46,304 nucleotides of DNA. Origin: Acaryochloris sp. IP29b_bin.176 (GTDB lineage: Bacteria; Cyanobacteriota; Cyanobacteriia; Thermosynechococcales; Thermosynechococcaceae). Both the position numbers and the translations under genes were made by a program. The DNA lies in contig JANQPU010000139.1 in NCBI GenBank assembly GCA_028285315.1, forward strand, positions 1 to 46,304. The letters run 5' to 3'. Positions 1 to 46,304 of the stretch are shown here, piece after piece. Numbering within the stretch: position 1 is the stretch's first letter; the number at the start of each line of letters is the position of its first letter. The notes below the pieces were generated by a model, which did not search any database, was not told the DNA's origin, and saw only the letters and a list, made by a program, of their open reading frames with translations.

Positions 1-765
1 TTTGATGTTGCCCAACGAGATCGTGACCTGTTTGCTTGGTTATCCTCCCAACGTGATGCTCGGTTGAATGGATACGTCAATTCAAAATGTTATGCCGACC
101 TGCGAAAAAGCTGTCATTTTTATCAGCGACTCTTTTGCCAGAAGCGTGGACACCTTTATACCATTCCAACCCCTGTCATTTTTGCCGAAATTAGACAGTA
201 CGGGACACCGACAGGTTTATACCACGATATCTTACGAGAATTAGGTAATCCCTTTGCTGATATTGGGCGGTTGGTCCATCTACGAACGAGAACTTGGGGA
301 ACGCTGAAATCTTACCAAGTCAGGCTACTCGTTATCGGCAAGGCGGATTTTCTGAGTTATAAAGCTTTGAACGAGCTGATTGAATTAACCAGAAATCTGA
401 AAATCGCGATTGTTCTAGTTGGTACCCACTATCTCAACGAACTTTTGAAACGTGGGACCAAACGGTATGCCGATATTGCCAGCACATTTTTAGACTGGCA
501 TGTTTTTCCTCCTTTCAAGAAAGCGGAGACTGTGGGGATCATCCAACAGTGGGAAGCTCAGGTTTTAAAGGGATGGTCACAACCCTTGAATCTTTTTAGC
601 GATGAGCAGGTCGTCAAAATTCTATATGAGAGATCAGGCGGTCATGGTGAAGTGCTCTACGATATTCTCCGCAAGGTTGCCATTCTCAAACTGGATTATC
701 CTTCCTTAACGTTTAACGCAAATGAACTATGCAAGATTTTGGCTAGTCGAGACACTCCGTCTTAA
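1..765 (+). CDS. tnsC: TnsC-like AAA+ transposition regulator, 5'-truncated by the window, Walker motifs missing
   Basis: The frame is open from base 1, so the start lies outside the window; 254 residues are visible. They align almost without gaps to my recollection of the Scytonema V-K TnsC: the region before Walker A, the sensor-like AIVLVGTHYL, and the C-terminal lid ending near GGHGEVLYDILRKVAI. TnsC normally binds ATP, forms a filament on target DNA and links Cas12k/TniQ to the TnsB transposase. Here the Walker A position (GESRTGKT in the reference) reads SKCYADLR and Walker B (IDEAD) reads IGKAD, so the phosphate-binding Lys and the catalytic Asp-Glu are absent. The segment corresponding to the arginine-finger region is also different. 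No stop or frameshift interrupts the frame. It lies 8 bp upstream of tniQ. Alternatives are a pseudo-ATPase variant, a second non-catalytic TnsC, or decay by missense change. Confidence 0.85.
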   Translation, partial: FDVAQRDRDLFAWLSSQRDARLNGYVNSKCYADLRKSCHFYQRLFCQKRGHLYTIPTPVIFAEIRQYGTPTGLYHDILRELGNPFADIGRLVHLRTRTWGTLKSYQVRLLVIGKADFLSYKALNELIELTRNLKIAIVLVGTHYLNELLKRGTKRYADIASTFLDWHVFPPFKKAETVGIIQQWEAQVLKGWSQPLNLFSDEQVVKILYERSGGHGEVLYDILRKVAILKLDYPSLTFNANELCKILASRDTPS

Positions 766-773
766 GATTTACA

Positions 774-1286
774 GTGGATATCCCTGAGGATCAACGACCA
801 TCTTGGTATCTGCAGCCCTTTGAAGGAGAAAGTGTCAGCCATTACTTTGGTCGCTTTCGTCGTCAGCCTGCAGTCAGCATTCCTAAGCCCTCTCAACTGA
901 GCCAATTAGCAGGGATTGGGCCTGCTCTTTTCCGCTGGGAGCAGTTCTACTTCAACCCACCCCCGACCCGCAAGGAGTTGGAAGCGCTTGCCCAACTAGT
1001 CAGCTTAGATCCTAAGCAATTAGAAGAGATGTTTCCACCAGCCAGTGAGCGAACGCTGTACCGCTCAATGCGACTGTGTGCGGCTTGTTACCTAGAGGCT
1101 CCTTATCATCGCAAGGAATGGCAGTTTCAATCCCTAGAGGGATGCGAGAAACACCGTTTACGATTTCTATCCCGATGTCCTGGATGCGATACAAAAATAG
1201 CCTTGCCGCGCGATTGGAGTCAAGGCATCTGTTTGAATTGTGGGATGAGGTTTGCGTCGATGGTGAAATATCAAAAGGATTATTGA
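774..1286 (+). CDS. tniQ: TniQ family transposition protein
   Basis: The product is 170 residues, close to the short TniQ (about 167) of characterised V-K CASTs. The N-terminal motif PFEGESVSHYFGRFRR is a hallmark of TniQ. The zinc-binding pattern is visible: CAACY near residue 102, GCEKH near 123, then CPGC and CLNCG toward the C-terminus. TniQ bridges the Cas12k-guide complex at the target and the TnsC assembly. A GTG at 774 gives an N-terminus of the expected length, starting 8 bp after the tnsC stop, so the two are probably co-transcribed. Unlike its tnsC neighbour, the gene keeps all its hallmark residues. Confidence 0.93.
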   Translation: MDIPEDQRPSWYLQPFEGESVSHYFGRFRRQPAVSIPKPSQLSQLAGIGPALFRWEQFYFNPPPTRKELEALAQLVSLDPKQLEEMFPPASERTLYRSMRLCAACYLEAPYHRKEWQFQSLEGCEKHRLRFLSRCPGCDTKIALPRDWSQGICLNCGMRFASMVKYQKDY

Positions 1287-1403
1287 TACTTCGCCAATAG
1301 AAAAACTCGATGTTATAAATAGCCTGTGAGGAATTGAGTCAATTAGCAACTCGGTCAAAGAATATTGCTCCCTCAATAACCTCCTGAAAATACTCATCCT
1401 ATT

Positions 1404-1925
1404 TCAGGATCCAGGCTTGCCAGAATGGTTCATCTCTTTCTTCAGAGCAGAAATCAATGGATAGTGCTTTTGTTTTTCCTGCTCCAGATTGGTGAGTTTA
1501 TTTTCTAGAATTCTCACTTTCTCTGCCAGGTAGCAGAGGATATCTAGAACCTCTTGCATCGGGTCTGCAGCCTGATCATGTTGCCAAACGTCAGGAGGAC
1601 GCTCAGACTCACTAGTTTGGATGGCATGGGGCGAGAGTCCATCAAGTTCCATGACTTTTGAATTCATCACATATAGATATTGTTTACCTGTGCCAGTCGC
1701 ACTCTGAATCTTCAATCGCTCTACACAATTCTGAGCATGTAATTGCTTGAGGTATGTATAAGCCGTTGACAATCCAATCCCCATTTCTAAGTGCAGTTCG
1801 TGTGCAGTTAAACGACCACCGTAACGCTGTATCACAACAATAGCCTCTTGTAGCGAGGGTTTGAGAACTAGTTTTGGTGTGAGTTCCTTTGGTGCATCTC
1901 CAGCGGTCACAATCTCATTCACCAT
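1404..1925 (-). CDS. Winged-helix-type transcriptional regulator within the CAST, with C-terminal coiled coil
   Basis: The reverse-strand frame extends upstream to 2066, but the extra 47 residues look non-coding and the ATG at 1925 has a purine-rich TAGGG upstream, so a 173-aa product is proposed. Residues about 20-90 resemble a winged helix: a helix LQEAIVVIQRYGG, a turn AHELHLEMGIGLSTAYTYLKQLHAQ, and a wing around KIQSATGTGKQYLYV. The C-terminus (LDILCYLAEKVRILENKLTNLEQ) looks like a dimerising coiled coil. The gene is convergent with tniQ and divergent from the ribbon-helix-helix gene. Several V-K CASTs carry a dedicated repressor of cas12k, such as the MerR-type CvkR; this protein is in the right place for that job but is not obviously MerR-type. 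Its role is inferred from context only. Confidence 0.7.
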   Translation of the reverse strand: MVNEIVTAGDAPKELTPKLVLKPSLQEAIVVIQRYGGRLTAHELHLEMGIGLSTAYTYLKQLHAQNCVERLKIQSATGTGKQYLYVMNSKVMELDGLSPHAIQTSESERPPDVWQHDQAADPMQEVLDILCYLAEKVRILENKLTNLEQEKQKHYPLISALKKEMNHSGKPGS

Positions 1926-2085
1926 TGATAGCCCTACCGACAAAACACGGTTTTTGTAGAGCAGGCACCAGTTATATGAAATTTTTCCAAGAAAATCACG
2001 GGCAAAACTCCAGCAGTTTAATCTGAGAAAAGCACAAGCCAGCCAGAGAGCCAACATAGCAAGCAACTCTCTAGCTGACCGTTCT

Positions 2086-2160
2086 GTAGAGACTATGTAG
2101 CCACTACTTAATAATCTTAAGATAGTTAGACACTATATAGCCTCTAATCTCATTCATAGT
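2086..2160. promoter_or_regulatory. Divergent regulatory region with repeated element (candidate operator)
   Basis: The AT-rich region between the winged-helix gene and the ribbon-helix-helix gene contains two similar elements: AGACTATGTAGCCACTA (2090-2106) and AGACACTATATAGCCTCTA (2128-2146). Repeated sites between two divergent regulator genes are a natural operator arrangement. No binding has been shown and the repeat is imperfect. Confidence 0.35.
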
Positions 2161-2177
2161 ATAAGGATAAGAGGTTA

Positions 2178-2471
2178 ATGCCTGAAAAAGGGCGAAAGAA
2201 ACTACGGGGACAACCCGAGCTATACGATGAGGTCAAAGGTCAAGTGAACCTGTCGCTGACAGCAACTGGAGTAAAAGGACTTGATGATCTTGCCAAACAG
2301 ATGGGGATATCTCGGTCTGAGTTTATTGAGCAAGTGGGTCGTGGTCACCTTCCAGTGCTATCTCCTGAAGAGTTGACAGCCTTGCGTAGGATTCTCACCC
2401 AGCTCCAAGCTGACAACTCTCATGATGAACTGGCAGCATGCTTGGCAACATTAAGTCGGTTGATGGAATAA
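2178..2471 (+). CDS. Small ribbon-helix-helix (Arc/CopG-like) DNA-binding protein
   Basis: The product is 97 residues. After a basic N-terminus (KGRKKLRGQP) comes a ribbon-helix-helix pattern: a strand QVNLSLTATG, a helix KGLDDLAKQMG, a turn, and a helix SRSEFIEQVGRG. A helical C-terminal extension follows. The ATG at 2178 is preceded by AAGAGG, a good ribosome binding site. It ends 73 bp before the chosen cas12k start, so it is likely transcribed with cas12k. Arc-like regulators have been reported in V-K CASTs, so control of cas12k or tracrRNA expression is the natural guess. That role is inferred, not shown. Confidence 0.8.
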   Translation: MPEKGRKKLRGQPELYDEVKGQVNLSLTATGVKGLDDLAKQMGISRSEFIEQVGRGHLPVLSPEELTALRRILTQLQADNSHDELAACLATLSRLME

Positions 2472-2544
2472 AGCTGATTATTTCTGTCTTTACTGTTACA
2501 GGGTTTCATCGTATTTTCTGTTGATTTCGATGGTGAGTAGAGCC

Positions 2545-4569
2545 ATGGTAATGAAAACCGTTGAGTGTGTACTCGATGCCCCATCAGAAACACTGGAGAA
2601 ATTTTGGCACTGGACGGAGAAATATACACTTCTGGTGAATGCGGTCCTAGAAAAAGTTGCAGATGATTCTCGCTTTCCCCAGTGGTTAGCTAAGGGAAAT
2701 ATTCCACAAATCATTATCGACAAAGAGTTTCTTGGCTTTCTCAAGTCAGAAAAGGAGTATGCTGACTTGCCTAAGCTTTTCTATGTGTCAGCAAAGCTTG
2801 TTGTTTCGCGGATCTATAAATCTTGGTTCGCGATTCACCAAAAAAGTTTCTACCGACTGCAACAGAAGAAACGATGGCTCTCGATTGTTCGGCGAGTCTT
2901 AGACAATGAACCCAATGACCCTTCTCATGAGGAGATCTGTGGCCAGGCTGCTCAGTGGTTGTCCTATTGCGAAATTCACGATCTCAAGAAGACTAAGAAG
3001 AAATCGGCCTGGCTTCAACTGCTAATGCAATCAGCAGAAAAACAAACTGAGAGAGTCGATTTGCTAGCCATTGCCTATCTTCTGCTCAACAATCTAAAAA
3101 TTCCAGAGGAGCCGTTTGTCAAGAATTCGCTGAAAAAGCGTTTTACCAAAAAAGAAATAGAGATTGAGCGGTTAGATGCCAAGATAAATCAACAATTACC
3201 CAAGGGGCGAGACCCACTGGGGAGCAGGTATCTGGAGCACCTTACTCAAGCTCTTGCCTTGCCCAAGTTATCGAATGATCCTCAGAGACTTGTCGTAGAA
3301 TTGCAATCCTGGAAACAGCAAATTCAATTACCCAACTTCAATGCATTGCATTATCCCTTGGTTATTGAGAGTTCTGGTAAATTCTATTGGTCAACTATTG
3401 ATGTTGTCTCAACTCGCGATTTTAATACTAATGATGCTCCAACCGATATACAGAGTCAGAGCGTTTTAGGAGTATCGTTCTCAGGATTCGCAGATTGCGT
3501 GTTTCAAATCAAATGCAGCCGGAGACAACTCTACATTTTTCGCCGTTTTCAAGAAGAAGGAAACTACTTCCACAGACAAATAAATGAGGGTAAAAAGACT
3601 CCTAATGTCTGTCCCCCACCTTGGGGACTATTTCCGCTCAGAGCAGGACAGGTATTGTGGCGTCCAAGCCACAAGTATAAGAGCAAAAAACCGTGGGTAA
3701 TTCATCATCTGCATTTACAGTGCAATATTGACGAGCAATTGCTCTCTCAAGAGGGAACTGCTAAGGTCTGCGCGGAGAAAATCGAAGCCACAAAAAGAAA
3801 GCTGCAACCGTTCTTAGATAAATCGCCAGAGACCCTCAAAAAAAATCAGAGAACTTGCCAGAAAAGAAATCAGTCATCACTTCACCGTCTCCAGTATTCT
3901 TCTCTCAACAGACCTCATACTTCTCCCTATATTGGAAACCCTGAGTTAACCTTGGGAGTGAGTTTAAGTCGTGAGCTTCCGCTGCAAGCTTCCATTGTTA
4001 ACAAACAGACTCGTCATTTGCTTGCAACCATCACAGCCCCACAGCTACTTCAATGGGAAGGCTTTCGGGAGAAGCTCAACCCATGTAGAGAAAGCCAATT
4101 CTCTGATTTGATAGAGCGCGTACATCGCCAAAGAATTCAATGGCGAAAAATTCGAGAAAAAGAGTATTCCAAGGGCAAATTACGCCAATCGAAGAAACTT
4201 GAGAATCTAGGAACATATTGCGACAGGTTAATCGCTAAACGCTTGATTCAGTGGGCTCAAACATATCATGTAGGTGAAATAATTCTCCCATCCCCCAAAG
4301 GAATCAAAGACAATATTGAAGCAAGTCTTCAGACCCTGGCTAGGCTGAAGTTCCCGGCCAATAAACAACTTCAGAAAAAGTATACACAATCTATTCGTCT
4401 GAGGTGTCCACACTGGAGTTACAGCCGTTTGATCAAGTGCATTTCAGACTGTGCTGAGAGACGAGAATTGAAGGTGAACATTCTGCAAATCTATGACGTG
4501 GCTGCCTCCCTCGAACAATCCGTAGATATTGCTTGTGCCCATCATCAGTTCCTAGCTCCAGGTCCCTGA
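2545..4569 (+). CDS. cas12k: Cas12k (C2c5), naturally inactive type V-K RNA-guided effector
   Basis: The product is 674 residues from the ATG at 2545; in-frame starts at 2521 and 2530 would add a few residues. The match to my memory of Scytonema Cas12k runs along the whole length: IYKSWFAIHQK near residue 93, the QLPKGRDPLGSRYLEHL stretch, WVIHHLHLQCNIDEQL, TLGVSLSRELPLQASIVN, then LIAKRLIQWAQTYHVGEIILPSPKG and HWSYSRLIKCI. The RuvC-I aspartate position reads as the VSL of GVSLSRE, as in other Cas12k proteins, so the protein should bind its target without cutting. It acts with the tracrRNA and guides encoded just downstream. It is followed by an 8-bp hairpin and then the tracrRNA region. It is somewhat longer than Scytonema Cas12k (about 640). 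Confidence 0.95.
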   Translation: MVMKTVECVLDAPSETLEKFWHWTEKYTLLVNAVLEKVADDSRFPQWLAKGNIPQIIIDKEFLGFLKSEKEYADLPKLFYVSAKLVVSRIYKSWFAIHQKSFYRLQQKKRWLSIVRRVLDNEPNDPSHEEICGQAAQWLSYCEIHDLKKTKKKSAWLQLLMQSAEKQTERVDLLAIAYLLLNNLKIPEEPFVKNSLKKRFTKKEIEIERLDAKINQQLPKGRDPLGSRYLEHLTQALALPKLSNDPQRLVVELQSWKQQIQLPNFNALHYPLVIESSGKFYWSTIDVVSTRDFNTNDAPTDIQSQSVLGVSFSGFADCVFQIKCSRRQLYIFRRFQEEGNYFHRQINEGKKTPNVCPPPWGLFPLRAGQVLWRPSHKYKSKKPWVIHHLHLQCNIDEQLLSQEGTAKVCAEKIEATKRKLQPFLDKSPETLKKNQRTCQKRNQSSLHRLQYSSLNRPHTSPYIGNPELTLGVSLSRELPLQASIVNKQTRHLLATITAPQLLQWEGFREKLNPCRESQFSDLIERVHRQRIQWRKIREKEYSKGKLRQSKKLENLGTYCDRLIAKRLIQWAQTYHVGEIILPSPKGIKDNIEASLQTLARLKFPANKQLQKKYTQSIRLRCPHWSYSRLIKCISDCAERRELKVNILQIYDVAASLEQSVDIACAHHQFLAPGP

Positions 4570-4589
4570 AGATTTGCGAAGAGTCCATT

Positions 4590-4609
4590 CTTTCTCTACC
4601 AAGAGAAAG
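4590..4609 (+). terminator. Hairpin between cas12k and the tracrRNA region
   Basis: A perfect 8-bp stem, CTTTCTCT paired with AGAGAAAG around the loop ACCA, lies 21 bp after the cas12k stop. No T-tract follows, so it could end or protect the cas12k message rather than act as a standard intrinsic terminator. Confidence 0.45.
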
Positions 4610-4616
4610 TAGTATG

Positions 4617-4920
4617 AATTTAATAGCGCGCGGGTAGTATGCTGTAAAGCTGAATACCGTGATAAGTACAGGCCAGTTTAATTACTTTCCAGCCGTGGTA
4701 GTTGTCCGCTTTTGTTCAGATTATTCTGAACGGGGTAACATGGCCGCACCTGTTGCCAAAAGCAATGTTTTTGAGATTGGTATCAAAGCCTATCTTAAGG
4801 ATACAGGCATACATGTCGAGGCAGCTACTGAATTGCCTCTGCAGGAGGGTGTATATTGCACCTAAGCGTAGGGGAGCACTAGACTCTCTTAAGTCTGTTT
4901 AATCACCAAACACTCAAGAG
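4617..4920 (+). ncRNA. Type V-K tracrRNA (boundaries approximate)
   Basis: The region holds landmarks that resemble the Scytonema V-K tracrRNA as I remember it, in the same order: TTAATAGCGC at the 5' side, TATGCTGTAAAGCTGAATAC, TGGTAGTTGTCCGC, and the late hairpin GCAGCTACTGAATTGCCTC. Visible stems include GTTCAGA/TCTGAAC (4714-4731) and GAGGCA/TGCCTC (4818-4839). An anti-repeat candidate, CCAAACACTC (4906-4915), can pair with GGGTGTTTGG of the CRISPR repeat with one non-Watson-Crick position. Just before it, AAGTCTGTT (4891-4899) repeats part of the CRISPR repeat itself. A 68-codon open frame across this region is treated as chance. Ends need RNA mapping. Confidence 0.78.
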
Positions 4921-5075
4921 GTTTCTCGCAACTCTTAGGAGTATTGATGAGCAGCAGATACAGATTGTTGGGGCTAACCTCCAAAATGTATAGCTTCATC
5001 GATTTTGTCCCATTGATGGGAATCCACGGATTGTGCTTTGAAGTTCAGGTGATGTCTTGATTCTAATCTAGGTTA

Positions 5076-5184
5076 GTTGCAAAGTCTGTTAAAGGGTGTT
5101 TGGGGCTGAAAGAATATATTCACTACGCCCATGCTCTGGGCAGTCGCGTTGCAAAGTCTGTTAGAGGGTGTTTTGGGTTGATAA
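5076..5184 (+). CRISPR. Minimal V-K CRISPR array: two 37-nt repeats, one 35-nt spacer
   Basis: Repeat 1 is 5076-5112, starting GTTGCAAAGTCTGTTAAAGG and ending GGGGCTGAAAG. Repeat 2 is 5148-5184 and starts GTTGCAAAGTCTGTTAGAGG, with a diverged 3' end (GGGTTGATAA), as is usual for a terminal repeat. The 37-nt length and the GAAAG end match known V-K repeats. The single spacer (5113-5147) contains a small inverted repeat, GCCCA-TGCTC-TGGGC. I see no match to it elsewhere in the window. Downstream of repeat 2 I find no further standard repeat; the homing guide begins about 110 bp later. Confidence 0.9.
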
Positions 5185-5269
5185 ATCCAGAGCATATTTT
5201 CTTCACAGGTTTCTACAGACGTTGAAGCGATAGATTAGTCATTAAGCCAACTCTGGAAAATAATGAGAT

Positions 5270-5313
5270 AGAACTGGGAGTCTAGAGCGCTGAAAGAAAC
5301 CTTAGCCTTCCAA
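5270..5313 (+). ncRNA. Delocalised homing crRNA targeting the adjacent tRNA-Gly
   Basis: The sequence GCTGAAAG (5289-5296) is identical to the last 8 nt of CRISPR repeat 1. It is followed by AAACCTTAGCCTTCCAA (5297-5313), which is identical to 17 nt of the tRNA-Gly gene at 5901-5970 read on the reverse strand. In the tRNA the match is preceded by GGTA, which fits the NGTN PAM of V-K systems. Beyond 17 nt the two sequences differ. Upstream, GGGAGTCTAGAGC loosely resembles the GGGTGTTTGGGGC part of the repeat. This fits the separate, short-match homing guides described for V-K CASTs. The 5' end of the RNA is unknown. Confidence 0.88.
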
Positions 5314-5640
5314 CAGTAGTTCTTAGTGAACTACCAGCAATATGATGTTGGCTGGCATCACTTGGCGTTCGCGCAATAAATTAACGAAACAGATAAACAC
5401 CTAAATACGCCTATAACCATTGTTAGCAAATGAATATAGCAATATTTTGTTGGTCTATAGTTTTTCCTTCCCTCTGAATATTGCATCAAGTTGCTCGATT
5501 TATGAGTCAAATCGGACAAGGGATAATTTCTCAGCAGGATAGTTCTAGAGGCTGTAACGATTATCCAGAAAGAATTATAAGCTTTTCGGGACACAAAATC
5601 TTTTTACATTTCTATGACACGAAAGCCAAGCATCATTATT

Positions 5641-5888
5641 GGACACTAATTCTGCAAAACGAGCTAAATCGTGATGTTTTATTTACACAAAGTAAGTGTT
5701 GCAGCAGTTTTGTATCTAATCAGTGCCAACTTTTTACAAGCTTGATAAGCTAAAAAGCCCCTTGGAGTAGGGGATAAAGCCTTCTTCTTTGTATAGGGGC
5801 ATAGCTGGATTATCTCAGAATCATTTATCTTGCCCTTCTGTTTTGGACATTATTCGTGCAAAACGGACAAATAGCTTTGCAATGTACA
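5641..5888 (+). repeat. CAST array-side transposon end with TnsB-type repeats and TGTACA terminus
   Basis: Two copies of a 28-bp element are clear: GGACACTAATTCTGCAAAAC at the start of 5641-5668 and GGACATTATTCGTGCAAAAC at the start of 5845-5872. They agree at about 20 of 28 positions, including TGCAAAACG. The second copy lies 16 bp from the terminal TGTACA (5883-5888), the same terminal hexamer I recall for the Scytonema element. A weaker related stretch is near 5370-5400. These are probable TnsB binding sites. The interval also includes a small hairpin, CCCCT/AGGGG, near 5759-5774. Confidence 0.75.
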
Positions 5889-5900
5889 ACAAGCGGCAAA

Positions 5901-5970
5901 GCGGGTGGGGGGAATCGAACCCCCATCATTAGCTTGGAAGGCTAAGGTTTTACCACTAAACTACACCCGC
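5901..5970 (-). tRNA. tRNA-Gly (UCC anticodon)
   Basis: On the reverse strand a full cloverleaf can be drawn: acceptor GCGGGTG/CACCCGC, D arm with GTGGT, anticodon stem TTAGC/GCTAA with loop CTTCCAA (anticodon TCC), and T arm GGGGG-TTCGATT-CCCCC. CCA is not encoded. It serves as the attachment target of the CAST: the homing guide matches its D-loop to anticodon region and the element ends 12 bp beyond its 3' end, leaving the tRNA intact. Confidence 0.96.
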
Positions 5971-6178
5971 GTGTAGCTGGATATTCGGCACAATTTAGGC
6001 TAACACAATTTGGCTATCTTTCTGCAAGCTCATCAAACCTTCTCTGCTGAATTGATCCTTCTTTGATGAATCGTCAGGTCTAGTCCGATAGAATCAACAG
6101 TCTGTTCGTGGATAGTTGACCCCAATCACTGGCAGGGTATACGGAATAGGCTACGATGGTGCTAATTCACGACGGACC

Positions 6179-7756
6179 ATGCTGACTTACTACCTCCTAG
6201 CACTTCTACCTGCGATCGCAGCTTTTGCTACAGGCAGTATCGCTATCTATGTATGGCAACAGCGTTCCGTTACTGGGGCAAAATCCTTTTTTGGATATAT
6301 TTTTAGTATTTTTATCTGGTGTTTTTTTGCGGTCCTAGAATATCTCAGCACTGAAGCCACCCCCCGCATCGTTTTCGGTAAGCTGCAATACTTTGGCATT
6401 CCTTTTTTCGCTGTCTATTGGCTAGTCTTTACCCTGCAATACACCCATAACGACTCGCGTCTCAACCACCAGAAAATGAGACTGCTGATGGTTGTGCCTA
6501 CACTCAGCATGATTTTTGCCTTTACCGATCCTTGGCATGGTCTCATTTGGGATACCGTTGAGCTAGCCAGAACACCAGCCCCACAGCTCATGATTCAACA
6601 TGGCTGGTGGTTTAGCTACGTGATGATGCCTTATATGTATCTGCTATTGTTAGGGGGCGTTGGCGTACTCCTCTATGCATATTTCTCAAGTTCCCAGATC
6701 TACCGACAACAGATCCTGGTGCTCCTATCAGCCACTATCATTCCTTTCTTCTTCAGTATTTTGTATCTGTTGGCAAGCGTACATCTTTACGGATTAGATC
6801 TAACGCCCATTAGCTTTGCACTGAGTAGTTTGATCATAGTTGTGGGGCTATTTCGCGGCAAACTATTTAAAGTCTCGCCCATCTCCTACCGCACTGTATT
6901 TTTGAACACTGAAGATGCCGTCATCTTCCTAGATCCCAAAAATCACATTGTCGACTTGAATCCCAGTGCTAAACGAGAAAGTCTGCATGCCAAAATTCTG
7001 GGTAAACCCTTTCACATTGGTTTCCCCGCTTATCAGCATCTACTCTCCACGCCCCTAACCCAAGAAGTCACAGAAACCATCAAATTGTTTCACCATTCCC
7101 AAACCCTATTAAAGGAAGTTAAAATTCGAGCCCTGCATAGTCCTGGTCATCGCCCTGTAGGATCCGTGGTCATAATTCGTGATGTCACGATTGAGCGCAA
7201 AAAACAGGCAAAACTACAGCATTTCGCCTACGTTGATAGTCTGACTGGACTCTGTAATCGTCGACAATTGGAAATTACGGGCAAACTGGCCCTCAGTACA
7301 GCTGGTAAAGAACTTTGGCCGGTTGCTCTGCTATACGTAGATCTGAACGACTTTAAGCCCATTAATGATACCTATGGCCATCAGATCGGTGATACCGTTC
7401 TGATTCACGTCGCTAAATGCTTGAAGACCTGTGTCCGCCAGGGAGACATTGTTGCCCGTATTGGTGGGGATGAATTTGTCGCCTTACTCTTCAAGGCCAA
7501 TCAAAATGCTGCCAACAACACCCGTGAACGACTCTCACTTCGACTTCGACAGACGATAGACCTTGAAACCCACTCCTTCCAAATTACGGCTAGTGTTGGG
7601 GTTGCCTGCCATCCGCAGGACGGCAGTACATTACAAGAACTCTTGAATTGTGCCGATCAAGCTATGTATCAAGATAAGCAAGTTTATCGTGATCATCGAA
7701 CGACTGGCCGATCTTTGGCAGATCAAACTCAAGGGCAAATGGGGTCTTCAAATTGA
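6179..7756 (+). CDS. Membrane diguanylate cyclase with 7TM histidine-kinase-type sensor, PAS and GGDEF
   Basis: The product is 525 residues from the ATG at 6179; a TTG at 6116 would add 21 unlikely residues. About seven hydrophobic segments in the first 220 residues resemble the N-terminal 7TM region shared with some histidine kinases. A PAS-like segment follows (DAVIFLDPKNHIVDLNPSAKRE), then a GGDEF domain: DSLTGLCNRRQLE, DLNDFKPINDTYGHQIGD and the catalytic RIGGDEFVAL near residue 430. RQGD five residues before GGDEF is an intact inhibitory I-site. The enzyme should make cyclic di-GMP from two GTP at the cytoplasmic membrane, in response to an unknown signal. It overlaps the next gene by one base (TGATG), which suggests coupled translation. 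Confidence 0.93.
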   Translation: MLTYYLLALLPAIAAFATGSIAIYVWQQRSVTGAKSFFGYIFSIFIWCFFAVLEYLSTEATPRIVFGKLQYFGIPFFAVYWLVFTLQYTHNDSRLNHQKMRLLMVVPTLSMIFAFTDPWHGLIWDTVELARTPAPQLMIQHGWWFSYVMMPYMYLLLLGGVGVLLYAYFSSSQIYRQQILVLLSATIIPFFFSILYLLASVHLYGLDLTPISFALSSLIIVVGLFRGKLFKVSPISYRTVFLNTEDAVIFLDPKNHIVDLNPSAKRESLHAKILGKPFHIGFPAYQHLLSTPLTQEVTETIKLFHHSQTLLKEVKIRALHSPGHRPVGSVVIIRDVTIERKKQAKLQHFAYVDSLTGLCNRRQLEITGKLALSTAGKELWPVALLYVDLNDFKPINDTYGHQIGDTVLIHVAKCLKTCVRQGDIVARIGGDEFVALLFKANQNAANNTRERLSLRLRQTIDLETHSFQITASVGVACHPQDGSTLQELLNCADQAMYQDKQVYRDHRTTGRSLADQTQGQMGSSN

Positions 7757-8268
7757 TGGCTCGGTCAAAACAGGACTACTATTTTGCCTACGGCTCAAAT
7801 TTATATCAATCGCGATTGCAAATGCGCGTACCTTCAGCTCACTTCATCAGTCTTGGCAAACTTCAGGGGTATCAACTTCTATTCAATAAGGTCGGTTTAG
7901 ATCGCTCTGGCAAAGGTAATATCGAACCGACTGGACGACCTGAAGATCTCGTTTGGGGAGCGGTGTTTCAGCTAGATGCATCCGAGATCCCTCTGTTGGA
8001 TCGGATCGAAAGTCTCGGGGTCGGCTATGAACGCCAATATCTCAACATTGTGACTCCTCACAGTAGTCTCAATGCCTTTACCTACTTGGCCCTGCTGAAA
8101 GATAATAGGTTGAGCCCGTTTCATTGGTACAAGGCTTATGTGGTCCAAGGAGCTATGAATCTGGGCTTACCAGCAGCTTATATTCAGACAATTCAAACTG
8201 TTCAATCCAGGCCCGATCTAGACGCTGATCGTTGTCACTATCACTCAGCGATCCAGAGATGCAGTTAA
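7756..8268 (+). CDS. Gamma-glutamylcyclotransferase-like (AIG2/GGCT fold) protein
   Basis: The 170-residue product begins with the family signature YYFAYGSNLYQSRL, the YGSN loop that binds the substrate. WGAVFQLDASEIPLLDRIES follows, containing the conserved acidic residue (Glu of DRIE) and a downstream tyrosine (YERQY). Members release 5-oxoproline from gamma-glutamyl peptides, amines or related compounds, and the exact substrate is not predictable. The ATG at 7756 overlaps the stop of the diguanylate cyclase gene, so the two are probably one operon. A functional link to cyclic di-GMP is not evident. The end of the protein is rich in His and polar residues and looks unstructured. Confidence 0.85.
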   Translation: MARSKQDYYFAYGSNLYQSRLQMRVPSAHFISLGKLQGYQLLFNKVGLDRSGKGNIEPTGRPEDLVWGAVFQLDASEIPLLDRIESLGVGYERQYLNIVTPHSSLNAFTYLALLKDNRLSPFHWYKAYVVQGAMNLGLPAAYIQTIQTVQSRPDLDADRCHYHSAIQRCS

Positions 8269-8399
8269 CCTTTATCTTTGTTTACAACAAGGTGCTATTT
8301 TTATAACGATTCATCGCAAAGGGTTCAAAAGCAGGCCAGGTCTTGGCATTCTTGAGGAAGAAATTCGAATCATCGCTCCTGGGTTCCCTCAGAATAATT

Positions 8400-8552
8400 A
8401 TGAGTTCCTTCACTTCCCGGCTCTGTTCCAAGACAAGCTTTGCCATTGGCCTGTACATCAGCGCAATGGTGAGTTTAGGGTTCTTGGCCCATGCTCAACT
8501 GAATGCGATGCAGCTGATGCAATCAGGTCGGCCCGTCAACGTATCTCCCTAA
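8400..8552 (+). CDS. Possible 50-aa secreted or membrane small protein
   Basis: An ATG at 8400 opens a 50-codon frame with a positively charged start, a hydrophobic stretch FAIGLYISAMVSLGFLAHA and a short polar tail after a plausible AHA cleavage site. This is the shape of a small exported protein. No family is recognised and no clear ribosome binding site is seen, so it may be chance. Confidence 0.3.
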   Translation: MSSFTSRLCSKTSFAIGLYISAMVSLGFLAHAQLNAMQLMQSGRPVNVSP

Positions 8553-8565
8553 TGAATTGACTTGA

Positions 8566-9729
8566 TTAGGCAATAGCGGCTGATTGGGGGATGAGTCGGT
8601 GCAAAATTTGCGTCAGGACCGTCATCGTCCAGTCGATATCTGCTGGAGTGGTATACCTTCCTAAGGTCAGGCGGATACCTGACAGGGCTTGTTGATTAGA
8701 ATATCCCATGGCCTTTAAAACGCGGCTGGGTTCCAGCTTGCCACTATGACAAGCTGAACCCGCACTGATGGCAATGCCTGCCAAATTCATTTGTCGAACC
8801 AAGGTTTTACCCGTTACTTCAGCAGGAACATCAGGGTGTAAGCAGAAGCTGAGGTGATGGGGTAAGCGTTGGTCCAGATCTCCTGTGGGCAGGAGGTAAG
8901 GAGAGTCCCTGAGTTGGGAAAACATGCGATCGCGCATCTGTATCAGCCGCAAATACTCTGATCCCATTTCCGCAGCCGCAATCTCTGCAGCCAGACCGAA
9001 CCCAGCAATAATCGGCACGGCAGGCGTACCGGATCGCAGTCCTTGTTCTTGTCCTCCCCCTAACAATAGGGGAATCAGAGCAGTACCCGGACGCACATAT
9101 AAGGCTCCCGCTCCTTGGGGACCGTAGAGTTTATGACTCGACAGGGAGAGCAAATCTACGGGCAAGGTTTGTACATCGATGGGGAGTCGACCAGCCACTT
9201 GTACCGCATCAGTATGAAAGAGTATCCCCCGATCTTGAACGATTGGGCCCAAGGATTGGATTGACTGTAGGGTCCCGACTTCGCTCTGTCCATAAATTAC
9301 AGAGACCAAGACAGTATTATTTCGGAGTGAGTTCTCTAGTGCGATTGGAGAAACGTGACCTTGCGAGTCTACAGGCAAACGAGTGACCTGCCACCCTTGT
9401 TGCTCTAATAGTCGAGCAGGTTCAGTAATCGCAGAATGCTCAATGCTAGAGATAATCAAATGTTGAGGCTGGGCAAAGGTTCTAGCAACGCCCATCAACG
9501 CTAAATTATTGGCTTCCGTTCCGCCAGAGGTAAAAATGATGGATTCCGCTGGAGCGTGAATCAAGTCTGCAACCTGCATGCGGGCCTGCTCTAAAACAGT
9601 TGCTGCCCGTTGCCCCCATTCATGCAAACTAGAAGGATTACCCCATTGTTCTTGCCAGATTCTGCTCATAGCAGTAATCACATCTGGATGACAAGGAGTG
9701 GTTGCACTGTAATCTAGGTAGATTTGCAT
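8566..9729 (-). CDS. Cysteine desulfurase (NifS/IscS family)
   Basis: The product is 387 residues, the normal family length. Signatures are the N-terminal YLDYSATTPCHP, TSGGTEANNLAL, the pyridoxal-phosphate lysine in SSHKLYGPQGAG (near residue 205) and the catalytic cysteine loop SAGSACHSG (near 332). It takes sulfur from L-cysteine, giving alanine and an enzyme persulfide used for iron-sulfur clusters, thiolated tRNA or other cofactors. The extended loop with SACHSG is the class I (NifS/IscS) type, not SufS. The gene stands alone; no scaffold gene such as iscU is adjacent. Cyanobacteria often have several paralogues, so I give no symbol. Confidence 0.93.
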   Translation of the reverse strand: MQIYLDYSATTPCHPDVITAMSRIWQEQWGNPSSLHEWGQRAATVLEQARMQVADLIHAPAESIIFTSGGTEANNLALMGVARTFAQPQHLIISSIEHSAITEPARLLEQQGWQVTRLPVDSQGHVSPIALENSLRNNTVLVSVIYGQSEVGTLQSIQSLGPIVQDRGILFHTDAVQVAGRLPIDVQTLPVDLLSLSSHKLYGPQGAGALYVRPGTALIPLLLGGGQEQGLRSGTPAVPIIAGFGLAAEIAAAEMGSEYLRLIQMRDRMFSQLRDSPYLLPTGDLDQRLPHHLSFCLHPDVPAEVTGKTLVRQMNLAGIAISAGSACHSGKLEPSRVLKAMGYSNQQALSGIRLTLGRYTTPADIDWTMTVLTQILHRLIPQSAAIA

Positions 9730-10050
9730 AGTTTGATTGATACGGCGGATGAAAACTCAGCTCAATGCGATGACTGAACAAGATCTCCCAAAAACGTTTC
9801 TTCTTCAGTCTAGCTGTCTTCCACTAGCCAGAGCGATCTGCCCAGCCAACTCGGCTCAGAGCTAGGAAATTAGTGTTCTCGTATCAGACTATAAATTTGT
9901 GAGGGCAAAATAAAAAGAGAACCACTATCTTCGTATGTTGCACAGACAACCAACACAGGACCTTCCTAAAGACTTTATGTCTTTGATGAGTGTTGGCTAA
10001 ATTCCTCAAGAAGATAATAAAGCCATATCAACAATTAAAAATATAAAAAA
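9730..10050. other. Intergenic region, 321 bp, AT-rich toward the orphan gene
   Basis: The region separates the divergent cysteine desulfurase and GIY-YIG genes. It has one small perfect hairpin (AAAGAC/GTCTTT, 9968-9984) and becomes strongly A-rich just before 10051. No convincing coding sequence or RNA gene is seen. Confidence 0.4.
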
Positions 10051-10725
10051 ATGAAAAGCGTATTCTTTACACCACTAGTTCCTGATAATCCTCAAAAAGG
10101 AATGGGATGGATAGAAATTGATAAAGATGTTGTCAAACGTATAAGTATCACTCCTGAATATAAAACCATGGGTTATGGAGGGCGGACTAAATTTACGGGA
10201 CCTAATGGGTTAGAGTTTATGGCTTATGCAGATAATCCTCGTAGTTTTGGTGGTCGTAATAAACGCCGTTTCACTGTTCATAGCCATAATGAGACAATGC
10301 TACTTCTTGCTCAGAAGAAGCTGACTATAGAAGCAGTACTACATTTCGTGAGATCATGGGCTAATCCTGACGCTAAAGTTATTACTCCTGGAAAAAGAAC
10401 TGTCGATTTGAATAAGGTTTCGGCTAATGAACCTGCATATGTTTACTTCATCCATCATGAGGACAGCATGGCAATCAAAATCGGTTGTGCAAAAAATGTG
10501 CAAAGGCGCTTAGCTACACTTCAAACGAGTAGTCCTTCAGATTTAAGGCTACTGGGAGTAATCAAGGCCGAAAGTTCTCGATGTGCCATGGAATTGGAAG
10601 AAGGCTTACATAAGAAGTTCAAGAATTCTTGCATTAGAGGAGAGTGGTTCCATTTGGATTCTTCGGTCATTGATTACATTAAATCTCAGATTAATCCCCA
10701 TTTAGAGGTCTTTCGAGCTAAGTGA
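10051..10725 (+). CDS. GIY-YIG (T5orf172/MUG113-like) domain protein with unknown N-terminal domain
   Basis: The product is 224 residues. The C-terminal half, from about residue 130, fits the MUG113/T5orf172 branch of GIY-YIG nucleases: YVYFIHHEDSMAIKIGCAKN, the arginine helix VQRRLATLQTSSP, a conserved glutamate in MELEEGLHKKF, and RGEWFHL. The N-terminal half, with YKTMGYGGRTKFTGPNGLEF and RSFGGRNKRRFTVHSHNETM, is not recognised. This family is common in phages and mobile elements. The gene is richer in A and T than its neighbours, has no operon partner, and sits between housekeeping genes, suggesting acquisition by transfer. A weak AT-rich leader precedes the ATG with no good ribosome binding site. 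Nuclease activity is possible but not assured. Confidence 0.72.
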   Translation: MKSVFFTPLVPDNPQKGMGWIEIDKDVVKRISITPEYKTMGYGGRTKFTGPNGLEFMAYADNPRSFGGRNKRRFTVHSHNETMLLLAQKKLTIEAVLHFVRSWANPDAKVITPGKRTVDLNKVSANEPAYVYFIHHEDSMAIKIGCAKNVQRRLATLQTSSPSDLRLLGVIKAESSRCAMELEEGLHKKFKNSCIRGEWFHLDSSVIDYIKSQINPHLEVFRAK

Positions 10726-10829
10726 AGTAGAAAACGAACAACGTTCTCCTGAAAAGCATGAAAACTTGATCAGCAATTCAAATAAGTTAAATCTTTGAGT
10801 TTAACAAGGTAGCACTTTGAGATTCTTGT

Positions 10830-11762
10830 TTACAGTAGATCACACGATTCAGGTTTCAATTCTCGTTCCATAAGAGCTTCTACAGCTTCTTGAGGCGTAA
10901 TTCGCCCTTTCAACAATCGATGAACCTGTCGGGCGATAGGGATAGGAATCCCCTCACGATTAGCGAGGTCAACCAATACATGGGTGGTGTTCACTCCTTC
11001 TGCCGTGCCTTGGAGTTGAGCCAAAATCTCAGGTAGGGGTTTGCCTTGGGCGAGCTGATACCCCACTTGATAGTTGCGGCTCAGAGGACTGGTACAGGTA
11101 GCTAATAAATCACCCAGACCAGATAGCCCAAAAAAGGTTTCTGCCTGTCCTCCCAAATGGCTACCGACTCGAATCATTTCAGGTAACGCTCGGGTAATGA
11201 GAGCTGCACGGGCATTGGTTCCTAACTTTAGGCCCTCGCAAACCCCGACTGCGATCGCAATCACATTCTTGAGTGTCCCACCCAATTCCGTGCCAATTTG
11301 GTCAGGATTAGTATAGACCCGAAAACAATCCGAAGAAAAAAGCTGTTGCACCGTTTCTACAGCAGCTTGATTCGAGCTAGCGACAACGGTTGCTGCAGGC
11401 AGACCCTGCTCGATCTCCTTGGACAAATTGGGGCCTGAGAGGACCACGACAGGGTGATCCGGGAACGTGTCCTGCCAAATTTGAGAGGGAGTACGGAGAG
11501 TGTCTGGATCTAAGCCTTTGGTGGCACTGACTAGAATAGCCGAGTGGGGAATCCCAATCTGCAGGAGTTGAGCAGCGATGGAGGGGATGCCTTTCATGGA
11601 GATGGCAATAATGATGACCTGGGCTTGGCCGAGGCTCTCAGCCAGCGTTAATGGTCCACGGCGCGACCAAACCGTCACCTCATGGTGTTTGGCTTGGGCT
11701 AAGCTTGCTAAAGCTGCCCCCCAAACCCCTGCTCCCAAGATAGTGATGGCTGTTTTGGACAT
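10830..11762 (-). CDS. gpsA: Glycerol-3-phosphate dehydrogenase, NAD(P)+-dependent
   Basis: The product is 310 residues from the ATG at 11762; a longer frame to 11843 adds an unlikely leader. The nucleotide-binding motif ILGAGVWGAALASL is at the N-terminus. VSATKGLD and VVLSGPNLSKEI follow, then the catalytic region GTLKNVIAIAVGVCEGLKLG with the active lysine, and GLSGLGDLLATCTSPLSRN. The enzyme reduces dihydroxyacetone phosphate to sn-glycerol 3-phosphate for phospholipid synthesis in the cytosol. It starts 55 bp after the end of glpD on the same strand, so the two probably form an operon even though they work in opposite directions. Confidence 0.94.
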   Translation of the reverse strand: MSKTAITILGAGVWGAALASLAQAKHHEVTVWSRRGPLTLAESLGQAQVIIIAISMKGIPSIAAQLLQIGIPHSAILVSATKGLDPDTLRTPSQIWQDTFPDHPVVVLSGPNLSKEIEQGLPAATVVASSNQAAVETVQQLFSSDCFRVYTNPDQIGTELGGTLKNVIAIAVGVCEGLKLGTNARAALITRALPEMIRVGSHLGGQAETFFGLSGLGDLLATCTSPLSRNYQVGYQLAQGKPLPEILAQLQGTAEGVNTTHVLVDLANREGIPIPIARQVHRLLKGRITPQEAVEALMERELKPESCDLL

Positions 11763-11817
11763 GAGCGCGAGATACTGAGGGGAAAGAACATCAACTGAAT
11801 TAGCGATGGAGAACGAG

Positions 11818-13479
11818 CTAGGATGCGACTTGAGCCATGACAAAATCAGGCAGACTATTGTCTTCGATATAGCGATGATAGTCCTGAATTTGGTGATCGC
11901 AGTCCGTATCGCTCCAATCGCAATATTGTTTCAAAATCGCTGTCACTGCCAGGAGAACATCAAAACCATAATTGGTTTGCATCGCCAGAATTGTCCGTCG
12001 CACGCAAATATCGACGAGGGTATAGGCTTGCTCTGCTTGCACAGCATAGACCACTTGAGCCTTGATATCCAGCAACGATGGCACAATGGGTTCTGCCAGC
12101 TCAGGGTTTTGATCGACTAAGGCTAACACCTTGACGGCATAGCCCCCATAAATGGAGAACAGGTGAAAGATCGCTTCTCGACTGACGAGGGCCTGGTATT
12201 TGCCGACCATGGTTTCAATTAAGGTATTGTTAAGTGCGATCGCACCTGGAAACAGCTCTTGCTTGGTTATACAAGGAACAGAGGCTCGACCTTGCTTTTT
12301 CAGCACCGCATCAACCATCTCTTCAGCCACCTGCCGATAGGTGGTAAGTTTACCGCCAATCAAAGAAATCAGATTACTAATTCCTTCTTGGGTATGGTCA
12401 TAAAGCACATGACTGCGGGTAATACTGCTGGTCTTTTTCTCTTCGCTATAGGGCAGGGGGCGTACCCCCGCATAGGTAAAGCGAATGTCTTTCCGAGAGA
12501 GTTGGGCACAGGGAATGACCCGATTCGTTTCACTGAGTAAATAATCAATTTCGGTGTCTTCTGCTTTGACCCGATCTAAATCGCCACTGTAACGGATATC
12601 CGTGGTGCCAATTAAATACTGATTGGCCCAGGGCAGAATGAAAAATGGACGGTTATCGACTGCTGCTTCCACGTATAGGGCAGCATCGGGTGCACCTGGG
12701 AACGGATCCACAATAATGTGGCTCCCTTTCGTACCACCGATTTTACGGCTTTGCTTCCGGTTGTCGGACTGTACCCCTTGCAAGACCTGATCCACCCAGG
12801 GACCTGCCGTATTAATCACCACGGTCTGAGGTGATAATTGCAGGGTATGCGTTGTCCCAGAGAGCAGATCATCACAAGTAATTGCCGTTACTCGGTCACC
12901 CTGAAGATGGAGTTGAGAAACTTTGACATAGTTCAATGCTGAAGCCCCAGCATCTTGTGCCGATAGCACCAACTCTAAACATAAGCGCTCGGCATGGACC
13001 ACTTGAGCATCAAAATACTGGGCGACCCCTTCCAGCCCCACAGGATTCAGGTGGCGAAACAGTTGTAGGCATTTCTGCAGGGGCAGAATCCGATGATTCG
13101 GCAATGATTTATCAAAGCTGAGGACATCATACAGCAGCATTCCCGCTTGAATTTCCCAGAAGTTGCGTGATCCGCTGGCATATACCGGAATAGACATCTG
13201 TAGTGGTTGGACTAAATGGGGAGCTACCCGCAATAACACTTCGCGCTCCCGCAACGATTCCCGAACTAAATTAAACTCAAAGTACTCCAGATACCTCAAA
13301 CCACCATGGATGAGACGGCTAGACCATCCCGTTGTCCCACTGCCAAAATCATCTTTGTCAATAAGTAGTGTTTTGAGTCCCCGAAGGGCTGCATCTCGGG
13401 CAACCCCTGCTCCGTTACTCCCTCCTCCAATCACAATGAGGTCAAAGGCCGTATTCTCAGTTTTTTGCCAATTTCTCAT
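11818..13479 (-). CDS. glpD: FAD-dependent glycerol-3-phosphate dehydrogenase
   Basis: The 553-residue product starts with the FAD dinucleotide-binding motif LIVIGGGSNGAGVARDAALRG, then LIDKDDFGSGTTGWSSRLIHGGLRYLE, both typical of GlpD/GPO1. Later motifs include NTAGPWVDQV, IIVDPF and FTYAGVRPLPY, and a C-terminal helical domain. It oxidises glycerol 3-phosphate to dihydroxyacetone phosphate and passes electrons to quinone at the membrane, so it feeds glycerol carbon into central metabolism. No glycerol kinase or transporter gene is adjacent. Pairing with gpsA suggests shared control of the glycerol-3-phosphate pool. Confidence 0.94.
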   Translation of the reverse strand: MRNWQKTENTAFDLIVIGGGSNGAGVARDAALRGLKTLLIDKDDFGSGTTGWSSRLIHGGLRYLEYFEFNLVRESLREREVLLRVAPHLVQPLQMSIPVYASGSRNFWEIQAGMLLYDVLSFDKSLPNHRILPLQKCLQLFRHLNPVGLEGVAQYFDAQVVHAERLCLELVLSAQDAGASALNYVKVSQLHLQGDRVTAITCDDLLSGTTHTLQLSPQTVVINTAGPWVDQVLQGVQSDNRKQSRKIGGTKGSHIIVDPFPGAPDAALYVEAAVDNRPFFILPWANQYLIGTTDIRYSGDLDRVKAEDTEIDYLLSETNRVIPCAQLSRKDIRFTYAGVRPLPYSEEKKTSSITRSHVLYDHTQEGISNLISLIGGKLTTYRQVAEEMVDAVLKKQGRASVPCITKQELFPGAIALNNTLIETMVGKYQALVSREAIFHLFSIYGGYAVKVLALVDQNPELAEPIVPSLLDIKAQVVYAVQAEQAYTLVDICVRRTILAMQTNYGFDVLLAVTAILKQYCDWSDTDCDHQIQDYHRYIEDNSLPDFVMAQVAS

Positions 13480-13751
13480 GTACTAGCACGTCATTTTGCG
13501 ATTTATTAGAACCCACCTCAGCGTTCTGTGCTTTGGCTCTGCCAACAAGATGACATAGATATCTTGTTTAAAGATTTTTCTTCATTTCTTTCACCAATTC
13601 TTTTGTCCTTAACGGTGGCAGGGATATAAGTTACTTAGCCTTATGAGACATCAATCCCTCAAAGTCAGGAGGTTAAGAAAAACAGCCTGGTGAACTCAGC
13701 TTGACCACGGCAGAATAAAGTAAATGTGCGAGTTATTCAAGGCGAGACTTT

Positions 13752-14333
13752 ATGGTGCTAACCGCTTCTACCATGTTGGACTTAGGGACACCTGCCCCTC
13801 ATTTCCAACTCCCTGATGTTGTGAGTGGGCAAACCATTTCCTTGGATACGTTTGCCCACTCCAAAGTCTTACTGGTGATGTTTATTTGTCAGCATTGTCC
13901 GTTTGTCAAGCATGTCCAATCAGAACTTGCCAAGATTGGCCATGATTATTCATCTGCTGCAGCCAGTATAGTTGCGATCAGTTCTAATGACATCCAGAGT
14001 TATCCTTTGGATGATCCAGAACACTTATTGGCAATGGCAACCAGCCTAGGCTTCAATTTCCCTATCTGTTTTGATGAAACCCAAGAAGTCGCCAAACAAT
14101 ATACTGCAGCCTGTACGCCAGATTTCTTTGTTTTTGATGTAGATCGCAAACTAGTTTACCGGGGACAGCTGGATGATAGCCGTCCGAGCAATAACCTTAT
14201 GGTAACTGGGGAAGATTTAAGGGCTGCTTTAGATGCTGTCCTGGCAGACCAACCCATTGATAGAGAGCAAAAACCCAGCATTGGTTGCAATATTAAATGG
14301 AAACTGGGGAATGAACCCTCTTACTATGGCTAA
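13752..14333 (+). CDS. Thioredoxin-like redoxin (AhpC/TSA fold) with CxxC motif
   Basis: The 193-residue product has a redoxin opening (LDLGTPAPHFQLPDVVSGQTISL) followed by VLLVMFICQHCPFVKH, a CxxC pair in the thioredoxin active-site position near residue 50. DETQEVAKQYTAACTPDFFVFD supplies the cis-proline region. Proteins of this group are cytosolic thiol oxidoreductases or peroxiredoxin-like; the CQHC arrangement favours disulfide exchange over peroxide reduction. No signal peptide is seen. Its 3' end overlaps the convergent gene downstream by 41 bp. Confidence 0.82.
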   Translation: MVLTASTMLDLGTPAPHFQLPDVVSGQTISLDTFAHSKVLLVMFICQHCPFVKHVQSELAKIGHDYSSAAASIVAISSNDIQSYPLDDPEHLLAMATSLGFNFPICFDETQEVAKQYTAACTPDFFVFDVDRKLVYRGQLDDSRPSNNLMVTGEDLRAALDAVLADQPIDREQKPSIGCNIKWKLGNEPSYYG

Positions 14334-14889
14334 AATAATGTCTTGCTTTTGCAGATTGCTTCATGGATCGAATTCTAGAAGCCATGACCTCTGAATCCGT
14401 AGCCTGTTGACAATGATCATGGAATCTAGAGGCCAATGAGGAAGACGGAATGTGTTGGCTCAAGGCAGCAATAAATTCCTGCGGTTCTAAGTTATTTGTG
14501 CCAAGCTCAGACAATGCCTGCTCGAAAACCAAATCAGCAATAGGGCCAATACAGTTCACTAGCTCTTGTTTACATCGATCAATAAATTGAGGAGATAGAG
14601 ATTGCTGTTGGGCAGGGAGAGAGGGGCGCGAAGGCAGGAGTTGGGCGGTGGTTGTCCTATTGACGGATTGTTTGACTCGTTTCCAAACAATCCAATGTGA
14701 GCCATCGTCTTGAACAAGGCAGACTTGTCCAGATTTACAGCAAATTTGGCAATATTCCAAGACTGCTTTCTCTAATTTTTTTGAGATTTTGGGCCCCAAG
14801 CGGAATAATTGCCCATGAAATAGCAGTTGATAGTCGCTAATACTTTGTATGTCTTGAGCTTGCAGATCTTGAACTTGAATAATTTTCAA
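14293..14889 (-). CDS. Cyanobacterial protein of unknown function, paralogue of the next gene
   Basis: The reverse-strand frame extends to 15033, but a TTG at 14889 is preceded five bases earlier by AGGAGGA, an ideal ribosome binding site. This start gives 198 residues, matching the 196-residue paralogue at 15147-15737. Two shared blocks are visible: an N-terminal domain (LGPKISKKLEKAVLEYCQICC, then a basic WIVWKRV strand end) and a C-terminal helical block (FIDRCKQELVNCIGPIADLV, then SELGTNNLEPQEFIAALSQHI). A variable linker joins them. I do not recognise a catalytic motif. The C-terminal block resembles a domain found in many cyanobacterial regulatory proteins, but I cannot name its function. 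Confidence 0.75.
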   Translation of the reverse strand: MKIIQVQDLQAQDIQSISDYQLLFHGQLFRLGPKISKKLEKAVLEYCQICCKSGQVCLVQDDGSHWIVWKRVKQSVNRTTTAQLLPSRPSLPAQQQSLSPQFIDRCKQELVNCIGPIADLVFEQALSELGTNNLEPQEFIAALSQHIPSSSLASRFHDHCQQATDSEVMASRIRSMKQSAKARHYFSHSKRVHSPVSI

Positions 14890-15146
14890 GAGAATCCTCC
14901 TGCTGAAGTGATAGCAAGCAAAATCCCCCTTAAACCACTCTGATATCAAGAGTTGATTTAATGTTGAGTATAAACGGCCATTAGGTGATTGTAAACTTAT
15001 TTTACGAAAAGCTACATCTTCCCTAATCATCAAGCGCTTGCAAATTCATCATGATCAAAAACACAGGAAAGGTTCTGTTCATGATTAACAATATTTCTTC
15101 AGAATATTGATACCAGCAAATGAAAATATTTATGGGTCATTGAAGG

Positions 15147-15737
15147 CTAATAAGATAACTTCAATGCTTGCCGAAAAACTAGTGCAGCGTTAGCGTCAGA
15201 TATGTGCAGGGAAAGGGCCTCAATCAGTTGGTGAGGAGTGAGTTGAGGAGACTGTTTTAAGGTTTGTTCCGTCAGAAATTCGGCCATCGGCCCAATATGG
15301 AGCGCTAGTTCTGCCTTACACCGATCGATAAACACCCGATTCACACTAGTGAGAGTTGCTTTTGTAGATAGATCTGGCGGATCTACTCCGGGGGTGTGGG
15401 GCTGGGCCGTCTGCCTTGATGACTTAGGTCGGGAAGGGGTTGGCATCACATGAGTAGGACCTGGCGGGCCGGAGGGGGTTTTATTCGCAGATGGGGGCGA
15501 ATGTGGGGATGTTTCAGGTCGAATACGCCGCCAAGCCATGAAATAGGTAGGAAATTCAATCAGCAAATATTGCCGCCCATGAACGCGGGCATCCTCACAA
15601 AATTCTAAGGCCGTTTGCAGTAAGGATTTCGTAAAAGCAGGGCCGGGTTTAAACCATTTACCCTGGATCTGCAACGCAGAAGATTGATCGTTCAGTAGTC
15701 CTCGTGCTTCTAAATCCGTAGATTGGATAATGGACAT
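15147..15737 (-). CDS. Cyanobacterial protein of unknown function, paralogue of the preceding gene
   Basis: The 196-residue product repeats the architecture of its neighbour. The N-terminal domain has WFKPGPAFTKSLLQTALEFC and a FMAWRRI strand. A proline- and serine-rich linker (about residues 78-125) follows. The C-terminal block has FIDRCKAELALHIGPMAEFL and QLTPHQLIEALSLHISDANA. The two genes point the same way, 257 bp apart, and look like an old tandem duplication in which the linker diverged most. No enzymatic motif, membrane segment or signal peptide is seen. The linker suggests a two-domain adaptor or regulator. Confidence 0.75.
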   Translation of the reverse strand: MSIIQSTDLEARGLLNDQSSALQIQGKWFKPGPAFTKSLLQTALEFCEDARVHGRQYLLIEFPTYFMAWRRIRPETSPHSPPSANKTPSGPPGPTHVMPTPSRPKSSRQTAQPHTPGVDPPDLSTKATLTSVNRVFIDRCKAELALHIGPMAEFLTEQTLKQSPQLTPHQLIEALSLHISDANAALVFRQALKLSY

Positions 15738-16000
15738 GCGATTCCCCCCAATGATTGCTTACCTCATATCCATTTCCCCTATTGGGCCAGCCTGGGTCGA
15801 TATTCAAAGATCTCCTATGGATAAGGTTGTAAACTCAGTTTACCCAGAGAAAGATACCAGTTATCCATATCACAGCGTGATGCGATCCATATCAGTGCCC
15901 AGGTAAAATTGGCAAGCAGGATCTTTTCCCAGGTTGTTGAGGGTGGTCGTGGCCATTACTGCTTGGTGTTTAAGATATCCACTATTTCAGGGTGAGTCCC

Positions 16001-17524
16001 ATGAGTTTTAGCCATGAGTTCGAGTTACTGCTAAGAGCCCGATATCCATTGATTTACATTCCTACTCAGGAAGAAGAGCGGATAGAGGCTGTGATTGCCG
16101 AATCAGCAAAATGTCAGGGAAACAAAGCCGTCTACATTTGGGACTTTGTGGATGGGTATCAAGGTAACCCGACGGATGCGGGGTTTGGTCAGCGCAACCC
16201 CTTACAAGCTTTAGAACTGATTGAGCAATTGCCTCCCACTGCACCTGCTATTTTCATCCTTCGAGATTTTAATCGATTTCTAGAGGATGTGGCGATTTCG
16301 CGGAAGCTCCGCAATTTAGCTCGACTGTTAAAATCACAGCCTAAGAACATTGTTCTTCTGGCCAGTGAGGTTGCGATTCCTAGTGACTTAAGCGAGGTGA
16401 TCCATGTGATTGATTTTCCCTTGCCAGATTTAGGGGATATTCGCTCTGAAGTTGAACGCCTGCTGGCTGCCACCTCTCATCCCTTAACAGGTAAGGATTT
16501 GGATGACTTGGCACGTTCATGCCAGGGGCTGACGATGGATCGGATTCGGCGGGTATTGTCGCGTGCGATCGCAACCCATGGCCAACTGAGTGCTGAAGAT
16601 GTTGAACTGATTTTGGAAGAAAAACGACAAACGATTCGTCAGACCCAGATTCTGGATTTTTATCCCGCTCGGGAAAACATTTCTGATATTGGGGGACTCG
16701 ATAATCTCAAGGATTGGCTGCTGCGACGGGGAGGAGCATTCTCTGAAAAAGCTCGGCAGTACGGCTTACCTCATCCTCGGGGGCTATTACTCGTTGGCAT
16801 CCAAGGGACGGGCAAATCCTTGACTGCAAAGGCCATTGCTCACCATTGGCACCTGCCCCTGTTACGGCTGGATGTCGGGCGTCTATTTGCTGGTCTGGTC
16901 GGGGAGTCTGAATCTCGAACACGGCAAATGATTCAACTTTCAGAGGCATTAGCCCCCTGTATCCTTTGGATCGATGAAATTGATAAAGCCTTTGCAGGCA
17001 TTGATGGCCGAGGGGACTCGGGTACCACCAGTCGGGTATTTGGCACCTTTATTACCTGGTTGGCTGAAAAAACTTCTCCTGTCTTCGTCGTTGCGACAGC
17101 CAATAATATCCAATCGCTCCCACCAGAGATGCTGAGAAAAGGGCGGTTTGATGAGATCTTTTTTGTGGGATTGCCTACTAAAGAAGAACGGGAAGCAATT
17201 TTTTCGGTTCATCTCTCGCGCCTGCGTCCGCATAACCTCAACCATTATGATTTGCAGCGCTTAGCCTACGAAACGCCAGACTTTTCTGGGGCAGAACTTG
17301 AGCAAAGCATTATTGAAGCAATGCATTTGGGGTTTAGTCAAAATCGAGATTTTACAACAGATGATATCTTAGAAGCCGCGAGTCAAATTATTCCTTTAGC
17401 CCGGACAGCCCAAGAACAAGTAGAATTTCTGCAAGATTGGGCTGCATCTGGGAAAGCAAGATTGGCATCCAAGCATAGTACACTAAGCTTGCGCATTCAA
17501 CGGCAACTCCAACAACCGGACTAA
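16001..17524 (+). CDS. ycf46: Ycf46-type AAA+ ATPase
   Basis: The 507-residue product has an N-terminal domain found in Ycf46 (FELLLRARYPLIYIPTQEEER) and a C-terminal AAA+ module: LDNLKDWLLRRGGAFSEKA, Walker A LLLVGIQGTGKSLTAKAIA (near residue 265), Walker B ILWIDEIDKAF, sensor VVATANN and the arginine-finger region RKGRFDEIFFVGLP. Ycf46 proteins occur in cyanobacteria and algal plastids and have been linked to carbon-uptake or photosynthesis regulation; the molecular task here is not settled. The ATG at 16001 has AGGGTGAG just upstream and is preferred to the GTG at 15992. Confidence 0.92.
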   Translation: MSFSHEFELLLRARYPLIYIPTQEEERIEAVIAESAKCQGNKAVYIWDFVDGYQGNPTDAGFGQRNPLQALELIEQLPPTAPAIFILRDFNRFLEDVAISRKLRNLARLLKSQPKNIVLLASEVAIPSDLSEVIHVIDFPLPDLGDIRSEVERLLAATSHPLTGKDLDDLARSCQGLTMDRIRRVLSRAIATHGQLSAEDVELILEEKRQTIRQTQILDFYPARENISDIGGLDNLKDWLLRRGGAFSEKARQYGLPHPRGLLLVGIQGTGKSLTAKAIAHHWHLPLLRLDVGRLFAGLVGESESRTRQMIQLSEALAPCILWIDEIDKAFAGIDGRGDSGTTSRVFGTFITWLAEKTSPVFVVATANNIQSLPPEMLRKGRFDEIFFVGLPTKEEREAIFSVHLSRLRPHNLNHYDLQRLAYETPDFSGAELEQSIIEAMHLGFSQNRDFTTDDILEAASQIIPLARTAQEQVEFLQDWAASGKARLASKHSTLSLRIQRQLQQPD

Positions 17525-17625
17525 TATGAGTGAGATGGGTGTGCTGCAACTTAATTCTTATCTGAACAAACACAAATTGCTCTCTGTCCTTAGAATTTGA
17601 CTAACTTTGTCCTCTTGATGCCTGT

Positions 17626-18075
17626 ATGAAACCGTCTCAGATCGCTCAAATCGTCATTGGTGTCATTTTGGGTTTGGCAATTATTGGGGGAGCCGTTGTC
17701 GGTGCTGGATACTTGTATCTCAATCGTTTTTCTCAAATTCCTGAACGACCTAAATTTGCCAATGATGCCAAACCTGAGACAAAACCTGCTAAACCGAAAC
17801 CTTATCCTGCGGTAGTCATTTATCCTGACGGTTTATTTCTGAGAAAAGAAAGAGCGTCGGATTCGGAGGTGATTAAAGTTTTAGAATACGAAGAACCCGT
17901 CACTGTGATTGAAGCATCGCCAGATCAAAAATGGCAGAAGATTAAGGCTGATCTTGAAGGTGAATCGGTTGAGGGGTGGGTTTCTATGGGCAATACCGAA
18001 CGCGTGTCTGGTGACGTCGCGTCTGAAGCGGAGTCGCCCCCTGAAACTCAACCCGAACCTGCGTTTTCAGAATAA
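17626..18075 (+). CDS. Membrane-anchored SH3-domain protein
   Basis: The 149-residue product has one N-terminal membrane segment (IAQIVIGVILGLAIIGGAVV), a proline- and lysine-rich stretch (about 45-60), then a bacterial SH3-like domain: VIYPDGLFLRKERASDSEVI, VLEYEEPVTVIEAS, WQKIKADL, and EGWVSMGNTERV. The C-terminus is acidic and proline-rich. Such domains often bind cell-wall peptides in the periplasm. It ends 8 bp before purK and shares its direction, so they may be co-transcribed without an obvious functional link. Confidence 0.78.
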   Translation: MKPSQIAQIVIGVILGLAIIGGAVVGAGYLYLNRFSQIPERPKFANDAKPETKPAKPKPYPAVVIYPDGLFLRKERASDSEVIKVLEYEEPVTVIEASPDQKWQKIKADLEGESVEGWVSMGNTERVSGDVASEAESPPETQPEPAFSE

Positions 18076-18083
18076 TCTGTCTT

Positions 18084-19280
18084 ATGTCTGATTTTGCGAT
18101 CGCAACTTCTGCCGTGTCTGCTACACCCCAAATTCCCATTCATACAATTGGCGTCCTTGGCGGCGGTCAGCTAGCGTGGATGCTGGCAGAGGCTGCCCCA
18201 TCTTTAGGGCTCAACCTGATTTTTCAAACACCCAACGCCTCTGATTCAGCTCTGCAAGATATTACAGATTTTAAAAAGCAGGTAGTTCTGGCACCGATTA
18301 CCGATGCTGCAGCTACCGCTCACTTAGCTCAGCATTGCCAAGTCATCACTTTCGAGAATGAGTTTGTTGACTTACAAGCATTGGGAAAATTAGCCGCAGA
18401 GGGGGTTTGTTTTCGTCCTAGCCTAGAGAGTTTAGCGCCCTTACTGGATAAGTATGAGCAGCGTACCTTTCTGGCCTCTTTGGGGTTGCCCGTCCCTCAA
18501 TTTGCCCCGCTAGAATCCAGCAAGCTCCCCCCACAATTCGACTTTCCTATTGTTGTCAAGGCCCGACGACATGGGTATGACGGCCAAGGTACCTTTATTT
18601 GTCAAACTCTTGATGATCTAGAACAATGCTGGCAAAGCGCTGAACAAGATCCTTCCGTCCTAATGGTGGAAGCTTACGTCCCCTTCGAGCGAGAACTAGC
18701 AGTCATGGCAGCTCGCTCTATCACTGGAGAGATCTCGCTTTTTCCCATTATTGAAACCTATCAGCCCGATCAAGTTTGCCATTGGGCTATTGCCCCGATT
18801 CAACTGCCGCCCACCTCCCAGAAACCAATTGATCACATTGCTGCCCAGATATTAGACCGTCTAGATATTGTTGGCATTGTAGGGATCGAATTATTCCAAA
18901 CGGCTGACGACCAAGTTTGGGTGAATGAAATTGCCCCCCGTACCCATAATTCGGGCCATCTCACCATTGAGGCTTGCGCCACGTCACAATTTGAGCAGCA
19001 CTTACGAGCGATTAGTGGTCAGCCGTTAGGCCCAACTCACCTCACTTCTCCTGCGGCGGTGATGGTGAATCTCTTGGGGTTTGAAACGGCTAGCGATAAT
19101 TATTTACATAAAAGACAAGCCATCGCTGCGCTTCCTCAGACTTACGTCCATTGGTATGGCAAGGCAGAAGCTCGCCCCGGACGCAAGTTAGGACATGCGA
19201 CAATGTTGTTATCATCAGATGATTTGACTGTGGCCGTGGACATGGCCCATAAAATTGAAGCCCTCTGGTATAAGGGCTAA
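18084..19280 (+). CDS. purK: N5-carboxyaminoimidazole ribonucleotide synthase
   Basis: The 398-residue product begins with the PurK signature IGVLGGGQLAWMLAEAAPSLG. The ATP-grasp domain shows PIVVKARRHGYDGQGT, MVEAYVPFERELAVMAAR, and the metal-site stretch VNEIAPRTHNSGHLTIEAC. The enzyme uses ATP and bicarbonate to convert AIR to N5-CAIR in purine synthesis, upstream of PurE. A HIP1 octamer (GCGATCGC) lies in the first codons. The first 20 residues are longer than in many PurK proteins, so an internal start is possible. The CDF transporter gene follows after 15 bp. Confidence 0.95.
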   Translation: MSDFAIATSAVSATPQIPIHTIGVLGGGQLAWMLAEAAPSLGLNLIFQTPNASDSALQDITDFKKQVVLAPITDAAATAHLAQHCQVITFENEFVDLQALGKLAAEGVCFRPSLESLAPLLDKYEQRTFLASLGLPVPQFAPLESSKLPPQFDFPIVVKARRHGYDGQGTFICQTLDDLEQCWQSAEQDPSVLMVEAYVPFERELAVMAARSITGEISLFPIIETYQPDQVCHWAIAPIQLPPTSQKPIDHIAAQILDRLDIVGIVGIELFQTADDQVWVNEIAPRTHNSGHLTIEACATSQFEQHLRAISGQPLGPTHLTSPAAVMVNLLGFETASDNYLHKRQAIAALPQTYVHWYGKAEARPGRKLGHATMLLSSDDLTVAVDMAHKIEALWYKG

Positions 19281-19295
19281 GGTGCAGAGAACGCC

Positions 19296-20207
19296 ATGAG
19301 TAGTCAGGCTGCCCGACGCTATATTCTGTTATCGATTGCCGCTGCCCTGATCACGATGGGACTGAAGTTTGGTGCCTATCAGCTTACCTCGTCTGTTGGG
19401 TTATTTTCAGACGTAGCCGAATCCAGTGTGAATCTGATTGCAGCCTTAGCGGCTTTCTGGGCTTTAACTGTAGCAGCTCAACCCCCTGATCAGGAGCATA
19501 CCTTTGGCCATTCCAAAGCTGAGTATTTCTCTAGTGGCCTGGAGGGATTCCTAATTCTGGTTGCAGCCATCAGCATTGGTATTACTGCAATTCCCCGCCT
19601 ATTACACCCTCAACCCCTTGCAGAGTTAGAACTAGGCTTGGGCTTGTCCATCGTTGCATCGCTTGTCAATGGCGGAGTCGCTTGGACTTTGCTGCGAGCA
19701 GGGAAACGGTTCCGTTCCATTACCCTTCGTGCTGATGCCCACCACCTGTTAACAGACGTGTGGACATCCATCGGTATCGTTGCAGGTCTGGTCATTGTTA
19801 AGCTGACGGGTTGGCTGATTCTTGATCCCATCATGGCTTTGCTTGTCGCTGTCCATATTGCTTGGGTGTCCATTAAGCTCATCCGAGAAACCATGGCAGG
19901 ACTGATGGATAGTGCCTTGCCCGAGTCCGACCAGGCTGTTATTCGGGCCACGCTAACGGCCTACCAAACCCAGGGAATTCAGTTTCATGCCCTACGCACC
20001 CGTGTGGCTGGAGCGCGTAATTTTGTCTCCTTTCACGTTCTGGTTCCGGGTGATTGGACCGTGCAAAAAGGCCATGCATTGTGCGATACGTTGGAGCAGT
20101 CAATTATGGCCGCATTACCGGGCACTCATGTTATTACCCACTTGGAGCCCTTAGAAGATCCTGCTTCTTGGGCAGACGCAGAACTGGATCGTTCTTACAA
20201 TCCCTAA
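19296..20207 (+). CDS. Cation diffusion facilitator family transporter
   Basis: The 303-residue product has six predicted membrane segments and the paired metal-site motifs: SDVAESSVNLIAA in helix 2, HTFGHSKAEYFSS in the following loop, and DAHHLLTDVWTS in helix 5. A cytoplasmic C-terminal domain follows from about residue 205 (HALRTRVAGARNFVSFHVLV). Members export Zn(II), Fe(II), Mn(II) or related ions in exchange for protons. The first site reads SxxxD where D/H is usual, and the second HHxxTD; metal choice cannot be fixed. It follows purK by 15 bp. Confidence 0.92.
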   Translation: MSSQAARRYILLSIAAALITMGLKFGAYQLTSSVGLFSDVAESSVNLIAALAAFWALTVAAQPPDQEHTFGHSKAEYFSSGLEGFLILVAAISIGITAIPRLLHPQPLAELELGLGLSIVASLVNGGVAWTLLRAGKRFRSITLRADAHHLLTDVWTSIGIVAGLVIVKLTGWLILDPIMALLVAVHIAWVSIKLIRETMAGLMDSALPESDQAVIRATLTAYQTQGIQFHALRTRVAGARNFVSFHVLVPGDWTVQKGHALCDTLEQSIMAALPGTHVITHLEPLEDPASWADAELDRSYNP

Positions 20208-20214
20208 GTTTAAG

Positions 20215-20814
20215 TTAAAGACAAGACTGATTGGTCCATTCTTCAGGCCCCCGTCCCGGCCAACAAAGCTGCTGTCGTCCCACCCAAACCAGTTGCCACT
20301 GCTCTTCAGTATCAACTGTGCCCTTGGGTTCAAATTCGAGTCGGTATCGAATACCTTGTACGGAATCATCTCCTAAGCCGACTTGAGATAGCATGACAAC
20401 GGCTGACTGGCCTTGCTTAATCGAGACGGAGGTTCGCTTTTGGGAGTTACCTTCTGCTGCCGGGAGATCTACAACGGATAAGGCAACTGATTTAGGATCA
20501 GCCCCAGTTCGAGAGGCATCCTCTGGTAAAGTGTCGAGGGCAATAGGCGTATAGCGGTTGCGATCACCCTGGCTATCCAAATTTCCGGTCTGGGTGAGTT
20601 CAGACCCCTCATCTTGTTTGGAACCAGGCCCAAAGTGGTCACACCAAGCCTGTTTAGCGGGACTCCAGGCCTCTCTTGTAAAGCAGTTATAGGGAGATTG
20701 AGCCAATAGTGCAGGTGTTGTTGCGATCGCTTCAGGCGAGTGTGGTTTCATGCCCATTAAACTCATACCAATGCCACATCCCACAAACGCCAATAGTCTC
20801 TGATACCTGGACAT
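20215..20814 (-). CDS. Secreted protein of unknown function
   Basis: The 199-residue product from the ATG at 20814 begins with a signal-peptide-like segment (RYQRLLAFVGCGIGMSLMGM). A short cysteine-containing region (YNCFTREAWSPAKQAWCDHF) follows, then a low-complexity part, and a C-terminal half with beta-strand character ending QLCWPGRGPEEWTNQSCL. Four cysteines in the mature part could form disulfides in the periplasm. No family is recognised. It is convergent with the CDF gene, with 7 bp between the stops. Confidence 0.65.
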   Translation of the reverse strand: MSRYQRLLAFVGCGIGMSLMGMKPHSPEAIATTPALLAQSPYNCFTREAWSPAKQAWCDHFGPGSKQDEGSELTQTGNLDSQGDRNRYTPIALDTLPEDASRTGADPKSVALSVVDLPAAEGNSQKRTSVSIKQGQSAVVMLSQVGLGDDSVQGIRYRLEFEPKGTVDTEEQWQLVWVGRQQLCWPGRGPEEWTNQSCL

Positions 20815-20883
20815 ACTGTTAACCTTTTCTGTCAACCTCTCTTTCCCTGCTGAATATAGACTCTACTGGGGCTCTAAATGTTG

Positions 20884-20913
20884 CAAGGGGCTGGATCATG
20901 ATCCGGCCCCTTG
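20884..20913 (-). terminator. Strong hairpin downstream of the BI-1 gene
   Basis: CAAGGGGC through GGCCCCTTG forms a 30-nt near-perfect palindrome, broken only by one G-U-type pair, centred on ATCATGAT. It lies 31 bp past the stop of the reverse-strand BI-1 gene. No T-tract follows, so the terminator call rests on stem strength. Confidence 0.6.
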
Positions 20914-20943
20914 TCAAGTTATTGAATTGCTACACAGAAAACG

Positions 20944-21672
20944 CTAGTCACGACCATTAATCGCAATCAGAAGGCGCAGGATAAAGATAAACAGGTTCAC
21001 GTAAGTGAGATACATGGACAGTGCAGCAGGCAAATATTGCTCATCCTGGTAAGCACGAGGTAGAACATAAAAATCAACTACAGCAGCACCCACAAACAGC
21101 AGTACGCCTAACCCAGAGATGGCAATCTCAAAGGGTTGAGGAGTATAAACACCAAAGAATGTCAGGGCTATCTGAGCAACCATTACCACCAATAGGGCAA
21201 TGATTCCCAAACGGACTGTTTTGGTTAGCGCTATTCCATCTTCATCAGAGAGATTAGAGCCAACGGAGCGAGCCATGATAAAGGTCAGACCGCAACTCAT
21301 GGCGGCGATTCCCATGCCAGTCAGTCCCACGCCTGGTGTTCGCAGGGCTAAACTTACAAGGCCCGCCAACGTATATCCAGAGAGTAAACTATAGGTGGCC
21401 AGCATGGGTAGAGCCAAGCCATTATTGCCTTTTTCAGCAATTCCACGGGCAACGAAAAATAGGGCCAACTCGGCAATAAAAGCAACCCAAAAGGTCGTCA
21501 TAAACAGACGAGGATTAGTTTGGATTACTCCTAAACCGCCCCAGGTCCCAACAGCAGTTAGGACTAAACCACCGCCAACAAAGGGCAGGGCGTTTTGAAT
21601 CACATTAGGGCCAACGAGGGCGTTTTGTTTGGCCTCACGAATGGCGTCACGAAAATTACTTGTATTACTCAC
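20944..21672 (-). CDS. Bax inhibitor-1 (BI-1/YccA) family membrane protein
   Basis: The 242-residue product contains seven hydrophobic segments after a short polar N-terminus, with the conserved ends of the family (MYLTYVNLFIFILRLL near the C-terminus and YVLPRAYQDEQY before it). BI-1 proteins are membrane proteins reported to leak calcium or to modulate membrane proteases in bacteria. The GTG at 21672 has AGAGGAAG upstream. It is divergent from sigF with 436 bp between them. Confidence 0.85.
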   Translation of the reverse strand: MSNTSNFRDAIREAKQNALVGPNVIQNALPFVGGGLVLTAVGTWGGLGVIQTNPRLFMTTFWVAFIAELALFFVARGIAEKGNNGLALPMLATYSLLSGYTLAGLVSLALRTPGVGLTGMGIAAMSCGLTFIMARSVGSNLSDEDGIALTKTVRLGIIALLVVMVAQIALTFFGVYTPQPFEIAISGLGVLLFVGAAVVDFYVLPRAYQDEQYLPAALSMYLTYVNLFIFILRLLIAINGRD

Positions 21673-22108
21673 GGACTTCCTCTTTTAAACAAACTCTCTA
21701 CAGGTCTGCCATCTCCCATTTTGCCTTATCTCCCTAGAAAATAGGGATGAGCAAGTTTAGGGTTATCCGTAACCCTAAACGATCTCGTGTCCTTTGTATA
21801 AGGTGAACAACCGCAGAACTTTGGGTATGCTTCAGGAAGGTGAGGCCCTAGACCTTTTACGCTACAGATAGTCTGGGGACTGTGCATCTACGGAGTTATT
21901 CCTCCGAGGAATCATCATTTCTCCGTGTAAATACTGAGATCTTCCGAATTATTACCGAATGTAAACAGGTTGTCCGAGGGTCTACCTACGTAAAAATGCG
22001 GAGGTGTCTTCCAATTTTATTTATAAAGTCCCGTATTTTAACGATGGTTTTACAAGCTGAGTATCTCGATAATGATTTCCAGGTACAGGACATCAGGACG
22101 ATTAAACT
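21673..22108. promoter_or_regulatory. Divergent region between BI-1 and sigF with two tandem perfect hairpins
   Basis: Two perfect hairpins sit side by side: TCCCTA/TAGGGA (21731-21747) and GTTTAGGGTTA/TAACCCTAAAC with a 4-nt loop (21755-21780). They share the core TAGGG. The rest is moderately AT-rich and presumably holds the sigF promoter. A 108-codon open frame (21882-22208) overlapping sigF looks accidental. Confidence 0.5.
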
Positions 22109-22903
22109 ATGGCTTATCAAACTTCCTTACAGTCTCAAACGATGGAGATGCTGGTTTCCTATCGCCAGAAACCTTCCGTTCAGCTCCGAAACCGTTTGGT
22201 CCGTTTAAACATGGGATTAGTCCGTAAGGTAGCTCACCGTCTAGCTCATCAATGTGCAGAGCCTTATGAGGATTTAGAACAATGTGGGTTTCTGGGGCTG
22301 ATTACCGCCATTGAACGGTTCGATCCCACCCAAGGCTATGCATTTAGCTCCTTTGCAGTTCCTTATATTCGAGGTGAAATTCTGCACTTTTTACGCGATC
22401 GCGCCAATACGGTTCGCATTCCCCGTCGCTGGCAGCAGTTGAGCCGGGATGGTGCCAAAGTTCGCCAGGCATTAACGATGGAACTGGGGCGTCACCCCAG
22501 CGATCAAGAAATTGCCGATGAATTGGACCTGTCTATGCAAGAATGGCGGGCTGTAAAGTTAGCGGCATCCAACCGAGTCCCCCTTAGTTTGAATGCTCGA
22601 GTATCTAGCCATCATCATCAGTCCGATTCGATGATGACGTTAGGTGACACGCTGATGGATGCTCGGTGTCAAATTATGCAAACCAATCAAGAAGATCGGT
22701 TGGAACTCCAGCAAGCATTGGATCAACTCGAAGATCGCACCCGAGAAATGATTGAGTCTGTGTTTGTCCACCAACTGTCGCGGCAAGAAGTTGCCCAGCG
22801 CATTGGGGTTAGCCCTGTCACCGTGACTCGTCGGATTAAAAAAGGAATTGATGAGTTAGTGGGCCTCCTACAAAAATCTGCGGCACTGCAAGTTGAAGTG
22901 TAG
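22109..22903 (+). CDS. sigF: RNA polymerase sigma factor, SigF-type (group 3)
   Basis: The 264-residue product has the region 2 signature (EDLEQCGFLGLITAIERFDP, then FSSFAVPYIRGEILHFLRD), a region 3 helix (GRHPSDQEIADELDLSMQEW), and a region 4 helix-turn-helix (HQLSRQEVAQRIGVSPVTVTR). This is the group 3 sigma architecture. In cyanobacteria SigF supports type IV pilus, motility and envelope gene expression. No anti-sigma factor gene is adjacent, unlike the Bacillus spoIIA arrangement. Its upstream region carries the hairpins described separately. Confidence 0.92.
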   Translation: MAYQTSLQSQTMEMLVSYRQKPSVQLRNRLVRLNMGLVRKVAHRLAHQCAEPYEDLEQCGFLGLITAIERFDPTQGYAFSSFAVPYIRGEILHFLRDRANTVRIPRRWQQLSRDGAKVRQALTMELGRHPSDQEIADELDLSMQEWRAVKLAASNRVPLSLNARVSSHHHQSDSMMTLGDTLMDARCQIMQTNQEDRLELQQALDQLEDRTREMIESVFVHQLSRQEVAQRIGVSPVTVTRRIKKGIDELVGLLQKSAALQVEV

Positions 22904-23051
22904 TTCAATTTGACAGTTCTAGATCGAACAGCTTCTCGATTGGACTAGGTGGGATTTACTCCTGATGGAGGATAGGTTTATCCTGCAACAACTGGCAGTA
23001 CACTAAATCGCGGTCTAACCTTAGCGGTCACTAAGGCAAAAGAAGAGTAGC

Positions 23052-23279
23052 TCGAAGGCAGTAATAATCTGCGCCAGTATCGATAACCCCTCTGCGGTAA
23101 TGGCCGGAATTCTCAAGGTCAAGGATGAAGCGCCGAGTGGTGCAACCGTCGTTTGTGTACTCACAGGCAATGAACTTAAAGACCCTGAAATTGCCTTAGC
23201 ACAAGCAACCGATCGGTTTTATCAAGGCATTACACCTAATCTAAACATTGTTGCCCAAACGATGGGATTAAGCCAATAA
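23052..23279 (+). pseudogene. thrC: Remnant of threonine synthase (C-terminal end)
   Basis: About 75 codons translate to a stretch typical of the threonine synthase C-terminus: DNPSAVMAGILKVKDEAPSG, ATVVCVLTGNELKDP, then a tail ending at TAA 23277-23279. The frame is closed by a TAG at 23022, there is no start, and the PLP-binding part is missing. It is therefore a 3' fragment left by rearrangement or deletion. A full thrC elsewhere in the genome is expected. Confidence 0.7.
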
Positions 23280-23705
23280 CGAGGCGTTTACTGCCATATG
23301 ACAACTAGCATAAGTTGGATAATTTGAGAACAACCGAATGTAATATGTATCACTTTTTAGGTTTGGCAGGATATTCTGTCACCCTGTAACCCAAGAACTA
23401 GTTTTGTAAGAGTATGTTAATTCCCTACAATCCCTTCTCTGTAGGGCTTATGGAGTCTTTATATATTTCTATAGCGCAATTTAAATAGAAATTTAATAGC
23501 TTTTTGTGGTCATGGAGAATAATTCAGTTTATACTCTTATACAGATGGGCTATCGATCCCCCCGTATAGCTCAGTTAAGTCCTCGAAACGGCAACTTGTC
23601 TCGAAAGAGCAAGACGCAAATTAGCGAGTCTAACCCTTATGAAGGCATGATGGTCGTTAATACCGAAGGGACTTTATTTTTATGGTGGGTATATTTCTCT
23701 ACACT
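23280..23705. other. Intergenic region with a possible short open frame
   Basis: The stretch after the thrC remnant is AT-rich, with runs such as TTTAAATAGAAATTTAATAG. A short open frame from ATG 23512 to 23709 (65 codons, containing SPRNGNLSRKSKTQ and a C-terminal YEGMMVVNTEG) overlaps the end of the sugar transferase gene by 4 bp. It lacks a recognised family and I do not call it a gene. Confidence 0.35.
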
Positions 23706-25175
23706 TTAGTACGCACCATAGCCAAACAACACTATTCTTGCTGTTTCCACTAATATCTCTAGATCAAGGTTCAGAGACCAATTGTCGATGTAATACAGAT
23801 CCAAGCGGGCTGCTTCATTGAAGTTGCCTACTTGAGAGCGGCCTGATATTTGCCATAATCCGGTCATCCCCGGCACAACATGATGGCGGATATGGTGCCA
23901 GGAATCAAATCGTTCTACATCTCTAATAGGGAGTGGGCGAGGGCCAACCAGGCTCATTTGCCCCAGAAAAACATTGATCAGTTGAGGTAATTCATCCAAG
24001 CTGGTACGACGCAAAAAACTTCCAATCTTGGTCAGACGTGGATCATCTTTGACCTTAAAGAGGATTCCATCTTTATTTTGATTTTGAGATTCTAGTTTGG
24101 CTTGCAGTGCTTCTGCATTGACCACCATTGTTCTGAACTTCCACATTTGGAAAATCTGTCCACCTAGTCCTACCCGTTCTTGGCAAAAGAAAATAGGACC
24201 AGGAGAGGTAAGTTTAATTGCAAAGGCAATCCCGATAAACACAGGAACCAACACTATCAGCAGTCCCAGAGCAGCAAAAATATCAATTAATCGCTTCGCT
24301 TGATAATCTAATCCACCCAACAGCGGGACTTCCGTGCGTAAGGTGGGAATATGGGCAAACATTTCTGGAATGCCCCGACGATGGAGCATTTCTACACTAG
24401 AAGGTAATAAACGTAAGGTGATGCCTTCCCGCCTGAGTTGCCAATACAGCATGGAGGCCAAGTCTGTTTGGGGCAAACCCTCTGCAAGCACTTCGACCGC
24501 AGGAGTCTTGCAGATTAACTGCATCATGCTATTAGCATTGGCTGTGGAGGAGAGTGCCGCTCCAACAAGCCGATATTGTGACTGCTGCTGAATCACCTTG
24601 GCGAGGATAGGTAACCGATCGGCAGGGGCAATAATAAATACGGGTATTTTGCTGCGGTGAAATAAGCCAATTTGCTCTAGCAAGAGGGTGGTAATAAGCC
24701 GTAAACCGATTACCATCACCACACTACTGAACCAAGCCGTAAAAAAAAGCGATCGCGGTGCATCCAGTTTAGGGTCATAAAAATAGCTGATCACCAACGA
24801 CCATAGATACGTTAAGCTCACCAACTGCCCCGCCCGTACATAGTGCTTCCAGGCTCCTGAGGTGTTGTACAATCCCCCACAGGCAAGGACCAGAATCATC
24901 AGACCTGAAAACACCCAAAATAGACTTGGTAGCCCTAGCCAATACCACCCAATCAAACGCTCGGGGATAGGAGCATAAAATTCATTGAATCGTGCGGCAA
25001 TTTCCCACGAAACGCCTAACGCAGCAAAATCACTAATCAGCAAAACTGTAATTCTTGGCCAGCGTCCTATTAAGCCTTTGGAAAACCGCAGTTTCTGAGG
25101 GGCTCGAATATCGCTAACGGACTGTTCTAACTGGTGGGGCAATTTAACCACAACATTTGGAGGGGGCGGCATCAT
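23706..25175 (-). CDS. Polyprenyl-phosphate sugar-phosphate transferase (exopolysaccharide initiating enzyme)
   Basis: The 489-residue product has about four N-terminal membrane segments, a central Rossmann-like part (VFIIAPADRLPILAKVIQ), a further membrane segment (IFAALGLLIVLVPVFIGIA), then the conserved bacterial sugar transferase core: LTSPGPIFFCQERVG, MWKFRTM, KDDPRLTKIGSFLRRTSLDE, LPQLINVFLGQMSLVGPRP and GMTGLWQISGRS. Such enzymes transfer a sugar phosphate to undecaprenyl phosphate to start capsule, exopolysaccharide or O-antigen synthesis. No other polysaccharide gene is adjacent. It is divergent from rtcB. Confidence 0.93.
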   Translation of the reverse strand: MMPPPPNVVVKLPHQLEQSVSDIRAPQKLRFSKGLIGRWPRITVLLISDFAALGVSWEIAARFNEFYAPIPERLIGWYWLGLPSLFWVFSGLMILVLACGGLYNTSGAWKHYVRAGQLVSLTYLWSLVISYFYDPKLDAPRSLFFTAWFSSVVMVIGLRLITTLLLEQIGLFHRSKIPVFIIAPADRLPILAKVIQQQSQYRLVGAALSSTANANSMMQLICKTPAVEVLAEGLPQTDLASMLYWQLRREGITLRLLPSSVEMLHRRGIPEMFAHIPTLRTEVPLLGGLDYQAKRLIDIFAALGLLIVLVPVFIGIAFAIKLTSPGPIFFCQERVGLGGQIFQMWKFRTMVVNAEALQAKLESQNQNKDGILFKVKDDPRLTKIGSFLRRTSLDELPQLINVFLGQMSLVGPRPLPIRDVERFDSWHHIRHHVVPGMTGLWQISGRSQVGNFNEAARLDLYYIDNWSLNLDLEILVETARIVLFGYGAY

Positions 25176-25561
25176 CACTCATAAGATTCAACCTAGCAGT
25201 TTCAAGCGAGCTTCACTAGCACCCAATTCCAAAACGTCTAGCGGAGATCAGGGACTACTATGGCTCACTGTCATGATCGTTCCCTTCATTTCGGGCTAAT
25301 TCTACACAGTGGTGTGAGCAAGCTTTACATCAAGCCATAGGTCGTGCAACGCACGACTGCAAACGCCAGCAACCCAAGCCTTGAGCGTCTAGAGTTCATC
25401 GGACTATCAAGATGCCATCTTTTAAGAAAGGGATTTGCCAAATGTATAAATAGCTTGTAGTATATATACTACAAGCTGCCATATTCCTAGAAATAAAAAA
25501 TATAGTCCCTGGGAACTACAGTTTCAACAAATCTTGTCTATGTCACATTTGGGTTAAGGTC
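25176..25561. promoter_or_regulatory. Divergent region upstream of rtcB with a perfect 26-nt palindrome
   Basis: A fully symmetrical palindrome, half-site AGCTTGTAGTATA, lies at 25452-25477, 85 bp before the rtcB start. Its centre is TATATATA. It could be an operator for a dimeric repressor or an RNA hairpin. The remaining 270 bp shows nothing else clear. Confidence 0.55.
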
Positions 25562-26746
25562 ATGTCTTTCCAGCAGCTCAACTTATCAGCTCCTGAGTCC
25601 GTCCTATCTTGGGCAAATCATGATCTGGGACCCGCCGAAACTCAAATGGCTAAAAATGTGGCCTCTCTGCCTTTTGTCTATAAGCATGTGGCCTTGATGC
25701 CGGATGTTCATTTGGGTAAAGGCGCTCTAGTGGGATCTGTCGTGGCAACGAAGGATGCAGTCATTCCGGCAGCCGTGGGGGTAGATATTGGCTGTGGCAT
25801 GGGAGCGGTACAAATGCCTTTCACCGCCAATCAGCTGGATAGTAAAGTGCTCAAGCAAATTCGTTTGGATATTGAAGCAAGCATTCCGGTCGGCTTCAAC
25901 CAAAATGATGAGGCGGATAAGTCTGTCTATAATTGGCAGCGCTGGCAGGACTTTAAGCACCTCCATCCAGGGGTACAGCACCTGGAGACGAAAGCCTTGC
26001 GGCAAATGGGCTCTTTGGGAGGGGGGAACCATTTCATTGAAGTCTGTGTGGATACGGGTGATCAGGTGTGGCTGATGCTGCATTCAGGATCCCGCAATAT
26101 TGGCAATATGCTGGCCCAAAACCATATCAAAACGGCGAAGGAGCTAGCTAAGCTGGCTGAGATGAAATTGCCTGATCTAGATTTGGCCTACTTTGTCGCA
26201 GGTACTCCTGAGTTTGCCGCCTATTGGCGGGATTTACAGTGGGCCCAAGACTATGCCCGCTATAACCGTGAGGTAATGATGGCCCGCTTTAAGCGAATTG
26301 TGGAGAAGCATTTGGCTGGGGGCAAGCCGACTAAGCCAGTGTTATCCGTCAACTGTCATCACAACTACGCGGAGCAAGAGATGCACTATGGGGAGCAGGT
26401 GTATGTCACCCGCAAGGGGGCTGTCCGGGCTCGCCAAGAAGACTATGGGATTATCCCCGGTTCCATGGGCGCGAAGTCCTACATTGTCAAAGGCAAGGGG
26501 AATCTGGAAAGCTACTGCTCTTGCAGTCACGGTGCTGGCCGCACTATGTCTCGGACGAAGGCGAAAAAGCATTTCACCCTGGATGATTTGATTGAACAAA
26601 CCCAAGGCGTGGAGTGTCGTAAGGACAAAGGAATTTTGGATGAAATTCCAGGAGCCTACAAGCCGATTGAAGCAGTGATGGCGAATCAATCCGATTTGGT
26701 AGAGGTGATCGCGACTCTCAAGCAAGTGGTCTGCGTGAAAGGATAG
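25562..26746 (+). CDS. rtcB: RtcB family RNA ligase
   Basis: The 394-residue product shows the RtcB signatures: ALMPDVHLGKGALVGSVVAT, the metal-binding Asp-Cys of AAVGVDIGCGMGAVQ (near residue 80), LGGGNHFIEV, LHSGSRNIGN, VNCHHNYAEQE, and the guanylylation region GIIPGSMGAKSYIVKGKGN with the final CSHGAGRTMSR. RtcB joins 2',3'-cyclic phosphate ends to 5'-OH ends using GTP and Mn(II). At 394 residues it belongs to the shorter bacterial group. No archease or RtcR regulator gene is nearby. ruvB follows with 57 bp between coding regions, so they may share a transcript. Confidence 0.94.
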   Translation: MSFQQLNLSAPESVLSWANHDLGPAETQMAKNVASLPFVYKHVALMPDVHLGKGALVGSVVATKDAVIPAAVGVDIGCGMGAVQMPFTANQLDSKVLKQIRLDIEASIPVGFNQNDEADKSVYNWQRWQDFKHLHPGVQHLETKALRQMGSLGGGNHFIEVCVDTGDQVWLMLHSGSRNIGNMLAQNHIKTAKELAKLAEMKLPDLDLAYFVAGTPEFAAYWRDLQWAQDYARYNREVMMARFKRIVEKHLAGGKPTKPVLSVNCHHNYAEQEMHYGEQVYVTRKGAVRARQEDYGIIPGSMGAKSYIVKGKGNLESYCSCSHGAGRTMSRTKAKKHFTLDDLIEQTQGVECRKDKGILDEIPGAYKPIEAVMANQSDLVEVIATLKQVVCVKG

Positions 26747-26803
26747 TGGGGGATTGAGGTGGATGCCCACCCACTCCCTTTGCCCGCTATGATGGAGGCT
26801 ATT

Positions 26804-27919
26804 ATGGCCATTGTCTCCTCTAAGCAATCTCCTCAACCGGATGGGTCGAAAAAGCCATCTCCGGCAAAGTCTGCAGATCGGTCTAAGCCCCAGCAGACGG
26901 ATGCTTTATTGCAACCTGAAACGGTAAATGAAGAGTTTGCCAGCAAGCAGGATGATAAGCTGCGGCCCCAACGGTTCGACGAATACATTGGACAGCGGGA
27001 ACTGAAAGAGGTTTTGGATATTGCCATCCAGGCCACTAAGTCACGGCAAGAGGCCCTGGATCATTTACTCCTCTACGGCCCACCGGGACTTGGGAAAACG
27101 ACAATTTCTCTGATCTTGGCAGCTGAGTTAGGGGTGAACTGTAAAGTTACGAGTGCACCTGCCTTAGAACGCCCTCGCGATATTGTCGGTTTGCTCGTTA
27201 ATTTGCAGCCCCGAGATATCTTGTTTATCGATGAGATTCATCGACTGTCGAGGATGACGGAAGAACTGCTCTACCCCGCCATGGAAGATTTTCGGCTAGA
27301 TATCACTATCGGTAAGGGCCAGTCAGCACGAATTCGCAGTTTACCCTTGCAGCCGTTTACCTTGGTCGGTGCGACAACCCGTGTAGGCGCGTTAACCTCG
27401 CCCCTGAGGGATCGATTTGGCTTTGTCCAAAGATTGCGTTTTTATGAAGCCGATGAGCTAGGTCAGATTGTTTCACGGACAGCAGAGATTCTGAAGGCCA
27501 CTATCACCCCAGACGCAGCAGAAGAGGTGGCCCGGCGCTCCAGGGGCACCCCTCGCATTGCCAACCGTTTACTCAAACGGGTACGAGACTATGCTGAAGT
27601 GAAACATTCGGGGGAGATTACCTCATCTATTGCCAAGGAAGCGCTAGAACTGTTTAATGTCGATCCTTGTGGATTGGACTGGACAGATCGTCGGCTACTG
27701 ACGGTGATGATCGAGCAATATAACGGTGGCCCAGTCGGTGTAGATACACTAGCTGCGGCGACGGGGGAAGACTCCCAGACCATTGAAGAGGTCTATGAAC
27801 CTTATCTGATGCAAATCGGCTATCTCAACCGTACGCCTAGGGGCCGTGTGGCGACCCCTGCAGCCTGGACTCACCTGGGATATCAACCACCAGATGAACA
27901 AATGCGGTTAATATCTTGA
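26804..27919 (+). CDS. ruvB: Holliday junction branch migration helicase RuvB
   Basis: The 371-residue product from ATG 26804, which has GGAGG five bases upstream, carries a lysine- and proline-rich N-terminal extension of about 45 residues and then the canonical protein: [20 protein letters not shown], Walker [13 protein letters not shown], Walker [35 protein letters not shown], and the winged helix ending [16 protein letters not shown]. RuvB hexamers drive branch migration with RuvA. An in-frame GTG at 26759 would lengthen it, but the ribosome binding site favours 26804. The N-terminal extension is typical of cyanobacterial RuvB. Confidence 0.96.
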
Positions 27920-28349
27920 GTCTTTGCTAAGGAGGCTGCACGAGTTTCTTAAATTATTATTCCGAAATAACTAATTAATTCGGGGACAGCTATCGATCTG
28001 GTTGGTCTTGTAGTCGATAAACTTAGCCAGGATGTCTGTGATCGAGCCCACCTGTTAGGGTGATGTCTCTCATGTGATCCTGTGAGGGAAACTCCTATGA
28101 TTCCATATGTGTTTACAGAACCTATCTCAGTTTGACCTATCAATAACCCCAGTTCGGGTTAAGCCCATTTCTGGAACGTTTCTACGGAAAGATGCGGGTT
28201 TCAGCCTACGCAAGAATCGGAGTTTCAGCTTCTCCCGAACTCAGGTTATCAATAGGCAGCAGGGGCAAAATTCTGTACTCAGACTCAGGGTTTTATGAGC
28301 ACTATTGCTCCTTACTAATGGCTATTAACATCAGAGAAGGGATCTTTGT
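27920..28349. other. Intergenic region, 430 bp, between ruvB and the TPR gene
   Basis: The stretch holds a perfect hairpin TAACCC/GGGTTA (28144-28161) and a longer-range pair GTTCGGG (28152-28158) with CCCGAAC (28234-28240). It may be the structured leader of the TPR gene. Short open frames here look like chance. Confidence 0.35.
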
Positions 28350-30320
28350 ATGCGTCGATTTGCGCTTCCGCTTACATTAGTCTTGGCATTATCTGCGGTA
28401 CCCAGCCTGGCAAAGCCCCAGTTAAAACTGAAACTTGCTTTCCCTCAGTTCCCACCACCTACGGAAGCAGAATGTGCTCAAGACTGGGCAGGAATGAAGC
28501 AAAAGCTGGAGGATGAGTTAGCCCAAACCCCCAAACATGAAATTGCAGGTGGATATTATGCGTTGGGGCAGGCATTAGAAAGTTGCCAAAAATTTGATGA
28601 AGCGATTGCTGCTTTTGAACGAGGAAAGAGGTTGCAGACCTGGCATGCCCAATATCAATTCGATATTGCTAGAGTACGAGTGAGGCAGCAAAAACTCACC
28701 CAAGCCCTCAATATTTACCGTCAATTTCATCAATCTGAGTCTGAGACACGCTCTGCTAAAGAAATTGATGCACTTGCCTACAATAGCTTAGGTGAAACTT
28801 TGGTTTTGGTAGGTGAATTGGAGCGTGCGATCGCAACGTTCAATTACGCAACTCGACTCGCCCCCAAGAATACAAAGATTGGGCAGAATTTGAACGCAAA
28901 GATTTGGACGAATTTGGGCCAAACCCACATTAAAGCCCAGCAATTTGAGCTGGCCTTGAGGGCCTTTCGGCAAATGATCCAGGTGGAGGAAGCGACCGCT
29001 CTAACCCCTGAGCAACTCAATGCTCGTGCCCATTTCCACGTGGGCCATTTCTTAACCAAGGTCAATGCTGTCAAGCAAGGGTTACCCTTCCTGAAAACTG
29101 CGATCGCGCTTGATCCTCAATACTCGGATGCCTATTTAGTCTTAGGACAGAACTATGCACAACAAAGACGTTGGGATGCAGCCATTGCCAATTATACTCA
29201 ACAGATTAAACTCTCTCCCGACAATACTTTTACCCATACTCTGATTGGTGACGCACTTATACGGAAGGGAGACTTTGAAGCAGCTTTTTTCCATTATCGA
29301 ACATTCCTCAGCCCAGATTCTGCTCCTGCTAAGCCTAAGTCTGAGCTGGATGCGGATGCTTATATGTGGTTGGCGAAGGCTCTAAAAAAACTCAATCGGT
29401 TAGAATCTGCAGTTAATGTTTATCAGCAGGTTGCAACTTTAAAACCTAAAGATGCCCTGGTTTTAAATGAATTGGGGGTGGTGCTCACCAAATTAGAGCG
29501 TTGGGAAGAAGCCATTGCCGTTCTGAAGCGAGCCCAAACTCTGATCAATTCAGATCAATCAGGAGAATCAACCGTATTTGGGGCAGAGGCCATCTCTCAC
29601 AATCTTGGCGATGCTTTAGCAGGAAGTGGTCAAGTAGAAGAGGCCCTGAAGATTCTCCGCCAATCCACCCAAAACTCAACGGATAGCCCCTTAATGGCGA
29701 TTACCCTCAGTAAAGTTTTGCTCCAAGCGGGCCAAAAGCAAGAAGCCCGCCAGATTCTGCAAACAGCGTTAAAGAAGGGCAATTTCCCACTCGCCTTTGT
29801 TGGTATTGATACCACTGTAGAAGCGAAGTTGGAGATGTTGCTAGGACAGCTTTACTTTGACCTCAAGCAATATGACTTGGCCTTAAGGCATTATCAGCAG
29901 GCTGTTCAGTTAGATCCTGATTTTGCAGTAGGTCACTATGCCCTGGGGAATATTCTGCGTCGGCAAGGAAAACCCGATCAGGCGATTCCGGCTTACGAAA
30001 AAGCCCTCACACTGCAACCCCGAAATATCTTTTTTACTTCCCAATATTACAGCGGACGGGGGCTGGCTTTGCTGGCACAAGGAAAGGTAGATGCGGCTAT
30101 TGCAGATTTAGAACGGGCAGCTCAGCTTAATCCCAGCAATGTTGAGGCGCTGCACGGCTTAGGGAAAGCCTTACTTCAGCAAAATAAAGCATCGGCAGCC
30201 ATCCCCTATTTGGAAACGGCCTATGATTTGAACCCTCGTCATCCTCAAGTCGCCGAGGACTTACAAATCGCTCAGGAGAAGACTCCCTCTAGCCCGGATT
30301 CCACTGAGTTGGACAAGTGA
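28350..30320 (+). CDS. Exported tetratricopeptide-repeat protein
   Basis: The 656-residue product has a signal peptide (MRRFALPLTLVLALSAVPSL, cleavage near AKP) and then TPR units over most of its length, for example EIAGGYYALGQALESCQKFD, NSLGETLVLVGELERAIATF, AYLVLGQNYAQQRRWDAAIA and GHYALGNILRRQGKPDQAIP. About ten or more units can be counted. TPR arrays mediate protein contacts, and export suggests a periplasmic or outer-membrane assembly role. No enzymatic domain is seen. The gene stands alone. Confidence 0.88.
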   Translation: MRRFALPLTLVLALSAVPSLAKPQLKLKLAFPQFPPPTEAECAQDWAGMKQKLEDELAQTPKHEIAGGYYALGQALESCQKFDEAIAAFERGKRLQTWHAQYQFDIARVRVRQQKLTQALNIYRQFHQSESETRSAKEIDALAYNSLGETLVLVGELERAIATFNYATRLAPKNTKIGQNLNAKIWTNLGQTHIKAQQFELALRAFRQMIQVEEATALTPEQLNARAHFHVGHFLTKVNAVKQGLPFLKTAIALDPQYSDAYLVLGQNYAQQRRWDAAIANYTQQIKLSPDNTFTHTLIGDALIRKGDFEAAFFHYRTFLSPDSAPAKPKSELDADAYMWLAKALKKLNRLESAVNVYQQVATLKPKDALVLNELGVVLTKLERWEEAIAVLKRAQTLINSDQSGESTVFGAEAISHNLGDALAGSGQVEEALKILRQSTQNSTDSPLMAITLSKVLLQAGQKQEARQILQTALKKGNFPLAFVGIDTTVEAKLEMLLGQLYFDLKQYDLALRHYQQAVQLDPDFAVGHYALGNILRRQGKPDQAIPAYEKALTLQPRNIFFTSQYYSGRGLALLAQGKVDAAIADLERAAQLNPSNVEALHGLGKALLQQNKASAAIPYLETAYDLNPRHPQVAEDLQIAQEKTPSSPDSTELDK

Positions 30321-30343
30321 CCGAATTAAGCTAAATGAGCGGG

Positions 30344-31195
30344 TTAGTGTTGACTTGTCTGTAACCTTTCGATAGGGGCATCGGACAAACGGCTCCACTC
30401 ATGCCAAGAACCATCATAATTACGGACTTGGGGATAGCCCAACAAATATTTCAGGACAAACCAGACATAGGCCGAGCGCCCCCCAATGGCACAGTAGGGC
30501 AATATCTCCTTGTCCGACGTAATTCCATGCTGCTGGAACAGGGTATGTAGCTCATCTGCCGACTTGAATGTACCATCCTCGCTCAGTGTCATGGCATGGT
30601 CCAGGTGCACTGCCCCAGGAATATGTCCTCCAACCTCATCCCCTTTGGGTGGCTCCATCAAATAGAATTCACCGGAATATTCAGCCTGTGTTCGCACATC
30701 CAGCAGGACTTGATCGGATCTTTCTAGCGAAGCGAGTACTTCGGCAGACAATACCCGTAAGCTAGCGTCCGGCGCTTGTGCCTGGTACTGAGTTGTAGAG
30801 CAAGTGGATAGTGCTGATGCCAGTGGACCGCCTTGGGCAACCCACTGCGAATACCCTCCATTAAGCACTAACACCTTTTGATGGCCAAAGAGCTTGAATA
30901 GCCAGAACATAAAGGCTCCAGTGCCTGGATAACTGCCGTAGGCAACAACCGTTGTGTTGGCGGTTATCCCTGATTTTGCTAGCAATGCGCTGAATGTCTT
31001 GGGCTCTAAGTTGAGCGACAAGTCTGGCGTCATCAGTTCAGTGCCGATATGCCAAAAGACAGCGCCAGGCATATGGGCATGGTCGTAAGTGTCGGGACTC
31101 ATATCGACTTCAAGAATGCGTAGATTGGAGTCGTTGAGATGTGCCATCAACCATTGTGGATCAACCAAGACTTCGGGATGGGCGTACTGGGACAT
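30344..31195 (-). CDS. Sulfurtransferase with two rhodanese domains
   Basis: The 283-residue product from ATG 31195, which has AGGAG upstream, has an N-terminal inactive rhodanese domain (VVAYGSYPGTGAFMFWLF, no cysteine in the active loop) and a C-terminal active one with LPYCAIGGRSAYVWFVL. The catalytic cysteine is near residue 238. It resembles thiosulfate:cyanide sulfurtransferases. In its active loop the residues after the Cys (AIGGRS) are closer to the thiosulfate type than to the mercaptopyruvate type. The gene is divergent from the LuxR-type regulator, with 93 bp between starts. Confidence 0.9.
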   Translation of the reverse strand: MSQYAHPEVLVDPQWLMAHLNDSNLRILEVDMSPDTYDHAHMPGAVFWHIGTELMTPDLSLNLEPKTFSALLAKSGITANTTVVAYGSYPGTGAFMFWLFKLFGHQKVLVLNGGYSQWVAQGGPLASALSTCSTTQYQAQAPDASLRVLSAEVLASLERSDQVLLDVRTQAEYSGEFYLMEPPKGDEVGGHIPGAVHLDHAMTLSEDGTFKSADELHTLFQQHGITSDKEILPYCAIGGRSAYVWFVLKYLLGYPQVRNYDGSWHEWSRLSDAPIERLQTSQH

Positions 31196-31288
31196 GAGTT
31201 TTGCTCCTGTGAAAAGAACTACCGGTAAGATTAGGGAAGTAGGCCACCCATACCTAGTCCTCGATCGGGTACTCTTTGAGGCATTGCA

Positions 31289-31984
31289 ATGACCACAATT
31301 CAGGCGTTGTTTACCGCCATTCATCAATCGCAAACAAAACAGGCGTTGCGACAACAGGTCATCCCTAAATTGGGGCAATATTTTGCTAGCACACGGCAGG
31401 GGCTATTTTTCTTTGATCAGCTTCCTTTGATTGAGCCTAGACTAAAACCAGTGATAGACCGTGCTCTCTCCATTGAGCATAACCCCGTCGTCCGATATAT
31501 CGTTGAGCACCACGCACCTGCCCACGAATCGCTTGTAACTTCCCCCAAGGTATGGCAGATGATTTGCCCTCGTCTGGATCACTGGCATGTCATGGCAGGG
31601 CCATTGGTGAACCGGGGACAGCTTGTGGGTACTGTGGGTTTCACCCGTGAGCAAGCAAAACCTGGCTTTGATGCACAAGATTTAGCGGATTTAAGTGCCA
31701 TTTGTTTACATTTATCAACCTGGATTGCTGCCATCAAAACCCAGGGGAAGGCCAAGAAGCGAGATTGTTTGACCCCGCGTGAATTAGAAATTGCAGAGCT
31801 GGTGGCATCTGGTCTCACGAATGCGGCCATTGGGCGCGAGTTGTGGATTACTGAAAACTCTGTCAAACAGGCATTGAAGCGTATGTTTCGGAAGCTAGAG
31901 GTATCGTCGCGCGCAGAGTTGGTTGCTCAGATCTTTACGGTTACACGACAGGATCTCGAACAAGGCTATACACCTGGCTTTTAA
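31289..31984 (+). CDS. LuxR-type transcriptional regulator with GAF-like sensor
   Basis: The 231-residue product has an N-terminal sensor region of GAF type (about residues 1-145, including the hydrophobic core MAGPLVNRGQLVGTVGF) and a C-terminal LuxR helix-turn-helix: LTPRELEIAELVASGLTNAA and IGRELWITENSVKQALKRMF. The usual S/T-VK of the recognition helix is present as NSVKQ. It lies back to back with the sulfurtransferase gene, so it may control it. The signal sensed is unknown. Confidence 0.87.
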   Translation: MTTIQALFTAIHQSQTKQALRQQVIPKLGQYFASTRQGLFFFDQLPLIEPRLKPVIDRALSIEHNPVVRYIVEHHAPAHESLVTSPKVWQMICPRLDHWHVMAGPLVNRGQLVGTVGFTREQAKPGFDAQDLADLSAICLHLSTWIAAIKTQGKAKKRDCLTPRELEIAELVASGLTNAAIGRELWITENSVKQALKRMFRKLEVSSRAELVAQIFTVTRQDLEQGYTPGF

Positions 31985-32219
31985 GTCTGTAGGGAGGAGT
32001 AGCGTACTGGACTGAATCTCTCCCCGGATGGACAAATGTTGAGGAGTGTTATGACTGTGTTAAAAGTGACAACATTTCAGCACCTCTTCCCCCAGCATTA
32101 TGGGACGATCAAGATGTAAGGATGCGGATATTTACCGTATCGCCATCTAGCAAATCTCTTCCTAGTACTTTAAAGGATTGCAGTTGTTGAGGAAGGGCAA
32201 TGCTAAAGGAGGATAGGCT

Positions 32220-32651
32220 ATGAAACGCGCACTTTTAGTGGCTTTTGCATTCCTCACTCCCCTACTCTGGGCTCGTCCTGTCCATGGTGCTGATCCCGAT
32301 CAGGTACAACAGCTATTAACAACTAACACCTGTGAAGGGTGTGACCTTTCTGGTGCGGATCTGCGGCAGGCCCATTTGATTGGAGCAGACTTACGGAATG
32401 CTGATTTAACGGGTGCTCAATTGCAAGAGGCAAATCTAGAAGGGGCAGATTTTACAGGGGCTAGTCTCAAACATGCCGATTTAACCGATGCTTTTCTCAC
32501 AAATGCCAGCCTTAATTTCACTCGTTTGGAGGCGGTGAATCTTACCCGAGCCCGACTTTATAATACTGAAGCTCAAGGGGCTGTCATTGCTGACATTAAT
32601 CTCACGAATGTCAAGATGTGGGGAACGCCCATTAGCGTAGGGGGAGAGTAG
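32220..32651 (+). CDS. Secreted pentapeptide-repeat protein
   Basis: The 143-residue product has a signal peptide (MKRALLVAFAFLTPLLWARP, cleavage near VHG). A short region with CEGCDLSGADL follows, then A(D/N)LxX repeats (ADLRQAHLIGADLRNADLTG, ANLEGADFTGASLKHADLTD and onward) forming a right-handed quadrilateral helix. AGGAGG lies 7 bp before the start. The protein is likely periplasmic or thylakoid-lumenal. No function can be assigned. Confidence 0.9.
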   Translation: MKRALLVAFAFLTPLLWARPVHGADPDQVQQLLTTNTCEGCDLSGADLRQAHLIGADLRNADLTGAQLQEANLEGADFTGASLKHADLTDAFLTNASLNFTRLEAVNLTRARLYNTEAQGAVIADINLTNVKMWGTPISVGGE

Positions 32652-32704
32652 TTGCTAAAGCAGCAACATGGCATCATGTTTTACTGCCAACTTTGAGCAT
32701 TGAT

Positions 32705-32742
32705 TAGGTATGAGGTCGCACAGTGATGAAAACTCATACCTA
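32705..32742. terminator. Bidirectional hairpin between convergent genes
   Basis: A perfect 10-bp inverted repeat, TAGGTATGAG and CTCATACCTA, with an 18-nt loop lies in the 120-bp space between the pentapeptide gene (forward) and the beta-helix gene (reverse). Its place suits a shared terminator, though there is no T-tract. Confidence 0.5.
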
Positions 32743-32771
32743 TGGGTTCATGCAGTTAAAATTGGCGCGTG

Positions 32772-34496
32772 TTATTTAATACCTACGACAACGGTATTAC
32801 GGGCAGGTTCAGAAGTACCGTAGTCAGGATGAATTGCGATCGCACTAAACCGATCACCTGGATTGGCATCTGTGAGAGTAATGGCAAACCGTCCCTCTTC
32901 GTCGGACTTGACCCTTGTGACGGGTTCATTCAGAGGGCCATGAGTGGTGCTCTCTTCCATCACCTTGTACAGGACAATTTCTGCCCCTGGATCGGCTTCT
33001 CCATCTAGGTTGACAGCTCCGTCCATTAAGTAGAATTCGGAACTGAGAAACTGCGGCGTATTAATGCCTCGATTGGCGGTATCTCGCTGGCGCTGGTCTG
33101 AATTGCGCAGGGGGTTAGGGCCATCCCCGACTTGGTAGTCTTGCACTCTAGTACTGGATTGAGTCGCTAAGTCCACACGGCTGATTGGTAAGCGGGAGAA
33201 GCGATCCAGAAAGCGATTTTCACGGGCAATCAGATCAATGCTGAGCCCATTGAGATTGGCAAACCGATTGTCCTGGATAATGTTCCGTTCACTCTTGGGA
33301 TATGAGGCAATCACAATGCCGGGTCCAGCCTGATCTTGGATATCGTTGCTGATGACTTGATGATCGCTTCCCATCAGCACCACCGCAGCACGACGCAACC
33401 GCTGGCCATTGCCCGTGATATGGTTTTGCTCAATTTTGACAGACCCTTCTGGCTTGAACAGATAAATGCCACTGCCAGCATTCTTATTGATTTGGTTGGC
33501 CCGAATGGTGCTGCCATCAATTTTGCCTTCGAGCCGAATGGCATCGGGCATCCCCGCCAAGCCATTCTGTTCAATCCTGTTGTTGGCAATTTCAGTTTGC
33601 TCGGCGCGAATGCTGGAAATCACGGCGCTGCCATCGTGATTGGCAATTCGGTTGTTGAGGATGCGGGTACCGATGGCGTTGTAGATAGAAACCCCAAAGG
33701 CAGAGCGAGACGCACTAGGTGCAGCCTCTTGAGGTGCAATCCCCAGCCAGTTGGCTTCAATCACGATTCCTTGGGGAGGAATATTCCGTTCGTCATCATA
33801 GGGATAGCTCACCTCGGGACTCTCTGTTTGCAGACGTTTAGCGGGCAGCAGTCGATGGGCAATAAAAATATCTGCTGGTGGGGTTGTGGCTGTGGTTTGA
33901 TGCTGGGAGGTAAAACCGTAGAGACTCAAGCCTCGCACTTGCACCTGATCGGCAGCTAGGGTCAAACCCCGAAACACCTCTACATCTTCTGCAGGGGTGA
34001 TCGCCACGACGGGAGCAGATACGCTCAAGTCACCATCGGTTAAGGCATAGCCTGCTTGACTGGTCCCATCAATCAGTAAGCCCGGATGGGTAATCGTAGG
34101 TAAGAGCGACTGCAAACGAATCGTGGTTCCGTCACTCGGCAAATCAAACGCAATCTGGCTATGGTCTTTACTGGGAGTAATTTGGGCTCGCTCCGCCTCA
34201 CTCAGATCGTCAAGGTTAAGCGTGCCGTTGGTAATTGCGATCGCTTCTCTTAAGGTCACCCCCTCATCCGCGACGATGTCGCCATCCAGATGACTATTGA
34301 CCATCACTCGAACAGGCAATGGATGGGGCCGGAGAGGTTCTGCATGGGCAGCACAGAACAGCCCAAACCCACTCCGACAATGACTGAGTGGTCCAGAAAT
34401 TGCTAGCAAAGAGGTTAAAGAAGCCCAGGCAATGACCGTTTCAAAAGATAGAGATGGAATTCGGGAAGTCGATAGGAGAGTGCCGCGAGAGTGCAT
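32772..34496 (-). CDS. Secreted right-handed beta-helix repeat protein with CSLREA-like motif
   Basis: The 574-residue product has an N-terminal hydrophobic segment (VIAWASLTSLLAISG), then DEGVTLREAIAITNGTLN, a CSLREA-like motif. Many NosD-type beta-helix rungs follow (NRIANHDGSAVISSIRAEQT, NNRIEQNGLAGMPDAIRLEG, NQINKNAGSGIYLF, NHITGNGQRLRRAAVVLMGS, NDIQDQAGPGIVIA). A C-terminal Ig- or Cna-B-like domain ends in FAITLTDANPGDRFSAIAIH. It is probably a surface or outer-membrane-associated polysaccharide-binding or adhesive protein. It is the last gene of the envelope cluster, separated from the barrel gene by a hairpin. Confidence 0.83.
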   Translation of the reverse strand: MHSRGTLLSTSRIPSLSFETVIAWASLTSLLAISGPLSHCRSGFGLFCAAHAEPLRPHPLPVRVMVNSHLDGDIVADEGVTLREAIAITNGTLNLDDLSEAERAQITPSKDHSQIAFDLPSDGTTIRLQSLLPTITHPGLLIDGTSQAGYALTDGDLSVSAPVVAITPAEDVEVFRGLTLAADQVQVRGLSLYGFTSQHQTTATTPPADIFIAHRLLPAKRLQTESPEVSYPYDDERNIPPQGIVIEANWLGIAPQEAAPSASRSAFGVSIYNAIGTRILNNRIANHDGSAVISSIRAEQTEIANNRIEQNGLAGMPDAIRLEGKIDGSTIRANQINKNAGSGIYLFKPEGSVKIEQNHITGNGQRLRRAAVVLMGSDHQVISNDIQDQAGPGIVIASYPKSERNIIQDNRFANLNGLSIDLIARENRFLDRFSRLPISRVDLATQSSTRVQDYQVGDGPNPLRNSDQRQRDTANRGINTPQFLSSEFYLMDGAVNLDGEADPGAEIVLYKVMEESTTHGPLNEPVTRVKSDEEGRFAITLTDANPGDRFSAIAIHPDYGTSEPARNTVVVGIK

Positions 34497-34579
34497 GATT
34501 ACCTTTAGGGAATACGAACTAGGTAAGGATAAATTAGGTAGGAATTTGTTTAATCGGTATGAATTTTGAAGTAGAGATA

Positions 34580-34607
34580 ACCCTGTAGTTCGCGCAAACT
34601 ACAGGGT
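34580..34607 (-). terminator. Hairpin after the 1328-aa barrel gene
   Basis: An 11-bp perfect stem, ACCCTGTAGTT with AACTACAGGGT and a 6-nt loop, lies 12 bp beyond the stop of the barrel gene. It may limit read-through into the beta-helix gene, whose ATG is 84 bp further on. No T-tract is evident. Confidence 0.6.
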
Positions 34608-34618
34608 GGAACAATCCG

Positions 34619-37600
34619 TTATCGAATGATCTCAAAACTAGGTTGGATTGGGGGTGCGGCTGTTGCTGGTTCTGCCACAACCTCTGGTTCCGTTTTGGCG
34701 TCTACAAGTTCAGCTGCCGGCTTTGGGGATGTGGTATCAGTGCCAGAGGCTGGCGTTGAGGCTTGTTCTACCTGCACAGTTTTAGGTGCAGACTCTTGCT
34801 GCTGAGGCGGTGCCACCTTATTGCCAAAACCAAAGTCCTTGAAGAGGTTGTTGTCTAGCTTCAGCGTTACACCAAAGTAAGGACCACTTGCAGAACGGGA
34901 GTTGCCTAAGTCGCGATCGCTAACGTCTCCAAAAGCATATCCAGCCGCCAACCGCAAGTTGGGGTTGAGGTAGTAACCCACCTCTGCAGAGGCCCCCACC
35001 TCGTTAAACCCGGTGCTGTTTTGGCGAATCCAACGAACTTCGGCACCAATGTCCCAGCGGTAGTTGATCCGATAGGTGGCCCGCATTTGAGCCAGAGAAA
35101 TACTGCTGGTGCCAATTAGATCCTGAGCGAGATAGGACTTGCTATGCCGCCAGCCAAACTTACCATAGAGTTCCCAGCGCCAGTTGGGAGCATAAATGGC
35201 CTCTGCAGAGATGAGATGATCGACCGAGCCGGTACCATTGGCAAAGAGGAGGGTCTCGGGGATCGACGAGGGATTTTCTCGATATTCGTAGCGCAGGAGA
35301 GCATTGAATTTATCGCTATCAGGGTTCCGGTAAGCTAGACCCACTTTCAAATCCCGGCTAGAACCCAGTCCAGTGAGCGTTTGGTTAGAGGCACTGGCTT
35401 GCTGGTAATTTGCCAGCACCGTCAGCTCACGGGTGGCGCGGCCCAGGGCACTCGCTGTGATTAAAGTGTTGGACCCTTGAGGGGTGTCGCTATACTCAAA
35501 TCGAGCACTGGCTTGGAAATCAGGATTGTCGGTATAGGCCAAGCCGACGCTGAAACTATCGCCGGGGGTTAAGCCTAAGGCCGACGCACCAGATCCGACA
35601 GCAAAGGGTTGAGCAAACTGTTGACTGGCAGCGGTTTGCTGAAAGGCAGTGTTAAAGACATGCTCGTAGGAGAAGTCAGCTCGTAGACCGGGAGCGAGGG
35701 TTAAGCCCTGCTCAATTCCAAAGTAACCCGCCATTCCCAACTCACCCGTCATCGAGAATTGGCCTCGAAGGGTGGTATCAGTCGAAAAGGTATGTTGTCC
35801 GGTGATATCTAGGCTGGTAATCAAGTCATTATCGAACTGACCACCTGTGAGATAAGTATTATTCAGGCCAATATTTACGCCGGGATAGACTTCATACTCT
35901 AGACCAACTGAGGTCCGGTTAGGATAAATCGGATCGACTTCAGAAGAAAAGGTGGTTTCATTGAGCGCCCGTAAGGTCAATTTCTTCGTGAGGGGCAGGC
36001 GCAAGGTGCTGCGCAACTGATCAGAGGTGATGTTGTCACCCGTGAGACGATCGGTGCGATCGCGATGGATGTAATCCAAACTCACTTCAGCGTCACCGAT
36101 GCGCTGTAGCACCCCTGCTGTAATTGTCGTCAGCGAATTGTCAACCGGATTGCCGGGAGTAGGTGCAAAACCAGGTTGAATGAGTTCTTCAAACAAATCT
36201 AGGGGACGAGGGGCCACCCCAAAGTTATCTTCATGGTCATAGCTGGCCCGTAGTTTGGTGTTTTTAGAGACAGTCGCTAGGATCTCTGCCCCATAGCGAG
36301 TTTGACCGGGGACAAAGCTCGTTGTGGCATTGTTGGAGAAACCGACATCAGCCCGTTTGTAATAGACTCGGCCAGAAATGTCTTCCGTAGGATTCACTTC
36401 AGCTTCGACGCGATAAGCATTTCCACTCACTGGATTCGCAAAGTCTAGGGAATTCGTAGAATGGGCATATTCTGCAACAATGTAACTATCCTTGCCAAAG
36501 GAAACGAGAGCATCAGCGCCATACAACTCAAAGTCTTGACTGCCGCGATCTTCCCGGAAATAGGTTGCGCCAATCCAGCTCTCCCGACCTAATTCTCGAG
36601 AGAACGTATACTGGGCTCGTCCCCCAATAGTGTCCGTATCGGCATTGTCGCCTTCAAACTGGTAGGTAGCCACAATCCGACGGACCAATACATAGCCGTC
36701 ATCATCAACATCGGTGCGCAGAATCGGACGCTCGAATTTTAAGGTGCCACGATCATAATCCACCTGATAGTCAGCGTCTCGGTTTAACCGTTCCCGCTTC
36801 AGTACGGTGCCGGGACGATTGAGTTCCTCTAGTTCTAAGTAGACTTCCTCACTCCCAGGAACCAATAACCGTCGAGATAAGAAGTAAAATCCGCTGGTCC
36901 CATCCGGTGCGATCGTATCGCGCTGAAAACCCTCATTGTTGTTGCCATAGAGCGCGGTTAGTTGTAGATTACCAAAGTTAAAATTGCCCTTAAAGCCATG
37001 CAAAGAACGGCTGGTTGCTGTAAACAGTTGAGAAGACCGGGAAAACTCTTCTGTATGGTAATCTCCCCACATGAAGTAGTCACTCCCCGCACCGGGTACG
37101 GGCGAAGTTCGTTCTAACCGCACAAATAAATTGTCCGTAGACGGAGCCGTCACGTCCGTGATGGAGTTATCACCGTAGGTGGCGTAATTGTTGTAGTCGC
37201 ACTCTGTCCCTGAAGCTTTGAAGAGCGCAGATTCCCCATTGCAATCCTCGTTAAGCGGTCGAGCACTATTAAAGGCACCGGTCAACAACCAATCACCAAT
37301 TGAGGTAATGCCAAAGGCTTGGGCACGGGCATCTATTTCATAACTGTTATCACCATCAACCGGCAAAAACTCACGGAAACTATCGTAAAAGTTAGTACCC
37401 CGACGACCAATCCGCACATCTACAACCCCGGTTAACAGAGCCGAAGGTCGAATGGGGGTAGAAAACTGAAACTGATGGAACGCTTCCATATCAGCAGCAG
37501 TGGCTCGAACCCTTACCACCCCAGCGTTAATGCCAGCTTGTAAGTCAGCGGTGAATTGACCATCCACAGCTTCGACTTGGAAACCCGGAACATCAGGTTT

Positions 37601-38605
37601 ATTATCCGTACCGATAAATTTCCCTTCTGTTGCTTCTAAGGTAACAACCGCATCCCAGTTAGACTGGTTGCCATTTTCATCCAATAAGAAACCCAAGATC
37701 TGAGCGGTAGAGCGGCCATCGGCAGGAACTTTGCTTTGAGCCGTTCGCACTCTAATCTGGGAGGGTTCTCCAGGAACTTCCACCTGAACGGTGGCACTGG
37801 GAACCTCTTGACCAACCTCATTGACCGTAATGGTATTTACACCTGCATCCAAGATGACCCCATACCAGGTTTGCCGGACTTTCTGCGTGGCAGAATCCGT
37901 CTCGGTGCGGCCGACTTGGGCTACATCGACAGCCTTGCCATTCACCCGCAATTCGACTTTTTGCTCAGTGCTGAATTCAATAATGACCGTGGTTGCAGGT
38001 TTATCCACAACACTCCCCTGCCCTGGAGTCAAAATCGAAATCCCCGAAGCTTGAGAGGCGGTAGGCGATTGAGTCGTCTTTGGCATCTGAAGAGAGGGAG
38101 TTAATGGGGCTTCATGTCCAGCAGCAGGAACATCCAAAATCTGAGCGGTATCTTGGGCTTGAGGCGTTGGGGCTGGAACGTTGGGAAGTGTCTTGGAAGA
38201 TGTATCTTCAGCAACTTCTTCAGCGGCAATCTCTTCCTCAACCATAGTTTGCTCAACAGGCCATGCCTCCTCTGCTTGGGGCTCAAGATCTGCAACTTCT
38301 GCGGGAGTTACAGCCTGTGATTCTTTGGCAATAACGGGTGCTACTGGTGATTCAGCAACGGCTGTCAGGTCTTCGCCAGCAATAACTGCATCAGCCACTG
38401 CGTCTTCAATCAATTGTTCCTTAGCTGTAGTGGAGTTGGTTTCACTGATAGACTGCTCTTCCGCACTCAGTATTTGTTGATCAGCTTGCTGAATGTCCGA
38501 AACGGCTTGGGCATTAACCAAACTAGGCGTGAATACAATACTGGTACCTGCAAAAACTCCTAGCAGTCCAGTTTGAATCCATTGGGGATGTCGTTGGCGT
38601 TTCAT
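34619..38605 (-). CDS. Large surface protein: Ig-like domains and probable outer-membrane beta-barrel
   Basis: The 1328-residue product has a signal peptide (LLGVFAGTSIVFTPSLVNAQ), an Ala/Glu/Val-rich low-complexity segment (about 40-190), an Ig-like domain near 195-270 (VIIEFSTEQKVELRVNGKAV), and a second invasin-like Ig domain near 275-385 (AQSKVPADGRSTAQILGFLL). From about 390 come many alternating strands such as GRAQYTFSRELGRESWIGAT, DISGRVYYKRADVGFS and TKLRASYDHEDN, typical of a large outer-membrane barrel. A proline-rich tail follows near 1265-1328. It overlaps the upstream gene at TAATG, so they are translationally coupled. Secretion or display of partner proteins is a reasonable guess from context. 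The domain assignment is by eye. Confidence 0.75.
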   Translation of the reverse strand: MKRQRHPQWIQTGLLGVFAGTSIVFTPSLVNAQAVSDIQQADQQILSAEEQSISETNSTTAKEQLIEDAVADAVIAGEDLTAVAESPVAPVIAKESQAVTPAEVADLEPQAEEAWPVEQTMVEEEIAAEEVAEDTSSKTLPNVPAPTPQAQDTAQILDVPAAGHEAPLTPSLQMPKTTQSPTASQASGISILTPGQGSVVDKPATTVIIEFSTEQKVELRVNGKAVDVAQVGRTETDSATQKVRQTWYGVILDAGVNTITVNEVGQEVPSATVQVEVPGEPSQIRVRTAQSKVPADGRSTAQILGFLLDENGNQSNWDAVVTLEATEGKFIGTDNKPDVPGFQVEAVDGQFTADLQAGINAGVVRVRATAADMEAFHQFQFSTPIRPSALLTGVVDVRIGRRGTNFYDSFREFLPVDGDNSYEIDARAQAFGITSIGDWLLTGAFNSARPLNEDCNGESALFKASGTECDYNNYATYGDNSITDVTAPSTDNLFVRLERTSPVPGAGSDYFMWGDYHTEEFSRSSQLFTATSRSLHGFKGNFNFGNLQLTALYGNNNEGFQRDTIAPDGTSGFYFLSRRLLVPGSEEVYLELEELNRPGTVLKRERLNRDADYQVDYDRGTLKFERPILRTDVDDDGYVLVRRIVATYQFEGDNADTDTIGGRAQYTFSRELGRESWIGATYFREDRGSQDFELYGADALVSFGKDSYIVAEYAHSTNSLDFANPVSGNAYRVEAEVNPTEDISGRVYYKRADVGFSNNATTSFVPGQTRYGAEILATVSKNTKLRASYDHEDNFGVAPRPLDLFEELIQPGFAPTPGNPVDNSLTTITAGVLQRIGDAEVSLDYIHRDRTDRLTGDNITSDQLRSTLRLPLTKKLTLRALNETTFSSEVDPIYPNRTSVGLEYEVYPGVNIGLNNTYLTGGQFDNDLITSLDITGQHTFSTDTTLRGQFSMTGELGMAGYFGIEQGLTLAPGLRADFSYEHVFNTAFQQTAASQQFAQPFAVGSGASALGLTPGDSFSVGLAYTDNPDFQASARFEYSDTPQGSNTLITASALGRATRELTVLANYQQASASNQTLTGLGSSRDLKVGLAYRNPDSDKFNALLRYEYRENPSSIPETLLFANGTGSVDHLISAEAIYAPNWRWELYGKFGWRHSKSYLAQDLIGTSSISLAQMRATYRINYRWDIGAEVRWIRQNSTGFNEVGASAEVGYYLNPNLRLAAGYAFGDVSDRDLGNSRSASGPYFGVTLKLDNNLFKDFGFGNKVAPPQQQESAPKTVQVEQASTPASGTDTTSPKPAAELVDAKTEPEVVAEPATAAPPIQPSFEIIR

Positions 38606-40140
38606 TACTTGGACTCCTCCTGGAAGGTAGGAGTGACGCCGAAGTTCATACGCACGGTGCTACCTGGCGATAGTCTGACTAAGCGTGATGGACTATTGCG
38701 CTCAATAAAATGGAGGTTAGGAGCCAAGGTGTAGCCTGGCAGAGTGGTTAGATCCAGTGCTCCAGTGCGAGGGCCTGGCAGGACGCATCGGACATGGAAT
38801 AAACCATTCTCATCGGTTGTGATTCGATTGCCGTCATCCATCCAGACCACAGCGTTAGGAATTCCAGGCTCTCTAGGTTGCTGCTCGCCATCGAAGTTTT
38901 TGTCGACAAACACTCGGCCTAAAATATTGCCGCAGTCCGTTAGAATTCCTGGATTAACCCGAACGCGGTGAACTGCGGGGCCATCACGAACATCTAGGTT
39001 GTTATCAACCCGAAATCCTTGAACCGTTGCCGCATTTCTGCCATCACCTCTAATGGCATCGGGGGTGAGTTGAGCAGCGTAGACGATATTGATTACACCT
39101 TCTAATGGGATAACTGCGCCAGTTCTAAAAGTCAGATTCAGGCCATTTTGGTCAACGGCAATGGGGATTTCAGTCCCGTTCAGAGCCCCTCTGACTGAGT
39201 TGGGTAGTAATTTAAAACCTGTTGGTAAAACATCTTGAACAGAAATGTTGTCTAACTCTCCATCCGACAGATTGCGCAGAGTCAGGCGGTAAATAACCGA
39301 ATCTCCAGGTGCCGCATTAGCTCGATCTCCAGATTTACTAATTTGAATCTGATTCACCTGGCACAGGGTTGAAGAGAAATTCAAGGCCAGCAACTGCAAC
39401 GAGATTCGTTCTGCGTCCCCAATCGTAGTTACCGTTTCTTCAAAGGTGGTTGCTCCTTCAGCGGCAATGGGTAATCCGTCCAGTGAGGTAGCGGTATAGG
39501 TGACAAGATTCCGATTACCTGTCGGTGTGATCGAAGTAATCGTCAGGCGAACGCGACGTTGGTTGTAGATAGACGCATCCGGTGGGGTAACAACCAAAAT
39601 GTAGGATTGACCAATCGTTAACTGCCCCCGACTTGGATCGAGTAAATAGCTGTAGGTTCCCTGTTCTGCATTGGTTAGCGAGAACGGATTCACGTTTGAT
39701 CCGTTAGGATTGATTCCTAGGGGAATGTCATTGTTGGGATTGTCAGGAACTTCAGTCCGAGTTAAAGCAACTAAGCTACCCAGTTCCGATTGGGTAGAGT
39801 CTGTCGGATCGGGATTGTAGAGACCAACCGTAAACCCGGTGTAGTCATCCAGGGGTTCTCCTCCGCAGCCTAAAACTTGCCCCCGCGGGTCAAGTAATGA
39901 AGGGTCCAACACATTGGAAATTGGATTAGTGAAGCTTTCAACCAGCGTGTCCGTATTGGGGTTGGTGTAGGAATAAGAAGCGGTGTTATGCAGAAGATCT
40001 CTAGAATCTTCTTCCTCAGTGGTTTGAGCCCAAGTCATTGCAGAACTCGATAACATGCTGCTTAGCATCAAAGCTGAAGTCAGCGTACGAGCCCACCTGG
40101 GGAACGGTTGATTGGGGGAAGGAAAGTGAGGTGGTCTCAC
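38605..40140 (-). CDS. DUF11/SdrD B-like exported protein
   Basis: The 511-residue product is proposed from the GTG at 40140, which has AGAGGAG upstream; a longer TTG start at 40179 is possible. A signal peptide-like segment (LTSALMLSSMLSSSAMTWAQ) is followed by a beta-rich region, a DUF11 domain (SGDRANAAPGDSVIYRLTLR, NISVQDVLPTGFKLLPNSVR) near 270-380, and an SdrD/Cna-B-like domain (NILGRVFVDKNFDGEQQPRE, PGIPNAVVWMDDGNRITTDE) near 415-495. Surface fibre or adhesin assembly is suggested. It is coupled by TAATG to the downstream barrel gene. Confidence 0.8.
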   Translation of the reverse strand: MRPPHFPSPNQPFPRWARTLTSALMLSSMLSSSAMTWAQTTEEEDSRDLLHNTASYSYTNPNTDTLVESFTNPISNVLDPSLLDPRGQVLGCGGEPLDDYTGFTVGLYNPDPTDSTQSELGSLVALTRTEVPDNPNNDIPLGINPNGSNVNPFSLTNAEQGTYSYLLDPSRGQLTIGQSYILVVTPPDASIYNQRRVRLTITSITPTGNRNLVTYTATSLDGLPIAAEGATTFEETVTTIGDAERISLQLLALNFSSTLCQVNQIQISKSGDRANAAPGDSVIYRLTLRNLSDGELDNISVQDVLPTGFKLLPNSVRGALNGTEIPIAVDQNGLNLTFRTGAVIPLEGVINIVYAAQLTPDAIRGDGRNAATVQGFRVDNNLDVRDGPAVHRVRVNPGILTDCGNILGRVFVDKNFDGEQQPREPGIPNAVVWMDDGNRITTDENGLFHVRCVLPGPRTGALDLTTLPGYTLAPNLHFIERNSPSRLVRLSPGSTVRMNFGVTPTFQEESK

Positions 40141-40324
40141 GGGAGATATCTCCTCTGGAACAATCGGGTCGAATCGCAAACTCTCAACAAGGTTGAAAAA
40201 CGATGTTTTTCAGGCTCAAGATGCTATAAAAGAGTATTTTTGGGCATAGGATCCTATCAGGCTGCGATTAGAGCCTGAAGGATGTTTTGAGGCCAAAGAG
40301 GATTGAATGCTGAGGGGAGCTACG

Positions 40325-40377
40325 CTGGAGCTATTGTCGAATAGCTAGTTCATCACGATTGACGACAATAGCTCCAG
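40325..40377 (-). terminator. 15-bp perfect inverted repeat between the 186-aa and 511-aa genes
   Basis: CTGGAGCTATTGTCG (40325-40339) and CGACAATAGCTCCAG (40363-40377) pair perfectly across a 23-nt loop, starting 6 bp after the stop of the 186-aa gene. This may be a partial terminator or an mRNA-protecting hairpin that lets the two upstream genes be made in excess. No T-run follows. Confidence 0.6.
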
Positions 40378-40383
40378 CTCTAA

Positions 40384-40944
40384 TTACTGGACTGCTACTT
40401 CATAAACAGCTTGCACAGAAGCCATCGGCTGCAAGGATTCACTGTAATCCCACTGGACATGGGTATAGGCTTCAGCAGGAGCAGGTTCCATTGCAACCGT
40501 GCCATCTGGCTGAGTCACTTTAACCATGGGTTGTTCAGAATAAGTTTGGCCACCGTCAATGCTGTAGGTCAGCTTGGCACCGTTGGCCCGAGCTGAATCC
40601 AAAACATAAGCGGTTTGGCTAGGGATGGGTTGGCTAATTTTTAGCTCAGAAGCAGGTTTGTCCCCTGCATTCTCACTCAGCAACGTGTAACGAAGCACAT
40701 CACCAGGACGGACCGTCACATTTCCTTCTAAAGCTTCCCAGGTAATTTCTTGCTCCCCTTCAGCATTCATGGTGATGATTTGCTTCTCCGCAGAGAGCAC
40801 TAACTTCACCTTTGGTTGAAGGATTTGCTGAACCAGGGCTTCGCCTGCTTTTTGTAAATTGGCGAGAACAGGAGTACTGCTAGCAAAAGGAACGGCTACG
40901 GCAACTGCTAAGACACCGAGACCAATAGATAGACGACGTTTCAT
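40384..40944 (-). CDS. Small exported protein with DUF11-like fold
   Basis: The 186-residue product from ATG 40944 has a signal peptide (KRRLSIGLGVLAVAVAVPFA, cleavage near VLA). A helical stretch (LQKAGEALVQQILQPKVKLV) follows, then a beta domain with VRPGDVLRYTLLSENAGDKP and LKISQPIPSQTAYVLDSARA, which resembles a DUF11 unit, then YTHVQWDYSESLQPMASVQA. The mature part has no cysteine. It lies 109 bp after the 858-aa gene. It could be a structural subunit or cap used with the larger DUF11 proteins. The function is unknown. Confidence 0.75.
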   Translation of the reverse strand: MKRRLSIGLGVLAVAVAVPFASSTPVLANLQKAGEALVQQILQPKVKLVLSAEKQIITMNAEGEQEITWEALEGNVTVRPGDVLRYTLLSENAGDKPASELKISQPIPSQTAYVLDSARANGAKLTYSIDGGQTYSEQPMVKVTQPDGTVAMEPAPAEAYTHVQWDYSESLQPMASVQAVYEVAVQ

Positions 40945-41053
40945 GATGGGAAAACCTTTTGAATTCAGAAAAAATGCTTTAAGAAAATTACTTTGAGACC
41001 GCTGAGGGAGTTGAGTAGTAAGGCTGCAAGCTTTTACTACCCAACTCAACGTA

Positions 41054-43630
41054 TTACCGGATGCGACGGCGGAATTGGAACTGGCCTGTTTGGCCGGGGT
41101 CGACCTGACCCACTTCGTTCTCGTACTTGTCCACTTTGGTCCCGGAAATGGGGTCGGAAGTGGTTAGAGCAGTGGGGTCACCACCGTTGGTGAAATATTC
41201 CACTGTGCCTTGGTCAGCAGTAGTATTTTGTTCGTGGTCGGTAAATGACGCCCAGTTGTTGGGATTTCCCCCTGCTGGATCGCCATTTTCAACAATCTCA
41301 AAGTCATAGGCTGTTAGAGTTGTATTGCCACTACCTGTGACACCTGTCGAAATATTTTCGTAGGTAATCCGGTACTCAATTTGATAATCAGGAAGGACAT
41401 CAACTCCATCAATGGTGGGTTGGTCTGAGGTCCAAGCTTGAACAATTACCCCGTTTTCATCCAGAATCTGAACTTCCTTGGTCAACCTCATGAAGCCCGT
41501 GTAGAGGCGATCAATTGTGATGTTAGTGGTTGATTCTGGAGTCCCGGTAACAAAGTTATATCCAGGTGAGGTAGTAGGATCATCATCTGCAAAGGCAAGG
41601 ATGGGAATAGGAATCCCATCATTCGGGAGGACATCGTCAGCAGTACCAGCTGCACTACCATCAGGTAAATCAACGGTTGTCGTGTAATTTAAGGTCGAAC
41701 CCGCTGGTAAATCACCTACATTGACATGCTCAGCAGTGCCATCGGGAGTTCCGTTAGTTGTACTGCTTTGTAAGACAAAGTTGGTGCCATCGTATTCATA
41801 GACAGCAACCTGAACATCTCCAGCAGCATCAGTAGCAGTAATCGTAACAACGGTACCAGTAGGGATATCGCCGTTAGCGCCATATTGGCCTGTTAGAGCA
41901 CTGTCATCAGTGGATTCTGCCTGGGTAGGAGAAATAGGCTGCAGTGTTACATCTGCAATGAAGCCAGAGCTGGCTGGATTCTGAATAGTGTTGTTAAAGA
42001 TTTCAGGAGCTGGGTCAAAAATATCTGTGGGACCAACACCAGCCGGAACATCTGTAGTCTGGTTCGTGAAGTCATCATTATCGTCCGTTGGGCCGTTGGC
42101 ACCTGGTACACCATCTGGACCATTCAGGATATCGTCACTACCAGCAACATCGCCTATGTTAACGACGTTGACCTCACCATCAGGGCCAGTACCACTGTTG
42201 TCGTTGCCGGTATCAGTACCATTAGTGACCGGGTCGGCAACACCTGTATCTCCAGTACCTGGTGTTGGATCGTAGCTGGTACCCGTCGAATCAGGTGGAG
42301 TGCCATCATCATTGAAGTTGTTGGGATTGCTGTCACCAGACTCATCGTAAACAACTTCATTAGTAGGATCGCCGAAGGTTTCACCAAAGACTTGGGCGAT
42401 GTTAGCAACCTGTCCACCTGTTGCTGGCAATCCAGTGGTTTCAACCGTAAACCGGAAGGGGCTAAAGGCACTGCCTCTGGCTAAAGTGGCACCACCTGTA
42501 TAAATGAAACCAATTCGCCTGACACTACTTAATGTTGGTGGAGCAGATGGATTAAACGTTTCCCAGGCTGCAGCTGTTGCTGGTGTAGATGTGGCAGTAG
42601 TAGTGTAAACAACTTCCCAGTTGGCAGGCAGGGTAGCTGTATCGACAGAAGATAGTGTGGTGCCAGCAGGAATCGCATCAGAGACTAAAATTCGGTCTAC
42701 GTTGCTGCCATCAACACTGATTGTTGTGCCTTCAAGATCAGCCGGTGTAAACGCGGCATTAGGAGAAGTACTCGCGACCGACATTCCCAAGTCATAGGTA
42801 ATCAAATTATCGCTGGCACTGGCAGTTGCACCTGGTGACAGATTAGAAGCAATCTTCGTTACAGTTGCCAGGGCTAAGGGGCGGACAGAGCTTGCAAAAG
42901 GAATGCTGTTTGTGGCACTAGCTTCACGCTCACCATTGACAGGAGCACCATTACCGGGATTAGCATCAAGAGTTCGAATTTCGTTAGGATTGGAACCATC
43001 TGAGCTATCGGGTTGGTTTTGGGTACTAGGACTGTTGTTGTCAGGACCAGTGCTACCCAAGGTGACACCGACATCTGCACCAGCAGGTGTTCCAGCAGCG
43101 GGTGTACCCGTAATTTTCACCTTTAATACGGTATCGGGAGCAAGATCGGGCAAGCCAAGGTTATCAAGAGAATCACCACCAGGTGGTACTGTTGCAATAA
43201 CTGCACCTGCACCATTAATAATCTCAACGGCTGTTGGAGTGAAGTTTTCAGTTCCAATATTGTTGATACCAGGAATCAAAAGATCGGTAGTAGCGTTACC
43301 TACATTAGTGATATCAAAGACAAATTCTAATGTGTCACCTGATTCAACAGCACCGCCATCCAAGTCAGTGAAACCGGCGGGAACTGCGGTAACACCTGCC
43401 ACCTCTGCAACTGTTACTGCTACGGTGTTGGATGTTGCGTCAATGGTATCTCCACCAGGAGAATCTGAATAGGTTGCAGTGGCCGTGTTGCTGATTTGTT
43501 GGCCAGCAGTTGTTCCGGCAGCGAAGGCTGGAAGGAGAGGTTGGAATAAGCCACCCGCTAATATAGCTGCAATGGCGGCAGGGCCAATCTTTCGTGGTCG
43601 TCTAGAAGACTTTGGTGTATCTTGAGTCAT
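41054..43630 (-). CDS. Cysteine-free, Asp/Thr/Gly-rich DUF11-type surface protein
   Basis: The 858-residue product from ATG 43630 has a twin-basic leader and hydrophobic segment (KIGPAAIAAILAGGLFQPLL, cleavage near AFA). Repeated DUF11-like units follow (GDTLEFVFDITNVGNATTDL, NLSPGATASASDNLITYDLG) with an Asp/Asn/Pro/Gly-rich middle near 390-510 (VVYDESGDSNPNNFNDDGTP). I find no cysteine in the mature protein. The last residues are basic (FQFRRRIR). The composition suits an abundant extracellular fibre or S-layer-like protein; calcium binding by the acidic loops is possible. It is the first gene of the cluster and has a long AT-rich upstream region. Confidence 0.8.
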   Translation of the reverse strand: MTQDTPKSSRRPRKIGPAAIAAILAGGLFQPLLPAFAAGTTAGQQISNTATATYSDSPGGDTIDATSNTVAVTVAEVAGVTAVPAGFTDLDGGAVESGDTLEFVFDITNVGNATTDLLIPGINNIGTENFTPTAVEIINGAGAVIATVPPGGDSLDNLGLPDLAPDTVLKVKITGTPAAGTPAGADVGVTLGSTGPDNNSPSTQNQPDSSDGSNPNEIRTLDANPGNGAPVNGEREASATNSIPFASSVRPLALATVTKIASNLSPGATASASDNLITYDLGMSVASTSPNAAFTPADLEGTTISVDGSNVDRILVSDAIPAGTTLSSVDTATLPANWEVVYTTTATSTPATAAAWETFNPSAPPTLSSVRRIGFIYTGGATLARGSAFSPFRFTVETTGLPATGGQVANIAQVFGETFGDPTNEVVYDESGDSNPNNFNDDGTPPDSTGTSYDPTPGTGDTGVADPVTNGTDTGNDNSGTGPDGEVNVVNIGDVAGSDDILNGPDGVPGANGPTDDNDDFTNQTTDVPAGVGPTDIFDPAPEIFNNTIQNPASSGFIADVTLQPISPTQAESTDDSALTGQYGANGDIPTGTVVTITATDAAGDVQVAVYEYDGTNFVLQSSTTNGTPDGTAEHVNVGDLPAGSTLNYTTTVDLPDGSAAGTADDVLPNDGIPIPILAFADDDPTTSPGYNFVTGTPESTTNITIDRLYTGFMRLTKEVQILDENGVIVQAWTSDQPTIDGVDVLPDYQIEYRITYENISTGVTGSGNTTLTAYDFEIVENGDPAGGNPNNWASFTDHEQNTTADQGTVEYFTNGGDPTALTTSDPISGTKVDKYENEVGQVDPGQTGQFQFRRRIR

Positions 43631-44400
43631 ATGATGTCGTCTTTGAGTTCTTGGTAATGGACAATAGGAAGATAGGCATCTTCCGGCAGAGATGAGTTGT
43701 GATTGACCTGCCATCGACTAGGTCGGTGTCCTATAGTTTTGAGCTGGACCCTCAAAACTAAGGTTTTGTAGCTTAATCTCTGCCTTCATCTCTATGGGAA
43801 ATTCATAGAATTAAGAGCATAAGCCAGTGTGCTGAATGGTGGCGACTAAGCCTTTGATTGAAAATCTGTTTTGAGTTGAAAGCAACGCATCACAGAATTG
43901 CTAGTGCACACATGGTTTGTTAACCTACTTTAAGTCTAGATTCAGTATGCCCTTTTTGGAATCCGAGATGACACCTAATTCTGGACGACAAATAAACTAA
44001 TTATATTAACGCTTCTTGTTTAATCCCTAAAAAAGATTCAATCCATAAAAAATATTTTTGAATTTTTTTTTACAAAATATCTATATCTCAAAAAGAATCT
44101 ATTACCCTTTCTTACAATAGCTTCAGGAGATTGCGTTCACTATTATTCCGATCAAAATTAAGATTTTAAGAATTATTAGAAATAAAAAATTCTTCTCTTT
44201 ATTAGATTCTCTAGAAAAAGCAGTGTACAGAGATATCAGTATTTATACAGAGAGGGTAGTTAATAATATAGGAGTTGATCAGAACCCTTATTTTCTATAA
44301 GCATAAAAATATATGTCTTAAGTATGATCACTGATGTTTGCTATGTGTGGCTACATATATAAATCTCTATATACTGCTTAGAGAGAGGATTGTAGCCGTT
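43631..44400. promoter_or_regulatory. Long AT-rich region upstream of the envelope cluster
   Basis: The region carries no convincing gene. It is very AT-rich, especially around 44010-44350, with runs such as TTTTTTTTTA. It probably contains the promoter and leader of the 858-aa gene and may be curved DNA. I could not place a specific promoter. Confidence 0.45.
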
Positions 44401-45018
44401 GTAACAGTTATGCCTAGTCACCCCTTCATCAGCGAATAGATTGAGGAGACGAGTGATTCGAGCCACAGCGGTCTATGGGACCTTACTGACACACAGGCCA
44501 GAGATTGATGTTGAGGGAAATTTATATGGGGATTGCGATGCTTGGCCCCAAACAGCAGCATTGAATTGGCCATGGTCATAAACGACCTATCCACCAACTA
44601 TGATTACCACAGGCCATCCCATTAGTTTTCCCCAACCACACTTGGTCTGCAGTTTTCCCGAAGTATCGGTTAGTGTTCAAATCGCCCAAAACTAACTCAG
44701 CACCGTAGTCAACTTCGATTTGACCTCTGTTGTCGATATCATTGGCTTCAGCCAATGATATCGACATCCAATGGGTTACTTGTTGTATGGAACAGCAGCC
44801 TTAACTCACCTGAGTCAGCATCAATGTCCAAGAGGTTTTCACGCCAGGCGTCCCAGAGGGAGAATTAGAATATTTCTGGGCTTTTCTTTTGGCTCAATCC
44901 CTGTTTCAGGGAGGTGAGTTTGAGCACTATCTACCAAACTGACGTCAAATAGAGGAAAGTTTTGTCTGTCTTAGGTTATGGCCATGCTGATACTTACTAA
45001 CCTCATTGACAATGGCAA
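44400..45018 (+). pseudogene. Degraded coding remnants upstream of the DUF4347 fragment
   Basis: Forward-strand translation gives short meaningful-looking pieces broken by stops and frame changes, for example AVYGTLLTHRPEIDVEGNLY, GDCDAWPQTAALNWPW and LYGTAALTHLSQHQC. They look like parts of one decayed protein continuing into the DUF4347-like piece. Assignment to that family is tentative. Confidence 0.35.
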
Positions 45019-45198
45019 ATGCTAAGTGAGGATAATCTTTGGGCTTATGCCGATGAATTTCGGCAATGGCGCTCCTATTTGACAAACACCACTGAAATTA
45101 TGATTTATGGTTGCGCGTTAATAACGGGTCGAGCAGGGCAAGCTTTGGTCTCATGGTTGGGTTTGCTGACCGGAGCAAAGGTCAAAGCGCTGTCCTGA
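45019..45198 (+). pseudogene. Fragment of a DUF4347-like domain
   Basis: A 59-codon open piece contains LSEDNLWAYADEFRQWRSYL, TNTTEIMIYGCALITGRAGQ and ALVSWLGLLTGAKVKALS. This fits the end of a DUF4347 domain, usually found at the N-terminus of large cyanobacterial surface proteins (pattern L..W....T....I.IYGC....G..G...V..L..LTGA.V..S). The frame ends in TGA and the expected start and downstream part are missing, so it is a remnant. Confidence 0.6.
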
Positions 45199-45250
45199 CG
45201 GCTAAAGTCATCGGCTTCCAATTATCAACTGGGTATGCGATACCCATTAT

Positions 45251-46304
45251 CTACATAAGCTGACAATCGATGGCTCCCAATGTTTTTAAGGTGATGCGCT
45301 GGGCGGTGGTTAACCCTTTGGCACCTGTGATATCCGTGCCCTCATATAGCCGAGCCGTCAGGACAGTTAAACAGTCCCCAGTCTGGATATCCCAAACCCG
45401 CACGGACTGATCTTGGGAACCACTGACCAGATGTTTGCCATCATAGCTAAAAGCCACCGAGCAGACCAATTGGGTATGTCCAGATAAGGTTTTGAGACAT
45501 TGCCCCGTTTGGATATCCCATAGCTTAATGGTGTGATCATGGGAGCCAGAAGCCAAAATGGAGTGCTGGCCCAATACGGTATCGCTGGGGCTAAAGGCAA
45601 CGGCAAAGACCCAACTCTCGTGGTCCGTTAAGGTCTGCAAGCAGTCTCCAGTCTCGACTTGCCAGAGCTTGAGGGTATGGTCCTGGGAGCCGCTAGCTAA
45701 AATCTGCCCATCGGGATGATAGGCAACGGAGTAGATGCGATCGCAATGCCCATCCAACACCTTGAGACACTCCCCCGTTTGCACATCCCACAACCGAACC
45801 GTTTGATCCGTACTGCCACTGGCTAAACAGCGACGATCAGGACTAAAGGCCACGGACCAGACTTGATCACTATGTCCCTGCAGCACATGCTGACATTGCC
45901 CCGTCTCCACAGACCATAGACGCACATCTGGATCCCCTCCTCCACTGGCGAACAATCCCTTCTGCCCAGAGACAGAAGATAGAGCGACTGCAAACACCCA
46001 ATCCGGGTGATCGTAAAAGGTTTTTTCGCACCGTCCAGTCTGACAATTCCAGATCCGCACGGTCTGATCTGTACCGCCACTGATCAGATAATGACCATCC
46101 TTACTAAAGGCGAGGGACCGAACCACAGCACGATGATCACGCAGCTTTAAGGTCGCGGTTTGCTGTTGCCAGTCCCAGAGGTTAATCACCGAGTCACCAC
46201 TGCCGCTGGCAATGAGCTGTCCCTGAGGGTGAAAAGCAACGGGTAAGGCCCAATCAGTATGGCCTTTCCAGGTTCTTAGGCACTGGCTGGTTTGCCAATT
46301 CCAA
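45251..46304 (-). CDS. WD40-repeat protein, 5' part outside the window
   Basis: The reverse-strand frame is open to the right edge, so the N-terminus is missing. Seven WD repeats are visible (for example GHSDQVWSVAFSPDRRCLAS with QTVRLWD, and GHTQLVCSVAFSYDGKHLVS with QSVRVWD), enough for one seven-blade propeller. The C-terminal end LYEGTDITGAKGLTTAQRIT followed by LKTLGA is a tail I associate with large cyanobacterial WD40 proteins that carry an N-terminal NB-ARC/NACHT-type NTPase. That N-terminal domain is inferred only. The near-identical repeats could recombine, and copy number may vary between strains. Confidence 0.88.
   Translation of the reverse strand, partial: WNWQTSQCLRTWKGHTDWALPVAFHPQGQLIASGSGDSVINLWDWQQQTATLKLRDHRAVVRSLAFSKDGHYLISGGTDQTVRIWNCQTGRCEKTFYDHPDWVFAVALSSVSGQKGLFASGGGDPDVRLWSVETGQCQHVLQGHSDQVWSVAFSPDRRCLASGSTDQTVRLWDVQTGECLKVLDGHCDRIYSVAYHPDGQILASGSQDHTLKLWQVETGDCLQTLTDHESWVFAVAFSPSDTVLGQHSILASGSHDHTIKLWDIQTGQCLKTLSGHTQLVCSVAFSYDGKHLVSGSQDQSVRVWDIQTGDCLTVLTARLYEGTDITGAKGLTTAQRITLKTLGAIDCQLM

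Follow-up and report, generated by a model that had tools for sequence, protein, structure and literature searches.

Architecture of the element

The window, by which we mean the whole 46,304-nt stretch of DNA analysed here, is the entire contig C412 of a 438-contig, 87% complete genome of Acaryochloris sp. IP29b_bin.176. It opens within a tnsC gene (1–765, plus strand), which is followed on the same strand by tniQ (774–1286; 170 amino acids; Pfam TniQ, 3.7e-8) and cas12k (2521–4569; up to 682 amino acids), the product of which matches NCBIfam V_Cas12k at 2e-134 and ShCas12k in the PDB at 5.6e-58. Between tniQ and cas12k lie genes for a putative winged-helix regulator (1404–2066, minus strand; weak Pfam HTH matches of 0.0074 and 0.0097, below the cut-off) and for a small ribbon-helix-helix protein (2178–2471, plus strand; Pfam RHH_1 at 6.8e-5, above the cut-off). 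The latter gene shares the strand of cas12k and the former lies on the opposite strand; Arc-type CAST regulators have been described in reverse orientation relative to cas12k (PMC9938897). Downstream of cas12k, a pattern scan places two CRISPR-repeat-like units, starting at 5076 and 5148, at 5076–5184 (plus strand), and a 17-nt homing spacer that follows CTGAAAG (5297–5313, plus strand) exactly matches a tRNA gene.

The attachment site is a tRNA-Gly gene (5900–5970, minus strand), identified by both Rfam and ARAGORN, which contains the protospacer (5934–5950) and a GGTA PAM (5951–5954) on its own strand (together 5934–5954). The tRNA-proximal transposon end (5866–5888, minus strand) reads inwards as TGTACATTGCAAAGCTATTTGTC. 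Its terminal TGTACA finishes at 5888, at a distance of 62 bp from the PAM, and the 5-bp target-site duplication ACAAG (5889–5893) adjoins it. The second ACAAG is found on contig C117 (L003:165-169), directly before the opposite, matching end, which runs from L003:170 as TGTACATTGCAGAGC; the coordinates add up to an element of about 15.1 kb. A Cas12k effector, the gene order tnsB–tnsC–tniQ with a short TniQ, a tRNA-matching homing spacer with a GTN PAM, and defined ends with a 5-bp duplication and an insertion distance of about 60 bp together identify the element as a V-K CAST. No TnsA was found among the open reading frames scanned with Pfam, which took in part of the small ones, and the Rfam matches in the window are a tRNA and a riboswitch only. 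On its sequence, the element looks functional.

Some observations concern neighbouring and related elements. An apparent end of an older CAST-like element abuts the present one (L003:142-170), with ACAAG between them, which looks like a tandem insertion beside an earlier element at one tRNA target. The riboswitch, of the c-di-GMP-I class, scores above the Rfam gathering score at 23580–23667. In a sister species, the element shares the guide, has a spacing of 53 bp and lies on a contig with other genes upstream of tnsB, which suggests that the two elements were inserted separately. The sister cas12k (L020:2525-4582) is 64% identical to that of the window (2521–4569), with a dS of 1.3, and the two tnsC genes are 96% identical; the cas12k module thus seems to have been exchanged.

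The tnsC gene continues across a contig break

The first 765 bases of the window form a stop-free frame of 254 amino acids that continues past the left edge. The full TnsC has 299 residues, of which the window encodes residues 46–299; the first 45 codons are on C117 (L003:9251-9385), and the frame runs uninterrupted into the window. The first 87 bases of the window are identical to the last 87 of C117. Besides the first tnsC codons, C117 has tnsB (608 amino acids) and genes for type I restriction-modification, and the two contigs are further paired by the 5-bp duplication present on both. The preliminary description had suggested that a second, canonical tnsC might be encoded further left, but on C117 we find tnsB and the beginning of the tnsC that continues into the window.

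The break lies just ahead of the altered Walker A motif, and the assembly of the sister species breaks at the same base. This coincidence led us to consider an intron, a programmed rearrangement or a chimera, all of which are ruled out by an identical run of 110 bases common to both species (window −11 to 98). As this run exceeds the k of 99 of the sister contig, a value that we infer for the window's own assembly as well, the break is best read as an assembly artefact.

TnsC has lost key ATP-site residues and is predicted to keep its fold

The window protein is closest, in sequence and in fold, to TnsC of the Scytonema hofmannii ShCAST (PDB 7m99, 7plh), which it resembles in AAA+ fold, size and place in the operon (PDB sequence match to 7m99, E 1.8e-11), although identity in the fold alignment is only 25%. 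Walker A, the two acidic residues of Walker B, Q185 and R189 of ShTnsC are all missing from it. Where ShTnsC has GESRTGKT, alignments place SKCYADLR (82–105, plus strand), which departs from the Walker A pattern GxxxxGK[TS]; GK replaces the Walker B acidic pair DE (337–342, plus strand), so that IDEAD becomes IGKAD. Q185 and R189, described as recognizing the nucleotide-bound state (PMC9876797), are replaced by Asp and Thr, the latter encoded at 484–486 (plus strand), and the protein is a few residues longer than ShTnsC ahead of the R189 position. The strand AVVLVGT of ShTnsC is retained as AIVLVGT. The motif changes, the preserved scaffold and the open frame are thus as first noticed from the DNA. 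A compensated frameshift masking an intact Walker motif is ruled out, as the alignment is gap-free across the motif and homologues carry the new motifs too.

Structure prediction, proposed at the outset as a check, gave an AlphaFold model of the 254-residue part with a mean pLDDT of 93.6 and the AAA+ fold of TnsC. Its top Foldseek matches in the PDB are ShTnsC with ATPgS and with AMPPNP (7m99, E 4.7e-14, TM 0.81). In this model, the phosphate-binding loop (P-loop) is turned into a helix: strand 24–28 is followed by a two-residue turn and helix 31–45, whereas a canonical TnsC from L067, modelled as a control from the same 39 loci, has strand 58–61, a six-residue loop and helix 68–77. The window protein is classed here as a TnsC homologue and not as a TnsC ATPase.

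Walker-less TnsCs form one old clade

We surveyed 388 genomes of the class, 20 of which gave a match at E 1e-15 or better, four of these being canonical; at least 16 genomes carry a Walker-less TnsC. Survey loci, two plasmid loci and canonical relatives were combined in an alignment of 115 TnsCs, leaving out eight open reading frames (fragments, duplicates of included loci and the two pieces of the truncated L063) and including L060 with its single stop read through. Seventy-two of the sequences are canonical, 22 have Walker A and lack the Walker B glutamate, and 21, defined by loss of K66 and E145 (ShTnsC numbering), have neither. The Walker lysine is kept in 94 of the 115, and in the remaining 21 its place is taken by Leu (76%), Ile or Val. 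The same 21 have all lost R189 (Thr, Ser, Ala or Asn instead), 19 have lost Q185 and two keep it, and Walker B D144 is gone from 17, four keeping the aspartate; their acidic pair reads GK, GN, GY, NN, NY or DD.

With the motif columns removed beforehand, the 21 group as one clade with a support of 99 in a quick tree of all 115 sequences and of 100/100 in a careful tree of 109 rows, from which L146, L152, L154, L162, L166 and the second TnsC of L167 (five Walker-B variants and one canonical sequence) were left out. Four of the 22 Walker-B-less rows were placed elsewhere in the quick tree, and all four are among these six. The clade spans six family codes and two plasmid records and, by these trees, is old and deep. 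With the Walker lysine kept in 94 sequences and only Leu, Ile or Val in its place in the other 21, the loss goes beyond chance.

A second V-K-type group (L128, L130 and L132-L147) has likewise lost the catalytic glutamate, Q185 and R189 but, unlike the Walker-less proteins, keeps Walker A as GKS and mostly has DN for DE. It forms a separate clade, possibly sister to the Walker-less one, the long branches of the two meeting in the careful tree. Most TnsBs of this GKS/DN clade end in a different tail, ERHKLVIPKNQTLKRIW-like. A tandem tnsC pair, one canonical and one Walker-B variant, occurs at L167:1495-3185.

These comparisons bear on whether ATP might still be bound in a non-standard pocket, for instance through Lys68, as a structural ligand that is not hydrolysed. 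Lys68, two positions C-terminal to where the Walker lysine was, is found in 76% of the clade, and the related V-K clade that keeps its P-loop and has lost the glutamate makes binding without hydrolysis plausible among relatives. Lys68 is not universal in the clade, however, R189 and mostly also Q185 and D144 are gone, and the P-loop is modelled as a helix where the canonical control has a loop. We therefore consider such a pocket unlikely.

tnsC is under purifying selection

Between the genome of the window and the sister species, tnsC differs by 26 synonymous and 15 non-synonymous changes, a dN/dS of 0.16 (Fisher p 1.5e-8); for the same species pair, tnsB gives 0.09 and tniQ 0.17. In five other pairs within the clade, tnsC dN/dS is 0.10–0.19, at dS values of 0.69 to 2.0 that are partly saturated, and the pair of the window with L048 gave no dN/dS because of saturated dS. 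The ratio, which the preliminary description had named as a check, is thus not near 1, and these values indicate purifying selection on tnsC rather than drift.

Decay, in which a dead tnsC drifts once transposition has been lost, would fit some visible damage: an in-frame stop interrupts the sister cas12k and, among the 21 clade members, the tnsC of L060, and the truncated L063 was left out of the 21. cas12k is split in Gloeothece and G040. Against decay stand the dN/dS values of the window pair and the five further pairs, a selection test that largely refutes it, as well as the grouping of the Walker-less genes in one old clade across six family codes and two plasmid records and the target duplication that the element retains. 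We regard decay as highly improbable. The preference for a retained pseudo-ATPase, voiced before any comparison, draws support from the clade of 21, from the dN/dS of 0.16 and from an element with guide, ends and target duplication.

Operon neighbours and second TnsCs

Homologues of the window gene that share its neighbours do not all have intact Walker motifs: 21 are Walker-less, and in 18 of their loci tnsC is followed by a tniQ that matches over at least 150 of the 170 residues. No such tniQ was found at L025 and L054, and the copy at L058 is cut. Cas12k is encoded on the same contig, with no other known tnsC between, in at least 12 of the 21, some copies being partial, split or interrupted by stops.

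We considered whether the Walker-less protein might assist or inhibit, through mixed filaments, a canonical TnsC whose gene lies elsewhere. A TnsC of another kind accompanies the Walker-less one in 10 of the 16 genomes, and in G215 the two sets lie side by side. In these operons, however, the Walker-less gene occupies the place of tnsC itself, and in the other six genomes, picked for the absence of another strong match and the window's genome among them, two further searches at E 0.001, which divergent TnsCs could escape, found no second full-length TnsC. One of the six, G268, consists of two contigs and is 100% complete; three are 82–87% complete. Only short TnsC fragments were seen in the window's genome (G000) and G117. 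As six of the 16 genomes showed no second full-length TnsC, a partner does not appear to be obligatory, and we give this explanation little credence. A negative regulator, another role that had been proposed, is unlikely because no other tnsC was found on the element.

A canonical set adjoins a Walker-less set at L058:3186-7382. The window's genome also contains a TnsC fragment with stops at C343:7911-8207 and a second Cas12k fragment at C280:75-1493.

Insertion spacing across elements

We examined ten Walker-less elements, the window's included, considering guide–tRNA matches of at least 14 nt. In six, a spacer matches the neighbouring tRNA gene over 14–18 nt (Gly in three, Ala in two and Pro in one), each time with a GGTA PAM, and the spacings are 62, 53, 61 or 54, 62, 60 or 70, and 59 bp; the paired values reflect two candidate ends each, and the 59-bp element ends in TGGACA. 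No guide–tRNA match of 14 nt or more was found in the other four of the ten; in one of these four, L195, the contig end cuts cas12k.

A wider comparison covered 30 Cas12k loci, 16 of them with a guide–tRNA match. Spacings were 62, 62, 61 or 54, and 53 bp for four Walker-less elements; 61, 63 and, with a doubtful TGAACA end, 47 bp for three whose contig also encodes a canonical TnsC; 54, 60 and 57 bp for three Walker-B-less elements; and 47, 59 and 62 bp for three of six loci of unfixed TnsC type, the other three having no end in the range examined. For the 63 and for one of the two 47s, the matching stretch extended into the repeat by one base, so these two distances may be overestimated by one. 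For comparison, ShCAST inserts 61–66 bp from the PAM, and V-K CASTs at 46–82 nt with one exception of 147 (PMC9876797, PMC9938897). In these small numbers, elements without the ATP site show no visible difference in spacing. Spacing is, however, a weak discriminator, because it varies outside the clade too (47 bp at two loci, one of them doubtful).

A probable nucleotide-free TnsC

Taken together, we read the window as containing most of the core of a V-K CAST in which the one TnsC that turned up is a pseudo-ATPase, maintained by selection and probably functional, a reading to which we assign a probability of roughly 0.7. Most likely, this protein is a TnsC that sets the spacing and recruits TnsB without nucleotide. 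Such a TnsC would need no nucleotide to assemble on target DNA, with Cas12k and TniQ as its seed; once assembled, it would act as the same fixed-length spacer and would recruit TnsB through the C-terminal hook of TnsB. Control over nucleation, and not the trimming of stray filaments by TnsB-triggered ATP hydrolysis, would in that case determine target choice.

The broader proposition is that an old V-K lineage transposes without the ATP step of TnsC, with a Cas12k–TniQ-seeded, nucleotide-free TnsC giving the spacing of about 60 bp and recruiting TnsB, so that hydrolysis would be dispensable for both the ruler and target choice; here we see the odds as even. In ShCAST, mutation of the Walker B glutamate severely compromises transposition (section 2.5 of PMC11406308) and AMP-PNP renders it untargeted (PMC9876797), so an ATP-free version would need compensation. 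The insertions, moreover, are past events, in which another TnsC could have served in trans: 10 of the 16 genomes have one, and the present genome has the fragment on C343. The damaged copies described above and the four elements in which no guide–tRNA match was seen also count against our main reading.

Walker-less V-K TnsCs, treated as new in the preliminary description, had already been mentioned: section 2.5 of a 2024 review (Annu Rev Biochem, PMC11406308) states that canonical Walker motifs are absent from multiple V-K TnsCs, some of which may not bind ATP. That section gives the point one sentence, without a clade, selection test, structure or spacing, and our searches of the open-licence literature found no analysis of the Walker-less clade beyond it; a 2023 survey discarded TnsC sequences gapped at Walker positions (PMC10293859). 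What is added here to a known oddity is a well-documented case, with clade, selection and spacing. In ShCAST, TnsB-triggered ATP hydrolysis by TnsC is thought to clear stray filaments and thereby to restrict insertion to the site chosen by the guide (PMC9876797). A natural lineage that has no ATP site and ordinary spacing makes this idea directly testable: either target choice works without hydrolysis, or Walker-less elements rely on another means in its place. Tools for genome insertion could also become simpler with an ATP-independent TnsC.

The TnsB C-terminal hook, which is required for ShCAST transposition (PMC9371665), keeps its acidic-aromatic form in the Walker-less clade, where tails such as ...DWNQLLEDNW resemble canonical ones (...DYEQLREDYGW). 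Co-loss of TnsB Y439 with the Walker motifs was looked for and not found: the 20 TnsBs of the clade, L060 having yielded none, comprise 15 with Tyr, two with Phe, two with Arg and one unaligned. At L055, L057, L058 and L059, where the Walker-less TnsC is of the DRLG type, TnsB carries an insert of about 16 residues beside the position of Y439; the domain concerned is the one that, in ShCAST, touches the ATP pocket of TnsC. We also noticed that Walker-less TnsC may go together with long Cas12k proteins.
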